A stretch of DNA of 64,000 nucleotides from Flavobacteriaceae bacterium (lineage in GTDB: Bacteria; Bacteroidota; Bacteroidia; Flavobacteriales; Flavobacteriaceae), in contig JAKITQ010000002.1 of the NCBI GenBank assembly GCA_021647985.1, forward strand, positions 62,001-126,000, given 5' to 3'. A program made the position numbers and the translations under genes. The notes under the pieces were generated by a model. It saw only the letters and a list, made by a program, of their open reading frames with translations, did not search any database and was not told the DNA's origin. Shown here piece by piece: positions 1 through 64,000 of the stretch (its first letter is position 1; each line of letters starts with the position of its first letter).

Positions 1-1
1 A

Positions 2-1231
<1,230 letters not shown>

Positions 1232-1235
1232 AAAT

Positions 1236-1931
1236 ATGGATCTTAAAAAATCTACTAATAAGAAAATATCAAAAATACTGTTACTACTTTTTTTTATAGT
1301 TTCTATTTTAGATATAATAGGAGTTGCCTATTCTATTTCAATTATACAAACCATATTTAAGCCAATGATAATGTTATCATTAACGGCATTATATTATTTT
1401 ACTGTTACAAAGAAAAATAATTGGTATTTATTGGCTTTGGCATTTTCATTTTTAGGGGATGTTTTTTTATTGGATAAATACAATCTTTTTATATTTGGAA
1501 TTGCTTCTTTTTTAATTACACAAGTCCTTTTTATTATCATCATTGTAAAACAAATGAAAAAGCCTACAAATTTTCAAAAATATTTATATGCTTTTTTATA
1601 TGCCAATTACGTTGTGTATTTGATTGCTTTGCTAAAACCTAATTTAGGAGCATTGCTTTATCCCGTAGTTATTTATGGTATTACCATAGCAATTTTCGCC
1701 TTGGTCGCAACTTTAAACTATGTTACTAAAAGAAGCAAAACATCTCTTATTTTAATGGTTGGAGCTATATTATTTGTTGCCTCAGATAGTTTAATCGCTT
1801 TGCATAAATTTCATGAAGCCCAAAATATTTATCCTGTTGCCATAATGACCACCTATGTTTTGGCCCAATATTTAATTTATAGGTTTATGGTGGAGGGGAA
1901 TGAAGTTGAAGGTAGAAAAGTAGAAAGTTGA
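1236..1931 (+). CDS. Lysoplasmalogenase family membrane protein (YhhN/TMEM86)
   Basis: Predicted integral membrane protein of 231 aa with about eight hydrophobic helices. The family signatures are KPMIMLSL near residue 42 and LALAFSFLGDVFLL near residue 70; Asp residues in this motif are characteristic of YhhN/TMEM86 lysoplasmalogenases, which hydrolyse the vinyl-ether bond of lysoplasmalogens. The gene starts 4 bp after ligA and is probably co-transcribed. The last ~12 codons (reading EGNEVEGRKVES) are hydrophilic and run into a purine-rich simple repeat, so this tail looks added by repeat expansion. Substrate is inferred from family only. Confidence 0.85.
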   Translation: MDLKKSTNKKISKILLLLFFIVSILDIIGVAYSISIIQTIFKPMIMLSLTALYYFTVTKKNNWYLLALAFSFLGDVFLLDKYNLFIFGIASFLITQVLFIIIIVKQMKKPTNFQKYLYAFLYANYVVYLIALLKPNLGALLYPVVIYGITIAIFALVATLNYVTKRSKTSLILMVGAILFVASDSLIALHKFHEAQNIYPVAIMTTYVLAQYLIYRFMVEGNEVEGRKVES

Positions 1932-1988
1932 AAAGTTAAAAGGTAAAAGGTAAAAAGTAGAAAGTAGTAGGTAGAAAGAAGTAAGTAG
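1905..1988. repeat. Purine-rich simple repeat, variants of GTAGAAA / GGTAAAA
   Basis: About 80 bases made of imperfect 6-8-mers such as GGTAGAAAA, GTAGAAAGT and AGGTAAAA. It begins inside the last codons of the lysoplasmalogenase gene and continues past its stop. This is what strand-slippage expansion would produce. No function is apparent. Confidence 0.7.
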
Positions 1989-2010
1989 TATGATAATTCG
2001 TTAAATTTAA

Positions 2011-2078
2011 TACCAAATACCAAATACCAAATACGTCTTCACGAGCAGCGAAGTATGAGCAGCGTGGTGATCTATATG
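2011..2078. repeat. TACCAAA tandem repeat followed by a REP-like hairpin sequence
   Basis: Three exact copies of the 7-mer TACCAAA (2011-2031) plus a partial fourth. Next comes a more GC-rich stretch holding GAGCAGCG twice (about 2042 and 2057), flanked by TCAC (about 2040) and GTGA (about 2069), which could pair. It resembles the short palindromic intergenic repeats that litter Bacteroidota genomes. It sits between convergent genes and could fold as a weak terminator. Confidence 0.5.
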
Positions 2079-2098
2079 AATTGAATCCAGATAGTTTA

Positions 2099-2422
2099 TT
2101 ACTTAAACATATCCAACCCAGGAATATCTGGCATGCCATCTTTAGCGGCTGCAGCTAGTTCAGCTTCGTTTATGACATTGGCTTTTTTTATAGCATTATT
2201 TAAAGCGATGATCAAATAATCTTCTAAGGCTTCTTTATCTTCTAGGAGCTTATCGTCAATAGCAATGTTTTTTACTTCACGATTTGCTGTTACTGTTGCA
2301 ACTACTGCACCGTTACCTGAATCACCATCTACCATTATGGTATTTAAACGAATTTTTGTTTCTTCAATTTTTGCTTGCGCTTCTTTAAGCTTTGCCATCA
2401 TTCCTTGCATGTCTCCAAACAT
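2099..2422 (-). CDS. ybaB: YbaB/EbfC family nucleoid-associated protein
   Basis: Small DNA-binding protein of 107 aa, the normal family length; YbaB/EbfC proteins are dimeric nucleoid-associated proteins. Visible family features are the N-terminal [16 protein letters not shown] helix, the central segment [20 protein letters not shown] and the C-terminal [11 protein letters not shown] helix. Other bacteria often pair it with dnaX-recR, which are not seen here. It converges on the lysoplasmalogenase gene and diverges from oligopeptidase B. A promoter-like sequence lies just upstream. Confidence 0.95.
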
Positions 2423-2426
2423 AATT

Positions 2427-2458
2427 CAAAATTTAAATATTAAGATGTAAATTGTCAA
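2427..2458 (-). promoter_or_regulatory. Candidate Bacteroidota promoter for ybaB
   Basis: Read on the minus strand: TTG (2458-2456), 20 bases, then TAAATTTTG (2435-2427), one base longer than the TAnnTTTG consensus. The ybaB ATG (2422) would be only a few bases from the transcript start, so the message would be nearly leaderless. Found by eye. Confidence 0.4.
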
Positions 2459-2514
2459 CCCTTTTAAATAAGTATCACAAATTTACTAAAACCGTAGAAT
2501 TAAAATCTGTAAAA

Positions 2515-2580
2515 ATGAAGAAATTAAATTTAATTGCAATTGTTTTAACACTTACTTTTGCAGCTTCTTGTAAAAATTAA
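2515..2580 (+). pseudogene. Detached lipoprotein signal peptide, in frame with oligopeptidase B and cut off by TAA
   Basis: A 21-codon ORF starting at ATG 2515 encodes a textbook lipoprotein leader: Lys-Lys N terminus, a hydrophobic core, and a lipobox AASC followed by KN, then TAA at 2578-2580. The next codon is AAA and then ATG 2584, the oligopeptidase B start, all in one frame (69 bases apart). Flavobacterial homologues of this protease commonly carry such a leader. The simplest reading is a single nonsense substitution (for example GAA or AAA to TAA) that removed the membrane anchor, or a sequencing error. Confidence 0.75.
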
Positions 2581-2583
2581 AAA

Positions 2584-4650
2584 ATGATCAAAAAAGAAAT
2601 AGTGCAAAAACCTATTGCTGAAAAAATTCCCAAAGAATTAATTTTACACAATGATATACGAGTAGATAATTATTATTGGTTGAATCAAAAGGAAAACCCT
2701 AAAGTGATTGATTATTTGAATGCTGAGAATAATTACTACAATATTTTAACTGCCCATACCAAAAAATTTCAAGAAGATCTTTTCAAAGAAATGAAAGGTA
2801 GAATTAAAGAAGATGATACATCGGTGCCTTATAAAAAAAATGGCTATTATTATATAACTAGATACGAAATAGGGAAACAATACCCCATATATACTCGTAA
2901 AAAAGGATCTTTAAAAGGCGAGGAGGAGATCATATTTGATGTGAATATAATGGCAGAAGAGCATGAGTATTACGCCATGGTTGGACTTAATATTAGTGAA
3001 AATAATAATCTAGCAGCCTTTGCAGTAGATACTATAAGTAGAAGGCAATACGATTTGCAATTTAAAAACTTAAAAACGGGTAAAATTTACCCCGAAGTAA
3101 TAAAAAACACCACTGGGGGTACAGCTTGGGCTAGTGATAACAAAACTGTTTTTTATACAAAAAAAGATCCAGAAACTTTACGAAGCGATAAAATTTACAG
3201 ACATGTGTTGGGTACCAATGTATCGGAAGATGTTTTAGTGTTTGAAGAAAAGGATGATACCTTTGGAACCTTTGTTTATAAAACAAAATCAGATGCATAT
3301 ATTATTATTGGTTCTTATAATACAGTTTCAGCGGAATATCAATTTATAAATGCGAATCAACCCAATGATACATTTAAAATAATTCAAAAACGAGAGCGAG
3401 ATTTAGAATACAGTATTGCTCATTATCAAGATTCTTTTTACATTTTAACCAACAAAGATGGCGCATTGAATTTTAAATTGATGAAAACAATGGTGGATAA
3501 AACCGAAAAAGAAAATTGGATAGATGTTATTCCGCATAGAGAAGATACCCTTTTAGAAGATATTTCTATTTTTAAAGATTATTTGGTATTGGAAGAAAGG
3601 AACAATGGCTTGAATAAAATTAGAATAAAAAAATGGGATGGTAGTGTAGATTATTATTTGCCTTTTGATGAAGAAACTTATTCGGCATCTGTATATAATA
3701 ATCCTGAATTTGACACCAATGAAATTAGATATAATTACAGTTCATACACCACGCCAAGTTCTGTTATTGATTTTAATATGGATGATAAATCTAAAGAAAT
3801 TCTAAAAGAACAGGAAGTTTTAGGAGGTAATTTTGATAAAACCAATTATAAAAGCGAGCGCATTTGGGCTTCTGCCAGAGATGGTAAAAAAGTTGCCATT
3901 TCTTTGGTTTATCATAAAGATACTAAAATTGGAAAAAATACACCTTTGTTATTATATGCTTATGGTTCGTATGGACATACCATTGAAGATAGATTTAGTT
4001 CAGTTAGATTAAGTTTGTTAGATAGAGGATTTGTTTTTGCAACAGCGCATATCCGCGGAAGCGAGTACTTAGGTAGAAAGTGGTATGATGATGGTAAAAT
4101 GTTTAATAAGCAGAATACTTTTAATGATTTTGTTGATGTTGCAAAATATTTGATCGATAAAAGTTATACTTCAGCCCAACACTTATATGCTGAAGGCGGT
4201 TCAGCTGGAGGTTTGTTAATGGGAGTAATAGTAAATATGAATTCTGAATTATTTAATGGTATAATTGCAGCTGTTCCTTTTGTTGATGTGGTTACCACGA
4301 TGCTTGATGAAAGTATACCTTTAACTACAGGTGAGTTTGATGAATGGGGTAATCCTAAAAATAAAGATTCGTATACTTATATGAAATCTTATTCACCATA
4401 TGATAACGTAACCAAAAAAGCTTACCCAAACATGTTGGTAACAACAGGTTTACATGATTCACAGGTACAATATTTTGAGCCTGCAAAATGGGTGGCTAAA
4501 TTAAGGGAACTTAAAACAGATAAAAATCAATTGTATTTATATACTAATATGGAAACAGGCCATGGTGGTGCCTCGGGTAGATTTGATGCTTTAAAAGAAG
4601 TTGCCCGAGACTATGTTTTTCTATTTGATTTAGAAGGAATTGCAAATTAA
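2584..4650 (+). CDS. ptrB: Oligopeptidase B (S9A prolyl oligopeptidase family)
   Basis: Serine peptidase that cleaves short peptides after basic residues. It has 688 aa, with an N-terminal seven-bladed propeller (about 75-400) and a C-terminal alpha/beta-hydrolase domain. The catalytic triad is visible: Ser540 in GGSAGGLLMG, Asp625 in GLHDSQV, His660 in ETGHGGASGR. The N-terminal PIAEKIPKE...DNYYWLNQKENP pattern is typical of flavobacterial OpB. As encoded from ATG 2584 the protein has no export signal and would be cytoplasmic. A lipoprotein leader ORF sits directly upstream in the same frame behind a stop codon, so the ancestral form was probably an envelope lipoprotein. Confidence 0.93.
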   Translation: MIKKEIVQKPIAEKIPKELILHNDIRVDNYYWLNQKENPKVIDYLNAENNYYNILTAHTKKFQEDLFKEMKGRIKEDDTSVPYKKNGYYYITRYEIGKQYPIYTRKKGSLKGEEEIIFDVNIMAEEHEYYAMVGLNISENNNLAAFAVDTISRRQYDLQFKNLKTGKIYPEVIKNTTGGTAWASDNKTVFYTKKDPETLRSDKIYRHVLGTNVSEDVLVFEEKDDTFGTFVYKTKSDAYIIIGSYNTVSAEYQFINANQPNDTFKIIQKRERDLEYSIAHYQDSFYILTNKDGALNFKLMKTMVDKTEKENWIDVIPHREDTLLEDISIFKDYLVLEERNNGLNKIRIKKWDGSVDYYLPFDEETYSASVYNNPEFDTNEIRYNYSSYTTPSSVIDFNMDDKSKEILKEQEVLGGNFDKTNYKSERIWASARDGKKVAISLVYHKDTKIGKNTPLLLYAYGSYGHTIEDRFSSVRLSLLDRGFVFATAHIRGSEYLGRKWYDDGKMFNKQNTFNDFVDVAKYLIDKSYTSAQHLYAEGGSAGGLLMGVIVNMNSELFNGIIAAVPFVDVVTTMLDESIPLTTGEFDEWGNPKNKDSYTYMKSYSPYDNVTKKAYPNMLVTTGLHDSQVQYFEPAKWVAKLRELKTDKNQLYLYTNMETGHGGASGRFDALKEVARDYVFLFDLEGIAN

Positions 4651-4733
4651 AATATTTTTTTGTAATATTGTGACTCATGTTACCAAACATAATATAAGTG
4701 TATTTATTAAAGCTGTTGTATTAAAAAAATACT

Positions 4734-4741
4734 TAAATTTG
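4734..4741 (+). promoter_or_regulatory. -7 box TAAATTTG upstream of the CBS-like gene
   Basis: An exact match to TAnnTTTG, 33 bases before the ATG at 4774. The nearest TTG (4716-4718) is only 15 bases upstream, closer than usual, so only the -7 element is convincing. Confidence 0.35.
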
Positions 4742-4773
4742 CCCGGTTTTTATAATAAAAGCATATTAATTTT

Positions 4774-5808
4774 ATGAAAAAACATAAAGGGATTACCAAT
4801 AATATATTAGATTTAGTTGGAGAAACACCTCTTATTAGATTAAATAATATAACTAAAGAATTGGATGGTCAATTTTTAGTGAAATATGAAGCTTTTAACC
4901 CGGGTCATTCTATGAAAGATAGAATAGCTATTCATATAATAGAGGAGGCTGAACGTAAAGGGATTTTAAAAAAGGGTAGTACAGTAATTGAAACAACTTC
5001 AGGAAATACAGGGTTTAGTATCGCATTGGTTTGTATATTAAAGGGTTATGATTGTTTGTTGGCTGTAAATTCAAAAGCTTCTACTGGTAAAATAAACATG
5101 CTTAAAGCAATGGGAGCCAAGGTTTTTGTTTGTCCGGCAAATGTGAGTGCAGATGATCCTCGGTCGTATTATGAAGTAGCTAAAAGACTTCATGCAGAAA
5201 CTGCTGATTCGGTTTATATCAATCAGTATTTTAATGAATTAAACTCCGAAGCACATTATTTATCTACAGGTCCTGAAATTTGGGAACAAACCAATGGTAA
5301 AGTAACGCACGTTGTAGCAGCAAGTGGAACTGGAGGAACAATTTCGGGTGTTGGAAAGTATTTGAAAGAAAAGAATAAAGATATTAAGGTTTTAGGTGTT
5401 GACGCATTTGGTTCGATATTGAAAAAATTTCATGAGACAGAAGAATTTGATACCAAAGAAATTTACCCATATAGAATTGAAGGTTTGGGTAAAAATTTAA
5501 TTCCTACAGCTACTAATTTTAGTGTTATAGATGTTTTTGAAAAAGTATCGGATGAAGATGCTGCACATAAGGCACGTGAATTGGCTGTAAGCGAAGGACT
5601 TTTTACAGGTTATACAAGTGGGGCAGTAGTACAGGCAACAAAACAATATGCCGATAAAGGATTTTTTGATAAGGACAGTGTTGTTGTGATGATATTACCA
5701 GATCATGGATCTCGTTATATGGAGAAAATATATAGTGATGACTGGATGCGAGAGCAAGGATTTTTTGATACACAAAAACATGCTAAAGGTGAAGTTGAGT
5801 ATGTATAA
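4774..5808 (+). CDS. PLP-dependent beta-replacement enzyme, CBS/cysteine-synthase-like; candidate cysteate synthase
   Basis: Fold-type II PLP enzyme of 344 aa. PLP lysine is K48 in NPGHSMKDR, the substrate loop is TTSGNTG (residues 74-80) and the phosphate loop is SGTGGTISG. The overall pattern follows the catalytic core of cystathionine beta-synthase more closely than CysK, but there are no C-terminal CBS domains. The usual NPGGSVKDR motif has His in place of the second Gly. The next gene in the same direction is an alpha-oxoamine synthase. In sulfonolipid-making Bacteroidota a PLP enzyme makes cysteate and an oxoamine synthase joins it to fatty acyl-CoA, so a cysteate synthase role is a reasonable inference. 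Plain cysteine or cystathionine synthesis is the alternative. Confidence 0.85.
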
Positions 5809-5833
5809 AACAAAATATTTTTTATAAATAATT

Positions 5834-5864
5834 AAGGTTGCGGTTTGAATGCAGCCTTTTTTTT
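5834..5864 (+). terminator. Rho-independent terminator after the CBS-like gene
   Basis: Stem AAGGTTGC / GCAGCCTT (8 bp with one G-T pair), a 9-base loop, then an uninterrupted run of T. It separates the CBS-like gene from the oxoamine synthase, which has its own promoter. Confidence 0.8.
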
Positions 5865-5898
5865 ATAGGAATTTTGTTGAAATCTAATTACTGAGTTT

Positions 5899-5929
5899 TT
5901 GAATGCCAATGTAAAAATGTATATTTTTG
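5899..5929 (+). promoter_or_regulatory. Bacteroidota promoter for the alpha-oxoamine synthase gene
   Basis: TTG at 5899-5901, a 20-base spacer, and TATTTTTG at 5922-5929, matching the TTG-N19/21-TAnnTTTG consensus exactly. The transcript would start near 5935 and leave a leader of about 50 bases. In that leader GTTTTAT and ATAAAAC (about 5954 and 5971) can pair. Confidence 0.6.
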
Positions 5930-5986
5930 TAAATAATTTTTATTAAAGAAGGGGTTTTATGCTTTTCTTTATAAAACAATATATGT

Positions 5987-7231
5987 ATGAAAGATTTATT
6001 TGAAAGGATAATTAAAGATAAAGGGCCTTTAGGCAAATGGGCTGAACAGGCAGAAGGGTATTACGTTTTTCCTAAGTTAGAAGGTGAAATTTCTAATCAT
6101 ATGAAATTTAATGGCAAAGAGGTTATTACTTGGAGTATTAATGATTATTTGGGATTAGCAAATCATCCTGAGGTTATAAAAGTAGATGCTGCAGCTGCAG
6201 CTGAACATGGTATGGCTTACCCTATGGGAGCAAGGATGATGAGTGGGCATACTGAATTTCATGAACAATTAGAGAGAGAATGTGCAAGTTTTGTAAATAA
6301 AGAAACAGCTTATTTGGTGAACTTTGGGTATCAAGGTATGGTATCTGCTATTGACGCGTTAGTCACTAAAAATGATGTTATAGTTTATGATATGGATTCA
6401 CATGCCTGTATTATTGATGGTGTTAGATTACACCAGGGTAAAAGATTTACCTATAGGCATAATGATATGGAAAGTTTTGAAAAAAACTTAAAAAGAGCCA
6501 AAAAAATTGCCGAAGAAACTCATGGAGGTATTCTTGTGGTAAGTGAGGGTGTATTTGGTATGCGTGGTGAACAAGGTAAATTAAAAGAAATTATTGCTTT
6601 TAAAGAAGAATATAATTTTAGAATATTGGTTGATGACGCACATGGTTTTGGAACTTTAGGTAAAACTGGGGCAGGTGCAGGTGAAGAACAAGGAGTTCAG
6701 GATGATATTGATGTTTATTTTGCAACTTTTGCTAAATCCATGGCGGGTTTTGGAGCATTTTTTGCAGGAAATAAAGATGTAATTAAATATTTACAATATA
6801 ATATGCGCTCGCAAATGTTTGCGAAATCCTTACCAATGGCGATGGTTAAAGGGGCTTTGAAAAGATTGGATATGATTAGAACCATGCCCGAACTTCGAGG
6901 TAAATTATGGGAAAACGTATATGCATTACAAGCAGGTTTAAAAGAGAAAGGATTTAATATTGGTAAAACAAATACTTGTGTAACGCCTGTGTTTTTAGAA
7001 GGCGATATACCTGAAGCTATGGCAATGGTTCATGATTTGAGAGAGAATCATGGAATATTTTGCTCGATAGTAGTTTACCCAGTAATTCCTAAAGGATTAA
7101 TACTGCTTAGATTAATACCGACAGCTGCACATAATTTGAATGATGTAAAAGAAACTATTATTGCATTTTCTTCAATTAGAGAAAAATTAGAAAAAGGAAT
7201 TTACAAAAGAATAGCGGCTTCATTAATGTAA
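5987..7231 (+). CDS. Alpha-oxoamine synthase; candidate cysteate fatty-acyltransferase (capnine synthesis)
   Basis: Fold-type I PLP enzyme of 414 aa in the family of serine palmitoyltransferase, KBL and BioF, which condense an amino acid with acyl-CoA and lose CO2. The PLP lysine is K250 in FATFAKSMAG; the cofactor Asp/His are in LVDDAHGFGTLG (residues 215-224); the substrate loop is around DSHACIIDG (137-145). Its N-terminal part (GPLGKWAEQAEGYYVFPKLE) differs from the Bacteroides-type serine palmitoyltransferase I remember and resembles the flavobacterial enzyme shown to join cysteate to fatty acyl-CoA for capnine synthesis and gliding in Flavobacterium johnsoniae. The preceding CBS-like gene supports that. 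Serine palmitoyltransferase or KBL activity cannot be excluded. Confidence 0.88.
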   Translation: MKDLFERIIKDKGPLGKWAEQAEGYYVFPKLEGEISNHMKFNGKEVITWSINDYLGLANHPEVIKVDAAAAAEHGMAYPMGARMMSGHTEFHEQLERECASFVNKETAYLVNFGYQGMVSAIDALVTKNDVIVYDMDSHACIIDGVRLHQGKRFTYRHNDMESFEKNLKRAKKIAEETHGGILVVSEGVFGMRGEQGKLKEIIAFKEEYNFRILVDDAHGFGTLGKTGAGAGEEQGVQDDIDVYFATFAKSMAGFGAFFAGNKDVIKYLQYNMRSQMFAKSLPMAMVKGALKRLDMIRTMPELRGKLWENVYALQAGLKEKGFNIGKTNTCVTPVFLEGDIPEAMAMVHDLRENHGIFCSIVVYPVIPKGLILLRLIPTAAHNLNDVKETIIAFSSIREKLEKGIYKRIAASLM

Positions 7232-7242
7232 ACCGTAAACTT

Positions 7243-7290
7243 TTAAAACTAAAAAAATCGCTATTTTCTTAGCGATTTTTTTAGTTTTAA
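7243..7290. terminator. Bidirectional terminator, perfect 20-bp stem
   Basis: The stem is 7243-7262 paired with 7271-7290, with no mismatch and an 8-base loop (ATTTTCTT). The A/T runs within the stem give a U tract in both directions. It serves both the oxoamine synthase gene (plus) and tsaD (minus) and includes the tsaD stop codon (7287-7289). Confidence 0.9.
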
Positions 7291-8318
7291 GAGTTGATAT
7301 CTAATCGAGGGCTCGCCAAAATATTTTCTGTATCGAAATCCTTATTTAAATATTTATAATACCCTACAATGCCTATCATAGCAGCATTGTCAGTGGTGTA
7401 TTCAAATTTCGGAATAAAAGTTTTCCAATCTAAAGATTCCCCAAGCTCTTTTAAGGTACTTCTTATTTCTGAATTTGCCGAAACACCTCCTGCTATCGCA
7501 ACATTTTTAATACCAGTAATTTTACTTGCTAATTTTATTTTTTTCATTAAAATATTTACAATAGTATGCTGTATAGAAGCACAAATATCGTTTAAATTAT
7601 CTGAAATAAAATTCTCATCTTTTTTATGTTCTCTTTGTAAGAAGTATAGAATAGCTGTTTTTAAACCACTAAAGCTAAAATCTAAAATATTGGAAGTTTT
7701 TGGTTCTGTAAAAGTATAAGCTAATTTGTTGCCTAATTTTGCGTATTTATCAATTAATGGTCCTCCTGGGTAGGGAAGACCAAGTAATTTTGCCGATTTA
7801 TCAAAAGCTTCCCCAACTGCATCATCAATGGTTTCTCCTAATATTTCAAAAGTATTGTAATTTTTTATTTTTAAAATTTGGGTGTGGCCACCGCTGATGG
7901 TGAGGCATAAAAATGGAAATTCAGGTATAGTTAAGTCTATTTCCTTAATAAAGTGAGCTAAAACATGTGCTTGCATATGATTTACTGAAATCAAAGGTAT
8001 ATTCAAGGCGAGAGAAAGAGATTTCGCAAAAGAAGTGCCTACCAATAAAGACCCCATTAATCCTGGGCCTCGTGTAAAAGCAATGGTATTTATATCTTTT
8101 TTGTCAATTCCTGCCAACTCAATGGCTTGTTGTACAACAGGTATAATATTTTTTTGGTGGGCTCTTGAAGCCAATTCAGGAACAACACCACCATATGCGG
8201 CATGAATTTTTTGGTTGGCAACAACGTTTGATAAGACCTTATCATTTTGTAATATTGCAGCACTTGTATCATCACAAGATGATTCAATAGATAGAATATA
8301 AATAGATTTTTTTTGCAT
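7287..8318 (-). CDS. tsaD: tRNA N6-adenosine threonylcarbamoyltransferase TsaD
   Basis: Transfers threonylcarbamoyl to A37 of ANN-decoding tRNAs, working with TsaB, TsaE and TsaC. It has 343 aa, the normal length, in the ASKHA ATPase fold. Visible motifs: N-terminal IESSCDDTSAAI, metal-binding NHMQAHVLAH, FTRGPGLMGSLLVG, TISGGHTQI, and the C-terminal VAIAGGVSANSEIR and TDNAAMIG. It is divergent from the TamB-like gene, about 60 bp of AT-rich spacer away. Confidence 0.98.
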   Translation of the reverse strand: MQKKSIYILSIESSCDDTSAAILQNDKVLSNVVANQKIHAAYGGVVPELASRAHQKNIIPVVQQAIELAGIDKKDINTIAFTRGPGLMGSLLVGTSFAKSLSLALNIPLISVNHMQAHVLAHFIKEIDLTIPEFPFLCLTISGGHTQILKIKNYNTFEILGETIDDAVGEAFDKSAKLLGLPYPGGPLIDKYAKLGNKLAYTFTEPKTSNILDFSFSGLKTAILYFLQREHKKDENFISDNLNDICASIQHTIVNILMKKIKLASKITGIKNVAIAGGVSANSEIRSTLKELGESLDWKTFIPKFEYTTDNAAMIGIVGYYKYLNKDFDTENILASPRLDINS

Positions 8319-8431
8319 CGTTAAATTTTAGGTACAAAAATTGTACATTTACTTTTGGACTTGCAAATTTAGAAATAATAATTATCAACCGACTTAAAAA
8401 AATAGCAATAAGGTTTTTCTTAATAATCATT

Positions 8432-11400
8432 TTGATTATGGTTGTTTTGAGTATTTTGTTGTCGTATTCTTCAATTCAAACAAGTTTAGCTAAAACCATT
8501 ACAAATAAAGTTAATGCCATATATGATACTTCTATTTTAATTGATAAAGTTGATTTGTCGAGCCTTAGAAATATTGAAATAAAAAATATTTTGATTGAAG
8601 ATCACCATCAAGATACTTTAATATTTGTTGGTAGCTTGAACGCCTCTATCTTGAATTTTAGAAATATTTTAGATAACAAATTAAACTTTGGTGAAATTGA
8701 AATAGAAGATGGAAAATTTATTATGAAAACCTATAAAGGTGAAGAAAGGAATAATTTAATGGTATTTACAGATAAGTTTGTTAGTAAAACGTCAAACAAT
8801 TCAAAAACATTCCAATTGACTTCTTCTAGCGTGGTATTGGAAGATGTTTTATTTAATTTGATAGATGAAAATAAAAAGGAAACCCCTATTGTTTTTTACC
8901 ATCATATAAGTGGCTTTTTTGACGATTTTAAAATTAACGGTAGTAATGTAAGTTCATCTATTCACCATTTAAGAACTATAGAAGATCACAATATAAATAT
9001 TATTGATTTTGCTACCAAGTTTAGTTTTTCAAGCACTAAGATGGAATTTTTAGAAACCGTTTTAAAAACTGAGAAATCCAATCTGGAAGCCGATATTACT
9101 TTTAATTATAAAATGGGCAATTTGGTTTATTTTACAGATAGCGTTCAAATTGATGCTAGAATTAAAAAGGGAGATATTGTTTTGCCGGATTTAAAGAAAT
9201 TATATGGTGAATTTGGTAAAAATGATCGAATTCATTTTACTGCCCATGCCAAGGGAACTGTTAATAACCTTGATTTACATGATATTGATTTAAAATCAGA
9301 TAGAAAATCATCGCTTAAAGGCAAGGTAATATTAAAGAATGTATTGCATCCCAATAAATTTAAAATGTATGCAGATATTAAGGAACTTAGTTCAAGTTAT
9401 GATCATATGATTAATTTATTCCCTAAATTATTGGGTAATAAAATCCCTGCCTCTTTTAAGAAAATTGGACACTTTACCAGCAAAGGAAAAGTGTCTTTAA
9501 CAAGAACTTCAATAATTTCTAAATTAGAATCTACCTCTGACATTGGAGCCTCAATTATAGATATTGAACTAAAAAAATATAACAATAAGGAAGCCGCAAC
9601 TTATAAAGGTAAAATTGAATTAATTGATTTCAATTTGGGAAAATTTGTTAATGATAGCTTGATAGGTGAATTATCTTTGGTTGGAGAAGTTGAAGGCAAA
9701 GGGTTTGATATTGAAAGTTTAAATCTCAACTTAAACGGTAATGTTACCAAGCATCAATATAAAGGATATACTTATACCGGAATTTATGTGAACGGAGTAT
9801 TAAAAGACAAACATTTTAATGGTAGACTAATTGTAGACGATCAAAATATTAAATTAGAATTTAAGGGTTTGGCCGATTTGTCAACATCGGATTATAGGTT
9901 TAATTTCAATGCAAATATCGTGTCGGTAGATTTTAAGAAATTAAATTTATTTACCAGAGATAGTATATCCATTTTAAAAGGTGAGGTTGATATTAATTTA
10001 CGTGGAAGTAATTTGGATAATATTGAAGGTGAATTGAGTTTTATAAATACATCTTATACCAATGAAAATGATATTTATAAATTTAAAGATTTTTTAATTA
10101 GCTCAGAAAGAAATGATTCTATAAGAGAGGTAAAAATTGTATCGACGGATATTATAAATGGGTTTATTAAGGGAAATTTTAAATTCAATGAAATAGGAAA
10201 GTTAGTTGAAAATTCTATTGGCAACTTGTATAATAATTTTAATAGAAGAGAAGTAGCCCCTGGGCAATTTTTAAATTTCAATTTTAATATTTATAATAAA
10301 ATTGTAGATGTTTTTTTTCCGGAAATTAAATTAGGTGCCAATACAATTATCCGGGGAGAAGTAAATTCAGATAATAAGGATTTAAAATTATCGATTAAAT
10401 CACCAAAAATTGAAGCATATGATGTGTTAATTAACGATATACGAATGCAGTTAGATGTTAAAAATCCAATTTTTAACACCGTATTAAGTGTAGATAAAAT
10501 TGATTCAAAGTATTATAATGTTTCTGACGTTAATTTAGTAAATATTGTATTGAACGATACTTTGTTTATAAGAACTGATTTTAAAGGAGGGAAAGATCTT
10601 AAAGAAAATTTCAATCTGAGTTTTTATCATACCATTAATGATAAAAATCAATCCATTCTTGGGATTAAGAAATCTAAAATAAAATTTAAAAATAACACTT
10701 GGAACATTAATCCTCATGAAAACAAACAAAATAAATTAGTATTTGATAAATCATTTAATTCCTACGCTATTGATAATATTAATATAGTTTCAAATAACCA
10801 GCAATTTATTGATTTAGCAGGCTTTGTTGACGGCGGGAACAACACCCATATTGATTTAAAACTTGAGAATGTTAATTTATATGATATAACTCCGTCCGTT
10901 GATAGTATTGTTCTTGGGGGTAAAATTAATGGTACACTACATTTGAAAAGAGTAGGTAATTTAACGCTACCATTGGCAGATATTCGAGTTAATTATTTTA
11001 GTATTAATGATGATTATTATGGTGATTTAATGTTTAGTGCTTCTGGAGATAAGTCTTTAAAGAGCTACAATTTTGAATCGAGATTAGAAAATTCAGATTT
11101 GATAAGTTTTTTTACCAAAGGAAATGTTGATTTTACCAGTTCAAATCCAACTATTTTGGCTGATGTAAAATTTGATAAATTTAGAATTAATGCATTTAGC
11201 CCTTTGGGAAAAGATGTTTTGTCAAAAATTAGAGGATTTGCATCGGGTAATGCAACCATCACGGGTTTAATTAAAAATCCAAATATTGATGGTGAAATAG
11301 TTTTAAAAGAAGCAGGAATTGCATTGCCATATTTAAATGTGAATTATAATTTTTTAGGTGAAACAAGGGTTAAGTTATATGAGCATACATTTGATTTTCA

Positions 11401-12841
11401 AAAAATAACTATTGAAGATGATATAATGAAAACCAAAGGTTTCATTGAAGGAACTATTAAGCATAAAGAATTTAAGAATTGGAAATTAGATTTAAAACTA
11501 AATACTGATAATTTATTGGTGTTAAATACAAAAGAAACAGAGGACGCGTTATATTATGGTACGGGATTGATTGCGGGAAAAACTACGCTTAAAGGATATA
11601 CTGATGAATTGGTAATTGATGTTGTTGGTAAAACAAATAAAGGAACAGTATTTATTATGCCCTTGAGTGATGTAAGTACCGTATATCAATCACAATTGAT
11701 ACATTTTGAAAATCCTATTGTTGATGAGAATAATACGAATGAAAATAAAGACTTTGTATTTAAGCGATTAAAAGGGCTCAGTATAAACTTTGATTTAAAA
11801 GTAACAAAAGATGCTGTTGCTGAGGTTGTTATTGACAAAATATCTGGAAGTACGCTAAGGGGTAGTGCCAATGGTAATTTAAAATTAAATATTGACACCA
11901 ATGGAAAGTTTGAAATGTATGGTGTTTTGGTTGTAGATAATGGTAAATATCAATTTAAAAATATTGTAAAGAAAGATTTTATTGTAACTAAGGGAGGAAC
12001 TATAATTTGGAATGGTAGCCCTTTTGATGCCGATTTAAATATTGTTGCAGTAAATCATACAAAGGCTAATCCATCTATTTTATTGGATGAAATTGCAAGT
12101 TCAAGAAAGATTGATGTTGATTTGATAACTACAATTACAGGTTCATTGTCTAATCCCGATCTGTCCTTTGATATAAATATTCCTAACGCTAGTTCATTGG
12201 TTTCTACAGAAATGAATTTTAAGCTGCGTAATGAAGACGATAAGTTGACCCAGTTCATTTCCCTTTTAGCAACCGGATCCTTTTCAAGAACCAATCAAGA
12301 TAAATCAAATTTTGACGGTAATGCAGCAATAGCAGGAACCTTAGCGCAAAAAGCATCCCAATTGATGTCAAATATGTTGGGAAGTGAAAATGATAATTTT
12401 AAATTAGGAGTTACATACGATATTGGAACCACAAATAGTGTTCAAGATGTAATAACCGACGATCAATTAGGTTTTGAAGTCTCTGGTAAAATTGGAGAAA
12501 AAGTTACCGTGAATGGCAAAGTAGGTGTGCCAGTAGGTTCAAATACAAGCACGAATGTTATCGGAGAAGTAGAGATAGTTGTACCTTTAAATGAGGCCGA
12601 AACATTTCAAGCTAAAGTTTATAATAGACAAAATGAAATAGAATTTGATGTTGTTGATGGAGAAGGTTATACCCAAGGCGTGGGTATTTCTTATACCTTT
12701 GATTTTGATAATAGTAAGGAATTTATAGAAAAAATTGGATTAAAGAAAACAGAGAAAGAAAAATTACTTACTAAAAAACAGAGAGATAGTATAAAGAAAG
12801 AAAAAAAGTTGTTACGAAAAGAGTATAAAGAAAATAATTAA
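8432..12841 (+). CDS. TamB-like translocation/assembly module protein (DUF490), 1469 aa or slightly longer
   Basis: Very large envelope protein with an N-terminal membrane anchor followed by about 1400 residues of repetitive beta-strand (AsmA/TamB-like) sequence and the C-terminal TamB domain (residues about 1090-1430; NGKYQFKNIVKKDF and FDADLNIVA are typical). Such proteins are thought to bridge inner and outer membranes for lipid transport or outer-membrane protein assembly. The start is uncertain. TTG 8432 is used here, but it drops the basic flank NRLKKIAIR, which is encoded in frame from about 8387. No ATG, GTG or TTG lies in frame upstream, only ATT/ATA codons (8375-8384). A -7-like box TACTTTTG lies at 8350-8357. 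Confidence 0.88.
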   Translation: MIMVVLSILLSYSSIQTSLAKTITNKVNAIYDTSILIDKVDLSSLRNIEIKNILIEDHHQDTLIFVGSLNASILNFRNILDNKLNFGEIEIEDGKFIMKTYKGEERNNLMVFTDKFVSKTSNNSKTFQLTSSSVVLEDVLFNLIDENKKETPIVFYHHISGFFDDFKINGSNVSSSIHHLRTIEDHNINIIDFATKFSFSSTKMEFLETVLKTEKSNLEADITFNYKMGNLVYFTDSVQIDARIKKGDIVLPDLKKLYGEFGKNDRIHFTAHAKGTVNNLDLHDIDLKSDRKSSLKGKVILKNVLHPNKFKMYADIKELSSSYDHMINLFPKLLGNKIPASFKKIGHFTSKGKVSLTRTSIISKLESTSDIGASIIDIELKKYNNKEAATYKGKIELIDFNLGKFVNDSLIGELSLVGEVEGKGFDIESLNLNLNGNVTKHQYKGYTYTGIYVNGVLKDKHFNGRLIVDDQNIKLEFKGLADLSTSDYRFNFNANIVSVDFKKLNLFTRDSISILKGEVDINLRGSNLDNIEGELSFINTSYTNENDIYKFKDFLISSERNDSIREVKIVSTDIINGFIKGNFKFNEIGKLVENSIGNLYNNFNRREVAPGQFLNFNFNIYNKIVDVFFPEIKLGANTIIRGEVNSDNKDLKLSIKSPKIEAYDVLINDIRMQLDVKNPIFNTVLSVDKIDSKYYNVSDVNLVNIVLNDTLFIRTDFKGGKDLKENFNLSFYHTINDKNQSILGIKKSKIKFKNNTWNINPHENKQNKLVFDKSFNSYAIDNINIVSNNQQFIDLAGFVDGGNNTHIDLKLENVNLYDITPSVDSIVLGGKINGTLHLKRVGNLTLPLADIRVNYFSINDDYYGDLMFSASGDKSLKSYNFESRLENSDLISFFTKGNVDFTSSNPTILADVKFDKFRINAFSPLGKDVLSKIRGFASGNATITGLIKNPNIDGEIVLKEAGIALPYLNVNYNFLGETRVKLYEHTFDFQKITIEDDIMKTKGFIEGTIKHKEFKNWKLDLKLNTDNLLVLNTKETEDALYYGTGLIAGKTTLKGYTDELVIDVVGKTNKGTVFIMPLSDVSTVYQSQLIHFENPIVDENNTNENKDFVFKRLKGLSINFDLKVTKDAVAEVVIDKISGSTLRGSANGNLKLNIDTNGKFEMYGVLVVDNGKYQFKNIVKKDFIVTKGGTIIWNGSPFDADLNIVAVNHTKANPSILLDEIASSRKIDVDLITTITGSLSNPDLSFDINIPNASSLVSTEMNFKLRNEDDKLTQFISLLATGSFSRTNQDKSNFDGNAAIAGTLAQKASQLMSNMLGSENDNFKLGVTYDIGTTNSVQDVITDDQLGFEVSGKIGEKVTVNGKVGVPVGSNTSTNVIGEVEIVVPLNEAETFQAKVYNRQNEIEFDVVDGEGYTQGVGISYTFDFDNSKEFIEKIGLKKTEKEKLLTKKQRDSIKKEKKLLRKEYKENN

Positions 12842-13035
12842 GTAAATTTAAAAAAAAGGATTTGCTTTAAAATCTTCCATATTTTTAGATTAAAATTATA
12901 AAAGGTGCTATTTAACGAAGGTTAGTGGTTCTATGTAGAAAATAATATGTAGAATTATACAAATGGGTTACTTTTAAAACTATATTCAAAAAATAATGCA
13001 TCTTTGATGCAATAATATTAATAAAAAAACACACA

Positions 13036-14352
13036 ATGGAAAAATCATCTAAGCTCATCCCATTGCTTATAATTGGGATGCTATTTTTTATATTTGGATT
13101 TGTAACATGGATCAATGGAGCCTTAATTCCTTTTATGAAAACCATAAATGAATTAACCTCGGCACAATCTTATTTGGTAGCATCTGCATCTTATATTTCT
13201 TTTGTAGTGATGGCTATTCCAGCATCTTTAGTGCTAAATAAAATAGGTTACAGAAAAGGTATGTCATTAGGTTTGGTAATTATGGCAATTGGTGCATTGG
13301 TTTTTATTCCTGCTGCAAGCGCAAGAACCTATTGGTTGTTTTTGGTTGCAATTTTTATTCAAGGTACAGGAATGACACTGTTGCAAACAGCAGCTAATCC
13401 GTATGTTACAATTTTAGGGCCTATGGAGAGCGGTGCCAAACGAATTGCTATGATGGGAATTGCCAATAAAGTTGCGGGAATGTTGGGGTCTATCATATTT
13501 GGTGCTTTATTATTGACGGGTATAGATGAGGTTAATGAAAAGTTGAAAACAATTTCAGTTGATGAGAAAAATCAATTGTTGGATACCATGGCGGATAGTG
13601 TTTTTATGCCGTATGTAATTATGGCTATTGTTTTATTTTTATTAGGTATAATGATAAATAAAGCTCCTTTGCCTCATGTTGAAGCTGAAACAAAAATAGA
13701 AGGAGAAGAAGAAGGTTTTACTACCAAAACTAGCATACTACAGTTTCCACATTTAATATTAGGCGTAATTGCCTTATTTTTTTATGTAGGAGTTGAGGTA
13801 ATTGCTGGAGATTCGATAATTGCCTATGGTTTATCATTAGGGATGCCAGCTGAGGAAGCAAAAATGTTTACATCATATACATTATTTGCAATGGTAGGTA
13901 CTTATGGCTTGGGTGTATTTTTAATTCCAAAAATTATTAGTCAGACAACTGCATTGAAAATAAGTGCTGTATTTGGAATAATAATAAGTTTATTAATTGT
14001 AACAACATCTGATTTTATATCAGAATTTACCTCAGTAATATTGGTTGCTTCTTTAGGAATTGCAAATGCTTTGGTATGGCCAGCTATTTGGCCATTGGCT
14101 TTAAATGGTCTAGGTAAGTTTACAAAAACAGCATCTGCTTTGCTTATCATGGCAATTTCAGGTGGAGCCGTAATGGTTTATTTATATGGTGCCTTAGTTG
14201 ATAAATTGCATGAAGGATATGTAGCAGAGGGAATAGAAGATACAATTGCAGAATCCACTTCTCACAATCAGGGGTATTGGATTTTAATACCATGTTATGT
14301 TGTTATACTGTTTTTTGCATTTAGGGGATATAAAATTAAAAAATGGTATTAA
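13036..14352 (+). CDS. FHS-family sugar MFS transporter (FucP/NagP/GluP-like)
   Basis: Twelve-helix major facilitator of 438 aa. The FHS family (L-fucose, glucose/galactose and GlcNAc permeases) is recognised by IGMLFFIFGFVTWINGALIP at the N terminus and QGTGMTLLQTAANPYVTILG near residue 115, both close to the FucP/GluP consensus. It heads an island with a DeoR regulator, an SSS symporter and murQ, so an amino-sugar substrate (GlcNAc or MurNAc) is more likely than fucose, by inference. It ends in its own strong terminator and can be expressed separately. A small palindrome, TGCATCTTTGATGCA, lies just upstream at about 13000-13015. Confidence 0.9.
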   Translation: MEKSSKLIPLLIIGMLFFIFGFVTWINGALIPFMKTINELTSAQSYLVASASYISFVVMAIPASLVLNKIGYRKGMSLGLVIMAIGALVFIPAASARTYWLFLVAIFIQGTGMTLLQTAANPYVTILGPMESGAKRIAMMGIANKVAGMLGSIIFGALLLTGIDEVNEKLKTISVDEKNQLLDTMADSVFMPYVIMAIVLFLLGIMINKAPLPHVEAETKIEGEEEGFTTKTSILQFPHLILGVIALFFYVGVEVIAGDSIIAYGLSLGMPAEEAKMFTSYTLFAMVGTYGLGVFLIPKIISQTTALKISAVFGIIISLLIVTTSDFISEFTSVILVASLGIANALVWPAIWPLALNGLGKFTKTASALLIMAISGGAVMVYLYGALVDKLHEGYVAEGIEDTIAESTSHNQGYWILIPCYVVILFFAFRGYKIKKWY

Positions 14353-14358
14353 CAAATT

Positions 14359-14395
14359 AGAAAATTTCGCATTAATTTGCGATATTTTCTTTTTT
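14359..14395 (+). terminator. Rho-independent terminator after the FHS transporter gene
   Basis: A 13-bp stem with one mismatch (14359-14371 with 14378-14390), a 6-base loop and a T run to 14395. It overlaps the promoter region of the DeoR-family gene. Confidence 0.8.
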
Positions 14396-14405
14396 AGTAC
14401 ATTTG
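14377..14405 (+). promoter_or_regulatory. Promoter for the DeoR-family regulator
   Basis: TTG at 14377-14379, 18 bases, then TACATTTG at 14398-14405. The spacer is a base or two shorter than ideal. The predicted start near 14411 gives a leader of about a dozen bases before ATG 14424, which supports that codon over the TTG at 14418. The -33 box lies in the right arm of the preceding terminator. Confidence 0.45.
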
Positions 14406-14423
14406 AATTAAATAGAATTGAAA

Positions 14424-15173
14424 ATGCTAAAAGAAGAACGTAAAAATTATATATTAGATAAAATTAGAGAAAAAAACAAAGTTAAATCAAATGAATTAGC
14501 TATAGAATTAAATGTTTCAGAAGATACTATACGTAGAGATTTAAATCAGCTTTCTCATAATGGTTTAATTTTAAAAGTGCATGGGGGTGCTTTAGCTACA
14601 CACCAAAAACTATATCAATTTAATGAAAGCTCAATATTTAACAGAGAGAATAAAATTCTTGTTGCAAAGAAGGCTATTTCATTGTTGAAAAATGATCAAA
14701 CAATAATTATGAGTGGTGGTACCACTAATTTAGAATTGGCAAGATTAATTCCTCATGATTTAAAATTAACAATTTATACTTTTAGCATACCAATAGCCAT
14801 GCAATTGACTGAGCATATAAATGTTGAAATTTTTTTAATTGGTGGAAAACTACATAAAAAAGCGTTGGTATCAGTAGGTGTAGGGGTTGTTAAGATTCTT
14901 TCAAAAATAAAGGCTGATTTGTGCTTTTTAGGAACTAGTGGTATTGATATAAAAGAAGGTGTGACTGAAGTTGGTTATGAGGTTTCTTTTGTTAAAAGGG
15001 TGATGATTGCTTCATCGGATAATGTAATAGCGCTGTTCACTTCTGATAAATTAGACACTTTACAACGTTATCCAGTTTGCGATCTTATAGAAATAGATAA
15101 AATTGTAACCGATTTATCATCAGATGATCCCAAACTTAGTCCTTATATAAGTAAAGGTGTGAAGGTTTTGTAA
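14424..15173 (+). CDS. DeoR/GlpR-family transcriptional regulator
   Basis: Sugar-phosphate-responsive regulator of 249 aa. The N-terminal winged HTH shows the family signature (residues about 6-57: ERKNYILDKI, LNVSEDTIRRDLNQL and VHGGA). The C-terminal DeoRC domain (about 75-230) has SGGTTNLELARLI and CFLGTSGIDIKEGVTE, matching phosphorylated-sugar binding folds. It lies between the two transporter genes of the amino-sugar island and most likely controls it, with a sugar phosphate such as MurNAc-6P or GlcNAc-6P as effector (inference). A 27-bp perfect palindrome begins at its stop codon and may be an operator. Confidence 0.93.
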   Translation: MLKEERKNYILDKIREKNKVKSNELAIELNVSEDTIRRDLNQLSHNGLILKVHGGALATHQKLYQFNESSIFNRENKILVAKKAISLLKNDQTIIMSGGTTNLELARLIPHDLKLTIYTFSIPIAMQLTEHINVEIFLIGGKLHKKALVSVGVGVVKILSKIKADLCFLGTSGIDIKEGVTEVGYEVSFVKRVMIASSDNVIALFTSDKLDTLQRYPVCDLIEIDKIVTDLSSDDPKLSPYISKGVKVL

Positions 15174-15198
15174 TTATAAAGTAAATTACTTTATAATT
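15172..15198. promoter_or_regulatory. 27-bp perfect palindrome at the end of the DeoR gene
   Basis: AATTATAAAGTAA, a central A, then TTACTTTATAATT: 13-bp arms with a single-base centre. There is no T run, and the one-base centre makes a poor RNA hairpin, so a dimeric repressor operator is at least as likely as a terminator. It overlaps the stop codon (15171-15173). Confidence 0.5.
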
Positions 15199-15324
15199 TG
15201 CAGGTTAGTGCATAAAATTATATTGCGTAGATAGTTTAGAAACAACAGTGTACAAAATAAATATTATTTATTTAAATATTACAGGATAAATACCGCATTA
15301 ATAACAGTTTTTATATGCATTATT

Positions 15325-15356
15325 TTGCGTTTTTATTAAAAAATGCTATATATTTG
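15325..15356 (+). promoter_or_regulatory. Promoter for the SSS symporter-murQ operon
   Basis: TTG at 15325-15327, 21 bases, TATATTTG at 15349-15356: a full consensus match. Transcription would start near 15362, leaving an untranslated leader of about 290 bases before the symporter start at 15653, unusually long for this genome. Confidence 0.55.
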
Positions 15357-15361
15357 TAGTG

Positions 15362-15652
15362 TAATTGCCTTTATAGCTTGATTTAAATTTAATACATATA
15401 GTAAGTGTAGTTTTAAGAAAATTAAAATTTAAACAGTTTTAAGCTATTAATAATAATTAGAATATAATTGACAGATGCATTGTATAATTTAAACTGTTAG
15501 TTTAACCGAAATAGTTTGTTTCATTTATTTTTATTTGAGTAAGTATAGTTTTAAGGGAGTAGCTTGAGAAACTACTCCTACTATACGATTTAATAATGAA
15601 TTGAGAGATCATTAGCAGTGTTTAATAGCCTATTAATTTAATCATATAAAAT
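15362..15652 (+). other. Long structured 5' leader with direct repeats and a nested hairpin
   Basis: No coding potential is apparent. AGTAAGTGTAGTTTTAAG (15400-15417) recurs as AGTAAGTATAGTTTTAAG (15538-15555), 17 of 18 identical. The second copy runs into a nested hairpin: outer arms GTATAGT (15543-15549) and ACTATAC (15580-15586), inner arms GGAGTAG (15556-15562) and CTACTCC (15572-15578), loop CTTGAGAAA. Around 15426-15500 AAACAGTTT and AAACTGTT form further inverted matches. It may be a regulatory RNA or a cluster of regulator sites; nothing matches a riboswitch I know. Confidence 0.5.
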
Positions 15653-17107
15653 TTGAGTACTTTACTAATCTTTTCCATACTAGTTATATACTTTAGTTTG
15701 ATAATGGGTATTTCTTATTTAACTTCAAGAAATACCAGCGATGAATCATTTTTTACTGGAGATAGAGAGTCACCATGGTTTTTAGTGGCTTTTGGTATGG
15801 TTGGAGCAGCTCTATCTGGTGTTACCTTTGTTTCGGTTCCAGGAATGGTGGGTAATAATTATTTTTATTTTTTTCAATTTATATTGGGCAATGTTGTTGG
15901 TTATTTATTTATAACCTTTGTATTGATTCCTGTATATTATAAATTGAAATTAGTATCTATTTATGGTTATTTAGAAGAAAGGTTTGGGTTAAAAACAAGA
16001 AAAACCGGATCCATGTTTTTTTTAGTATCTCAATCGTTTGGAGCGGCATTGAGATTGTTGTTGGCAGCGAAGATATTGCAGTTTGCTTTTTTTGATAAAT
16101 TTAATATTCCTTTTTCCATTACAGTTATCATTATATTATTATTGGTTTGGTTGTACACAAACAAATCTGGTATAAAAACTATTGTTTGGACTGATGCTTT
16201 ACAAACGTTATTTTTAATTTCGGCGGCAATACTTACCATTTTTTCAATTACAAAGTCATTAAATTTGACATTGGTTGAATCGGTTGATGAGGTAATAAAT
16301 TATAAATATTTTAAAGTTTTTAATTGGGATCATAAAGATGGTAATTATTTTTACAAACAGTTTATAGCAGGTATATTAATTGCCATAGCTATGATGGGTC
16401 TAGATCAAAACATGATGCAAAAAACATTGACTTGTAAAAATAGATGGGATGCCCAAAAAAACACTTTAACATTTAGTTTGATATTGGCTATTACTCAATT
16501 TTTGTTTTTGGGCTTGGGTATTTTGTTCTATATCTACGCAGAAAGTAAAAACATAACCTTGCCAATTGGTGAAAATGGAGTTTATCTAGATACAGATACA
16601 CTTTTTCCAAATATTGCTTTAAATTATTTGGGACTTATAGCCGGTGTTAGTTTCTTATTGGGAATTATTGCGGCTTCGTTTTCAAGTGTTGATTCCGCCT
16701 TGACGGCATTAACAACATCACTTACCTATGATTTTTTAGATATTCAACATAAATCTAGTACAGAAAAAAAGAGGATAAAGAATAAGGTTTTGTTTGGATT
16801 TTCATTGGTTGTGTTTATCATTATCATGTTATTTGCAAACAGTCGTGGTGATGTAATTTCAATTATTTTTAATGTAGCAGGATATACTTATGGTCCCTTA
16901 TTAGGTCTTTTTATGTTCGGTATGTTTACATCAATGCATATTAGAGATAAATGGGTGCCAGTGGTTTGTTTGATCTCACCCATTTTAACTTATTTTTTAA
17001 GTGTTTATTTAAAAAATGCGTTTAATTTTGATTTTGGTTTTATCAGTATTGCAGTAAATGGACTGTTTACAATTTTAGGATTGCTAATTATAAAAAAAAG
17101 AATTTAA
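15653..17107 (+). CDS. Sodium:solute symporter (SSS family), candidate MurNAc importer
   Basis: Membrane symporter of 484 aa with about 13 hydrophobic helices. SSS features include the N-terminal SDESFFTGDRESPWF loop, MVGAALSGVTFVSVPGMVG, SGIKTIVWTDALQTLF near residue 180 and AASFSSVDSALTALTTSLTYD near residue 345. The start is TTG 15653; the first ATG is 17 codons in and would remove most of helix 1, so TTG is preferred. It lies 3 bp before murQ and is almost surely co-transcribed, which points to N-acetylmuramic acid or a related sugar as substrate. Confidence 0.9.
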   Translation: MSTLLIFSILVIYFSLIMGISYLTSRNTSDESFFTGDRESPWFLVAFGMVGAALSGVTFVSVPGMVGNNYFYFFQFILGNVVGYLFITFVLIPVYYKLKLVSIYGYLEERFGLKTRKTGSMFFLVSQSFGAALRLLLAAKILQFAFFDKFNIPFSITVIIILLLVWLYTNKSGIKTIVWTDALQTLFLISAAILTIFSITKSLNLTLVESVDEVINYKYFKVFNWDHKDGNYFYKQFIAGILIAIAMMGLDQNMMQKTLTCKNRWDAQKNTLTFSLILAITQFLFLGLGILFYIYAESKNITLPIGENGVYLDTDTLFPNIALNYLGLIAGVSFLLGIIAASFSSVDSALTALTTSLTYDFLDIQHKSSTEKKRIKNKVLFGFSLVVFIIIMLFANSRGDVISIIFNVAGYTYGPLLGLFMFGMFTSMHIRDKWVPVVCLISPILTYFLSVYLKNAFNFDFGFISIAVNGLFTILGLLIIKKRI

Positions 17108-17110
17108 AAT

Positions 17111-17926
17111 ATGTCATTAAATATAACAACAGAGCAATCTTCTTATTATGATAATTTAGAGCATATGAGCGTGAAAGAATTGCTTATCAATATCAATAAT
17201 GAAGATAAGAAAGTTGCTTTAGCTGTTGAAAAATCTATTCCGCAAATCGAAGGTTTGGTCAACAATCTTGTTGATAGATTTGAAAAGGGAGGTAGGCTTT
17301 TTTATATTGGAGCGGGTACTAGTGGTAGATTAGGAGTGTTAGATGCATCTGAATGTCCGCCTACCTATGGAGTGCCAGATGATTGGGTAATTGGATTAAT
17401 AGCAGGAGGCGATGTGGCATTAAGAAAGGGTATTGAAAACGCTGAAGACAATAAAGAACAAGCATGGAAAGATTTACAAGCTTTTGATATAAATAAAAAT
17501 GATGTTTTGGTTGGTATTGCAGCTTCAGGCGGTACTCCATATGTAATTGGGGGATTAGAGGAAGCTAATAAACATGGTGTCTTAACAGGTTGTATAACTT
17601 GTAACCTAAATTCAAAAGTTGCTGCTGTTGCGAAACATCCTATTGAAGTTGTTGTGGGTTCTGAATTTGTAACAGGAAGTACTAGGATGAAATCTGGTAC
17701 AGCACAAAAATTAGTGCTCAATATGATTACAACTTCTTTAATGATTAAATTAGGAAGAGTTGTTGGCAATAAAATGGTTGATATGCAATTAACCAATAGT
17801 AAATTGGTCAAACGAGGCACCTTAATGATAGCTAGTGAGCTACAAATAGGTGAGACTAAATCTGAGGAATTATTGATGAAATATAAAAGTGTAAGAAACG
17901 CTATTGATAATTATCGAAAAAATTAA
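17111..17926 (+). CDS. murQ: N-acetylmuramic acid 6-phosphate etherase MurQ
   Basis: Cleaves the lactyl ether of MurNAc-6P to give GlcNAc-6P and D-lactate in cell-wall sugar recycling. It has 271 aa, a little shorter than the E. coli enzyme, in the SIS fold. The sugar phosphate site is YIGAGTSGRLGVLDASE (residues 65-81). The two catalytic glutamates correspond to E81 (ASECPPTYG) and E112 (ENAEDN). GSTRMKSGTAQK is also conserved. It is the second gene of the SSS-murQ operon. The substrate must be phosphorylated first, yet no MurNAc or anhydro-MurNAc kinase gene lies in this window. Confidence 0.97.
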   Translation: MSLNITTEQSSYYDNLEHMSVKELLININNEDKKVALAVEKSIPQIEGLVNNLVDRFEKGGRLFYIGAGTSGRLGVLDASECPPTYGVPDDWVIGLIAGGDVALRKGIENAEDNKEQAWKDLQAFDINKNDVLVGIAASGGTPYVIGGLEEANKHGVLTGCITCNLNSKVAAVAKHPIEVVVGSEFVTGSTRMKSGTAQKLVLNMITTSLMIKLGRVVGNKMVDMQLTNSKLVKRGTLMIASELQIGETKSEELLMKYKSVRNAIDNYRKN

Positions 17927-17958
17927 TTTTTCTTTGTAATTTTGACTTAGATAAATCA

Positions 17959-17995
17959 AAACCCCGATTTAGTGTTTCATACACAATTGGGGTTT
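17959..17995 (+). terminator. Terminator hairpin after murQ
   Basis: Arms AAACCCCGATT and AATTGGGGTTT (one G-T pair), with an inner GTGT/ACAC extension. The T tract is short, so efficiency is uncertain. It lies less than 20 bases before aroE. Confidence 0.65.
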
Positions 17996-18013
17996 CCTAA
18001 TTTATAAAAATAA

Positions 18014-18763
18014 ATGATAGAAGAAGTGAAATTTGGACTGCTTGGTAAAAATATTTCTTATTCTTTTTCTAAGAACTATTTTACTGAAAAATTCATAAAA
18101 TTAAATTTAAGAAATCATTCTTATTTGAATTTTGATATACCAACTATTGATGATTTTCCGGTAATATTAAATGATCATATTCAAAATTTGAAAGGAATTA
18201 ACGTTACAATTCCTTATAAGCAAGAAATTTTTAGATATTTAGATGAAGTAGATGTAGATGCAAAGAAGATAGGTGCAGTAAATACCATTAAAATATTGGA
18301 CGATTTTAAATTAAAAGGATTTAATACAGATGTATATGGATTTGAAAATTCGCTAAAACCACTATTAAAGAATGATATGCAAAACGCTTTGATATTAGGT
18401 ACTGGTGGTGCCTCAAAAGCAGTTGCCTTTGTTTTAAATAAATTACAAATTTCCTATAATTTTGTTTCAAGAGATCCTCAAAATCAACAAACTATAGCTT
18501 ATAAAGATATTGATAATAACCTGATTAATACATGTAAGCTTATAATAAATTGCACCCCCTTAGGTACATTTCCTAAAGTGGAAAACTTGCCTGATTTGCC
18601 GTATCATTTACTTAGTCAAGAGCATTTATTATATGATTTAATTTACAACCCAGCGATTACTTCTTTTTTACAAAAAGGGAAAAATTTTGGTGCAATGATT
18701 AAAAATGGAGAAGACATGTTAAAGCTACAGGCTGAAAGATCATGGGAAATATGGAACACTTAA
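18014..18763 (+). CDS. aroE: Shikimate dehydrogenase AroE
   Basis: NADPH-dependent reduction of 3-dehydroshikimate to shikimate in aromatic amino-acid synthesis. It has 249 aa, slightly short for the family. Seen: the shikimate-binding FGLLGKNISYSFSKNYF at the N terminus, GINVTIPYKQ with its catalytic Lys near residue 68, GAVNTI, FNTDVYGF, the dinucleotide loop ILGTGGASKAV, NCTPLGTFP and the C-terminal NGEDMLKLQAERSWEIW. It follows the murQ terminator and precedes the DUF349 gene, an order common in Flavobacteriaceae as far as I recall. Confidence 0.96.
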   Translation: MIEEVKFGLLGKNISYSFSKNYFTEKFIKLNLRNHSYLNFDIPTIDDFPVILNDHIQNLKGINVTIPYKQEIFRYLDEVDVDAKKIGAVNTIKILDDFKLKGFNTDVYGFENSLKPLLKNDMQNALILGTGGASKAVAFVLNKLQISYNFVSRDPQNQQTIAYKDIDNNLINTCKLIINCTPLGTFPKVENLPDLPYHLLSQEHLLYDLIYNPAITSFLQKGKNFGAMIKNGEDMLKLQAERSWEIWNT

Positions 18764-18817
18764 TCAATTAAAAATAGGATGCAACTAAATATAAATAAAT
18801 GCATCTAATTTAAAACA

Positions 18818-18825
18818 TAGTTTTG
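18818..18825 (+). promoter_or_regulatory. -7 box TAGTTTTG upstream of the DUF349 gene
   Basis: Matches TAnnTTTG and lies about 76 bases before the ATG at 18901; no clear TTG partner at the right distance. A loose inverted pair, GATGCA and TGCATC, lies just before it (about 18779 and 18799). Confidence 0.3.
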
Positions 18826-18900
18826 CAAAATTGGTATGCTATTAGTATCTTTCAAAACTTTTAATATAATTAGGTATTTAGGAACTTTAAACATTATATA

Positions 18901-20892
18901 ATGTTAGACGAAAATATAGATAAATTATCTTCAGAAGAAGCCGTTAAAAACGATTCAGAAAAAAATGTAAAAGAAGAAAACATAGAAGATAATAAGGAGG
19001 CAGAGGAAAAAGTAAAAACTTCTAAAGTAGAAGAAGTAGAAGAAAGTATTGAGAAGCAAGAAAAAGTATTAGATACTGAGAAAGATTCTTTAAATAAACT
19101 TGAAAAGAAGGCTGAGGAAGAACAAGAAATTATCAAAGAGGATACACCAACTACCGTTGAGAAGGTCAAAAAAGAAATACCAACTATTGCATATAATAAA
19201 TTAACTTTAGATGAATTGGTTGATACCATTCAAAAATTGTTAAGTCAATTTTCGGTTCAAGAAATAAAGTCTCAAATAGAATCTTTAAAGTCAGAATTTT
19301 TAAAAAAATTCAAAATATTTTTAGCTGAAAAGAAAGAGGTGTTTATTAATGAAGGGGGTAATGAAATAGATTTTCATTATACTTTACCATTAAAAAATAA
19401 ATTTAATGACCTTATTTATGACTATAAAAAGAAACGTCAGCAATACTATAGAGATATAGAAAATAGTCAGAAAGAAAATTTAGAAATTAGATTGGCATTA
19501 ATAGAGCAATTAAAACATTTAATTGATAATGCCGAGGCATCTACCATGTATAAAAACTTTAGAGTTTTGCAGGATGAGTGGAGGTCAGCGGGTCAAATTT
19601 CACATACAAAATATAACGATGTATGGCGTACATATCACCATCATGTTGAGCGTTTTTATGATTTATTACATTTAAATAATGATTTAAGAGATTTAGATTT
19701 CAAACATAATTTAGAAGAAAAAATAAAATTAGTAGAAAAAGCAGAAACACTTGCAGAAGATAAAGACATAAATCATGCCTTTAAAGAATTACAAATATTA
19801 CATAGAATTTGGAAAGAAGATGTAGGCCCGGTTGCTCGAGATTTCCGAGAAGATATTTGGGGTAGATTTAGCGAGGCTACAAAAAAAATACATGATAAGC
19901 GGCATGAATTTCAAGATAAATTAGATGCCAAACTGGTTGATAATATCGCATTAAAAATAGCTGTTATTGAAAAAATAAAAACAATAAATATTGATGATAT
20001 TACGTCACATAAATTATGGCAAGAGCGTATCAAGATATTGGAGGCTTACCGAGATGAGTTCTTTAAAGTAGGAAGAGTTCCGAAATCAAAAAATGAAGAA
20101 GTTTGGCAATTATTTAAAGAAGCTACGCGCAACTTTAATAAAGCTAAAAACATTTTTTATAAAAGTATCAAACACGATCAATCTGAAAACCTAACAAAAA
20201 AAATGCAACTTGTTGAACAGGCTGAAAGTTTAAAAGAAAGCGATGACTGGAATAATACAACAGAAGTGTATAAAAAAATTCAGGCGGATTGGAGAAAAAT
20301 AGGACATGTTCCTAGAAAAGATTCAGATAGAATTTGGAAACAGTTTAAAGATGCCTGTAATCATTATTTTGATAGACTGCATGAGAAACAAGATGGAGCA
20401 AATCAGGAGCAAACAGATGTTTTTAATAAGAAAAAAGATTTTTTAGATCAATTTAAAGAGCAAGTAAACCAAGAGGAAAACTTAAGCCTTGAATTGTTAA
20501 ATGCATATATAAAAGATTGGAAAAATATTGGAGTGGTTCCAGTTAAATTGCGTCACATTGATTCGAAATTTAATAAGGCTTTAGAAATAGCGTATAAAAA
20601 ATTAAATATAGATAAAGATGAAGTTGCATTTTTAAAATTTCAGAATACAGTAGACGTATATGTAGAACAAAATGATGTACGTAAAATGGATAACGAACAA
20701 CTTTTTGTAAGAAGAAAGATTGATGAATTGACTAGAGAGATTAAACAGTTAGAAAATAATATAAGCTTTATCTCAAATGCTTCAGAAGATAATCCTTTGG
20801 TTAAAAATGTTTATAAGAATATTGCCAATTACAATAAGGACTTAGATGTTTGGAAAAGGAAGCTTTCTTATATAAAACAAATAGATTATTAA
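18901..20892 (+). CDS. DUF349 domain protein
   Basis: Cytoplasmic, highly charged protein of 663 aa. Residues 1-95 are Glu/Lys-rich and probably disordered. The rest is several DUF349 helical repeats of about 70 residues, each with a Trp-centred motif such as LQDEWRSAGQISHTKYNDVW, LHRIWKEDVGPVARDFREDIW or IQADWRKIGHVPRKDSDRIW. The C-terminal 70 residues form a predicted coiled coil. I know of no firm biochemical function for DUF349 proteins in Bacteroidota. It ends in its own terminator. Confidence 0.9.
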   Translation: MLDENIDKLSSEEAVKNDSEKNVKEENIEDNKEAEEKVKTSKVEEVEESIEKQEKVLDTEKDSLNKLEKKAEEEQEIIKEDTPTTVEKVKKEIPTIAYNKLTLDELVDTIQKLLSQFSVQEIKSQIESLKSEFLKKFKIFLAEKKEVFINEGGNEIDFHYTLPLKNKFNDLIYDYKKKRQQYYRDIENSQKENLEIRLALIEQLKHLIDNAEASTMYKNFRVLQDEWRSAGQISHTKYNDVWRTYHHHVERFYDLLHLNNDLRDLDFKHNLEEKIKLVEKAETLAEDKDINHAFKELQILHRIWKEDVGPVARDFREDIWGRFSEATKKIHDKRHEFQDKLDAKLVDNIALKIAVIEKIKTINIDDITSHKLWQERIKILEAYRDEFFKVGRVPKSKNEEVWQLFKEATRNFNKAKNIFYKSIKHDQSENLTKKMQLVEQAESLKESDDWNNTTEVYKKIQADWRKIGHVPRKDSDRIWKQFKDACNHYFDRLHEKQDGANQEQTDVFNKKKDFLDQFKEQVNQEENLSLELLNAYIKDWKNIGVVPVKLRHIDSKFNKALEIAYKKLNIDKDEVAFLKFQNTVDVYVEQNDVRKMDNEQLFVRRKIDELTREIKQLENNISFISNASEDNPLVKNVYKNIANYNKDLDVWKRKLSYIKQIDY

Positions 20893-20898
20893 TAGTGA

Positions 20899-20923
20899 AT
20901 CCTGCAACTGCAGGATTTTTTTT
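20899..20923 (+). terminator. Terminator after the DUF349 gene
   Basis: ATCCTGCA (20899-20906) pairs with TGCAGGAT (20909-20916); the innermost bases must open to form the loop. Eight T residues follow. Confidence 0.85.
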
Positions 20924-20988
20924 GCAAATTATTTTCATCCCAAACACAAGTATTTCTTAGTATATTTGTGGTTCAAAAAACACGAAAT

Positions 20989-22680
20989 ATGTCAGACGAT
21001 AAAAAAGTAATTTTCTCCATGAGTGGAGTAAGTAAAACTTATAAAAGTAGTAACAAACAGGTATTAAAAAATATTTATTTAAGTTTTTTTTATGGAGCAA
21101 AAATTGGAATCTTAGGTTTAAATGGTTCTGGTAAATCTACCTTGTTAAAAATTATTGCTGGTATTGATAATAACTACCAGGGTGATGTAGTTTTTTCTCC
21201 AAATTATACTGTGGGCTACTTGTCTCAAGAACCACAACTCGATGATAATAAAACAGTAATTGACATAGTGAAAGAAGGTGTTTCTGAAACGGTTGCAATT
21301 TTAGATGAATACAACAAGATCAATGATATGTTTGGTTTGGAAGAGGTGTATTCTGATGCAGATAAAATGGATAAATTAATGGCAAAACAGGCCTTGTTAC
21401 AAGATCAAATAGATGCTTTAAACGCTTGGGAATTAGATACACAATTGGAAATTGCGATGGATGCCTTAAGAACCCCTGAAGGTAATACACCAATAAAAAA
21501 CCTTTCAGGAGGTGAAAGAAGAAGAGTTGCACTTTGTAGATTGTTATTACAACAGCCAGATGTGCTTTTATTAGATGAGCCAACCAATCATTTAGATGCG
21601 GAATCTGTACATTGGTTAGAACACCATTTAGCTCAGTATAAAGGAACCGTTATTGCAGTTACTCATGATAGGTATTTTTTAGATAATGTTGCAGGTTGGA
21701 TATTAGAATTAGACAGAGGTGAAGGAATACCATGGAAAGGAAATTATTCATCTTGGTTAGAGCAAAAATCAGATAGATTGGCTAAAGAAGAAAAAACTGC
21801 ATCCAAACGGCAAAAAACTTTACAAAGAGAATTAGAATGGGTTAAAATGGCTCCAAAAGGGCGTCATGCTAAATCAAAGGCACGTTTGTCAAATTATGAT
21901 AAATTAATGAGTCAGGATCAAAAACAAAAAGAAGAGAAATTGGAAATTTATATTCCAAATGGTCCAAGATTAGGAAATAATGTAATTGATGCCGTTTCTG
22001 TTTCCAAAGCATTTGGAGACAAATTATTATATGAAGATTTAAATTTTAAATTACCGCCAAATGGTATCGTTGGTATTATTGGACCCAATGGAGCTGGAAA
22101 AACAACTATTTTTAAAATGATTATGGGTGAAGAAAATGCGGATAAGGGAGAATTTAATGTTGGTGAAACTGCCAAAATAGCTTATGTAGACCAAAGCCAT
22201 TCCAATATAGATCCAGAGAAAACCATATGGCAAAATTTTTCTAATGAACAAGAAATGATCTTAATGGGCGGAAAACAAGTAAATTCACGAGCCTATTTAG
22301 GAAGGTTTAACTTTAGTGGATCTGAACAAAATAAAAAGATATCTGCCTTGTCTGGTGGTGAAAGAAATCGATTGCATTTGGCAATGACTTTACGTGAAGA
22401 AGGGAATGTGTTATTATTGGATGAGCCTACCAATGATTTAGATATTAATACTTTAAGAGCCTTGGAAGAAGGACTAGAAAATTTTGCAGGTTGCGCCGTG
22501 ATTATTTCTCATGATAGATGGTTTTTAGACAGAGTTTGTACGCATATTTTAGCCTTTGAGGGTGAATCACAAGTTTATTATTTTGAAGGCAGTTTTTCTG
22601 ATTATGAAGAAAACAAGAAAAAAAGATTGGGTGGTGATTTAATACCAAAACGAATCAAATACAAGAAATTAATAAGATAG
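20989..22680 (+). CDS. ettA: ABC-F ATPase EttA (energy-dependent translational throttle)
   Basis: Ribosome-associated ABC-F protein of 563 aa; in E. coli EttA binds the E site and gates the first elongation step according to ATP/ADP. Two NBDs are present: Walker A GLNGSGKSTL and GPNGAGKTTI, signatures LSGGERRRVALCRLL and LSGGERNRLHLAMTL, Walker B LLLDEPTNHLD and LLLDEPTNDLD, joined by a charged PtIM linker (about 245-320). ATG 20989 is chosen over GTG 20968, because TATATTTG at 20961-20968, a good -7 box, would put the GTG inside the promoter. nudK follows immediately. Confidence 0.96.
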   Translation: MSDDKKVIFSMSGVSKTYKSSNKQVLKNIYLSFFYGAKIGILGLNGSGKSTLLKIIAGIDNNYQGDVVFSPNYTVGYLSQEPQLDDNKTVIDIVKEGVSETVAILDEYNKINDMFGLEEVYSDADKMDKLMAKQALLQDQIDALNAWELDTQLEIAMDALRTPEGNTPIKNLSGGERRRVALCRLLLQQPDVLLLDEPTNHLDAESVHWLEHHLAQYKGTVIAVTHDRYFLDNVAGWILELDRGEGIPWKGNYSSWLEQKSDRLAKEEKTASKRQKTLQRELEWVKMAPKGRHAKSKARLSNYDKLMSQDQKQKEEKLEIYIPNGPRLGNNVIDAVSVSKAFGDKLLYEDLNFKLPPNGIVGIIGPNGAGKTTIFKMIMGEENADKGEFNVGETAKIAYVDQSHSNIDPEKTIWQNFSNEQEMILMGGKQVNSRAYLGRFNFSGSEQNKKISALSGGERNRLHLAMTLREEGNVLLLDEPTNDLDINTLRALEEGLENFAGCAVIISHDRWFLDRVCTHILAFEGESQVYYFEGSFSDYEENKKKRLGGDLIPKRIKYKKLIR

Positions 22681-22689
22681 TTGCTTTTG

Positions 22690-23271
22690 ATGAATTCAAA
22701 AATTAAGAATATTACAACAGAAGTATTGTCAGATGATTGGTATACTTTAAATAAGATTAATTTCGATTATAAGTTGCGTAATGGAAATTGGGTAAATCAA
22801 TCACGAGAATCTTATGACAGAGGTAATGGAGCAACAATTTTATTGTACAATGCGTCAAAAAAAACAGTTATTTTGGTGAAACAGTTTCGTATGCCATCTT
22901 ATTTGAATGGCAACAAAACAGGAATGATGATTGAATCTTGTGCCGGATTACTAGATGGTGATGCACCTATAGCCTGTGTTATTAAAGAAGCGGAAGAGGA
23001 AACCGGCTATCGTATTAAAAATGCTGTGAAAGTGTTTGAAGCATATATGTCACCTGGCGCTGTAACCGAAATCGTTCATTTTTTTATTGCCCAATATGAC
23101 GATTCCATGAAAATTAGTGTGGGAGGTGGATTAGATGTTGAACATGAGGATATTGAGATATTGGAAGTCGACTTTAAACAAGCTTTACACATGATTAAAA
23201 TAGGTGAAATTAAAGATGCAAAAACCATTATATTATTACAATACGCACATATAAATAAATTGATGGAATAA
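22690..23271 (+). CDS. nudK: NudK-like Nudix hydrolase (GDP-mannose pyrophosphatase)
   Basis: Nudix enzyme of 193 aa that closely follows the E. coli NudK pattern: VLSDDWYTLNKI, ESYDRGNGATILLYN, VKQFRMPSYLNGN, the Nudix box from GLLDGD to KEAEEETGY (Lys replaces the first Arg of the box), YMSPGAVTEIVHFFIAQY and MIKIGEIKDAKTIILLQY. NudK hydrolyses GDP-mannose and other nucleotide sugars. ATG 22690 is preferred to the TTG at 22681, which abuts the ettA stop. No promoter is visible between the genes, so it is probably co-transcribed with ettA. Confidence 0.92.
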   Translation: MNSKIKNITTEVLSDDWYTLNKINFDYKLRNGNWVNQSRESYDRGNGATILLYNASKKTVILVKQFRMPSYLNGNKTGMMIESCAGLLDGDAPIACVIKEAEEETGYRIKNAVKVFEAYMSPGAVTEIVHFFIAQYDDSMKISVGGGLDVEHEDIEILEVDFKQALHMIKIGEIKDAKTIILLQYAHINKLME

Positions 23272-23317
23272 AATAATTGCTGTTAACTTCTTTAGAAATC
23301 TATCATCAATATAAAAA

Positions 23318-24619
23318 GTGATTTTTGTGCGTGAAGATTTTCTACATTATTTATGGAAACACCAGTTTTTTGCGATAAAAAAATTGCATACAACATCTAA
23401 TGAATTACTTCAAATATATAAATCAGGAGAGCATAACCTCAATGCAGGTCCTGATTTTTTCAATGCTAAAATAAAAATAGGTAAACAAATCTGGGCGGGG
23501 AATATAGAAATACACGTAAAAGCTTCGGATTGGTATTTGCATGGCCATGAACAAGATGAAAACTATGACAACGTGATTTTGCATGTGGTTTGGTCGTATG
23601 ATATGGACATATACCATATGAATAATCATAAAATCACTACTTTAGAATTAAAATCATTTGTATCAGAAAATATTATAAAGCAATATTACAAGCTATTTTC
23701 AAAAACATCAAAATGGATTCCCTGTGAAAATTTTATAGGGTCTGTAGATAAATTTGTACTAGATAACTGGATAGAGGTTGTTTATATTGAAAGATTAAAA
23801 CAAAAATCAGCGTTGGTATTACAATTATTGGATAAATCGACAAATGATTGGGAGTCGGTTTTGTTTCAATTATTGACAAAGAATTTTGGTTTAAAATTAA
23901 ATGGAAACGCCTTTTTGAATTTAGCCCAATCTATTGATTATAAAATCATCAAAAAAGAGAGATCTAAACTGTTGGTTCTAGAGGCCTTATTATTTGGTCA
24001 GGCGGGTTTTTTAAATGAAGAAAAAGAAGATACCTATTTTAAAAATTTGCAAAGTGAATATAAGTTTCTACAAGTAAAATATGATTTGCAATCTGTTAAT
24101 AAGGGGCAATTTCAATTTTTTAGATTGCGACCCAATAATTTCCCAACGATAAGATTAGCCCAATTAGGCATGTTGTATTTTAAAGTTCCAAATTTATTTT
24201 CAAAAATTATAACCATTGATAAATTAAATGATTATTATAAATTATTTGATTTGAGGACGTCATCGTATTGGGAAGAACACTATACATTTAATTCTCAATC
24301 TTCAAAAAAAATTAAAAAATTAACAATTTCATTTATTAATTTGCTCTTAATCAATACTATTATTCCTTTAAAATTCATCTACCAAAGACATATTGGCAAA
24401 CAGGATGATGAAAGCATATTAAATTTAATTAAAGAGATCCCATCTGAAAAGAATAGTATAATTACTAAATTTGAAAGCCTTTTAAATAAAAATAAACCAA
24501 ATGAAAAGTATATAAATAATGCTATGGAAAGTCAGGCATTTTTACAATTAAAAACTGCACATTGTAACCCAAAAAATTGTTTACAATGTGCAATTGGAAA
24601 TGCATATCTTAAGAATTGA
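23318..24619 (+). CDS. DUF2851 family protein
   Basis: Protein of 433 aa recognised as DUF2851 from REDFLHYLWKHQFF, the GDHNLNAGPDFFNAKI-like segment (residues 38-52), WAGNIEIHVKASDWYLHGH and the Cys-rich end CNPKNCLQCAIG, which could bind a metal. Function is unknown to me; the N-terminal part has a nuclease-like flavour (E/H/K clusters) but I would not assign activity. The start is GTG; GTG 23327, which gives MREDFLHYLW, matches the family better than GTG 23318. Its TGA abuts the convergent ppa stop codon with no spacer. Confidence 0.85.
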   Translation: MIFVREDFLHYLWKHQFFAIKKLHTTSNELLQIYKSGEHNLNAGPDFFNAKIKIGKQIWAGNIEIHVKASDWYLHGHEQDENYDNVILHVVWSYDMDIYHMNNHKITTLELKSFVSENIIKQYYKLFSKTSKWIPCENFIGSVDKFVLDNWIEVVYIERLKQKSALVLQLLDKSTNDWESVLFQLLTKNFGLKLNGNAFLNLAQSIDYKIIKKERSKLLVLEALLFGQAGFLNEEKEDTYFKNLQSEYKFLQVKYDLQSVNKGQFQFFRLRPNNFPTIRLAQLGMLYFKVPNLFSKIITIDKLNDYYKLFDLRTSSYWEEHYTFNSQSSKKIKKLTISFINLLLINTIIPLKFIYQRHIGKQDDESILNLIKEIPSEKNSIITKFESLLNKNKPNEKYINNAMESQAFLQLKTAHCNPKNCLQCAIGNAYLKN

Positions 24620-25165
24620 TTAGCTATTGATTAACTTTTCGTAATCTGCAACACTTTGTTGTACTATTTCTTGCGCAATTTTGGCACTTTGAAACTGTGT
24701 TACTTCAACAGTTTTATGTTCTAATTTTTTATAATCTTCAAAAAAACTTCTTAATTCTTTAATAAAATGGGGAGGTAATTCTGAAATATCATTAAAGTGA
24801 TTTACACTCATATCATTTTCTGCTACGGCAATAATCTTATCATCATGTTCACCACCATCAAGCATTCTCATAACGCCAATTACTTTGGATGAAACCACAC
24901 ACAATGGCACTATAGTAACTTGAGAAAGCACCAATATATCAAGGGGGTCATTATCATCACAATAAGTTTTTGGGATAAAACCATAATTTGCTGGATAAAA
25001 AATGGAAGAGTACAATACTCGGTCTAATTTTAATAATCCACTATCTTTATCTAATTCATATTTTGCACGATTCCCTTTAGGTATTTCAATAATTCCATTT
25101 ACTATTTCTGGCGAGTTTTCGCCTAGACTTACTTTGTGCCAAGGATTGTTTTTGTCAATTTGCAT
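24620..25165 (-). CDS. ppa: Inorganic pyrophosphatase, family I (soluble)
   Basis: Hydrolyses pyrophosphate and pulls biosynthetic reactions forward. It has 181 aa, the typical bacterial length. Metal and PPi ligands are visible: [34 protein letters not shown] with the DPLDILV motif, and the [11 protein letters not shown] segment. It converges on DUF2851 with adjacent stop codons, so its transcripts must end inside the neighbour or be separated by other means. Confidence 0.97.
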
Positions 25166-25323
25166 TTTCTATTTTTTTGCAAAATTACTATTAATTTTTA
25201 GAGTAATAATTATAAATGTATTTCATTTTGAAATCTAAATAGTGATATCCATATCAAATATTTATTTGCAAATGCGATAATTAGTAAGGTTTAAAAGGAT
25301 AATTATATTGTAGAACAGATTAA

Positions 25324-25389
25324 ATGCACAAAATATTCAACCTTTTAACACAGAATTTGAATAGAGCTTTTAGAGTAGATAATCATTAA
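25324..25389 (+). CDS. Possible 21-codon ORF ending in a terminator
   Basis: ATG 25324 to TAA 25387-25389 encodes a 21-residue peptide (MHKIFNLLTQ at its start). Its stop lies inside the left arm of the terminator at 25381-25426. Nothing lies downstream in this direction except convergent genes, and no good promoter is seen. It may be chance. Confidence 0.15.
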   Translation: MHKIFNLLTQNLNRAFRVDNH

Positions 25390-25426
25390 AAAGGCTTCCT
25401 AAAATTAGGAAGCCTTTTTAATGATT
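25381..25426. terminator. Terminator with perfect 20-bp stem, end of the TIM-barrel gene
   Basis: 25381-25400 pairs fully with 25407-25426 around the loop AAAATT. A/T runs on both flanks allow bidirectional action. It overlaps the stop codon of the 600-aa protein (25425-25427). Confidence 0.9.
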
Positions 25427-27227
25427 ATGCTGTAACCAAATTATTGGTTAGTTTTTCAATTTCTACATGTAAGTTTTTTAATGAATTTCTACTTGTTTCT
25501 AATTCTGTAAGAATGCTTGATTTTGTATCCTTAAACTTGTCTTTAAATTCTATAAAAAGTTTTTGATAATAATTTATTCCTTCGTTTAGATTGTTAGAGA
25601 AATTCAATAAATATTTTTCTTGTTTTTTAGTAATTGCTGTGCTCGTTTCTTCAATTTTACCTTTAAGATAATCTAGATATAAATTTAATTCTTTGATAAA
25701 CATATTTGGTCTGTCTATTCTAGAAATCACATTTGCTCTTCCGTAAATATGATCTGTAATTTCTTTTAAACTCATTAATTTAGAAAAGTAAGCCATATTT
25801 GGTCCAGGGCAAACAGAAACTCCTTTTATATCTTCTTTAACTTTTACATCATTTATAAGAAGGGCTGAATTTGCTAAACCTACACAAATACATGATTTTT
25901 CAACAATTTTGTCAAAAAGAGTTTTGTACTTGTCTTTGGAAAGGTTTTCGTTATCTAATTCTTTAATTTTTTTACGTTGATATTGACGAGATGCAGTACA
26001 AATGCTTTTTTCTGTAAATTCTTTATTCAAAGAAAGAAACTCTTTCGGACAAGAACTACCAGGTCGTCCATTTTTTATTTTTTCTAATTTTTCAAGATCC
26101 TTGGTGTTGCCTTTTAAGCTATTAAATGGTACGCCTAAAGGAGAGATTCCGCTTAAATAAAGATCATTTTCTTTTGCTTTGGTCAATTTATCTATAGTAA
26201 TAGCATCAACACTGGTTGCTTCTGGTACCAATAAGAATGGTGTACCCCATCCCACAGAATCAATCTCATATTGATCTATTAAAAATTGATGTTCTTCATC
26301 GGTTCCAACACCACCCTGTGCTGTAATTTTTAAGTCTAAATTCTCTGAAGGAATAACTCGATCATTTGCCTTTAAAGCAGGAATAAGAATTTCATGAATC
26401 GATTGTATAAGGTCATTTTTATTTTGTTTGAATTCTTCTAAAATGGGTCCCATTAAAAATCCTTCTGTAGCAAAAGCATGTCCGCCGCAATTAAGTCCAG
26501 ATTCTATTCTGTATTCTGAAACCCAAAGTCCTTTTTTTGCTAAAAATTTACCTTGGATTAAAGCAGAACGATAGTCACTTACCTTTAAAACAATTTTCTT
26601 ATTTATTTTACCGTTTTTATTTGGGAAAAAATCATCAAATTGTTCTATATAGCTATAAAGTCTAGGATTCATTCCAGCTGATAAAATCAAAGAAGATCTT
26701 AAACTACTATTGGCAAAACCTCTTAAGGCAGCATGTGCGTCGTTATATTCTTGTGGAAGTTTTTCACCATTTTTATAATTTTCTTTATCTAATTTGGTCA
26801 TGATGTTTACATCAATACTACCAATATTTAAATTTTCTTTTGCCCAATTTTTAATTTCTTTGAAATTTAAATCTTTCAATTCGTTTTTAATGCTTAAACT
26901 ATCAGGTAACATACTTAAATATTCCTTAAACTCGTTACCCTTTTCGATAGTTGCATTTTTAATTTCTTCGAATTTTTTTTGGACTTGAGTATTTACCAAA
27001 TTCAAATAAGAAGTAATTCTTTTTGCTCTAAAATCCTCAATTTTATCCGTAATGGCATTGTATGGGATTTTAAATTTTTCACAATATACCTTTCTCATCT
27101 TTTCAATAAGAATGTCATCCGCTATCGAAATAACGGAGTCCATTCCGTATTGAGCAACCTTTAAAGGCGTGTCAATTGTGAATCCTAATCCCATTACGGG
27201 AATGTGAAATGAATGCTTTTTTGACAT
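25425..27227 (-). CDS. Nitronate-monooxygenase-like (FMN TIM-barrel) protein of unknown function, 600 aa
   Basis: I do not know a named homologue. The fold can be read from FMN TIM-barrel marks: an N-terminal HIPVMGLGFTIDTPLKVAQY, then NCGGHAFATEGF (246-257) matching the AGGH site of nitronate monooxygenase, and AQGGVGTDEEHQFL followed by GWGTPFLLVPEA (303-336) matching the GGI and GTxF phosphate-binding strands. Residues 40-240 and 345-600 are extra. Five Cys cluster at C393, C410, C446, C448 and C473, which hints at a metal or Fe-S site. The last ~100 residues look coiled-coil. It has its own promoter-like box and terminator, so it is a single-gene unit. Confidence 0.75.
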   Translation of the reverse strand: MSKKHSFHIPVMGLGFTIDTPLKVAQYGMDSVISIADDILIEKMRKVYCEKFKIPYNAITDKIEDFRAKRITSYLNLVNTQVQKKFEEIKNATIEKGNEFKEYLSMLPDSLSIKNELKDLNFKEIKNWAKENLNIGSIDVNIMTKLDKENYKNGEKLPQEYNDAHAALRGFANSSLRSSLILSAGMNPRLYSYIEQFDDFFPNKNGKINKKIVLKVSDYRSALIQGKFLAKKGLWVSEYRIESGLNCGGHAFATEGFLMGPILEEFKQNKNDLIQSIHEILIPALKANDRVIPSENLDLKITAQGGVGTDEEHQFLIDQYEIDSVGWGTPFLLVPEATSVDAITIDKLTKAKENDLYLSGISPLGVPFNSLKGNTKDLEKLEKIKNGRPGSSCPKEFLSLNKEFTEKSICTASRQYQRKKIKELDNENLSKDKYKTLFDKIVEKSCICVGLANSALLINDVKVKEDIKGVSVCPGPNMAYFSKLMSLKEITDHIYGRANVISRIDRPNMFIKELNLYLDYLKGKIEETSTAITKKQEKYLLNFSNNLNEGINYYQKLFIEFKDKFKDTKSSILTELETSRNSLKNLHVEIEKLTNNLVTA

Positions 27228-27262
27228 TATAATATTATTTAATTATTGTAATCTTTGAATAT

Positions 27263-27292
27263 AAGAAGTATATGTTGTAGACATATATTCTT
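27263..27292 (-). promoter_or_regulatory. Inverted repeat in the 5' leader of the TIM-barrel gene
   Basis: AAGAAGTATATGT and ACATATATTCTT pair with one bulged base around a 3-5-base loop. It lies between the -7 box and the start codon, so it would be transcribed into the leader. Confidence 0.4.
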
Positions 27293-27316
27293 AAAAATAT
27301 TTTTGATTTTAACATA

Positions 27317-27324
27317 CAAATATA
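27317..27324 (-). promoter_or_regulatory. -7 box TATATTTG upstream of the TIM-barrel gene
   Basis: Exact TAnnTTTG on the minus strand, about 90 bases before the ATG at 27227. No TTG at the standard distance. The rest of the 27228-27676 gap, apart from the cspA terminator, holds nothing I can recognise. Confidence 0.35.
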
Positions 27325-27620
27325 AAGTATATTCGATTAGTAGAAACTGATATTTATCATGTTAAGTTGTCCGATTAAAATTTGCGAGGTTCCTTAAATT
27401 TATATATGGCAATTGATTGCGCGTTTTTTGAAAACAGTTATCTTGCTTTTCTGTTTTTCAAATTTACAATAGTATATAAAACAATTACAATTTAAATCAT
27501 TGATTAACAATTAAGTCTATTTGATTTGTTCTTAAAGCGTAACAGTCTTATATTTTTTGCTGGACACGAATGATATTAATTATGTATTTGTAATAGAATT
27601 GTTTTTTAAATAAAGTCATA

Positions 27621-27649
27621 AAAAAAACCTATCTGTTAGGATAGGTTTT
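27621..27649 (-). terminator. Terminator of cspA
   Basis: AAAACCTATC (27624-27633) pairs with GATAGGTTTT (27640-27649), loop TGTTAG. On the minus strand a run of T (the A run from 27621) follows the stem. Confidence 0.85.
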
Positions 27650-27676
27650 GTTTCTTAAAAAAGTTAATGCTGAATA

Positions 27677-27868
27677 TTAGATTGCTCTTACATTTACTGC
27701 GTTTAGTCCTTTTTTACCTTCTTTTAATTCAAATTCAACTGCGTCTCCTTCTTTAATTTCATCAATTAAACCAGAAATGTGAACGAAATGTTCTTTGTTT
27801 GAATCGTCTTCAGTTATGAATCCAAAACCTTTGGAATCATTGAAGAATTTTACTGTACCTTGTAACAT
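27677..27868 (-). CDS. Cold-shock domain protein (CspA family)
   Basis: Single cold-shock domain of 63 aa that binds single-stranded RNA/DNA. RNP1 is KGFGFI (residues 13-18) and RNP2 is HFVHIS (27-32); VKFFN at the N terminus is standard. A -7 box TATCTTTG lies on the minus strand at 27898-27891, giving a short leader of about 20 bases, unlike the long thermosensing leaders of E. coli cspA. Whether it is cold-induced cannot be told from sequence. Confidence 0.95.
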   Translation of the reverse strand: MLQGTVKFFNDSKGFGFITEDDSNKEHFVHISGLIDEIKEGDAVEFELKEGKKGLNAVNVRAI

Positions 27869-27951
27869 TGTTTATAATAAATTTAGGGTACAAAGATAGT
27901 ATTATTTTTTTATTATATGAAAATAAATAATATAGAATAATTATTTTTATT

Positions 27952-28374
27952 TTACACAACTAAAAGTAGTGTAATTAAATACCAAATGCTAAATCCGATT
28001 AGGAATATTATACCTAAAAAACTTATAGTTTTCAAGGGTTTAGACGGATGATGTTTTTTTAGAGTATGCTTGCCACTTATCAAAATAAAATTAGAAATTG
28101 CGTAGAAAGGTGCCGTTAAAAAAGATAAAATAGTGGCAATTTTGACAAAAGTAATCATACTAGTATTGAAAAACGTTAAAATAACTATCGTACCAAGTGA
28201 TAATATACTGATCCATATAACATAATATGACTTGCTTTTTTGATTGAGTAATAATTCAGTACTTTTTGCCATTGCTCTTTTTGATTGTACCAAATGAGAG
28301 ACTCCAATAGCAGCGCTGGCAAACAGTAAACCTGGCCCTAATGATTTAAATAAACTTAATTTATTGGCATTCAT
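27952..28374 (-). pseudogene. NRAMP-family metal transporter with a large internal deletion
   Basis: The first ~30 residues (SLGPGLLFASAAIGVSHLVQ) are the start of an NRAMP/MntH divalent-metal transporter, and the last ~70 (KIATILSFLTAPFYAISNF, then HHPSKPLKTISFLGIIFLIG) match the last helices of the same family. Intact homologues are about 400 aa; this one has 140 from ATG 28374, with the ends joined in frame near RAMAKSTELL. Helices 2-9, including most metal ligands, are missing, so transport is not expected. The frame is open and the gene is the last of the GT2-sigma operon, so a small four-helix product could still be made. An upstream in-frame start at 28428 overlaps the sigma gene. Confidence 0.75.
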
Positions 28375-28402
28375 TTTTATGGAAATAATTTTAAATTTAA
28401 AA

Positions 28403-28957
28403 TTATTTGTTAGTAATGAGCTCTGCAAGTAATTTTTTGGCTCTAAGCAACTTAACTTTGATATTATTCATTGGTTCATCTAGTTTTTTTGCAATTTCTT
28501 TATAGCTCAACTCTTGAAAATATCGCAAATTTATAACTTCTTGATAATGAGGTTTAAGCTGTCTGATAAAGGCTTTTAATTGGGCGAGATTTTGTTCTTG
28601 TATCAATATGTCTGCAGGGGAAGGATCTTCATCAACAATTTTATGAATTTCAGGGTGGTGTTTAGTGATAGATATAGTTTCTGTTTTTTTCTTCCTTAAA
28701 TGATCAATATTAATATTGCTAGAAATAGTAAAAAGCCATGTTTTAAATTGATAATTCTCATCGAATGTAGCTATTTTATCAAAGGCTTTTGCAAAAGTTT
28801 TGATGGTAATATCTTCAGATTCATCTTCATTTTGGCATTTATTAAATTGAAAGTGATATACATCTTTCCAATATGTATTTAAAAGTAAATGAAAAGCCTT
28901 TTGATTGCCTTTTTTGGCTTGAATAATTAATAAAGCAATGTCTACTTTTTCACTCAT
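28403..28957 (-). CDS. RNA polymerase ECF-type sigma factor
   Basis: Sigma-70 family member of 184 aa with region 2 (about residues 22-90; DITIKTFAKAFDKI and YQFKTWLFTISSNINIDHLRKK) and region 4 (about 125-180; LKPHYQEVINLRYFQELSYKEIA). There is no adjacent anti-sigma gene, so control by a partner is unclear. It starts 7 bases after the glycosyltransferase stop and is followed by the NRAMP remnant, all in one direction. Confidence 0.92.
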   Translation of the reverse strand: MSEKVDIALLIIQAKKGNQKAFHLLLNTYWKDVYHFQFNKCQNEDESEDITIKTFAKAFDKIATFDENYQFKTWLFTISSNINIDHLRKKKTETISITKHHPEIHKIVDEDPSPADILIQEQNLAQLKAFIRQLKPHYQEVINLRYFQELSYKEIAKKLDEPMNNIKVKLLRAKKLLAELITNK

Positions 28958-28964
28958 TTAGAAA

Positions 28965-30068
28965 TCACCATTGGTTAGGTGGGCTAATAATATTTTTAAT
29001 ATAAATGTATAATTGTATAAATATAATAGAAATTTCAAATAATGGTGCGAAAATCACCAAATCTTTTTCGTGAAGCAGTCTTGCTGATTTACCTATAATA
29101 AGATACCAAACAATAAATCTAAAAAGAATTAATAGGATAGATAGGGCAGGGTTGATGTTAAAGATTATCAATAATACAGCTAAAAGCCAAAATAATAATT
29201 GCGATAAATAAAATAAACCCAGTAATATTTTATGAAAGTTTTTATAGTGATTTGCCGTAGTAATATGTCGGCTTTTTTGATGAATCCACTTTTTAAAACT
29301 TGTTTCTGGTTTAGAAATAGTAAAACTTTTGTTTGTAAAGCAGATAACTGTATTTTGTTTGGTAGAGACTTCCATAATAAACAGGTCGTCATCACCAGAA
29401 CTAATATGGGTATGATTATTAAACCCATTTACTTTTTTATACACACTCTTTTTATAAGCCATGTTTCTGCCCACTCCCATATAGGTATGTCCAATTTTTG
29501 CAAACGAAAAATATTGAATCGCAGTAAGTAAGGTTTCAAATCGAATCAATTTGTTGAGAAATGAATTTTTATTTTTTTGGTAAGCGCCATATCCTAAAAC
29601 AATCTCTTTGGTATCAGAAAAATAAGATGTTATTTCATTCACCCAATTGTTACTATTTGGTTGGCAATCTGCATCGGTTAAAATTAAATATTCATTTGTG
29701 GCTGCTGCTATACCTAGACTTAAAGCATTTTTTTTTCCTTTATTCTTTTTATCAGCGATAGATATTATCTGAACGGAAAGTTTATCTGAACTATAACTCG
29801 ATTTAAATGCTTGCATAACACTTAAAGAATCATCAGAAGAAGCGTCATTTACCAATACCAATTCAAAATTGCTGTAGTTTTGAGCCGCAATAGCCGGTAG
29901 GTGTTGTTTTAAATTTTCCGCTTCGTTTTTAGCGCAAATAATAATAGATACTGGGAGGAGTTGACATTCTCTTTTCTTTGTTTTTGAAAAAGAAAATTTT
30001 CCGAAAAGAAATAAATAAAAAAATGTTTGGATAATAATTACAAAACAAAATGAAATAAAAATTAACAT
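28965..30068 (-). CDS. Membrane glycosyltransferase family 2
   Basis: Protein of 367 aa: an N-terminal hydrophobic helix (residues 1-24), the GT-A domain with SIIICAKNEAENLKQHL, LVNDASSDDS and the LTDADCQPN DxD site, then SSGDDDLFIM and the QKSRH acceptor-site motif (QxxRW-type), and two or three C-terminal helices. Such proteins make or extend polysaccharide or lipid-linked sugars at the inner membrane. Substrate unknown. It is in a tight operon between the Cys-rich membrane protein (6 bases) and the sigma factor (7 bases). Confidence 0.9.
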   Translation of the reverse strand: MLIFISFCFVIIIQTFFYLFLFGKFSFSKTKKRECQLLPVSIIICAKNEAENLKQHLPAIAAQNYSNFELVLVNDASSDDSLSVMQAFKSSYSSDKLSVQIISIADKKNKGKKNALSLGIAAATNEYLILTDADCQPNSNNWVNEITSYFSDTKEIVLGYGAYQKNKNSFLNKLIRFETLLTAIQYFSFAKIGHTYMGVGRNMAYKKSVYKKVNGFNNHTHISSGDDDLFIMEVSTKQNTVICFTNKSFTISKPETSFKKWIHQKSRHITTANHYKNFHKILLGLFYLSQLLFWLLAVLLIIFNINPALSILLILFRFIVWYLIIGKSARLLHEKDLVIFAPLFEISIIFIQLYIYIKNIISPPNQW

Positions 30069-30074
30069 CTTGTT

Positions 30075-30284
30075 TTAAGATACTGTTTTGGCTTCCATAT
30101 TGTCCAAATTAGTAGAACAAGTTTCTTGTTTTCCACAACCACAAGTGATATTTTTTTCTTTCATTTTTACATTTTTACCAGAACAGGTTCCATCAAATAC
30201 ACCATCTTTTTTTGCCCAAATTTTTATTGCAATTCCGGCAAAACCTAAACCTAAGAGAACGATGCTTAATAAGAGTAGTTTCAT
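30075..30284 (-). CDS. Small Cys-rich single-pass membrane protein (NqrM/DUF539-like)
   Basis: 69 aa: one N-terminal transmembrane helix (LLLLSIVLLGLGFAGIAI), a short basic linker, then a cytosolic or periplasmic tail with Cys in GTCSGKN, CGCGKQ and ETCS. The layout (helix, KKDG, G-x-C-x-G, clustered Cys) resembles NqrM, the maturation factor that delivers iron to Na+-NQR, but the match is weak. The start lies at the end of the second 89-bp repeat, whose AAAATTTAGACAC spacer forms its leader. It begins the GT2-sigma operon. Confidence 0.65.
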   Translation of the reverse strand: MKLLLLSIVLLGLGFAGIAIKIWAKKDGVFDGTCSGKNVKMKEKNITCGCGKQETCSTNLDNMEAKTVS

Positions 30285-30459
30285 GTGTCTAAATTTTAAT
30301 TTTTAACAGGTGACACATGTTGTTCGCTATTAGTCATACCCAATTGTGTCAAAATTTGGTATGCTCGTTTCATGTGTCTAAATTTTAATTTTTTACGGGT
30401 GACACATGTTGTTCCCTATTAGTCATACCCATGTGTGTCAAAATTTGGTATGCTCGTTT
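30282..30459. repeat. Two tandem 89-bp units, 84 of 89 identical
   Basis: Unit A is 30282-30370 and unit B 30371-30459. They differ at five positions only, with no indel. On the minus strand each unit holds a 25-codon ORF plus a short spacer ending in AAAATTTAGACAC just before the next ATG. All five differences fall within the ORF; the spacer is identical. Confidence 0.92.
30296..30373 (-). CDS. Putative 25-aa microprotein, second tandem copy
   Basis: ATG 30373 to TAA 30298-30296. It differs from the first copy at residues 10 (Gln for His), 11 (Leu for Met) and 16 (Ser for Arg), plus two silent third-position changes. Its ATG is preceded by the same AAAATTTAGACAC spacer that precedes the NqrM-like gene ATG, so all three starts share ATGAAA and two share the leader. 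Not recognised as any known family; a leader peptide or a real small protein is possible. Confidence 0.45.
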   Translation of the reverse strand: MKRAYQILTQLGMTNSEQHVSPVKN

Positions 30460-30462
30460 CAT
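30385..30462 (-). CDS. Putative 25-aa microprotein, first tandem copy
   Basis: ATG 30462 (or 30465, which adds one Met) to TAA 30387-30385. The peptide begins MKRAYQILTH and ends VSPVKN; it is basic at both ends, with no transmembrane helix. A -7 box (TAACTTTG, 30498-30491) lies about 30 bases upstream, so this is the first ORF of the predicted transcript. The frame is intact in both copies despite five substitutions. Function unknown. Confidence 0.45.
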   Translation of the reverse strand: MKRAYQILTHMGMTNREQHVSPVKN

Positions 30463-30490
30463 CATATAAAAATGATATTAATATATACTG

Positions 30491-30498
30491 CAAAGTTA
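30491..30498 (-). promoter_or_regulatory. -7 box TAACTTTG for the microprotein-NqrM-like-GT2-sigma transcript
   Basis: Exact TAnnTTTG on the minus strand; no TTG at the expected upstream distance. Start would be near 30485, 20-25 bases before the first 25-codon ORF. Confidence 0.35.
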
Positions 30499-30588
30499 AT
30501 TCATTTAAAAATAAATTCACTTATTATTTATGTTTTTATTGTATAAATCAACGTTAAAATAAGCTTAAAACACAGGTGTTTCTAGGGT

Positions 30589-31356
30589 TTATTTTGTTAA
30601 CCTTTCTAAAAACACATCAGTGTCTTGTTTGAAATCATCCATAGTAAATTCACTATCCGACTTACATTTTATTTTTAGTAATTTTATATCACTATTCCAT
30701 TGATTGCCATCAAAAAAGTCCAAGCCTTTAAAATCTCGAACCTTGTATAAAGATTTTTCGCCATAACATGTACCTAAGTAAACAAAATTAAAATTGTTTT
30801 CAGAAGCCCATTTAATTACACTAAACATCATAAATTTTCCTAATGAAAATGATTGGTATGACATATCAAAAAATGAAAACCAATAATGTAAAGTACCTTT
30901 TTCAATAATGGAAATAACATATCCTACATTTTTGTTTTGAATTTCAAACTCAAAAATATGACTAATACTTTCCGATTTTAATATATAGTTTAATCGTTCG
31001 GCATTTAACCCTTCACTAAATCTATTTTTGCCATAATCTAAACAAAATGATAAAAAGTCCTTATTCGAAATATCAAAATTGGTAATGGGAGTTAATTTAA
31101 AAGAAGGATTTAATTCAGCTATTTTTTTGTTTACTCTTCTGTTTTCTGAAGATTCTTTAAAGTTTTTAATATTAATTCTTAGACTTCTCGCAAAATAGTA
31201 AGTCGCATGTTGTAAGTGAACATTATTAGAATAGGGTAAAAAACCTTTGTTATATATTTCAGGAATTTCTGACTGATTTTCTTTGATACAATACTTCGCA
31301 TAATTAAAGGTGTAACTACTGTAATCAACAAAACTCTCTGAATAGAATATTTTCAT
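30589..31356 (-). CDS. Arginyl-tRNA--protein transferase-like GNAT protein
   Basis: 255 aa. The order of motifs follows ATE/Bpt aminoacyl-tRNA-protein transferases: GFLPYSNN (residues 38-45), then YYFARSLRINIKNFKESSENRR (about 53-74) resembling the R-x-x-R..F..S..RR pattern, and a C-terminal GNAT core with SLGKFMMFSVIKWA, FVYLGTCYGEKSLYKVRDFKG and FFDGNQW. Classical ATE attaches Arg or Leu to N termini for degradation. The usual Cys-rich N-terminal motif is absent (here LPYS), so transferase activity is uncertain. Single-gene unit; no neighbour explains it. Confidence 0.7.
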   Translation of the reverse strand: MKIFYSESFVDYSSYTFNYAKYCIKENQSEIPEIYNKGFLPYSNNVHLQHATYYFARSLRINIKNFKESSENRRVNKKIAELNPSFKLTPITNFDISNKDFLSFCLDYGKNRFSEGLNAERLNYILKSESISHIFEFEIQNKNVGYVISIIEKGTLHYWFSFFDMSYQSFSLGKFMMFSVIKWASENNFNFVYLGTCYGEKSLYKVRDFKGLDFFDGNQWNSDIKLLKIKCKSDSEFTMDDFKQDTDVFLERLTK

Positions 31357-31427
31357 AACATTATTTTATAAAACAAACTTACATGAATAATAAATGATTT
31401 GCAATAGAAACCTCTTAGCCAAAAGTG

Positions 31428-31460
31428 AGTTGGTGGTTGCTCTATTAGCAACCACCAACT
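31428..31460. terminator. Terminator after the EF-G-like gene
   Basis: A 14-bp perfect stem (31428-31441 with 31447-31460), loop CTATT. Short T runs on each side. It lies between the ATE-like gene (upstream, minus) and the EF-G-like stop, and on the minus strand follows the EF-G-like gene. Confidence 0.75.
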
Positions 31461-31477
31461 TTTATTAAAATTTTATA

Positions 31478-33580
31478 CTATTCTTTAACCAATTCTTTTT
31501 GAATATTTCGAGGTACTGGTTCAAAGGATGAAAATTTTGTTTTAAATGTTGCTCTTCCTTGAGTTTGAGAACGCAAGCTTGTAGAATACTTATACATTTC
31601 TGCCAATGGAACTCTTGCTTTAATAATTTGGTGTTTACCATCGCTGTCCATTCCCATGATAATGGATCTTCTTGATTGAAGATCTGTCATAACATTACCC
31701 ATTAGTTCTTCAGGTACTCTTACTTCAAGTTCGTGAACGGGTTCCATTAATTTTGGTTTTGCAGCTAAAAAAGCTGCTTTAAATGCGTGAGCACCAGCTA
31801 TTTTAAAGGAAATATCATTGGAGTCTACAGAATGCATTTTACCATCGTAAACCATAACTCGAATATCTCTTGCATATGAACCCGTTAATGGGCCCTCTTC
31901 CATTACTTCCAAAATTCCTTTCATAACAGCTGGTAAATATCGGGTGTCAATTACACCTCCTGTGATACAGTTATAGTAAATTAATTTACCTCCCCATTTC
32001 AGCTCAATTTCTTCTTTACCTCTTATATTAAACCCTTCCGGATCATCAATGCCGTCATACCAGGGTTCAATTTTTAGATGAACTTCTCCAAACTGACCAG
32101 CACCACCCGATTGTTTTTTGTGTTTGTAACTTTTAGATGAGGGTCGTTGTATCGTTTCTCTATAAGCTATTTTTGGTTTTACAAAAGCCGCATCGATACC
32201 GTAAATATTTTTTAGGGCCCAATCTACCGTTGCTAAATGTAATTCACCTTGGCAGGATAAAATCAATTGTTTTAACTCGGTGGAGTATTTTATCACAACT
32301 GTAGGGTCCTGACTATGAATTTTTTTAAGTACTTCATTTAATTTTTCCTCATCCTTTTTATTCACGGCACTAACCGATTTTCTAATTCTTGCTTCTGGAA
32401 AAATAATTGGTTTAATTGTTATTTCATGTCCTTCAGCGTGCAAAGTGTCATTGGTTTCTGTGTATTTTAGTTTTAAAGTTGCGCCAATATCACCTGCGTA
32501 AAGTTTGTCAACAGCATGGCGTTTTTTACCATCCATAATAAATAGCTGATTTAAACTTTCTACCTCGCCATTTCTAGAATTTACCAACCTGTCATTTTGT
32601 TTTACTTTACCTGATTTAACTTTAAAAAATGTAATTTGCCCTAAATTTGGCTCATGAAATGTTTTAAATATAAAAATTGAAGTTGGTTCATTTACTTTGC
32701 AAATAATTTCATTGCCTTCTAAACTTTGTTCTGGTTTTAAGTCGGCTGCCGCCGGAGCAACATTATCAATAAATCCCATTAATCTTCCACTGCCCATGTC
32801 ATTTAAAGCAGAAACACAAAAAACAGGAAATAATTCATGGTTTATCATTCCTTTTTTTATTCCTAAGCGCATTTCATCTTCATTTAGGGTTCCTTTATCA
32901 AAATAAAGTTCCATAAGTTCTTCATCATTTTCAGCGGATTTTTCTACCAATTCATTGTGTAAATAATCAGCCATTTCTTTTTGATCATCAGGAATTTCTA
33001 ATTTTTCAGGTTTTCCTCCTTCAGGTTTAAACTTATAAACCTTCATTTTTAAAACGTCAACGATACATTGTGCACCATCAATTTTAATTGGATATTGTAT
33101 TTTAACAGCATTATTGCCAACAAGTTCAACAATACCTTGATAACTTTGCTCGAAATTAGCTTGTGGGTGGTCAATTTGATTGATTACAAAAAGTGTAGGC
33201 CGGCTAAATCGATTGATATATTCCCAAATTATTTCTGTACCAACTTCAACACCCTGTTGTGCGTTTATAACGGTAACAAGAGAATCTGCCACACGCATGG
33301 TCGAAGCAATTTCACCAATAAAATCATCTAAGCCAGGTGTGTCAATAATGTTGATCTTGTAATTACGCCATTCTGTGTGAAGTGGTGTTGCGAAAATGGA
33401 GGATTCTCTTTCTTGTTCAATAGGATGGTAGTCGGCTACAGTATTTTTATCTTCTACGGAACCTCTTCGGTTTAATAAGCCGGCTTCAAAAAGCATGGTT
33501 TCGGCAAGCGTAGTCTTGCCGCTGTTATGAGATCCAACAAGAGCGATGTTTTTGATGTGTTTTTCGTCGTATATTTTCAT
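31478..33580 (-). CDS. Elongation factor G-like translational GTPase (EF-G paralogue)
   Basis: 700 aa with the full EF-G domain order: G domain (1-280), beta barrel, EF-G III/IV/V. The G motifs are unusual: G1 GSHNSGKTT is fine and G3 is DTPGLDDF, but G4 is NQID (134-137) instead of NKxD, and switch I reads QERESSIFAT (57-65) instead of ERGITI. Domain IV ends in QSGGAGQFGEVHLKIEP, as in EF-G. It is not the ribosomal-operon fusA (no rps12/rps7 neighbours). It belongs with the EF-G-like group typified by Thermus EF-G-2. Role is unclear; NQID should still bind guanine but less well. Confidence 0.9.
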   Translation of the reverse strand: MKIYDEKHIKNIALVGSHNSGKTTLAETMLFEAGLLNRRGSVEDKNTVADYHPIEQERESSIFATPLHTEWRNYKINIIDTPGLDDFIGEIASTMRVADSLVTVINAQQGVEVGTEIIWEYINRFSRPTLFVINQIDHPQANFEQSYQGIVELVGNNAVKIQYPIKIDGAQCIVDVLKMKVYKFKPEGGKPEKLEIPDDQKEMADYLHNELVEKSAENDEELMELYFDKGTLNEDEMRLGIKKGMINHELFPVFCVSALNDMGSGRLMGFIDNVAPAAADLKPEQSLEGNEIICKVNEPTSIFIFKTFHEPNLGQITFFKVKSGKVKQNDRLVNSRNGEVESLNQLFIMDGKKRHAVDKLYAGDIGATLKLKYTETNDTLHAEGHEITIKPIIFPEARIRKSVSAVNKKDEEKLNEVLKKIHSQDPTVVIKYSTELKQLILSCQGELHLATVDWALKNIYGIDAAFVKPKIAYRETIQRPSSKSYKHKKQSGGAGQFGEVHLKIEPWYDGIDDPEGFNIRGKEEIELKWGGKLIYYNCITGGVIDTRYLPAVMKGILEVMEEGPLTGSYARDIRVMVYDGKMHSVDSNDISFKIAGAHAFKAAFLAAKPKLMEPVHELEVRVPEELMGNVMTDLQSRRSIIMGMDSDGKHQIIKARVPLAEMYKYSTSLRSQTQGRATFKTKFSSFEPVPRNIQKELVKE

Positions 33581-33960
33581 GAAAAGAGCTTTAAAGGATT
33601 ACACCCCTAAAGTTAAGAAATTTTACTCGAAGTATTTTATGATAAATGTTAGGAAATTAATTAAATGTATTTTAGTAACCAATCTGTTTGAAATTTCGGT
33701 TTGAAAAGTATAAAATACACTTTTGAGTAATTTATCTATACCTACAAGGTTTTTAAAAACTTTTGCGGTCATTGTGGTTAATTGGAGCGTTGAATAATAG
33801 ACTGATTAGTTGGATATTTTATTATAATAGTCCGTTATATTTTTGCATAGTGTTTATTTTCAGATAGATAAGTTATTTCGCTTAGATGCGCTAACTAACT
33901 TATATTCACGAATTCAATTCATAATTCAACATTCGTAATTCATAATTACACAAAGTGTTG
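33581..33960. other. 380-bp non-coding gap with degenerate inverted repeats
   Basis: No ORF worth reporting. It contains ACCTACAAGGTTTTTAAAAA (about 33750), a decayed form of a palindrome (ending in CTTGTAGG) I recall as common in flavobacterial intergenic DNA. Near the murB end it has AATTCAACATTCG and ACACAAAGTGTTGTTATAAC (33944-33964), similar to 59906-59938. No terminator for murB is evident. Confidence 0.4.
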
Positions 33961-34971
33961 TTATAACACATTAACTTCAATCTCCAAATCAATACCAAAC
34001 TTATTGTTTACAGATTTTAATATTTTTTGTGCCAGATTAAAAATTTCTTCACCAGTAGCATTGCCATAATTAACCAAGACCAAAGCTTGATTTTTATGTA
34101 CTCCAGCATCACCAAATCGCTTCCCTTTAAAACCACATTGTTCTACCAGCCAGCCGGCAGGGACTTTAACCAGTTTGTCAGAAATAGGGTAGTGGGGTAT
34201 ATTTGAATATTCTTTTTTCAATTTATTAAATTGTAAAATAGGAATTACAGGATTTTTAAAAAAACTACCACTATTGCCAATTTTTTTTGGATCGGGTAAT
34301 TTACTTTGGCGAATTGCAATAACCACATTAGAAATATCTTTTATCGTTGGCTTTTCAATTTGCTTGTCATCCAACGCTTTTTGAATAGCACCATAGGAAG
34401 TATTGTGTTGGTGTTTGCTTGTCGATAATTGGAAAGTAACATTGATAATAATATACTTTCCTTTATAAATATTTTTAAAAACAGAATCCCTATAACCAAA
34501 TTTACATTCGTCTTTTTTAAAAGTCTTTATTTTACCTGTTTCAATTTCTAAGGCCTCCAGTTCATAAAAACAATCTTTAACCTCAACACCATAAGCACCA
34601 ATGTTTTGCATTGGTGATGTGCCTACATTGCCAGGAATTAGCGATAAATTTTCCAATCCACCAAAATTGTTATCAATACACCAGAGTACAAACTCATGCC
34701 AATTCTCACCAGCCTGTGCCTTTACGAAAACGAAGTCTGTTTTATTAGAATTTTTTAAAATGTCTTTTCCTTTAAGATTTATATGTACAACAGGTTGCGC
34801 AATATTTTTAGTGAATAAAATATTGCTTCCTCCGCTAAGGATAAAAACATTTTTATTTTTAGAAATTATTTTTTTTAGTTTGGGAAGAGCGCTTATTGAA
34901 ACAAAACTATCGGCATACACATTTATACCGAAAGTGTTGTAGGGCTTTAATGATATTTTGTTTTGAAACAT
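33961..34971 (-). CDS. murB: UDP-N-acetylenolpyruvoylglucosamine reductase MurB
   Basis: FAD enzyme that makes UDP-MurNAc for peptidoglycan. It has 336 aa (type I, as in E. coli). Seen: KPYNTFGINV, the FAD-binding ILSGGSNIL and SLIPGNVGTSPMQNIGAYGVEV, FGYRDSVFK, the GNSGSFFKNP catalytic Ser and the C-terminal GAGVHKNQALVLVN-like segment. ATG 34971 overlaps the aminotransferase stop by one base (TAATG), so translation is probably coupled. Confidence 0.97.
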   Translation of the reverse strand: MFQNKISLKPYNTFGINVYADSFVSISALPKLKKIISKNKNVFILSGGSNILFTKNIAQPVVHINLKGKDILKNSNKTDFVFVKAQAGENWHEFVLWCIDNNFGGLENLSLIPGNVGTSPMQNIGAYGVEVKDCFYELEALEIETGKIKTFKKDECKFGYRDSVFKNIYKGKYIIINVTFQLSTSKHQHNTSYGAIQKALDDKQIEKPTIKDISNVVIAIRQSKLPDPKKIGNSGSFFKNPVIPILQFNKLKKEYSNIPHYPISDKLVKVPAGWLVEQCGFKGKRFGDAGVHKNQALVLVNYGNATGEEIFNLAQKILKSVNNKFGIDLEIEVNVL

Positions 34972-36161
34972 TAACTGTTGTATTGCTCTAATGCAAGTTT
35001 AAGCAATTCAACCGAACGAATCAAACTTTCTTTGTTCAAAACATAGGCAATGCGAATTTGATTTTTACCAGAGCCTGGAGTTGAATAAAAACCACTTGCT
35101 GGAGCAACCATAATGGTTTCTTTTTTATCTGCAAATTTTTCTAACATCCACTGTGCAAAATCATCGGCATCAGCTACTGGTATTTCTGCAATACAATAAA
35201 AAGCTCCTTTTGGTGTAGAAACTTTTAAATTGGGAATTTTATTAAGTTCATTTATTAATATATCACGTCGCTCCACATATTCTTCAATTACTTCGTCAAA
35301 ATAACTTTGGGGAGTTTCTAAAGCGGCTTCACTTGCCAATAAAGCATAGGTTGGTGAACTCAATCGAGCCTGAGCAAATTTTAATATGGTTTGAATAAAT
35401 ACTTTGTTTTTTGAAACAACACAGCCAATTCTTGCACCACACATACTATATCGTTTCGAAACGGAATCGATCATTATGGCATGTTGATCCAAGCCATCTA
35501 AACTCATTACCGAGTTGTGTACCTCTCCATCGTATACAAATTCACGATAAACTTCATCGGCTATTAAAAACAAATCGTGTTTTAAAACCAGTTCTTTTAA
35601 TTTTTGAATTTCTTCTTTGGCATATAAATACCCAGTTGGATTTCCTGGATTACAAATTAAAATGGCTTTGGTTTTTGGAGTAATTAATTTTTCAAATTCT
35701 TCTATTTTTGGTAGTGCAAATCCATCATCAATGGTAGATACAATAGGTATTACCTTTGTGTTATTTGCAGTTGAAAATCCACTGTAGTTGGCATAAAATG
35801 GTTCAGGAATAATAACTTCATCTCCCGGGTCAGTAATGCTTCCTAAGGTAAATGACAGCGCTTCAGAACCACCAGTTGTAACAATGATATCGTTTGCAGA
35901 AACATGAATATCATTTTTTTTATAATATGCGGCTAATTTTTCGCGATAGGTTTCAGACCCTTCGCTTCTTGCATATTCAAGTACTTTTAGATTGTTGTTT
36001 TTAACAGCATCTAAAGCTATTTGGGGTGTTTCTATATCGGGTTGGCCAATGTTTAAAGGATAGATTTTAATTCCTCTTTTTTTAGCACTTTCTGCAAAAG
36101 GGACTAATTTTCTTATTGGAGATTCGGGCATGTGAACCCCTTTTTGTGATATTTTTGGCAT
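34971..36161 (-). CDS. PLP-dependent aminotransferase, class I/II (aspartate aminotransferase-like)
   Basis: 396 aa, fold-type I. Seen: YPLNIGQPDIETP, VTTGGSEALSF, ICNPGNPTGYLY, ADEVYREFVYDG and the PLP lysine in DSVSKRYSMCGARIG. The motifs are those of AspB/AspC-type enzymes; the exact amino donor cannot be assigned. It is the first gene of a two-gene operon with murB. Start ATG 36161; the protein begins MPKISQKGVHMPESPIRKL, normal for the family. Confidence 0.92.
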   Translation of the reverse strand: MPKISQKGVHMPESPIRKLVPFAESAKKRGIKIYPLNIGQPDIETPQIALDAVKNNNLKVLEYARSEGSETYREKLAAYYKKNDIHVSANDIIVTTGGSEALSFTLGSITDPGDEVIIPEPFYANYSGFSTANNTKVIPIVSTIDDGFALPKIEEFEKLITPKTKAILICNPGNPTGYLYAKEEIQKLKELVLKHDLFLIADEVYREFVYDGEVHNSVMSLDGLDQHAIMIDSVSKRYSMCGARIGCVVSKNKVFIQTILKFAQARLSSPTYALLASEAALETPQSYFDEVIEEYVERRDILINELNKIPNLKVSTPKGAFYCIAEIPVADADDFAQWMLEKFADKKETIMVAPASGFYSTPGSGKNQIRIAYVLNKESLIRSVELLKLALEQYNS

Positions 36162-36302
36162 GACGATTTACAGTGTTAAATATTAGTGCAAAATTGCGAA
36201 ATTTAATTATTATACCATAATTTGACTGTCTTTATTTTGAGGACTATATAAAAAATATTATCTTTATTTTTGAAATAAATAAAACCCTTAAATTGAAAAG
36301 AT

Positions 36303-36665
36303 ATGTCGAGTGATTCAAAATTTTTAATAGGCCTAATATTTGGTGCAGCAGCAGGTGCTGTGGCAGGTTTGATGATGGCACCAGCCTCAGGTAAGGAAAC
36401 ACGTGAAAAAATTGCGGATAAAGCAAGTGATTTAAAAAGTGATTTAGAGACTAAATTTAATGATCTTTCTGAAAAAATAAGTAATTTAGATAGTGATACC
36501 ATCAATGATTTTAAATCAAAATTTTCTGATGTAAAAGATTCTGTAAAAGAAAAATATGCCCATGTGTCTTCAAAAGTAAAAGATTTAGAAAAGGAATTGG
36601 TAGAAAAAATGAATTCGCTTAAAAAAGAAGCCGAAGAAGTGGAAGTCAATACCGAAAACAATTAA
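36303..36665 (+). CDS. YtxH domain protein
   Basis: 120 aa: an N-terminal Gly/Ala-rich membrane helix (IGLIFGAAAGAVAGLMMAPASG, residues 8-29; the APxSGxxTR motif is diagnostic) followed by about 85 residues of Lys/Glu/Asp amphipathic helix. YtxH proteins are envelope stress proteins of ill-defined role. First of three closely spaced genes in this direction (with the holin-like and unknown proteins). Confidence 0.88.
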   Translation: MSSDSKFLIGLIFGAAAGAVAGLMMAPASGKETREKIADKASDLKSDLETKFNDLSEKISNLDSDTINDFKSKFSDVKDSVKEKYAHVSSKVKDLEKELVEKMNSLKKEAEEVEVNTENN

Positions 36666-36677
36666 GATGTATTGTTT

Positions 36678-37019
36678 ATGTTTGATACTTTAAAAAAACA
36701 CATCGAAAATAGAGTGCAGCTTGTCAAATTTGAATTGGTAGGAATACTATCAAATTTGGCTGTAAAAATGATTGGTTCTTTAATTCTATTATTCATTAGT
36801 ATGTTTATACTTATTATGCTAAGTATTTCTTTATCCTTTTGGATGTCTTCATTATTAGGTAGTTACGTCGTTGGGTTTGCATCGGTAGGAGCAATTTATC
36901 TATTCATATTAATTGTTTATATCGTATTTTTTAAAAAGAAAATAGATACTTTAGTAAAAAATCAAATTGTTAGTGCGGTTTTTGTTACCGAAGAAGAATT
37001 AAAGGATAAAGATTATTAA
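36678..37019 (+). CDS. Phage-holin-family-like two-helix membrane protein (DUF1469 type)
   Basis: 113 aa from ATG 36678. Layout: an N-terminal amphipathic part (DTLKKHIENRVQLVKFELV), two transmembrane helices (about 33-55 and 63-88) and a short charged tail. This pattern (YtxH followed by a DUF1469/holin III-like protein) recurs in many bacteria, usually not in phages, so lysis is unlikely; an envelope-stress role is inferred. The TTG at 36672 would add two residues and is not favoured. Confidence 0.75.
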   Translation: MFDTLKKHIENRVQLVKFELVGILSNLAVKMIGSLILLFISMFILIMLSISLSFWMSSLLGSYVVGFASVGAIYLFILIVYIVFFKKKIDTLVKNQIVSAVFVTEEELKDKDY

Positions 37020-37022
37020 CTT

Positions 37023-37364
37023 ATGGCTATCGAAGTATCTACACAAATTAGAACCTATGAAGATTTACTAGTTGCAAAGGAATTTTTAAAATCTGAGATT
37101 CGCAAGCAAGAGCATAGCTTTTCTAACAATCCTGTTTTTAAAATTTCATCATCGTTCCTTGATGGGAATTCTTTAAAAGATATTATTAAAAGCCCTTTAG
37201 ACTCCTTTACTAAAGAAAATATAATAAAAACGGCTGAAAATTTGCTTAGCACTTTTTTACTGGCAAATAAAAAAACTAGGGGTATTTATATTGGGTTTGT
37301 GATAGCTAAAGAAATGATTCCATTTACTTTGCTAAAAATCAACGAAATGTTAAATAAGAAGTAA
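37023..37364 (+). CDS. Unknown protein, third gene of the YtxH-holin operon
   Basis: 113 aa, not recognised. Mostly helical; residues 14-30 are charged (VAKEFLKSEIRKQEHSF), the middle is Ser-rich and the C-terminal part (GFVIAKEMIPFTLLKINEML) is hydrophobic. It starts 3 bases after the holin-like stop, so joint expression with YtxH and the holin-like protein is likely. Confidence 0.7.
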   Translation: MAIEVSTQIRTYEDLLVAKEFLKSEIRKQEHSFSNNPVFKISSSFLDGNSLKDIIKSPLDSFTKENIIKTAENLLSTFLLANKKTRGIYIGFVIAKEMIPFTLLKINEMLNKK

Positions 37365-37491
37365 TAAGCATTACTTTTTTGTAAATTTTGCAAGAAATTT
37401 AATGACTAAATTGATTAGATATAAGCTAAAGTTTTCTTAAAAATTATTAATTCTCTATTATTTGCAGTATTTTGATTTAAAGTTGTTTGAT

Positions 37492-38826
37492 ATGAGAATT
37501 CTTAGAATTTATCTATTTTTATTTTTTCTTTTATTTTCTTTTTTAGGTATTACGCAAGGTAAGTTTCGAATTGTGGATACCAATAAAGAAAGCGTAAGTA
37601 TTCCTTTTACTTTAGTAAATAATTTAATTGTTATTACTGGTGAAGTGAACGGAAAGGAGTTGTCATTTTTATTAGATACTGGTATAACAAAAACTCTTTT
37701 ATTCAATTTAAAATTTTCGGATTCTTTAAAATTAAATCATATTGAAAATATTAAGCTAAGAGGCCTTGGTGAAGGTAAGTCCATCAATGCTTTAAAATCA
37801 AATAAAAATACAATGCGAATTAAAGGGATTGTAAATTTTAATCATAGGGTTTATTTAATTATGGACAGTATGTTTGATTTATCGGCAAAAATGGGTATGG
37901 ATATCAATGGTATTATTGGAGGTGATCTATTTAAAGATTTTATTGTAAAAATTGATTATTCCAAAAAGAAATTAACATTTTATAATCCAGAAACTTATGT
38001 GAATAAAGGTTGTAAAAAATGCGAATCTTTTCCTTTGTCTTTTTTTAATAACAAACCATTTATAGATGTTTATGTTGAAAATTACCTAGGCCAAGAGCAC
38101 AAAGCAAATCTCTTAATTGATTCGGGTGGAGGAGATGCTTTATGGCTTTTTGAAGACACGCACCCTAAAATTATCGTGTCTAAAAAATATTTTAGAGATT
38201 ATTTAGGCAAAGGGTTAAACGGTGATATTTACGGTAAAAGAAGTAAAGTAAATAAACTTCGTATAGGTAGTTTTGTTTTTGAAAATGCTTCAGTTTCGTA
38301 CCCAGATTCAATATCAATTTTAACGGTTCGCAATAATCAGACAAGAAATGGTACACTAGGGGCAGAAATGCTAAAACGTTTTCATGTAATATTTGATTAT
38401 CCAAATAAAAAAATAACATTAAAGAAGAATTTGAAATATTATAAGGCGCCATTTTTATATAATAAAAGTGGCATTGAAATTATATATGGCGGTGATATGT
38501 TGGTAAAAGAACGAATTCCTAATTTCACAAATTATAAGATCAATGATGATGGATCTAATATTATTACAAAAATGATTTCCAGTTATGGTTTGGCATATAA
38601 GCCCAGTTATGAAATATCTAATATTAGAGATGGGTCTCCAGCAAAACTTGCCGGGTTAATGGTGGGTGATGTTATTTTAGAAATAAATAGTAGTTTGGCT
38701 TATGATAAAGAAATGCAGGAAATAGTTTTAATTTTATCAGGTAAGGAAAATAAAAAGATAAGACTATTAGTAAATAGAAATGGATTACACCTTAAATTTG
38801 AATTTTATTTAAAAGATATGTTATAA
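37492..38826 (+). CDS. Exported retropepsin-like aspartyl protease with C-terminal PDZ domain
   Basis: 444 aa from ATG 37492, which opens a signal peptide (MRILRIYLFLFFLLFSFLG...); the TTG at 37462 would bury it. Two aspartyl-protease half-sites are seen, D62-T-G (SFLLDTGITKTLL) and D210-S-G (LLIDSGGGDALW), so one chain forms the catalytic pair. A PDZ domain spans about 355-440 (NIRDGSPAKLAGLMVGDVIL). It probably works in the periplasm or outer envelope. Substrate unknown. Confidence 0.9.
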   Translation: MRILRIYLFLFFLLFSFLGITQGKFRIVDTNKESVSIPFTLVNNLIVITGEVNGKELSFLLDTGITKTLLFNLKFSDSLKLNHIENIKLRGLGEGKSINALKSNKNTMRIKGIVNFNHRVYLIMDSMFDLSAKMGMDINGIIGGDLFKDFIVKIDYSKKKLTFYNPETYVNKGCKKCESFPLSFFNNKPFIDVYVENYLGQEHKANLLIDSGGGDALWLFEDTHPKIIVSKKYFRDYLGKGLNGDIYGKRSKVNKLRIGSFVFENASVSYPDSISILTVRNNQTRNGTLGAEMLKRFHVIFDYPNKKITLKKNLKYYKAPFLYNKSGIEIIYGGDMLVKERIPNFTNYKINDDGSNIITKMISSYGLAYKPSYEISNIRDGSPAKLAGLMVGDVILEINSSLAYDKEMQEIVLILSGKENKKIRLLVNRNGLHLKFEFYLKDML

Positions 38827-38828
38827 AA

Positions 38829-38849
38829 AAAGCCCTGTTTAAGGGCTTT
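38829..38849. terminator. Terminator between the protease and DUF1573 genes
   Basis: AAAGCCCT pairs with AGGGCTTT around GTTTA. The A run at 38824-38831 gives a U tract on the minus strand (DUF1573); a short TTT follows on the plus strand. Confidence 0.8.
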
Positions 38850-38870
38850 GTGTTCATGTAAATAAGAAAA

Positions 38871-39317
38871 TTAATTTTCCGATACTATACTCTTCTTTTT
38901 CTGTAATTCGTCATTTTTAGTTTCTAAAACCCTTCCTTTAATTCTTAAAACTTTTTTTGATTCAAAAGCATTGGAAGTGATGGTTACAGTTTTTGAAAAC
39001 GGACCAATACGGTTGGTTTCATATTTTACTTTTATTTCACCGGTCTTACCAGGCATAATAGGTTCTTCAGGTTTGGTTGGTACCGTACAGCCACAGCTAC
39101 CTTTTACTTGACTAATAATAATAGGTGATTTACCAACATTTTTAAATTTAAAAATACGATTGCCATCTGAATTTTGAGCAATTTCACCATAGTCAATTAC
39201 ATCATTTTCAAATTGAAATATTGGTCCAGTATAATCTTTTTTAATTTCTTCTTTGGTTTGCGCATTTATGTTTAGCGATAAAGCGCCAACAAATAAAACT
39301 AATAATATATTTTTCAT
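38871..39317 (-). CDS. DUF1573 domain protein, secreted
   Basis: 148 aa. Signal peptide residues 1-19 (ending SLNINAQ). A single Ig-like DUF1573 domain follows: IFQFENDVIDYGEIAQ, FKFKNVGKSPIIISQVKGSC, with the family's GSCGCTVP Cys pair, then PGKTGEIKVKYET. Members are small periplasmic or surface proteins of unknown role, very common in Bacteroidota. The last 20 residues are charged. It converges on the aspartyl protease gene. Confidence 0.9.
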   Translation of the reverse strand: MKNILLVLFVGALSLNINAQTKEEIKKDYTGPIFQFENDVIDYGEIAQNSDGNRIFKFKNVGKSPIIISQVKGSCGCTVPTKPEEPIMPGKTGEIKVKYETNRIGPFSKTVTITSNAFESKKVLRIKGRVLETKNDELQKKKSIVSEN

Positions 39318-39431
39318 AATCTATATTTTGTTGTAAAATTAATACTTTTTAAATTAAAATAGTAACTAAAAAGAGGTTAAATTATTGCTTAAAATTGTAA
39401 TTTCGCACACGATTTCACAAAAATTTAACAG

Positions 39432-42062
39432 ATGACTATTCCTACAAAATATAATGCCATAGCAGTTGAAAAGAAATGGTACGACTATTGGATGAAGAAT
39501 AAATATTTTTATTCAAGCCCAGATCAAAGAGAGTCGTACACTATTGTAATACCTCCTCCAAATGTTACAGGTGTTCTACATATGGGTCATATGTTGAATA
39601 ATACCATTCAAGATGTGTTAATTAGGCGAGCTAGAATGTTGGGCTATAATGCTTGTTGGGTACCCGGTACAGATCATGCATCAATTGCTACTGAGGCGAA
39701 AGTTGTGGCAAAGTTAAAAGAAGAAGGAATATCAAAATCAGACTTAACTAGAGAAGAATTTTTAAAACATGCTTGGGATTGGACGCATAAGCATGGAGGA
39801 ATTATACTAGAACAATTAAAAAAACTAGGAGCTTCATGTGACTGGAATCGTACCAAGTTTACTATGGATGAAGATATGTCAGAATCTGTGACCAACGTTT
39901 TTATTGATTTGTACAATAAAGGATTGATTTATCGAGGATATAGAATGGTAAACTGGGACCCTGAGGCAAAAACAACAGTATCTGATGAAGAGGTAATTCA
40001 TGTTGAAAAGAAAGGTAAATTATATTATTTGCGTTATGCTATTGAAGGGTCTGACGATTTTATAACTATCGCCACTACACGACCAGAAACAATTTTGGGA
40101 GATACTGCTATTTGTATCAATCCAAATGATGAAAGATTTAAACATTTAAGAGGCAAAAAAGCAATTGTTCCTATTGCAAATAGAGCAATAGAAATTATTG
40201 AAGACGAATATGTAGATACTGAATTTGGAACAGGTTGTTTAAAAATAACTCCTGCCCATGATCCAAATGATAAAATTATTGGTGACAAACATAAATTAGA
40301 AGTTATTGATATTTTTAATGATGACGCAACTTTAAATGCGCATGGCTTACATTATCAAGGTAAAGATAGATTTGTAGTTAGAAAAGAAATTATTGTTGAA
40401 TTAGAAGCTTTAGGAAATTTTGTAAAAGTTGAAGATTATCAAAATAAAGTAGGTACATCCGAAAGAACAGGTGCTATTATTGAACCTAAAGTTTCAATAC
40501 AATGGTTTTTAAAAATGAAAGATTTAGCTGAACCGGCTTTAAAGGCAGTTATGGAAGATGATGTAAATCTTGTACCACAAAAATTTAAAAATACCTATCG
40601 CCACTGGATGGAAAATGTTCGTGACTGGAATATTTCTCGTCAGTTATGGTGGGGTCATAGAATACCCGCATTTTATTATGGAGATACACATGAAGATTTT
40701 GTGGTAGCTAAAACCGTTGAAGAAGCGGTAATTTTGGTCAAAGAAAAAACAGGTAAAATCGTTAGTGTATCAGACTTAAGACAAGATGAAGATGCCTTAG
40801 ATACTTGGTTCTCATCGTGGTTGTGGCCAATATCAGTTTTTGATGGTATTCGCAATCCGGAAAACGAAGAAATTAATTACTATTATCCAACTCGGGATTT
40901 GGTTACCGCTCCTGAAATTTTATTCTTTTGGGTAGCCAGAATGATTGTTGCAGGGTATGAGTATAGAGGAGAAAAACCTTTTGAGAATGTTTATCTAACT
41001 GGTATAGTACGCGATAAACTAGGTAGAAAAATGAGTAAATCACTAGGTAATTCTCCAGACCCAATTGCCTTGATGGAAAAATACGGCGCTGATGGTGTTA
41101 GGGTAGGGATGTTGTTAACGTCACCTGCTGGAAATGATTTGCCTTTTGAAGAAGAACTGTGTGAACAAGGTAGAAATTTTACTAGTAAAATATGGAATGC
41201 TTTTCGATTGGTAAAAGGATGGGAGGTTTCAGATAAAATAGAGCAACCACTGTATGCGAAACAAGCTATAAAATGGTTTGATGCTAAATTGGATAAAGTG
41301 TTAAAAGATCTTGAAAAATCATATGAAGGCTACAGAATTTCAGAAGCATTAATGACCACTTATAAATTTATTTGGGATGATTTTTCTTCTTGGTATTTAG
41401 AAATGGTAAAACCTGCTTATCAAAAGCCTATTGATGTAGAAACTTTTGAGCAAACCAAAATAAATTTTGAAAAAATAGTAAAAATACTACACCCATTTAT
41501 GCCTTTTATTACAGAAGAAATTTGGCAGTTATTAGGTGAAAGATCAAAAGAAGAGGCATTGATCATTTCGCCTTGGCCAGTGCTTGAGGAGGTGGAAGAT
41601 AAACTGGTTGATGCATTTGAGTTTACCACGGGAGTGGTATCCGGAATTAGAACAATACGCAAAGAAAAAAATATTGCGAACAAAGATGCATTAGCGCTTT
41701 TTGTGATCAATAATGAGAAATCAAATTCAGATTTTGATGTTATTATTAAGAAATTAGGAAATATTTCTAAATTAAGTTATGTCAATGAAAAGCAAGAAGG
41801 AGCCTTATCTTTTAGGGTTAATTCTAATGAATATTTTATTCCAATTGGTGATAATATAAATATAGAGGAAGAAATTGAAAAATTAGAAAACGAATTAAAA
41901 TACGCCAAAGGTTTTTTAAATGCTGTTCAGAAGAAATTGAGCAATGAACGCTTTGTAAATAATGCACCAGAGCAAGTTATTACAATGGAACGAAAAAAAG
42001 AGGCTGATACAATAGCTAAAATTACTATGTTAGATCAGAGCTTAAAAAGTTTGAAAGGATAA
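39432..42062 (+). CDS. valS: Valyl-tRNA synthetase
   Basis: Class I synthetase of 876 aa. HIGH motif: [14 protein letters not shown] (about 37-50); CP1 editing domain (about 190-350); KMSKS motif in [14 protein letters not shown] (about 535); C-terminal anticodon domain and the arm-like coiled coil (last 65 residues) that clamps tRNA-Val. ATG 39432 is the first codon of a conserved MTIPTKYNA start. Divergent from DUF1573; a -7-like TAATTTCG lies before it, weak. Confidence 0.98.
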
Positions 42063-42065
42063 TTT

Positions 42066-42091
42066 TCATGAAGTTTTAGAAAACCTCATGA
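42066..42091. terminator. Weak inverted repeat between valS and the YceI lipoprotein gene
   Basis: TCATGAAGTTTT and AAACCTCATGA pair with one mismatch around a small loop. T runs are weak. The genes converge here. Confidence 0.4.
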
Positions 42092-42096
42092 ATAAA

Positions 42097-42714
42097 TTAT
42101 TTTGTAATGGTTTTTAATTTAATATCTAAGGCTACATCATTCCAGGTTTTACTAATACCATCGGCAGCTTTGTGTTTTTCATTACATACACTATTTAAAG
42201 CCTCAATAGCAGCTTGAGCTTGCCAGTTGTCAAGGTTCATCACTGATTTTATGTCAATATTTTGTCCTTGAATTTCATAGGTAAACGGCATATTTTCACT
42301 TAAACCATTCATTGTTATGTTGATAATTCCTTTACCATTAGTACCTGCATTTATTGTGCCCTTAAGTTTTAAGGTGTTTTTCATTATTCCAAAAAAGTAA
42401 TTCACCAATTTATAATCACGAATACTATCATTGCTAAAAATACTACTTACTGGTATTTCAAATTCTAATCCATCTAATAGGTCGGCAGGTTTTTCTGCAG
42501 GTTTTTTATTTGTAATTATAACCTCTTTAAAAACACCTTTTACAGGAATTTTTTCAGTGGTTTTATAGGCCGTCCAGTTAACTACTGAATTTTTTGTATC
42601 AATAATGTAATTTTTAATTGCTGTATTTTTCTCTGGAGTACTTTGCTTTTCTTTTTTACACGAAACTGTAAATAGTAAAATAGTAAGTATAGATAGATAA
42701 ATAATGTTTTTCAT
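42097..42714 (-). CDS. YceI-family lipoprotein
   Basis: 205 aa. Lipoprotein signal with lipobox FTVSC near residue 19 followed by KKEKQ. The YceI lipocalin-like fold follows (NYIIDTKNSVVNWTAYKTT, FEIPVSSIFSND, GIINITMNG, DLNNW/Q-like end). YceI proteins bind isoprenoid-type lipids. Last gene of the minus-strand block that begins with rsfS. A second YceI gene lies at 56185 but is shorter and has a plain signal peptide. Confidence 0.85.
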   Translation of the reverse strand: MKNIIYLSILTILLFTVSCKKEKQSTPEKNTAIKNYIIDTKNSVVNWTAYKTTEKIPVKGVFKEVIITNKKPAEKPADLLDGLEFEIPVSSIFSNDSIRDYKLVNYFFGIMKNTLKLKGTINAGTNGKGIINITMNGLSENMPFTYEIQGQNIDIKSVMNLDNWQAQAAIEALNSVCNEKHKAADGISKTWNDVALDIKLKTITK

Positions 42715-42734
42715 ATGTTTTGATTTTTATAGTT

Positions 42735-43004
42735 TTAATTGATTTTATGATTTGTAAATTCTTCTACCAAATCAATATAGTTTTGTTTGGCCTCATTTGC
42801 AGTTATGTTATTAAGTTGAAAGTAGGCATTTAGTTTAAATGCATTTCTAACAATATTGTTACCGGAAGGTACTACCATAGAATTGTCGTTGGTGGCATGT
42901 TTGTAATAGGCGTAAAATTTTAACATAACATCAGGTGGTAATTTTTTGGTCATAGCTGATGCTATTTCAAATGCTTTGTTAAATTTTTTATCTAATTCGG
43001 TCAT
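42735..43004 (-). CDS. Acyl-CoA-binding protein
   Basis: 89 aa, the normal length for a free ACBP, a four-helix protein that buffers long-chain acyl-CoA. Seen: LDKKFNKAFEIAS, PDVMLKFYAYYKHAT (helix 2, with the Tyr and Lys that bind the CoA), NAFKLNAYFQ, ANEAKQNYIDLVEEF. It overlaps or abuts psd (ATG 43004 shares a base with the psd end) and sits with lipid genes. Confidence 0.93.
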   Translation of the reverse strand: MTELDKKFNKAFEIASAMTKKLPPDVMLKFYAYYKHATNDNSMVVPSGNNIVRNAFKLNAYFQLNNITANEAKQNYIDLVEEFTNHKIN

Positions 43005-43654
43005 TAATTTTTTGCAATTATAGTTTCTCCACCTTTGGTTTTTTGGTTAAGATTAACATTAATCTCCATATCCAAAGGTACAAAAATATCTATTCGAGAG
43101 CCAAATTTGATAAACCCGGCATCTGTACCTTGTATAACATTTTGGCCTGGTTTTGCATAATTAACTATTCTTCTGGCAACAGCTCCAGCAACCTGACGGT
43201 ATAGTATTTCTCCTACATCATTGTTTGCAACAACAATGGTGGTTCTTTCATTTTCTTCAGAAGATTTTGGATGCCAAGCAACCAAAAACTTACCTGGGTG
43301 GTATTTGCTGAATTTTATTTTACCTCCAATTGGATATCTAGTTACATGTACATTTAAGGGTGACATGAAAATTGAAATTTGTTTTCTTTTATCTTTAAAG
43401 TATTCTTTTTCAAAAACTTCTTCGATAACAACTACTTTGCCATCCGCAGGAGCGATAATATGATTGGTATTAAGACTAGTATTTCTTTTGGGGTTTCTGA
43501 AAAATTGTAAGATTAGAATAAAAAACACCAACAATGTAATCATTAATAATTTTTGCAACCAATAAACGGTTACAAATTTTTCAATGAAAAAAATAGAAAC
43601 AACTAAAATTAAAGCTGAGATTAATATGATTTTAAAACCTTCTTTGTGAAACAT
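43004..43654 (-). CDS. psd: Phosphatidylserine decarboxylase family protein
   Basis: 216 aa, the short type (PSD-B). Makes phosphatidylethanolamine. It matures by self-cleavage at Gly-Ser: here IKFGSRIDIFVPLD near the C terminus, which yields the pyruvoyl group on Ser. Two or three N-terminal hydrophobic helices (residues 7-50) anchor it. Other conserved parts: APADGKVVVIEEVFE, SIFMSPLNVHVTRYPIGG and RTTIVVANNDVGE. Gene start and cdsA stop share one base. Confidence 0.95.
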   Translation of the reverse strand: MFHKEGFKIILISALILVVSIFFIEKFVTVYWLQKLLMITLLVFFILILQFFRNPKRNTSLNTNHIIAPADGKVVVIEEVFEKEYFKDKRKQISIFMSPLNVHVTRYPIGGKIKFSKYHPGKFLVAWHPKSSEENERTTIVVANNDVGEILYRQVAGAVARRIVNYAKPGQNVIQGTDAGFIKFGSRIDIFVPLDMEINVNLNQKTKGGETIIAKN

Positions 43655-44475
43655 TATGTAGTTAAGAATAAATAAATATAAATAAATGGTACTGCAAAGA
43701 TAATACTATCTAATCTATCTAAAAAACCACCATGCCCAGGGATAAAATTACTACTGTCTTTCAAGTGGGCTTGTCTTTTAAACATAGATTCTATTAAATC
43801 ACCTAAAACACCAAATACGCTTACCAGTATGGCAATGGTGAACCATTGTACAGGTTGGATACTCAAGTAAAATTTAGAAACAATAAAACCGGCAATAAAA
43901 GTAAATAAAAATCCTCCTAAAAACCCTTCAATAGTTTTATTAGGAGAAATTCTTTCAATAAGCTTATGTTTTCCGAAATTTTTTCCGATAAGAAAAGCAA
44001 ATACATCATTGCTCCAAATTAGAATAAAAATACCCAAAATTATTGAGGTATTAAATGTATGTTCAAAATTCAAATAAGGAATTTTGACCAATAAAGAAAA
44101 TGGTATGATGACGTAAATGAGTGATAAAAAAATACGACCCAAGTATTGTATAGCAATTCTTCTTGAAGAAATTAAAGCAGTAATGAGTGTAAAATATAAA
44201 ATGACAATAAATAGTACAATTGCTATTTTTTTTGACATTTCATCTTCGATGAGTATTAAATTATTGTTAGAAATAACTGCTAAAGAAAATGAGGTTATTG
44301 CCAAAATGTATGGGTATACACTTTTTAATCCAATGATTTTTATAAATTCATAAAGAGAAAAAATTAAAATAATGAAGAATAAACTATAAAAGTAAACGGG
44401 TCCTAAAAGTGTAGATAGAACGATTAAAACTAAATATAAAAATCCGAAAATTATTCGTTTGGTAAAGTTATTCAT
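43654..44475 (-). CDS. cdsA: Phosphatidate cytidylyltransferase CdsA
   Basis: 273-aa membrane enzyme that makes CDP-diacylglycerol from phosphatidate and CTP. About seven helices; family signature near the C terminus: SMFKRQAHLKDSSNFIPGHG followed by GFLDRLDSI (about 235-262). With psd it forms the core of PE synthesis; a pssA gene is not in view. One-base overlap with psd, 4 bases after LUD stop, so one operon. Confidence 0.96.
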   Translation of the reverse strand: MNNFTKRIIFGFLYLVLIVLSTLLGPVYFYSLFFIILIFSLYEFIKIIGLKSVYPYILAITSFSLAVISNNNLILIEDEMSKKIAIVLFIVILYFTLITALISSRRIAIQYLGRIFLSLIYVIIPFSLLVKIPYLNFEHTFNTSIILGIFILIWSNDVFAFLIGKNFGKHKLIERISPNKTIEGFLGGFLFTFIAGFIVSKFYLSIQPVQWFTIAILVSVFGVLGDLIESMFKRQAHLKDSSNFIPGHGGFLDRLDSIIFAVPFIYIYLFLTT

Positions 44476-44479
44476 TTAT

Positions 44480-45073
44480 TTAAAGGTCTTCTAACAAAAG
44501 CAAATATAGGGTTTTAGTATTTGTATTGCCATAGGTCATAAAATCTGTTTCCGCTTTATTTATAGTAAAATCTTTAATGGAGCTTATAATGGTAGGTGAA
44601 TTTTTTTTAGCTCTATTTCTAATGCCAGAAATACCTTCGCGTGTATCTTTTGCAATTTGACTCGTTTTGGCTAAAACAATAAAGCTATTTGGGAGGTCTT
44701 TTAGTTTTTTATCTTTTAATTGTTTACTTGAAAACATGATACTTCCGTCATGAGATATTAAGGATTCACAACTTGTAATAAAAGGCAAACCGTTAATAAT
44801 TTTATCGGTTTTTGCACTTTTTATTTTTTTTAATAAATTGTTCAACTCTTCTTCAAAGCTAATTACATTATTCCATTTATTTTCTTGAAGTATTTGAATT
44901 AAATTTGTTTCAGTTTCTTTAACATCAGAACAATATAAAAATTTACCCCCCTTGTGAATAAATTTCTGAACAAAATTTTCATCTATAGAACTATCATTCT
45001 CAGAGTCCGAAATATTTTCTTCTTCTGGAGAAGGTTTCTTTATTAATTTTAAAAACCGATTAAAAAATTTCAT
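44480..45073 (-). CDS. LUD-domain (LutB/LutC-type) protein
   Basis: 197 aa. The LUD signature is seen: FITSCESLISHDGSIMFSSK (about 98-117) and SFIVLAKTSQIAKDTREGIS. LutC acts in lactate utilisation, but here the protein stands alone between ftsH and cdsA, a position I recall as conserved in flavobacteria, so the link to lactate is doubtful. Residues 15-35 are acidic and variable. Function unknown. Confidence 0.8.
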   Translation of the reverse strand: MKFFNRFLKLIKKPSPEEENISDSENDSSIDENFVQKFIHKGGKFLYCSDVKETETNLIQILQENKWNNVISFEEELNNLLKKIKSAKTDKIINGLPFITSCESLISHDGSIMFSSKQLKDKKLKDLPNSFIVLAKTSQIAKDTREGISGIRNRAKKNSPTIISSIKDFTINKAETDFMTYGNTNTKTLYLLLLEDL

Positions 45074-45113
45074 AATAAAAAACTATTAAGTCAAAAATAC
45101 AAAAACGCTTTGA

Positions 45114-47126
45114 TTATTCTAAAATTTCTTTAGAAATTTTACTGTCGTTTTCCATCTTTTTTATAGCCTCATTTTTTAATTCTTCTACTGTTTTTTCTTT
45201 CTTAAAAGGCCTTTCTCCAAATATGGTTTTTAAATTATCTTCAAAGATTACTTCTTTCTCAATAAGTACTTCTGCTAATTTAATTAAATCATCTTTGTGC
45301 TTTCTAAGAAGGTTTATTGCTCTTTGGTATTGGGTTTCTATAATTTTTGAAATTTCCTCATCTATTATTTGAGCGGTTCTTTCGCTATAAGGTTTTGTGA
45401 AATTATATTCTCCTTGGCCACTTGAGTCATAATATGTTAGGTTTCCAATTTTGTCATTTAAACCGTAAATACTTACAATGGCCCGAGCTTGACGAGTTAC
45501 TTTCTCTAGATCATTAAGTGCTCCAGTCGAAATTTTATTGAACATTACCTTTTCGGCAGCTCTTCCACCTAAAGTAGCACATATTTCATCTAACATTTGG
45601 TCTGTTTCAACTATTTGCCTTTCTTCGGGTAAATACCAGGCGGCTCCTAAAGATTTACCTCTTGGTACGATAGTAACTTTTACTAATGGAGCGGCATGTT
45701 CTAACATCCAACTTACGGTAGCGTGACCAGCTTCATGATAGGCTATGGTTTTTCTCTCTTTTGGAGTTATAATTTTATTTTTCTTTTCTAAACCACCAAT
45801 AATTCTGTCAACCGCATCTAAGAAATCTATGTGATGTACACTTTTTTTACTTTTACGCGCAGCGATTAATGCAGATTCATTACAAACATTGGCTATGTCA
45901 GCTCCAGAAAAACCTGGCGTTTGTTTTGATAAAAACTCTAAATCAACGTCTTTAGATAATTTTAATGGTTTGATATGCACTTCAAAAATTTCTTTACGTT
46001 CATTTTTATCTGGTAAATCAACATAAATTTGTCGATCAAATCTACCAGCACGCATTAAAGCTTTATCTAAAACATCGGCTCTATTTGTTGCTGCAATTAC
46101 AATGACATTGGTATTGGTGCCAAAACCATCCATTTCCGTTAATAATTGGTTTAAGGTATTTTCTCTTTCGTCATTACCACCAGTCATACTGTTTTTGCCT
46201 CTGGCTCTTCCTATGGCATCAATTTCATCAATAAATATAATGGAAGGCGATTTTACAGCAGCTTGTTTAAATAAATCACGAACTCTAGAAGCTCCAACAC
46301 CTACAAACATTTCAACAAAATCAGATCCTGATAACGAAAAGAAAGGAACTGCAGCTTCGCCAGCAACAGCCTTAGCCAACAAAGTTTTACCTGTTCCTGG
46401 AGGCCCAACCAATAAAGCGCCTTTTGGAATTTTACCTCCTAAAGCTGTGTATTTATCAGGGTTTTTTAAGAAATCAACAATTTCTTGAATCTCTTCTTTA
46501 GCACCTTCTAAACCAGCAACATCTTTAAATGAAGTTTTTACTTTTGTATTTTGATCAAATATTTTTGCTTTTGATTTACCAATATTAAATATTTGACCAC
46601 CGGCACCACCACCAGCACCGCCAGACATACGTCGCATAAAAAATATCCAAAGACCAATAATAAAAATAAATGGTAGCCAAACTAAAAATGAATCTAAAAA
46701 GCTGGTACGTGAATCATTTTTCCAATCTAAATCAAGCGTATATTCTTTTTTAGATTTTTCTAATGAGTTCTCAAAATTTTGTAAATCACCAAAATCATAA
46801 ATAAAAACAGCAGAGTTTTGATTTAAAAAAGAATTGGTTTGTTTCTTTTTGTATTTCTCTTTACTTAAAAATTCGTTTTTTATGGTAATTTGAGCGTAAT
46901 CAGCATTTATAATTACAATATTATCAATGTCATTTTCATTCAAAATGGTTGTAAACTCATTTTGAGATAATTTGTTACTAGTAAGTTCAGTACTGTTAAA
47001 TAGTTGAAATCCTATGATTAATGCGAAAATAATACCATATACCCAATAAAAATTAAATTTAAAGTTAAACTGCTTTAACGGATTGTTATTATTGTCGTTA
47101 TTCTTTTTATTTGTTTCTTTTTTCAT
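45114..47126 (-). CDS. ftsH: ATP-dependent zinc metalloprotease FtsH
   Basis: Membrane AAA+ protease that degrades unassembled membrane and regulatory proteins. 670 aa. Two N-terminal transmembrane helices (about 27-45 and 146-164) flank a periplasmic domain. AAA: Walker A GPPGTGKT (241-248), Walker B FIDEIDAIG, arginine-finger region GRFDRQI. Zinc site HEAGH (464-468) and downstream Asp/Glu. Gly-rich hinge SGGAGGGAGG (167-176). The C-terminal 80 residues are acidic. Confidence 0.98.
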   Translation of the reverse strand: MKKETNKKNNDNNNNPLKQFNFKFNFYWVYGIIFALIIGFQLFNSTELTSNKLSQNEFTTILNENDIDNIVIINADYAQITIKNEFLSKEKYKKKQTNSFLNQNSAVFIYDFGDLQNFENSLEKSKKEYTLDLDWKNDSRTSFLDSFLVWLPFIFIIGLWIFFMRRMSGGAGGGAGGQIFNIGKSKAKIFDQNTKVKTSFKDVAGLEGAKEEIQEIVDFLKNPDKYTALGGKIPKGALLVGPPGTGKTLLAKAVAGEAAVPFFSLSGSDFVEMFVGVGASRVRDLFKQAAVKSPSIIFIDEIDAIGRARGKNSMTGGNDERENTLNQLLTEMDGFGTNTNVIVIAATNRADVLDKALMRAGRFDRQIYVDLPDKNERKEIFEVHIKPLKLSKDVDLEFLSKQTPGFSGADIANVCNESALIAARKSKKSVHHIDFLDAVDRIIGGLEKKNKIITPKERKTIAYHEAGHATVSWMLEHAAPLVKVTIVPRGKSLGAAWYLPEERQIVETDQMLDEICATLGGRAAEKVMFNKISTGALNDLEKVTRQARAIVSIYGLNDKIGNLTYYDSSGQGEYNFTKPYSERTAQIIDEEISKIIETQYQRAINLLRKHKDDLIKLAEVLIEKEVIFEDNLKTIFGERPFKKEKTVEELKNEAIKKMENDSKISKEILE

Positions 47127-47237
47127 AAAAATATATTGTTATAAAAAGCTAAATAGTTTAAAACAAGATTTTAGTTATCAATAGTTTATCTTGTTAAGTA
47201 ATAAATTAATTCATTAACTAAGTTATAAAACTATTGT

Positions 47238-47609
47238 TTAATAAGCATTTTGAATGTTTGTGATTTTGGCATCTCCCCATAGCCCTTCAATATTGTAAAA
47301 TTCTCTTACCTGACTTTGAAAAACATGAACAACAATATTTACATAATCAAGTAAAATCCATTCTGCATTACTCTCTCCTTCAACATGCCAAGGCTTATCC
47401 TTCAATGCTTTGCTCACCTTTTTTTGAATGGAACCCGAAATTGCACTTACTTGGGTATTAGAGTTTCCATCACAAATAATAAAGTAGTCGCATACCGTAT
47501 TCTCAATTTCTCTTAAATCGAGTATGGTTATATTTTCCCCTTTTACATCTTCAATCCCTTTAATTACCTCAGTTATTAAGTGATCTAAATTTGCTGTTTT
47601 TTTAGCCAT
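47238..47609 (-). CDS. rsfS: Ribosomal silencing factor RsfS
   Basis: 123 aa. Binds L14 (uL14) and blocks subunit joining under starvation. Seen: NITILDLREIENTVCDYFII, the ISGSIQKKVS and PWHVEGESNAEWILLDYVNI motifs, VVHVFQSQVREFYNIEGLWGD. First gene of the rsfS-ftsH-LUD-cdsA-psd-ACBP series, divergent from birA. Minus-strand -7 box TACATTTG (47639-47632) lies upstream. Confidence 0.96.
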   Translation of the reverse strand: MAKKTANLDHLITEVIKGIEDVKGENITILDLREIENTVCDYFIICDGNSNTQVSAISGSIQKKVSKALKDKPWHVEGESNAEWILLDYVNIVVHVFQSQVREFYNIEGLWGDAKITNIQNAY

Positions 47610-47683
47610 TAATTTAATAAAAAATTTCTTGCAAATGTATCACATTTTTATCAATTTTGATGTTTGAAATTTGCAATTATATT

Positions 47684-48415
47684 ATGAAACTTGTCAAACT
47701 TGATGCCATAAATTCTACAAACACTTTTTTGAAACTTTTAGCTAAAGAAGAAGGGACAAGTAATTGGACTGTTGTTACTACTGAGTATCAAACAAGGGGT
47801 AGAGGGCAAGTGGCAACTTACTGGGAGTCAGAAAGGAGTAAAAACCTAATATTTAGTATGTTAATAAAGCATTCTAATTTTCAAATTAAGCATCATTTTT
47901 ATCTGAATTGTGCAATTTCTTTAGGCTTGATTCATGCTTTAAAAAAGTTTGATATAGCTCAATTAAAGGTAAAATGGCCTAACGACATTATGGCAGGAAA
48001 CAAAAAGTTAGCCGGAATCTTAATTGAGAATTCATTATCAGGTAATAAAATTTATCAATCCGTAGTGGGTATTGGACTTAATATAAATCAAAAAAGATTT
48101 TCTGCAGCCTTGCCAAAGGCGGTTTCGATGACTCAAATATTAAATCAAAAACTCGATAGAAATTCAATTTTGGTTGACGTTGTTAATTATGTTAAAGAGC
48201 AAATTAATTTTCTGAAAAATAAAGAATTTGAACAATTGCAAAAAAATTATGAATCAATTTTATTTAAAAAAAACGAAACACAAATGTTTGAAGATAAAAA
48301 TAAGGCTAAATTTATAGGTATTATTTTAGGTGTTTCAAATCAAGGAAAGTTAAAAGTAGAAACTGAAAATACGGGTGTAAAAGAGTATAATTTTAAAGAA
48401 ATAACTTTCTTATAA
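47684..48415 (+). CDS. birA: Biotin--[acetyl-CoA-carboxylase] ligase BirA (no DNA-binding domain)
   Basis: 243 aa. ATG 47684 gives MKLVKLDAINSTNTFLK, the normal family start; upstream in-frame codons add nothing recognisable. Catalytic parts: TEYQTRGRGQ (biotin/adenylate loop), VKWPNDIMAGNKKLAGILIE with the key Lys, IGIGLNIN-type strand. There is no HTH N terminus, so it is a class I ligase and not a repressor. Divergent from rsfS. Confidence 0.96.
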   Translation: MKLVKLDAINSTNTFLKLLAKEEGTSNWTVVTTEYQTRGRGQVATYWESERSKNLIFSMLIKHSNFQIKHHFYLNCAISLGLIHALKKFDIAQLKVKWPNDIMAGNKKLAGILIENSLSGNKIYQSVVGIGLNINQKRFSAALPKAVSMTQILNQKLDRNSILVDVVNYVKEQINFLKNKEFEQLQKNYESILFKKNETQMFEDKNKAKFIGIILGVSNQGKLKVETENTGVKEYNFKEITFL

Positions 48416-48445
48416 AAAAACTCCATCATTTGATGAAGTTTTTTT
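48414..48445. terminator. Bidirectional terminator between birA and the SRPBCC gene
   Basis: AAAAAACTCCATCA pairs with TGATGAAGTTTTTT with one mismatch and a TT centre (the innermost bases open as loop); T runs on both strands. Confidence 0.75.
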
Positions 48446-48460
48446 ATGAAAATATTCTAT

Positions 48461-48850
48461 TTATTTTGAGCCTATGTTATTTATTAAAGTATCAATAAAT
48501 TTTTGAAGAGGTTTTTTAACCATCATAGCTACCATTGGATTAAAACTACCATCAAAAAGTAATTGAACATCACTAGAGTTAGTTGTGTTATCTTCTATAT
48601 TGGCAGTTAAGGTAAATGGAAATTTATCACTTGTTGAACCTAAAACAATTTTATTTGGTGCCAATTGTTCTTGTAATTTTAATTTAATTTCAGGCATGCC
48701 TTTTAAAGCAAATATAAAGGCGTCATCTTTTGCTTCAAATTTATCAATATTTTCGGGCATTATATATTCAAAATTTTCAACTTTAGAGAGATATTGAAAT
48801 ATTTCTTCACTAGATTTTTGTACAGTAACTTTAGGACTTTCTAAATTCAT
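48461..48850 (-). CDS. SRPBCC-family (START-like) protein
   Basis: 129 aa. The polyketide-cyclase/START fold is suggested by SPKVTVQKSSEEIFQYLSKV at the N terminus and the long C-terminal helix (MVAMMVKKPLQKFIDTLINN) that closes the ligand pocket. No ligand can be named. It overlaps pyrE by 4 bases (ATGA), so it is translationally coupled to it, an arrangement I recall from other flavobacteria. Confidence 0.8.
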   Translation of the reverse strand: MNLESPKVTVQKSSEEIFQYLSKVENFEYIMPENIDKFEAKDDAFIFALKGMPEIKLKLQEQLAPNKIVLGSTSDKFPFTLTANIEDNTTNSSDVQLLFDGSFNPMVAMMVKKPLQKFIDTLINNIGSK

Positions 48851-49503
48851 TTTTTTATAGATTTAAGTTTCCATTTACTTGGGTTTTTACGCCATTTTTT
48901 TAGTGTTTTAAGCTGTTTGTCGCTAATATAATTCGTGTCTAAGGCTTGTTCTAATAAATTTTCATAATTACTTAGCGTTGTCAATTCAATATTTGCCTCT
49001 TTAAAATTTTCGTTGGCAATGTCAAACCCGTAATTAAATATTGCTACCATACCTTTTACGTTGGCATTTTCTGCTTTTAATGCAAGTACAGCATTTAAAC
49101 TACTTTTACCTGTGCTTATTAAGTCCTCAACAACTACTATATTTTGACCGTTATCTAAAAAACCTTCAATTTGATTTTTTCGTCCGTGTTTCTTGGGCTC
49201 CGGTCTAACATAAATAAATGGCACCCCTAATTCTTGAGCAACCAATACGCCTATAGCAATAGCACCAGTAGCTACACCTGCAATAACATCGGGTTTACCG
49301 TGTTTTTCAAGAATTATTTTTGTTAAGTTTTCACGAATATAATTTCTAATGGAAACATAGGATAAGGTAACTCTATTGTCACAATATATAGGTGATGACC
49401 AACCTGAGGCCCATGTAAAAGGGTCTTCCGGTTGTAGCTTTATTGCTTTAATTGTTAAAAGTAATTCAGCTGTTTTTTTTGCCGTATTTTTGTCGAAAAT
49501 CAT
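48847..49503 (-). CDS. pyrE: Orotate phosphoribosyltransferase
   Basis: 218 aa. Converts orotate and PRPP to OMP in pyrimidine synthesis. PRPP loop VVVEDLISTGKSSLNAV (about 121-137); FTWASGWSSPIYCDNR; GVATGAIAIGVLVAQEL; FIYVRPEPKKHGRKNQIEG. Start ATG 49503 lies 7 bases from the divergent Nudix start, so its promoter must overlap that gene. TACATTTG (49515-49508, minus) is a candidate, giving an almost leaderless message. Confidence 0.97.
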   Translation of the reverse strand: MIFDKNTAKKTAELLLTIKAIKLQPEDPFTWASGWSSPIYCDNRVTLSYVSIRNYIRENLTKIILEKHGKPDVIAGVATGAIAIGVLVAQELGVPFIYVRPEPKKHGRKNQIEGFLDNGQNIVVVEDLISTGKSSLNAVLALKAENANVKGMVAIFNYGFDIANENFKEANIELTTLSNYENLLEQALDTNYISDKQLKTLKKWRKNPSKWKLKSIKK

Positions 49504-49510
49504 TTTGCAA

Positions 49511-50113
49511 ATGTATACAATATTTAAGAATGAATCTTCAATTACTTTAACAGATAGCTTAAAAAATAAAGGTAATAAAAGCTTTTATTATTTTAATAAA
49601 GTAAATTTTAAGGACTTACTTAGGGATCTTGATGAAAAAATATTTCAAATTACTATATATCATCCTGATTTAGAATTAATGTGGCAAACATTTAAAAATA
49701 ATTTCAATGTAATTGAAGCGGCTGGTGGTGTGATTAAGAATAAAAATAATGATATTCTTTTTATTCTTAGAAATGGTAAATGGGATTTGCCAAAGGGGAA
49801 AATTGAAAATAAAGAAAATACTGAGGCAGCTGCCTTACGCGAAGTTCAGGAAGAATGTGGTTTAGAAAAGGTTGCTTTAAATAATTTTATTTTGTCAACT
49901 TACCATATTTATAGTGAAAAGGGAAAAGAGATTTTAAAAATATCACATTGGTATGCAATGACAAGTAATGAAAATAGATTCATTCCCCAAATTGAAGAAG
50001 GCATTTCAGAAGTCGTATGGAAAAACAATAAACAAGTACAAAAAGCACTGCAAAACACCTACCAAAATATTATCTTATTAATTAGTGCCGGGTCTGAAAT
50101 AAGTCATAATTAA
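49511..50113 (+). CDS. Nudix hydrolase domain protein
   Basis: 200 aa from ATG 49511. An N-terminal 65-residue region (MYTIFKNESSITLTDSLKNK at its start) precedes the Nudix fold: GGVIKNKNNDILFILRNGKWD, box GKIENKENTEAAALREVQEECGLE, HWYAMTSNENRFIPQIEEGI. Substrate unknown; the layout resembles diadenosine polyphosphate or dNTP-type hydrolases only in general. Longer upstream reading would lie within pyrE, so ATG 49511 is right. TATTTTTG at 49485-49492 is a -7 candidate. Confidence 0.88.
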   Translation: MYTIFKNESSITLTDSLKNKGNKSFYYFNKVNFKDLLRDLDEKIFQITIYHPDLELMWQTFKNNFNVIEAAGGVIKNKNNDILFILRNGKWDLPKGKIENKENTEAAALREVQEECGLEKVALNNFILSTYHIYSEKGKEILKISHWYAMTSNENRFIPQIEEGISEVVWKNNKQVQKALQNTYQNIILLISAGSEISHN

Positions 50114-50211
50114 AACCATTTATTTTTGTCGCTTTTTCATCTTTTTTAAATTTTTGATACTACATAGTGTATAATTTAAAAAACCAAATTTTCAAATCAA
50201 ATATTTAATCG

Positions 50212-50219
50212 TATTTTTG
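50212..50219 (+). promoter_or_regulatory. -7 box TATTTTTG upstream of the SulP gene
   Basis: Exact TAnnTTTG, 33 bases before ATG 50252. No clear TTG partner. Confidence 0.35.
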
Positions 50220-50251
50220 CCGACTTCTAAAAAAAATCAATACAGCTAACT

Positions 50252-51856
50252 ATGACTGAATTTATTACAAAAAGATTACCAAACGCAAAAAACGATATTT
50301 TATCTGGAATAACGGTTGCATTAGCTTTGGTACCAGAAGCAGTAGCCTTTGCTTTTGTTGCAGGAGTTGACCCCTTGGTTGGATTGTATGCTGCCTTTAT
50401 GGTTGGATTAATAACAGCTATATTTGGAGGTAGACCTGGTATGATCTCCGGAGCAACGGGAGCCTTAGCCGTAGTAATGGTGAGTTTGGTTGCAAGAGGA
50501 AATGATATGGGAGACCCAAGTGAAAACCTTGGTCTTTATTACCTTTTTGCAACAGTTATTTTAATGGGTGCTATTCAAATTTTAGCCGGAGTTTTAAAGC
50601 TGGGAAAATTTGTTCGATTGATACCTCATCCTGTAATGATGGGATTTGTAAATGGTCTTGCCATTGTTATTTTCTTATCGCAATTGGGCATGTTTAAAAA
50701 AAACATAGAAGGAGAAAAAGTATGGTTACAGGGCACACAGTTGTATTTAATGACTGGTTTGGTTGCATTAACTATGTTGATGATGTGGGGATTGCCAAAA
50801 TTAAAATTAACAAAAAAATTACCTGAGGCATTAATTGCCATAGTAACAGTTTCTTTACTCGCCATATTTTTAAAATTTGATGTAGCTACTGTTGGATCTT
50901 TTATTAGAGACGGTGGAGGAGAAGGATTAAAAGGTGGATTACCTATTCTACATTTAGAAACTTTTAGTAAAATCCCATTTACATGGGAAACGATTAAGTT
51001 TATATTTCCTTACGCCTTTATACTAGCAGCTATAGGTTTGATAGAATCGTTAATGACATTGAACTTAATTGATGATTTAACTGAATCTAGGGGTAATGGA
51101 AACAGAGAATGCGTTGCTCAAGGAGGCGCCAATATTATTACAGGTTTATTTGGTGGTATGGGTGGATGTGCCATGATTGGGCAGTCCATCATCAATATAA
51201 AATCTGGTGGTAGAACACGTTTATCTGGTATTGTGGCGGCTTTGATGTTGTTGGCATTTATTGTTTTTGCATCAAGTTATATAGAGCAAGTTCCTATTGC
51301 AGCATTGGTTGGTGTGATGTTTATGGTGGTTATTGGAACCTTTGCTTGGAGTAGTTTTAGAATACTGAATAAAATACCAAAAACAGATGTATTTGTATTG
51401 ATTTTGGTGTCTTCATTAACAGTAATCTTTGATTTGGCTATTGCGGTCTTCGCCGGAGTTATTGTTAGTGCATTGGTGTTTTCTTGGGAAAATGCGGTTA
51501 GGATTAGAGCAAGAAAACATGTTAAAAAAGATGGGACCAAAGTTTACGAAATTTGGGGGCCATTATTTTTTGGTTCGATAAGCACTTTTAATGATAAATT
51601 TGATATAAAAAATGACCCAGATCAAATAGAGGTTGATTTTATTGAATCGAGAGTTAGTGATCATTCGGCAATTGAAGCGGTACTTAACATTGTTGAAAAA
51701 TATCAAAAGGTTGGTAAAAGAATTTCCTTAAAGCATTTGAGTGAAGAGTGTAAGCAATTGTTGTATAAAAGCAATGGTAAATTTCATGAAGTAATTATTG
51801 ATGCTATTGATGATCCTAGGTATCATGTAGTTGAAAATCCCGAAAAATTCAATTAA
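50252..51856 (+). CDS. SulP-family anion transporter with STAS domain
   Basis: 534-aa inner-membrane carrier, SLC26/SulP family (sulfate, bicarbonate or other anions). About 12-14 helices: ISGITVALALVPEAVAFAF, GLYAAFMVGLITAIFGGRPG, GMGGCAMIGQSIINIKSGGR (about 305-325). C-terminal STAS domain (about 435-520) with KVYEIWGPLFFGSI and a DHSAIEAV motif in place of the usual DxSG/T site. Substrate cannot be told; a bicarbonate/sulfate role is general. Confidence 0.92.
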   Translation: MTEFITKRLPNAKNDILSGITVALALVPEAVAFAFVAGVDPLVGLYAAFMVGLITAIFGGRPGMISGATGALAVVMVSLVARGNDMGDPSENLGLYYLFATVILMGAIQILAGVLKLGKFVRLIPHPVMMGFVNGLAIVIFLSQLGMFKKNIEGEKVWLQGTQLYLMTGLVALTMLMMWGLPKLKLTKKLPEALIAIVTVSLLAIFLKFDVATVGSFIRDGGGEGLKGGLPILHLETFSKIPFTWETIKFIFPYAFILAAIGLIESLMTLNLIDDLTESRGNGNRECVAQGGANIITGLFGGMGGCAMIGQSIINIKSGGRTRLSGIVAALMLLAFIVFASSYIEQVPIAALVGVMFMVVIGTFAWSSFRILNKIPKTDVFVLILVSSLTVIFDLAIAVFAGVIVSALVFSWENAVRIRARKHVKKDGTKVYEIWGPLFFGSISTFNDKFDIKNDPDQIEVDFIESRVSDHSAIEAVLNIVEKYQKVGKRISLKHLSEECKQLLYKSNGKFHEVIIDAIDDPRYHVVENPEKFN

Positions 51857-52014
51857 AATATAATAAAACCTTGTATTTGATTTATTAATGCGAATCAAGG
51901 ATTGATAAATTAAAACCAATTAGAATTAAATAAAGGAACCATAAGGTGTTGGATTTTATGATTTATCAAGCAAAGGATAAATGATGAATTATACCTTATA
52001 TATCCACTTACTAC

Positions 52015-52998
52015 TTACCATTGATTTAGACCTAATAATTTTTTACCCAATTCATTTAATTCCGCTTTAGGATATTTTAGCTGTTCTAAATTTCTAGGGT
52101 CTCCAGGAAAAGCATAACCACTTGGAGGAATCCTGTTTTTCCATGAATTAATTCTCCAATCGACTAATTCAGAATTTTCTTCTTCACTAGGCATCATAGA
52201 AATATATTGAGCAATTCTCACTTTATCCTTCGATAGATTTGGTCGAATACCATGAGGTTGGGTGCAATTAAAAATTAATAAATCACCTGCATTCAATTTT
52301 ACTTTTACGATTTGATCTTGAAATTCAGAAATATCAGGATTGAATCTATTTCTATCTTTAGGTTGACTGAGTTTCCAGGTATCATAATTTCGATAGAGAG
52401 CCGGTATACATTGGAAACCTCCCATGTCTTTGTCATTTTGGTCAGCTAAAGCGAGTACTCCCTGTACATTTTGTGGTTTTGTTTCGGGATCATAATCCCA
52501 ATGAATGAAACCCTTATATTCATATCCTGGCCTAATAGGAAAATTTAAATTTGCACGATCGATGGTAACCCATAATTTTTCTGTTCCCCATACATCCACA
52601 AATGCGTCATACACTTTTTGCATTTGACGGTTATTCCATAAGATTTGGTTATTGTAAACCTCAACCATACCAGTTCCTGCCAATTCTTTCATTTCAATTT
52701 CCGCCCTAGCTTCACTGTACCAGGTTGAGGGGTCATTCTGATCTTTTTCCTCAAACTCCCATAAAAAATTGGCGGTTTCCTCAGCTTGTTTTTTTGAAAT
52801 AGCATTCTTGATAACAATATAACCTTCATGCTTCCAGAATTTCCAATCCTCTTCAGATAGTACTTTTAAAGGCTTATTATTGGAGCGGTCATTGAATTTC
52901 AACTCACTGCTAGTTGCAGTTGATGGATTGCCTGGAATTTTTTTATGATTTTTATTGGGGCTTTCCTTTTTCAATGAATTGTCATAAGCTGTTCTCAT
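52015..52998 (-). CDS. Phytanoyl-CoA dioxygenase (PhyH)-family oxygenase
   Basis: 327-aa Fe(II)/2-oxoglutarate oxygenase. Iron ligands H166 and D168 in GFIHWDYDPET and H249 in NCTQPHGIRPN; R252 or R261 would bind 2-oxoglutarate. The N-terminal 45 residues are polar and variable. Divergent from an AraC regulator 152 bp away, which makes a regulated small-molecule hydroxylation step likely. The substrate cannot be named; ectoine hydroxylase motifs are not obvious. A -7 box TAATTTTG (minus) lies at 53041-53034. Confidence 0.87.
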   Translation of the reverse strand: MRTAYDNSLKKESPNKNHKKIPGNPSTATSSELKFNDRSNNKPLKVLSEEDWKFWKHEGYIVIKNAISKKQAEETANFLWEFEEKDQNDPSTWYSEARAEIEMKELAGTGMVEVYNNQILWNNRQMQKVYDAFVDVWGTEKLWVTIDRANLNFPIRPGYEYKGFIHWDYDPETKPQNVQGVLALADQNDKDMGGFQCIPALYRNYDTWKLSQPKDRNRFNPDISEFQDQIVKVKLNAGDLLIFNCTQPHGIRPNLSKDKVRIAQYISMMPSEEENSELVDWRINSWKNRIPPSGYAFPGDPRNLEQLKYPKAELNELGKKLLGLNQW

Positions 52999-53150
52999 AA
53001 ATTAATATTTAAAAGGTTGATAAATTATATTTACAAAATTAAAGGCACTGATGCATGTATGCTACCTCAATTTCAACAATTAATTGAACTATTTTAACAT
53101 AAAAATGAATTATATAATTGCATAATGTATATTTTGTGTAATTTAGATTT

Positions 53151-53996
53151 ATGAAATCTAAATTAGAAGAAATTGCACCACCAGCAGGAAGTTCCTTTTC
53201 CGTTTCTCTAAACCCTAAAATGAGTGATTTATTTTTCTGGCATTTTCATCCGGAATTTGAATTGGTATTTATAAAAGGTGCAGATAATAACAGGCATGTT
53301 GGGAGTCATTTATCTCGATTTAAAAACAGTGACCTAGTTTTGATAGGATCTTTTATTCCACATCTTAATTTTGATTATGGTCTAAAAGGGGATTACGAAA
53401 AAATTGTCATCCATATTCGTCCGGATTTTCTTGAAAAAGAACACATAAGAACTCCAGAATTTGAAAATATAAGTGAAATTTTAAAATTTTCTCAACATGG
53501 AATTGCCTTTGGGGAACGAACAAAAAACCTTATGGCAGAGCGTCTTTTTAATTTACCAAATCTATCTAATTTTGATCAATTTTTAGAATTGCTCAGAATA
53601 TTAAATGACTTGATGAAATCTAATGATAAGGAACTATTGCACGATCAGCCTGTTAAAAATCAATATACGCTTAAAGATCACCTACGTTTAAAGACCATTT
53701 ATCAATTTATTGACTCCCATTATCAAGAAAAAATTAGTGTCAATCAAATAGGGGGGCTGGTTCATTTGTCAGATGCTTCATTTTGTAGGTATTTTAAAAA
53801 AATGACCAAACTTACATTTACTACTTTTGTCAACCATTATAGAATAGAAAAAGCTAAAAAACTTTTGCTAATGGATAAAAATGTAACTGAAACCTGTTAT
53901 TCATGTGGTTTTGGAAGCTTGTCTTATTTCAATAGGATATTCAAAAAAATAATAGGAATGAATCCACAGGCATTTAAAAAAGCACATTTGGTTTGA
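53151..53996 (+). CDS. AraC-family transcriptional regulator with cupin sensor
   Basis: 281 aa. N-terminal cupin-type domain (FFWHFHPEFELVFIKGA, residues about 28-44) as a ligand sensor; C-terminal double HTH (about 175-278) with KISVNQIGGLVHLSDASFCR and VTETCYSCGFGSLSYFNRIF plus the family PQAFKK ending. Divergent from the PhyH gene, which it most likely controls. The 152-bp gap holds a palindrome-like GATGCATGTATGC at about 53050-53062. Confidence 0.92.
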   Translation: MKSKLEEIAPPAGSSFSVSLNPKMSDLFFWHFHPEFELVFIKGADNNRHVGSHLSRFKNSDLVLIGSFIPHLNFDYGLKGDYEKIVIHIRPDFLEKEHIRTPEFENISEILKFSQHGIAFGERTKNLMAERLFNLPNLSNFDQFLELLRILNDLMKSNDKELLHDQPVKNQYTLKDHLRLKTIYQFIDSHYQEKISVNQIGGLVHLSDASFCRYFKKMTKLTFTTFVNHYRIEKAKKLLLMDKNVTETCYSCGFGSLSYFNRIFKKIIGMNPQAFKKAHLV

Positions 53997-53999
53997 ACC

Positions 54000-54105
54000 T
54001 CCTTCTCAGCCTCTGGCGGATTAGACGGACGTGAAGATCCGGTTTAACCTCTATAACAGCAGGTTGGCTCACCGACCCTTGGATCGGAAAATCAGATTGT
54101 TTATA
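54000..54105. repeat. GC-rich intergenic insert with small hairpins
   Basis: About 100 bases clearly richer in G+C than the neighbourhood. It has GCCTCTGGCGGAT (about 54007-54019), like a Bacteroidota intergenic repeat core; AACCTCTATAACAGCAGGTT (a 5-bp hairpin); and CCGACCCTTGGATCGG, a near-palindrome. No T tract. It may be a degenerate mobile repeat or a structured 3' end of the AraC transcript. Confidence 0.4.
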
Positions 54106-54172
54106 TTAAAAAATATATTTAATACTTCATCTGTTTACGACTAGATAGTTTATTTATCATTGCATCAGAATT

Positions 54173-55384
54173 TTATAATTGATATTTTAAAACTCCGGTC
54201 TCTTGCATACAAGCTTTCATTTCTTGATAGGTGCGTTCTATGTCGTTATCAAGACCTATTGAAAAACGGATCAATCCATCTGTTAAACCCATCTCTTTTT
54301 GTTCGTCTGCCGGAATTTCAGAAGATGTTGCCGTACCTGGTGCATTGAATAAAGTCTTATAAAAACCTAAACTAACCGCCAAATAACCAAGGTTGCGTTT
54401 TTGCATTAATTCCATTAGTTCATCTGCTTTTCCCAATGAACCAGCATCGAAGGATAGCATACCGCCATAACCAAACTCTTTGTTAAAGAAACTTGTGAAT
54501 AATTTATGTTGTGGGTGACTTTTTAAACCGGGATAAATTATTTTTAATCCATCTAATTCAAATTTTTTAGCAAGGTACATGGCATTTTCGCTGTGTTTTT
54601 TCATACGAATATGCAGTGTTCTAATATTTTTTAAAACACTTGAAGCCCTTAAGCTATCCATAACAGGACCCAATAACATACTAGCTCCATCGTTTACATT
54701 ACGTAAACTATCAATAAATTCATTGGTGCCGCAAATAACACCACCAACAGTGTCACTTGACCCGTTTATAAATTTTGTTAAACTGTGAATAACTACATCA
54801 GCGCCTAATTTTGCAGGTGATATTTGAAGTGGTGAAAAAGTATTGTCTATCACCAATTTTAAGTCGTATTTTTTTGCCAATCTTGCTAAGCCATTAATAT
54901 CAGCAATTTCTAAAAGTGGATTACTCACACTTTCACAGTATATTACTTTGGTGGTTTTAAGGATAGCAGCTTCAACTTTTTCTAATGATGTGATATCAAC
55001 AAACGCACTTGAAATTCCAAATTTTGGGGCAAAATTCTTTAAAAAGGCATAAGTACCACCATAAATAGTTCTTGAAGAAACAATATGATCTCCCGCATTG
55101 CAAATTTGCATTAAGGTTGGGGTAATTGCTCCCATACCTGATGCGGTAACGTTTGCCGACTCAGTTCCTTCCATAGCGGCAAGGGCCTGACCTAGATATA
55201 GGTTGGTTGGACTAGAATGGCGAGAATATAAATAACAGCCTTCTAAATTACCTTCAAAAGTATCCATCATTGATTTTGCGGCTAAAAACGTATAAGTAGA
55301 TGAATCGGAAATAGAAGGGTTTACTCCTCCATACTCTCCAAAATATTGTAAGTCTTGTATTTTATCTGCTGGTTTGAAATTCAT
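54173..55384 (-). CDS. Cys/Met-metabolism PLP enzyme, methionine gamma-lyase-like
   Basis: 403 aa from ATG 55384; the longer reading from 55420 starts inside the promoter. Fold-type I: PLP lysine K204 in HSLTKFINGSSDTVGG, YSRHSSPTNLYLGQALAAME, ASGMGAIT, DNTFSPLQISPA. YGGTYAF replaces the Cys-bearing loop of Pseudomonas MGL, so cystathionine gamma-lyase or gamma-synthase activity is possible. The divergent Lrp/AsnC gene suggests amino-acid-responsive control, as seen for mdeA in other bacteria. Confidence 0.88.
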   Translation of the reverse strand: MNFKPADKIQDLQYFGEYGGVNPSISDSSTYTFLAAKSMMDTFEGNLEGCYLYSRHSSPTNLYLGQALAAMEGTESANVTASGMGAITPTLMQICNAGDHIVSSRTIYGGTYAFLKNFAPKFGISSAFVDITSLEKVEAAILKTTKVIYCESVSNPLLEIADINGLARLAKKYDLKLVIDNTFSPLQISPAKLGADVVIHSLTKFINGSSDTVGGVICGTNEFIDSLRNVNDGASMLLGPVMDSLRASSVLKNIRTLHIRMKKHSENAMYLAKKFELDGLKIIYPGLKSHPQHKLFTSFFNKEFGYGGMLSFDAGSLGKADELMELMQKRNLGYLAVSLGFYKTLFNAPGTATSSEIPADEQKEMGLTDGLIRFSIGLDNDIERTYQEMKACMQETGVLKYQL

Positions 55385-55417
55385 AATTGAATATTTAAAA
55401 ATTGTAATATTACAAGG

Positions 55418-55448
55418 CAAAATTATATTTATATAGAGTAATAATCAA
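55418..55448 (-). promoter_or_regulatory. Promoter for the methionine gamma-lyase-like gene
   Basis: Minus strand: TTG at 55448-55446, 20 bases, TAATTTTG at 55425-55418, an exact consensus. Start near 55412, giving a leader of about 28 bases to ATG 55384. It rules out the ATG at 55420. Confidence 0.6.
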
Positions 55449-55480
55449 TATAAATTGGTTAAAACAGAAAAAATAATTAC

Positions 55481-55547
55481 TATAATTAGAAAATTTAGTT
55501 AATTATTCATAATTTGACCAATGAGATTAATATAATTAGAAAATTTA
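55481..55547. promoter_or_regulatory. Two identical 17-bp direct repeats, likely Lrp-type operator
   Basis: TATAATTAGAAAATTTA at 55481-55497 and again at 55531-55547: 17 of 17 identical, 50 bp (almost five turns) apart. They lie between the two divergent genes, the second ending 4 bases before the Lrp ATG. Such phasing suits binding by a Lrp/AsnC multimer. Confidence 0.6.
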
Positions 55548-55551
55548 CCTT

Positions 55552-56010
55552 ATGATATTTGATAAAATTGATAAAAAATTACTTTATTTTTTACAAAAAG
55601 ATAGTAAAATGACTACCAAAGCATTGTCTGTGTACTTAAATCTTTCCGCAACAGCGGTATATGAAAGAATCAAAAAATTAGAAAGAAATGGAGTTATTGA
55701 AAAATACATAGCTTTAATTAATAAAGAAAAAATAGAAAAATCATTTGTTGTTTTCTGTCAAATAAAATTAGTGCAGCATAAAAACACTTATGTTAAAAAA
55801 TTTGAAAGAGAAGTAATTAAATTTAATGAGGTATTGGAGTGTTATAATATTAGTGGTGATTATGATTATTTTTTAAAAGTAGTTGTGAAAAATATGGATG
55901 CATATCATAATTTTTTGAATGATAAACTCACCACTTTAGATCATATAAGCAGTGCGCACAGTACGTTTATTATGAATGAAGTAAAACACACTTTGGCTGT
56001 TAACATATGA
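55552..56010 (+). CDS. Lrp/AsnC-family transcriptional regulator
   Basis: 152 aa. N-terminal HTH (residues 1-50: KIDKKLLYFLQKDSKMTTKA, LNLSATAVYERIKKLERNGV) and a C-terminal RAM amino-acid-binding domain (about 65-140: VLECYNISGDYDYFLKVV is the standard motif). Divergent from the methionine gamma-lyase-like gene; the two 17-bp repeats next to its start suggest it controls both itself and the lyase. Confidence 0.95.
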   Translation: MIFDKIDKKLLYFLQKDSKMTTKALSVYLNLSATAVYERIKKLERNGVIEKYIALINKEKIEKSFVVFCQIKLVQHKNTYVKKFEREVIKFNEVLECYNISGDYDYFLKVVVKNMDAYHNFLNDKLTTLDHISSAHSTFIMNEVKHTLAVNI

Positions 56011-56133
56011 GAAGACGATTTAAAAAATAGGTTGAAGACATAGCAGATTTACTTTTAGAAAATCTAGTATTGGGTTGATGGTTTTAATCATGCACAACTA
56101 ATCTGTAGAGATTGACATTGTGTATAAAATAAA

Positions 56134-56164
56134 AAGAGTCCAATTTATTATAAATTGGACTCTT
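56134..56164. terminator. Bidirectional terminator between lrp-like and YceI genes
   Basis: A perfect 14-bp stem (56134-56147 with 56151-56164), loop TTA. Confidence 0.85.
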
Positions 56165-56184
56165 ATATTCTATTTGATATCAAC

Positions 56185-56778
56185 TTATTTATTAGCTTCA
56201 ACTTCTATTGATATTTCCATATCGTCATAGATAAATTTATCGGCCAAATTTTCAAAAAATGATTTTGATTTGTATTTGATATTCCATTTTGAGCGATCAA
56301 TTTTGAAATTATCGCTTTTAAAAGTTAATTTGTTATTTGTAATATTAACACTTGTTAAAAACGAAACAGGATTTGTAATTTCTTTGATAGTCAAATTACC
56401 CTTTATTAAAGTTTGATCGCCTTTTACTTCAACTTCTGTTATTTTAAAATTCGCTATAGGATGTTTTTCAACACCAAAAAAATCATCACTTTTAAGGTGT
56501 TTAACCAATTTGGCATTGTATTCATTATCGGCAGGCATATCTAGATTAACAATACTGTTCATATTTATATTAAACTCCCCTCCAGTAATTTGATTGTTAT
56601 TAACTTTAAAATGGCCATCGGAAATCATGATTGTTCCGTAATGCTCTCCTGTAGGTTTAAACCCTTTCCAGTTTATTTTAGAATTAGATGTATTTGCTTT
56701 ATACTCATTTTGTGCTTGAATTGTAAATGAAAACAGTATTAAAACCAGACTTATTATTTTTGAAATATTTTTTATCAT
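56185..56778 (-). CDS. YceI-family protein, secreted
   Basis: 197 aa. Sec signal peptide (residues 1-22, ending IQAQ). YceI fold: KINWKGFKPTGEHYGTIMIS, GEFNINMNSIVNLDM, HPIANFKITEV, GNLTIKEITNPVSF and SKWNIKYKSKSFFENL near the end. Lipid-binding periplasmic protein. It starts 72 bases after the M1 peptidase gene and may share its transcript. Confidence 0.92.
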   Translation of the reverse strand: MIKNISKIISLVLILFSFTIQAQNEYKANTSNSKINWKGFKPTGEHYGTIMISDGHFKVNNNQITGGEFNINMNSIVNLDMPADNEYNAKLVKHLKSDDFFGVEKHPIANFKITEVEVKGDQTLIKGNLTIKEITNPVSFLTSVNITNNKLTFKSDNFKIDRSKWNIKYKSKSFFENLADKFIYDDMEISIEVEANK

Positions 56779-56850
56779 AATCGTTTTTTTTTATAATTAA
56801 AATTAATTGTGTTTACAAATGTTAAATGTTTTTGATTTATTGTTAAATTA

Positions 56851-59124
56851 TTAGTGAGTAGTGTTATTCTTTTTAAATTTATCAAATTGAGAGTCTTCTT
56901 CTTTCTTAGGCCAGCTATTATTGCTTGTGTCTACATCGGCGGTTATTTGATTAGGATCAATATTGATTTCTTTGATTTCTTTATCTGAAGCAAAAACCTT
57001 TTTAATTTCTTTATCATTAAATCTCCATACTTCAGCAGGATAGTATTTGTTTTCTCTGCTTCCATCTGTAAAGACATATTCTACCAAAATGGGCATTACC
57101 AAACCTCCTGGCTTTTCAAATATAATTTCGTAAAAATATTTGGTGTCTTTTAATGTTTTGCGTTCTTCTGTAGAATAATTATCAGCCAAGTATTCACTTA
57201 AAAAAGCAATATCATTTACCGGATTTTTTACTTTAGACATATCAGCTTGGTATTCATCACTCTCCGTATTAATTAAAAACAAATTTTCTCCAAAATCTTC
57301 TACCTCCATACCGTAGGCTTTTGCCATTTTTTTAGCTCTTTCAGTAGGCTTATCAGTAACAACATATTTTTTAACATCTTTAACTCCTATATCGTTATAT
57401 TCTGTAGTGTAAAACCAACCTCTCCAAAACCAGTCTAGGTCAGTACCTGATGCATCTTCCATAGTTCTAAAGAAATCTGCTGGAGTTGGATGTTTAAATT
57501 TCCATCTATTGGCATAGGTTGCAAATGCCTTATCAAAAAGGTCGTGACCAAGAATAACTTCTCGTAACATGTATAATCCAGCGGCTGGTTTTGAATATGC
57601 ATTAGGTCCGCTTTGAAAAACATTATCGTGTTGGGTCATTATTGGAGCAATTCTACTTTGGTTCCCACTCATATATCTTACCACATTTTTAGGATAAGCT
57701 CTTGAAGGAAATCCAGGCTCTAAATGTTGTTCTGCCAACATTTGGGTAAAGGTATTTAATCCTTCATCCATCCATCCCCATTGGCGTTCGTCAGAATTAA
57801 TAATCATTGGAAACCAATTATGTCCAACTTCATGAATAATAACTCCAATCATACCATTTCTTGTTCTTAGCGAATAGGTTCCGTCTTCTTTTGGTCTTCC
57901 AAAATTCCAACAAATCATAGGATATTCCATTCCTTGTTGTTTGGCATGAACAGAAATAGCTTTATGGTAAGGATAATCAAAAAGGTGTTTTGAATACGTT
58001 TCTAAAGTAGCAATAACCGCTTTAGTTGAATATTCTTCCCAAAGAGGATTACCTTCTTTAGGATACATTGAGATTGCCATAACAGATCTGTCACCTATTT
58101 TTACAGCTTGTGCGTCTAAAATATATTTACGAGAACTTGCAAAAGCAAAATCACGAACATTTTTCGCTTTCAATTTCCAAGTTTTTGTTTTTTTAGAAAA
58201 ATCTTTTTCATTTTTTTCAGCTTCTTCTTGCGTTACAATAATAACTGGTTTGTCAAATGATTTTTTCGCTTGTTCGTATCTTTTCCATTGCTTGGATGTT
58301 AGCATATCTTTTCGGTTGGTTATAACTCCGGTTCCATCTAAAATATGATCAGCAGGTGTTGTAATATTTACTTCATAATCTCCAAAAACCAAAGCAAATT
58401 CTCCACGTCCTAGAAATTGTAAATTTTGCCACCCTTCAACATCATTATATACTGCCATTCTTGGAAAAAATTGGGCAATTACATAGGTGTTGTTACCATC
58501 TTTTTCAAAATGTTCGAATCCAGATCGAGATCTGTCAGTGGTGTGATTAGGAATATTATACCACCATTTTATTTTAAATGATGTTTTCTCACCCGATTTT
58601 AAAACATGGGGTAAATCAATACGCATCATGGTATTATTAATGGTGTGGGATAAATCCTTACCATGGAGATCTTTTACATAATCTAGTTTAAACCCACCAT
58701 CAAAAGGTTTTCCTAAAAATGTTTCTGTAAATTTTTTAGGGTTATAAAATACGTTTGGCCCACCTGCTTTCACATCATTGGTAATTGCATCTGCCGCTCT
58801 AATATTTTGATCTAATTGCACCCATAGGTATTCAAGATCATCTGGTGAGTTGTTGTAATAAGTAACAGTTTCTTCACCGTAAAGTTTTTGATTTTTATCA
58901 TCTAGAATGATATCCATTTTGTAATCGGCCTGTTGTTGGTAGTATTCATGACCAGGAGCACCAGATGCTGTTCGGTAAGAATTTGGTGTGGCAAGTTCTT
59001 GTTTTAATTGTTTGAACTTACTAATGTTATAATGACCTCCTTCTTTCACTTCTTTATTGTTTTCTTGGGCAATTGATGCTAAAGAAATTAATAAAAAACT
59101 AAATAAAAATGTAATTTTTTTCAT
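56851..59124 (-). CDS. M1-family metallopeptidase, exported
   Basis: 757 aa, signal peptide 1-19 (ending SIAQ). Zinc site HEVGH (431-435) with E454 in DEGLNTF; the exopeptidase GxMEN-like loop is here QGMEYPM (397-403), with Tyr for Asn, so aminopeptidase specificity may be altered. An N-terminal beta-sandwich binds the substrate end (about 60-250). The C-terminal ~220 residues are polar. A secreted peptide hydrolase for nutrient scavenging is inferred. Confidence 0.93.
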   Translation of the reverse strand: MKKITFLFSFLLISLASIAQENNKEVKEGGHYNISKFKQLKQELATPNSYRTASGAPGHEYYQQQADYKMDIILDDKNQKLYGEETVTYYNNSPDDLEYLWVQLDQNIRAADAITNDVKAGGPNVFYNPKKFTETFLGKPFDGGFKLDYVKDLHGKDLSHTINNTMMRIDLPHVLKSGEKTSFKIKWWYNIPNHTTDRSRSGFEHFEKDGNNTYVIAQFFPRMAVYNDVEGWQNLQFLGRGEFALVFGDYEVNITTPADHILDGTGVITNRKDMLTSKQWKRYEQAKKSFDKPVIIVTQEEAEKNEKDFSKKTKTWKLKAKNVRDFAFASSRKYILDAQAVKIGDRSVMAISMYPKEGNPLWEEYSTKAVIATLETYSKHLFDYPYHKAISVHAKQQGMEYPMICWNFGRPKEDGTYSLRTRNGMIGVIIHEVGHNWFPMIINSDERQWGWMDEGLNTFTQMLAEQHLEPGFPSRAYPKNVVRYMSGNQSRIAPIMTQHDNVFQSGPNAYSKPAAGLYMLREVILGHDLFDKAFATYANRWKFKHPTPADFFRTMEDASGTDLDWFWRGWFYTTEYNDIGVKDVKKYVVTDKPTERAKKMAKAYGMEVEDFGENLFLINTESDEYQADMSKVKNPVNDIAFLSEYLADNYSTEERKTLKDTKYFYEIIFEKPGGLVMPILVEYVFTDGSRENKYYPAEVWRFNDKEIKKVFASDKEIKEINIDPNQITADVDTSNNSWPKKEEDSQFDKFKKNNTTH

Positions 59125-59189
59125 TTTGAATGTTGTTGTTTAAATTGAATTTTCGAAAATAATATAAATAATATAAAAGTTAGGGCTAG

Positions 59190-59687
59190 TTAAAATTTTA
59201 ACATTTCTTTATCATTAGCTTTGATTAATATAAATGTTTTTTTAAGGTTGTTGATGTCTAGTTTGATGTAATTTTCCTGATCTTCAAATGTTTCCATAAG
59301 CATATTATTTTGAACTTGAAATTGGTTTATTTGTTCGATTCCATTTATTTCTAAATAAAAATATACCACATCATTTTCATATTCTTTTCCTAAATAATTA
59401 CTCAATTTTTCTTCTCCATTGATATGAATTTTAAATCTTTGCTTTATATATTTTTCTAGATAAAAATCTGATTTTTTATTTTCTTGTTTGGTAGCCAATT
59501 CAAAAGGGATATTATATCTACTTTGCAGTGTGTTTTCAATATCGTCAATAAAAAATCGCATGGTAATTTGAACCGATTTTTTACTTGCTTTAAAGTCAAT
59601 TTTAGTTAAAGAGATGTAGTATTTATGTACAGAAAAAGCAAATAAAGGAATAATTAAAAATAATAATAATTTTTTATTGAATCTCAT
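59190..59687 (-). CDS. DUF6702 family protein
   Basis: 165 aa. N-terminal hydrophobic segment (LLLFLIIPLFAFSVHKYYIS), then KIDFKASKKSVQITMRFFID and a C-terminal beta-rich part. The HKYYIS(x)T-(x)ID start is typical of DUF6702. Function unknown. In many flavobacteria it is found next to an M1 peptidase, as here, 65 bases upstream on the same strand; a shared role is possible. Confidence 0.82.
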   Translation of the reverse strand: MRFNKKLLLFLIIPLFAFSVHKYYISLTKIDFKASKKSVQITMRFFIDDIENTLQSRYNIPFELATKQENKKSDFYLEKYIKQRFKIHINGEEKLSNYLGKEYENDVVYFYLEINGIEQINQFQVQNNMLMETFEDQENYIKLDINNLKKTFILIKANDKEMLKF

Positions 59688-59965
59688 TTTAAATTAGGGT
59701 ATTAAATTTCGTAGTTTGAATGCAAAAGTAATATAAGCTATAGAATAGAAATCTAAAAAAAAGTTAAACTTGGATCATATAAAGAATAAAATATCTTTTC
59801 AAGATATCTTTTAACTTTAATTGTATGTTATATTTTGGTATGACATTGATTTACAGTTAGTTGTTTCGCAGTGTTTAGGTGTATTAACTTATTGATACTC
59901 AAATATATAATTCAACATTACACGAAGTGTTGTAACTTTATACCTAATAGTAAAATTTTAAAACT
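59688..59965. other. 278-bp non-coding gap
   Basis: No ORF. It ends with AATTCAACATTACACGAAGTGTTGTAAC (59907-59934), similar to 33925-33964 near murB. A promoter for alkA is not clear; TATATTTTGG occurs near 59828. Confidence 0.35.
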
Positions 59966-60571
59966 GTGAAAAGTTATGCTGACATTATACAATATCTTAA
60001 GAAAGATAAAATACTTTACCGAGCTATAGGTCAATATAGCGAAGAGATAAAACCCGAATACGATATCGACATTTATTTTTCATTAATACAGTCTATAGTT
60101 TCACAACAATTATCCACGAAAGTGGCTCGCATTATTTTTAATCGATTAATCGACCTATTTGTTGATAGGTATCCAAAATCAGATCAACTTTTAGTTACAG
60201 AACATGAAATTTTACGTGGTATTGGATTGTCAAACAACAAAGCAAACTATATAAAAAATGTAGCTGAATTCTCTTTGCAAAATGATATTACTTTTGATTA
60301 TTTAAATGTAAAAACGGATAATGAAATTATTGAGTATTTGACCCAAATTAAAGGAGTAGGGAAGTGGACAGTGCAAATGATATTGATGTTTCCAATGGAT
60401 CGGCCAAATGTATTTCCGGTAGATGATTTGGGAATTCAAAATGGTATGAAAAGATTGTATAAAATTGATTTAGAAAAAAAAGAACTAAAATTAAAACTTA
60501 ATGAAATTGCAGCACAGTGGCACCCCTATAAAACTTTGGCAAGTAAATATATTTGGAAAATAGGGGATTAG
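59966..60571 (+). CDS. DNA-3-methyladenine glycosylase (AlkA/HhH-GPD)
   Basis: 201 aa. Removes alkylated bases. HhH: LTQIKGVGKWTVQMILMF (about 125-142), catalytic Asp D154 in FPVDDLGI. SLIQSIVSQQLSTKVA near residue 40 is standard. No AlkA N-terminal TATA-like domain, so it is the short bacterial type. The start is GTG 59966; no ATG occurs in frame until later. Confidence 0.93.
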   Translation: MKSYADIIQYLKKDKILYRAIGQYSEEIKPEYDIDIYFSLIQSIVSQQLSTKVARIIFNRLIDLFVDRYPKSDQLLVTEHEILRGIGLSNNKANYIKNVAEFSLQNDITFDYLNVKTDNEIIEYLTQIKGVGKWTVQMILMFPMDRPNVFPVDDLGIQNGMKRLYKIDLEKKELKLKLNEIAAQWHPYKTLASKYIWKIGD

Positions 60572-60602
60572 AGTATATAAAGTAAAAGCACGATTAGTTG
60601 TA

Positions 60603-61322
60603 TTATTTAATACTGCTTAAGTAAGCTTCTTTATTTTGAATTAATAAATCAACTACTTCTAAATAACGTTCTTTTTCAAAAATAAACACTATACCTTTTG
60701 GGATACTAAAAAAGATTAAACCATCAATATGCTCTTTAGAAACTTGTAAAGTGTTTATAAAGAAATCATCTGTAAAATGATTTCTTATTATTTGCACATT
60801 TACTTTGTTGTCTAGCAATATACTATCTTCGTCCAAACGTTTTTGTAATACTTTTAACTTTTTCATGTCACCCGATATCAACCCATATAACTGGTTTACC
60901 ATGCCTCCTTTATTATAAAAATTAATTTTTCTTTCTGTTGGCTTTAAAGGTATTTTATCGGCATTAGGTAAGCCTAATTTTTTTGCCATATTTTGAACAA
61001 CAACCTCTTCTAGCTCATTAGTTTTTTGAGCCAAATTAATTTCTATTACTTTTTTTTGAATGTGGATTTTATTTATTGTAATTTGTTTTGTTTTGTATTG
61101 AATATTAGAAAATTGAAGTTCATCATTTTCTCTAACAAAAATTTGGAATTTTCCAACTTTATTACTTACAGTACCTTTGTATGTAGATTTGTTTACAACA
61201 TTTACATTGTCAATGGTTAAAGAATCGCTAAATATTATTCCGTGTAAAAGAATGCGTTCATTTTGAGAATACATTTGAAATGTAGCAACAAAAAATATTA
61301 AAAAATAGAACTGTTTCATCAA
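60603..61322 (-). CDS. Secreted carboxypeptidase-regulatory-like protein, paralogue 3
   Basis: 239 aa. Signal peptide (residues 1-19), then a CarboxypepD_reg-like beta sandwich (LHGIIFSDSLTIDNVNVVNK to KTKQITINK), then LEEVVVQNMAKKLGLPNADK and a charged C-terminal region with PKGIVFIFEKERYLEVVD. It shares the layout of the two genes upstream but has a diverged tail. Overlaps paralogue 2 by 4 bases (ATGA). Function unknown; the fold is like the N-terminal part of SusC-type receptors but without TonB parts. Confidence 0.75.
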   Translation of the reverse strand: MMKQFYFLIFFVATFQMYSQNERILLHGIIFSDSLTIDNVNVVNKSTYKGTVSNKVGKFQIFVRENDELQFSNIQYKTKQITINKIHIQKKVIEINLAQKTNELEEVVVQNMAKKLGLPNADKIPLKPTERKINFYNKGGMVNQLYGLISGDMKKLKVLQKRLDEDSILLDNKVNVQIIRNHFTDDFFINTLQVSKEHIDGLIFFSIPKGIVFIFEKERYLEVVDLLIQNKEAYLSSIK

Positions 61323-62113
61323 TCGTTTTTAAATGATTTACTTTCATTTATAAAAATATCTACCATGTCAAGATATCGTTTTTTGTTGAACAAAAAAATA
61401 ATATTTTCAGGTATGCAATAGTTGATAAATGCGTTGATATTTTCTTGCTCAATCTTTAATGTGTTTATAAAAAAAACATCATTATAATGATCTCTAATCT
61501 CAAGTATATAATTTTGATTTATTTCATCTCTTTTATCCTTATCCAACAATGATTTTAATTTTCTATCTCTTTTTCGGTTACCCGAAATAATATTGTATAT
61601 ATCATCTATACCACCTCCTTTTAGGGTAATAAATGGGATACCATTAAGAATAGGGCTCAGTAATAACGCATCTAAAAATACCATGGGAGTGCTTTTTTGA
61701 CTATAAGCATTTAGATTTCTTTCCAATTTATTGAGCGGCTTTTTATCTGCATTTGGTAAGCTTAAGGATTTTGCCATGTTTTGTGGATATTGAATTACAA
61801 TTTCATTTAATATATTGGTTTTTTGAAATATATTAATAGATATAAAATTATTTGAAAGATGTTTTTTGTTAATAAATATTATTTTATTATTGAATTGGAT
61901 ATTAGTAAATTTTAAGATGTCATTAACCTTTACTTCAATTTTAAAATTACCATATTTATTTGTTATTACCCCTTTTCTGGATGTTTGATTAATAACATGT
62001 ACGTTTTCTACGTTTGTGGTGTCATTGTGTACATTACCCAAAATGTTATATCTTATATCTTGTGCAGATAAATGCAAACATGTAAAGAATAGTATGATGC
62101 AGGCGTATTTCAT
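61319..62113 (-). CDS. Secreted carboxypeptidase-regulatory-like protein, paralogue 2
   Basis: 264 aa, same design: signal peptide, CarboxypepD_reg-like domain, then ...PQNMAKSLSLPNADKKPLNKL. It has an extra ~14 residues (around LLSPILNGIPFITLKGGGI). The last 58 residues are nearly identical to those of paralogue 1, and 113 bases (61368-61480) are identical to 62162-62274. One-base overlap with paralogue 1 (TAATG). Confidence 0.75.
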   Translation of the reverse strand: MKYACIILFFTCLHLSAQDIRYNILGNVHNDTTNVENVHVINQTSRKGVITNKYGNFKIEVKVNDILKFTNIQFNNKIIFINKKHLSNNFISINIFQKTNILNEIVIQYPQNMAKSLSLPNADKKPLNKLERNLNAYSQKSTPMVFLDALLLSPILNGIPFITLKGGGIDDIYNIISGNRKRDRKLKSLLDKDKRDEINQNYILEIRDHYNDVFFINTLKIEQENINAFINYCIPENIIFLFNKKRYLDMVDIFINESKSFKND

Positions 62114-62865
62114 TAGCGATTTTTAAATGACTTACTTTCGGATAAAAAAACATCTACCATATCAAGATATCGTTTTTTGTTGAACAAAAAAATAATATTT
62201 TCAGGTATGCAATAGTTGATAAATGCGTTGATATTTTCTTGCTCAATCTTTAATGTGTTTATAAAAAAAACATCTTTAAAATGATCTCTAATTTCAAGTA
62301 TATAATTTTGATTTATTTCATCTTTTTGATCCTTATCCAACATTGATTTTAATTTTCTATCTTTTTTTCTATTGCCTGAAATTATATTATAAAGATCATC
62401 AATACCTCCACTTTGTCCTATTAACATTGCCAATATTACAATTGGAACAGGTTCTTGGCTATAATAGTTTAAATTTCTTTCTAACTTATTTAAAGGTTTT
62501 TTACTGGCATTTGGTAAGCCAAGTTTAATTGCCATATTTTGTACAACAACTTCGGGTAAGTTATTAGTTTTTGGAAGTAATTTAATTTCAAGACTTTTAG
62601 TTAGTAAATGCTTATTTTTGATGATCACCCATTTTGTTTTGTGTTGCATATTTGAAAAACTAAGTGTATCGTTTAATTTTACAATAATTTTAAAGACTCC
62701 ATTTTGATTAGTTACAGTACCTTTTTGGGTTGTTTTATTAAAAACATTAATGTTTTCAAGCGGAATAGAATCATTACTAATTATTCCGTGTAATATAACT
62801 TGCCTCTTTTGAGCAGATATGTTTAGGGTTAGAAATAATAAAAGGATGGAGTAAAGTGGATTCAT
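62113..62865 (-). CDS. Secreted carboxypeptidase-regulatory-like protein, paralogue 1
   Basis: 250 aa, first of the three. Signal peptide (residues 1-18), VILHGIISNDSIPLENINVF, KGTVTNQNGVFKIIVKLNDT, LPEVVVQNMAIKLGLPNASK, and a C-terminal DIFFINTLKIEQ-like part. Divergent from pepE. No obvious promoter box on the minus strand. Confidence 0.75.
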   Translation of the reverse strand: MNPLYSILLLFLTLNISAQKRQVILHGIISNDSIPLENINVFNKTTQKGTVTNQNGVFKIIVKLNDTLSFSNMQHKTKWVIIKNKHLLTKSLEIKLLPKTNNLPEVVVQNMAIKLGLPNASKKPLNKLERNLNYYSQEPVPIVILAMLIGQSGGIDDLYNIISGNRKKDRKLKSMLDKDQKDEINQNYILEIRDHFKDVFFINTLKIEQENINAFINYCIPENIIFLFNKKRYLDMVDVFLSESKSFKNR

Positions 62866-62917
62866 TATTCAAAGAAACAATTCTATAACCTTAAAACTTA
62901 TTAAAAGAGTGATAAAC

Positions 62918-62948
62918 TTTTGTTAAAGAGATAGTTTGATTAATTTTG
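62918..62948 (+). promoter_or_regulatory. Promoter for pepE
   Basis: TTG at 62920-62922, 18 bases, TAATTTTG at 62941-62948; start near 62955, 9 bases before ATG 62964. Confidence 0.5.
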
Positions 62949-62963
62949 TAAAAAGAAATTCAG

Positions 62964-63662
62964 ATGAAAAAAATGCTTATTGCAAGTACTTCTACAATAT
63001 TTGGTAGTGCATATTTAGAGTATATTTTAACAGATTTAGCTTTATTTTTTAAAGGAGTAGATGAAATTCTATTTATACCTTATGCCAGGCCAGGTGGTAT
63101 TTCTCATGAGGATTATACAAAAATTGCAGATAGCGCTTTTCGTAAAATTGGAATTTCAGTAAAAGGCATTCATGAATTTGGAGACCCTATAAAAGCGGTA
63201 CAAAGTAGCAAAGCAATTTTCACTGGTGGTGGCAATACTTTTGTTTTGGTAAATGCCTTACATCAAAACAGATTAATGCCTGTAATAAAAAAAGCAGTTG
63301 AAAGTGACACCTTGTATTTAGGTACGAGCGCTGGAAGCAATATTACCGGTGTAAATATGAAAACAACCAATGATATGCCTATAGTGTATCCACCAAGTTT
63401 TGAAACTTTGGGCTTGATACCTTTTAATTTAAACCCACATTATTTAGATCCAGACCCTAATTCAAAGCACAAAGGTGAGACTAGAGAAACACGTATAAAA
63501 GAATTTCTTACTTTTAATAACATTCCTGTTTTAGGCCTTCGTGAAGGTAGTTGGCTTGAGGTAAATGGAGAAAATATATCATTAAAAGGAAAATTAACCG
63601 CAAGGTTATTCCTTAAAAACGAAATTGCTAAAGAGTTAACTCCTGGAATTTTAAAGATTTAA
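62964..63662 (+). CDS. pepE: Dipeptidase E (alpha-aspartyl dipeptidase)
   Basis: 232 aa, S51 family. Cleaves Asp-X dipeptides in the cytoplasm. Nucleophile S122 in LGTSAGSNITG; His159 in NLNPHYLDPD; IFTGGGNTFVLVNALH. Normal length. Its own promoter and a short leader. Confidence 0.95.
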   Translation: MKKMLIASTSTIFGSAYLEYILTDLALFFKGVDEILFIPYARPGGISHEDYTKIADSAFRKIGISVKGIHEFGDPIKAVQSSKAIFTGGGNTFVLVNALHQNRLMPVIKKAVESDTLYLGTSAGSNITGVNMKTTNDMPIVYPPSFETLGLIPFNLNPHYLDPDPNSKHKGETRETRIKEFLTFNNIPVLGLREGSWLEVNGENISLKGKLTARLFLKNEIAKELTPGILKI

Positions 63663-63690
63663 GTTATTTCCCTTTTGGGGAATGGTAAGG

Positions 63691-63961
63691 TTAAGGGCAC
63701 CTCTATTAATTCATTTCTTTCAAAAAACAAAGAGAATAAATGAGGTGCGAGACATATTTTTTATGGAATAGCCTTAGCTATTTCAATAAAAAATTGCCGA
63801 AGCAGATTGTTTGTTATCTTTGTTCCCTAAAGGGTTTCCATAGCTTTCCATATACTGCCCTAAATTTTATTACATTATCTCGGTAGTGTTTCAAAAATTT
63901 ATATTGTCTATGAAAAGCTATGAAAATTTTGACGTGAATGAATTAATAGAGGTGCCCTTAA
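63691..63961. mobile_element. MITE-like element with perfect 21-bp terminal inverted repeats and TTAA flanks
   Basis: GGGCACCTCTATTAATTCATT (63695-63715) and its exact complement (63937-63957) bound a 263-bp element; TTAA flanks both sides as a likely 4-bp target duplication. Inside there is no transposase, but TTG (63794-63796), 18 bases, TATCTTTG (63815-63822) is a promoter in the plus direction. It looks like a deletion derivative of an insertion sequence moved in trans; IS5-type families make such short AT-rich duplications, by recollection. Confidence 0.75.
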
Positions 63962-64000
63962 TATTGGTAAACAATAGCATTGATATGCATACCAGCTCCA
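63958..64000 (-). CDS. Possible 3' end of a minus-strand gene
   Basis: Reading inward from the window edge on the minus strand, one frame gives GAGMHINAIVYQY and then TAA, the stop being formed by the TTAA at the MITE border. The aromatic ending is like many outer-membrane barrels, but 13 codons are too few to be sure. Confidence 0.25.
   Translation of the reverse strand, partial: GAGMHINAIVYQY

Follow-up and report, generated by a model that had tools for sequence, protein, structure and literature searches.

The described systems closest to the locus analysed here are the REP sequences with their TnpA_REP (RAYT) transposases, the class of elements known as palindrome-associated or MITE derivatives of IS200/IS605, the Rickettsia palindromic elements (RPEs), the Correia/NEMIS, ERIC and RUP MITEs and, on the side of translation, re-initiation leader ORFs. 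According to one published account, the known small bacterial mobile repeats lie mainly between genes, with some families in frame inside genes, and the classical MITEs are tabulated there as having TA termini, terminal inverted repeats and a target-site duplication (PMC2229807). RPEs have been recorded as fused in frame inside ORFs (PMC10969869, PMC2229807). The locus described below is of a known kind, a small non-autonomous mobile repeat, and what is new is its start-codon specificity.

We analysed a window of 64,000 nucleotides (the whole stretch of DNA under study) from contig JAKITQ010000002.1 of a Flavobacteriaceae bacterium. Two 89-bp direct repeats, also found by TRF, occupy positions 30278-30366 and 30367-30455 (+) and are 94% identical, differing at 5/89 positions. 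The preliminary description had reported two tandem 89-bp units, each with an intact 25-aa ORF on the minus strand, and this was exact. It was also right that the five differences amount to three amino-acid changes (Q10H, L11M and S16R) and two silent ones, and that each unit ends with a shared spacer, AAAATTTAGACAC, leading into the next ATGAAA, the last of which is the start of a 69-aa Cys-rich gene. Its NqrM-like label for that gene found no support from Pfam or NCBIfam. On the sequence comparisons given below, the units are very probably copies of a non-autonomous mobile element of the Flavobacteriaceae, about 90 nt long, that inserts at ATGAAA in the sense of the gene, mostly at start codons, and would pass translation on to the gene. 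The features of the locus, with the units in the register of the element, are as follows.

28403..28957, minus strand: ECF sigma factor gene, beyond the glycosyltransferase gene
28965..30068, minus strand: glycosyltransferase family 2 gene, downstream of the Cys-rich gene
30075..30284, minus strand: Cys-rich membrane protein gene, 69 aa, host of the insertion
30279..30284, minus strand: target hexamer ATGAAA, native start of the Cys-rich gene, with the same start codon in relatives without the element
30282..30319, minus strand: predicted hairpin of copy 1 (-8.4 kcal/mol), in which CATGTGTC (30319-30312) pairs with GACACATG (30289-30282) and covers the gene ATG (30284-30282)
30285..30373, minus strand: element copy 1, 89 bp, adjoining the Cys-rich protein gene on its upstream side
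30296..30373, minus strand: 25-codon ORF of copy 1, stop included, MKRAYQILTQLGMTNSEQHVSPVKN; the stop ends 11 nt before the ATG of the Cys-rich gene
30371..30408, minus strand: identical predicted hairpin in copy 2, over the ATG of copy 1
30374..30462, minus strand: element copy 2, 89 bp, 5' of copy 1's own ATGAAAC
30385..30462, minus strand: 25-codon ORF of copy 2, MKRAYQILTHMGMTNREQHVSPVKN; the stop ends 11 nt before the ATG of copy 1
30490..30499, minus strand: probable native promoter -7 region, TTAACTTTGC, retained 5' of the insertion

Copy 1 begins with ATGAAACGAGCAT at 30373-30361, and its right end, GACAC, abuts the ATG of the Cys-rich gene. Copy 2 may have been inserted or duplicated before the ATGAAAC of copy 1; the ORF list starts its reading frame one codon further upstream, at an in-frame ATG. 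Motifs similar to TTAACTTTGC at 30490..30499, which we take to be a -7 promoter motif, are present upstream of the Cys-rich gene in relatives. Elsewhere, the window contains 7-nt tandem repeats, AAGTAGA in about 12 copies at 1903-1988 and AATACCA in 3.7 copies at 2009-2034.

Searches of the source genome assembly (80 contigs, 86.6% complete) gave 39 matches by tblastn with the peptide, 52 with the DNA query, 69 with a covariance model at E<=1, and 47 with a degenerate left-end pattern as against 0 for the reversed control. Once matches had been merged (split ones included) and two weak model matches left out (C76:8830, E 0.10; C41:30573, E 0.40), the curated set comprised 67 dispersed copies. 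With 47 left-end matches against none for the reversed pattern, and with 67 curated copies, the repeat is far beyond chance. The element was present in 11/22 genomes of the genus, the source genome included, and our census of 125 copies combines the 67 of the source genome with 58 of 69 model matches in relatives, the 11 left out having E values of 0.18-0.88. For an independent family-wide set, public genomes were scanned for the 18-nt core, and a sample of the matches was listed, representing at least 113 loci. Among the matches listed, 115 exact motif matches fell in 113 loci and 108 were resolved as copies; the other seven were two chance matches (Zhouia and Photobacterium) and five divergent or damaged copies. 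The loci listed are nearly all named as Flavobacteriaceae or as unclassified Flavobacteriales/Bacteroidetes, the carrier genera among them including Lutibacter, Winogradskyella, Lacinutrix, Bizionia, Psychroserpens, Polaribacter, Kordia and others, and one MAG named Salinivirgaceae is among the true copies listed. In a phylum sample of 148 genomes, any motif matches outside the Flavobacteriaceae were single and had two mismatches. In another genus, three core motifs with 90-bp spacing and two mismatches each (G034:C18:87-286) probably form a three-fold tandem array of the element. Searches of open-licence PMC papers (preprints excluded), sequence strings included, brought up no description of the element.

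Over 173 unique copies without large inserts, the majority sequence is ATGAAACGAGCATGTTAAAAATTTTATCACCCAAGGGAATGATTAATAGCGAACAGCATGTGACCATTAAAAAACAATAAATATAAACAC, followed by ATGAAA. Of the 125 census copies, 94 begin with ATGAAAC at the left and 111 are followed by ATGAAA at the right. Where the right flank is instead ATGAAT, ATGAAG, ATGAAC, ATGAGC or ATGGAA, the ATGAAAC left end is kept in 8 of the 12 copies, which assigns the left end to the element and makes the right hexamer its target; the insertions may, on these sequences, have duplicated a target site of up to ATGAA. If the element's own left end can serve as a target, this would explain the tandem copies, with 11/125 census copies facing another copy. 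No terminal inverted repeats were seen in the consensus, where the first 16 nt and the reverse complement of the last 16 nt agree at 4/16 positions. The triplet CAT occupies consensus positions 11-13 in 149/173 copies and 57-59 in 167/173. The first ORF has 5 codons in 28/52 copies of relatives and, among the matches listed, in 65/99 family-wide copies. No longer version with the same ends was found in the source genome, all 47 left ends falling in census copies of 83-146 nt, among which two have internal deletions and one (C16:123), where a longer element may lie, is without a recognisable right end. Apart from this, REP-like hairpins apparently sit inside the element, at two loop positions that recur (e.g. 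L017, L019, L026, L033, L091, L092, L096, L100 and L130-L136); two of them have the loop CTTGA in common and differ in their stems (CCCAA/TTGGG and CCCCGTA/TACGGGG), and others are CCTGCCTGCGGCAGGCAGG-like.

The copies lie in the sense of the downstream gene. In the census, an ORF of at least 50 aa starts exactly at the right hexamer in 95/125 copies (94 with ATG, 1 with GTG), the others being 11 tandem copies, 2 at contig ends and 17 in other settings. Among the matches listed, the 108 family-wide copies gave 90 with such an ORF at the right end, 4 in tandem, 2 at contig ends and 12 others. The right end is ATGAAA in 100/108 of these listed family-wide copies versus 88/319 element-free gene starts (taken, in the loci fetched, from ORFs of 150 aa or more that begin at their first ATG), and as AAA is the second codon in this fraction of element-free starts, ATGAAA is a true target. 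As a background, a simple ORF caller placed 15/129 of the ATGAAA sites in the window at gene starts, or 15/38 of those outside genes; even against 15/38, the start-codon excess of the copies had P values of 8.8e-21 and 1.1e-16. The youngest copies (at least 95% identical to the consensus) are at gene starts in 11/14 cases (P 0.003), so a loss of older copies from other places is not an easy explanation of the pattern. Start codons are a strong preference and not a rule, because 17/125 census copies and, among the matches listed, 12/108 family-wide copies have no clear gene at the right end, and some of these copies are intact (e.g. those on contigs C35 and C69).

Orthologous genes without the element show what the sites look like when empty. 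The Cys-rich orthologue is element-free and has the same start codon in 16/16 congeneric relatives (15 ATGAAA, one ATGAGA), as is the transaldolase gene in 19/19, starting at the same codon; coaD is element-free in 17/17, of which 10 share the start codon and 7 begin one codon earlier, on the upstream side. Three partial matches were left out of these counts (L070 for the Cys-rich gene, L336 for coaD and L358 for transaldolase). Upstream of coaD in one relative (G005), a sequence (L319) resembles by eye the right end of the element with the left part absent, and may be a decayed copy. In the left flanks of 186 insertions, A makes up 61-65% at -12/-11, with 60-65% at 99 element-free ATGAAA starts, and T at -1 is commoner in the insertion flanks (55% vs 35%). 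This A-rich native signature places the element downstream of the native initiation region and directly before the native start codon. Some insertions are older: a fadJ-like gene, 3-hydroxyacyl-CoA dehydrogenase-like by eye, with the start MKKRHIKKVAVVGSGIM, bears the element in three species (G006:C261, G016:C297 and G021:C564), which indicates that not every copy is recent and that some have been inherited. We take the hosted genes to include counterparts of coaD, transaldolase, lpd, pheT and cmk, and pheT, coaD and cmk are usually essential. High copy number, sharp ends, empty orthologous sites, the target preference and the native signature in the left flanks are shown by the sequences, and on these grounds the units are very probably a mobile element.

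In the element, a CATGTG segment (CATGTGTC in the window subfamily) is complementary to the element end plus the gene ATG, and the start codon of the gene is accordingly predicted to be hidden. The predicted probability that the AUG is unpaired had medians of 0.03 in 34 long-ORF copies and 0.06 in 11 short-ORF copies of the source genome; in 90 family-wide copies among the matches listed it was 0.05, versus 0.46 at 54 native starts, and replacing the hairpin arm in 22 copies raised the predicted value to 0.77. In the common type the hairpin has little predicted stability (-3.2 kcal/mol), and it is stronger in the window subfamily (-8.4). In 39/42 long-ORF copies the ORF stop lies from 4 nt inside to 19 nt upstream of the gene AUG; stops occur near the gene AUG in all three frames of the AT-rich tail, and the position of the ORF stop could thus be incidental. 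The preliminary description had proposed a chain of leader peptides that couples translation of the downstream genes. The coupling is plausible, as modelled, for the long-ORF subfamily only, where the stop sits beside the predicted-hidden AUG, and a microprotein family, the other possibility raised there, was not supported. Adenines at -3, -6, -12 and -13 are reported, for F. johnsoniae, to favour initiation (PMC6847099). At -3 the consensus carries C instead of the favourable A. The A-rich tail of the element may act as a new initiation region.

Among the 173 unique copies, covariation exceeded that of shuffles at pairs 43-86 (T-A 97, C-G 44, T-G 14), 10-50 and 16-26. The pairs of the hairpin 57-62/88-93 are present in 93-99% of copies and nearly invariant, hence uninformative for covariation; with pair 43-86 the hairpin would form a pseudoknot, which we mention as a suggestion only, because the shuffles ignore relatedness. 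A consensus structure of 30 source-genome copies contained no pair with changes on both sides. A long P1 stem was considered as a general feature and dropped; it can be made out by eye in some divergent copies, few in number (G010, G014, G016, G021 and G007:C169), and in most copies the region is unpaired except for two base pairs. A riboswitch or other known RNA was likewise set aside, as Rfam gave no match in the window region and, at 8 further loci, one sRNA-model hit outside the element, whose 23.7 bits fell short of the threshold of 60.

Compared with the systems named at the outset, the element is similar to REP/TnpA_REP (RAYT) in being a short, high-copy, non-autonomous and structured repeat with Y1 genes in many of its carriers, but it is about 90 nt long, has the fixed target ATGAAA and is located at start codons, and the REP tags GTAG/CGTC are on neither strand of its consensus. 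It resembles the IS200/IS605 derivatives in lacking terminal inverted repeats, in having a fixed target on one side and in the possible guide pairing, whereas here the target is a start codon and strong subterminal hairpins at both ends were not seen; an autonomous element with the same ends was not found in the source genome. RPEs are likewise short mobile repeats touching coding genes and carrying an open frame, and two in-frame fusions occur here, but the element lies in front of the ORF and as a rule contributes nothing to the protein. In these two cases (G000:C20:11200-11334, L100; G018:C25:20436-20528, L041 and L073), the element reads on in frame into the host gene, and the predicted proteins, of 220 and 227 aa and lipoprotein-like by eye, have an N-terminal extension. 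Like the element, the Correia/NEMIS, ERIC and RUP MITEs are small, non-autonomous and located near genes, whose expression such repeats can alter, and classical MITEs differ from the element in that its ends are not complementary and its target is ATGAAA. In re-initiation leader ORFs, as here, a short ORF stops next to the following start codon and could unfold a hairpin that covers it; the difference is that this ORF is borne by a mobile element, precedes many unrelated genes and is conserved in neither length nor sequence. By prediction, an upstream ORF that stops near a sequestered gene AUG is found in the long-ORF subfamily only.

Several other readings of the repeat were weighed. That it is no more than a local tandem duplication is barely conceivable: the subfamily variants common to both window copies do allow that the pair itself was duplicated, but the source genome holds 67 dispersed copies. 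The preliminary description gave as one possibility a microprotein family, in which the peptide (or leader peptide) is selected and its dispersal is secondary. Frames of at least 22 codons are indeed open in most long-ORF copies of the source genome and survive several insertions. The substitutions, however, give no sign of selection on a protein. A codon-level test made initially on 55 copies, short-ORF types included, was repeated on the 42 long-ORF copies of the source genome, where 94 distinct substitutions are spread evenly over the codon positions (27/37/30), with no significant excess of synonymous changes (23 vs 20.6 expected, P 0.22) and no significant deficit of stop-creating ones (4 vs 6.7 expected, P 0.13). 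The frame is lost in most other copies, whose first ORF has 5 codons, and a peptide search of 60 genomes at E<=0.1 gave matches in 2/60, the source genome being one of them. Nor does the unit precede the orthologous Cys-rich gene in any of the 16 relatives, an outcome set in advance as refuting. On the substitution pattern, the loss of the frame elsewhere and the absence at orthologous genes we reject the microprotein, which is very unlikely to be the right reading; judged from the sequences, the peptide is a by-product of one subfamily.

A cis-regulatory RNA, such as a thermosensor or attenuator, kept before a regulon by selection and with the AUG hairpin as its switch, would account for the predicted sequestration of the AUG, for the covarying pairs 43-86, 10-50 and 16-26 and for copies that stand before one gene in several species. 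We consider it unlikely, since regulation has no need of the strong preference for AAA as second codon, the host genes are of mixed function (by eye), orthologous sites are empty, copies occur in tandem, and the Rfam searches returned nothing in the window region and one sub-threshold hit off the element among the 8 loci. Rather doubtful, too, is mobilisation in trans by a Y1 transposase (IS200/IS605 or RAYT) acting on single-stranded DNA, with the CAT triplets as guides for the ATG cleavage sites. In its favour, Y1_Tnp is present in 8/22 genomes of the genus, all 8 among the 11 carriers (P 0.0005), the ends are not complementary, the right end belongs to the target and the left end to the element, and the CAT triplets at 11-13 and 57-59, which vary little, would permit CAT/ATG pairing at both ends. 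Against it, 3 carriers in the genus are without Y1, and in a family sample of 199 genomes, nearly one per genus, Y1_Tnp was found in 9/13 genomes with at least two motif hits versus 83/199 overall (P 0.037), leaving four multi-hit genomes without it. Moreover, no cognate TnpA_REP flanked by copies was found, there being no convincing match beside the 11 genus Y1 loci (best match E 0.11) and none at E<=1 beside the 29 family loci, not all of which are from carrier genomes, and one Y1 gene sits between other palindromes. This gene, which is RAYT-like (L174, G000:C1:9734-10072), lies between ACCTTGTAGG/CCTTGCAGG palindromes and perhaps drives another REP family of the source genome.

We thus return to the mobile element that inserts at start codons. 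That translation passes from element to gene is something we infer from the predicted structures, and a possible course can be outlined. Initiation at the native site would now occur at the element's own ATG, and the ribosome would then read a short ORF, of 5 codons in most copies and about 25 in the window subfamily. The gene AUG, held in a hairpin with the internal CATGTG segment, would be reached by re-initiation or via the A-rich tail. In long-ORF copies, the ribosome would melt the hairpin and terminate next to the gene AUG, which would constitute translational coupling. Pairing between an internal CAT and the target ATG would be similar to that of guide and cleavage site in single-strand transposons. 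As a tentative possibility, the element could be a leader that homes on start codons: CAT-ATG pairing in single-stranded DNA or RNA would find the target, and its own 5' leader would let it colonise even essential genes, spreading a start-codon hairpin (and in one subfamily a coupling ORF) as self-propagating translational control.

The mRNAs of this phylum are described, in work on F. johnsoniae initiation, as lacking Shine-Dalgarno sequences (PMC6847099). An element that aims at start codons and takes the place of the gene's initiation region has to allow the passage of ribosomes, and it therefore provides a natural experiment on initiation, in which the same leader is placed on up to dozens of genes per genome, while the sites are empty in sister species. 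An enzyme that mobilises the element and is specific for start codons is implied, and the annotated start regions and predicted small proteins of these genomes need care.
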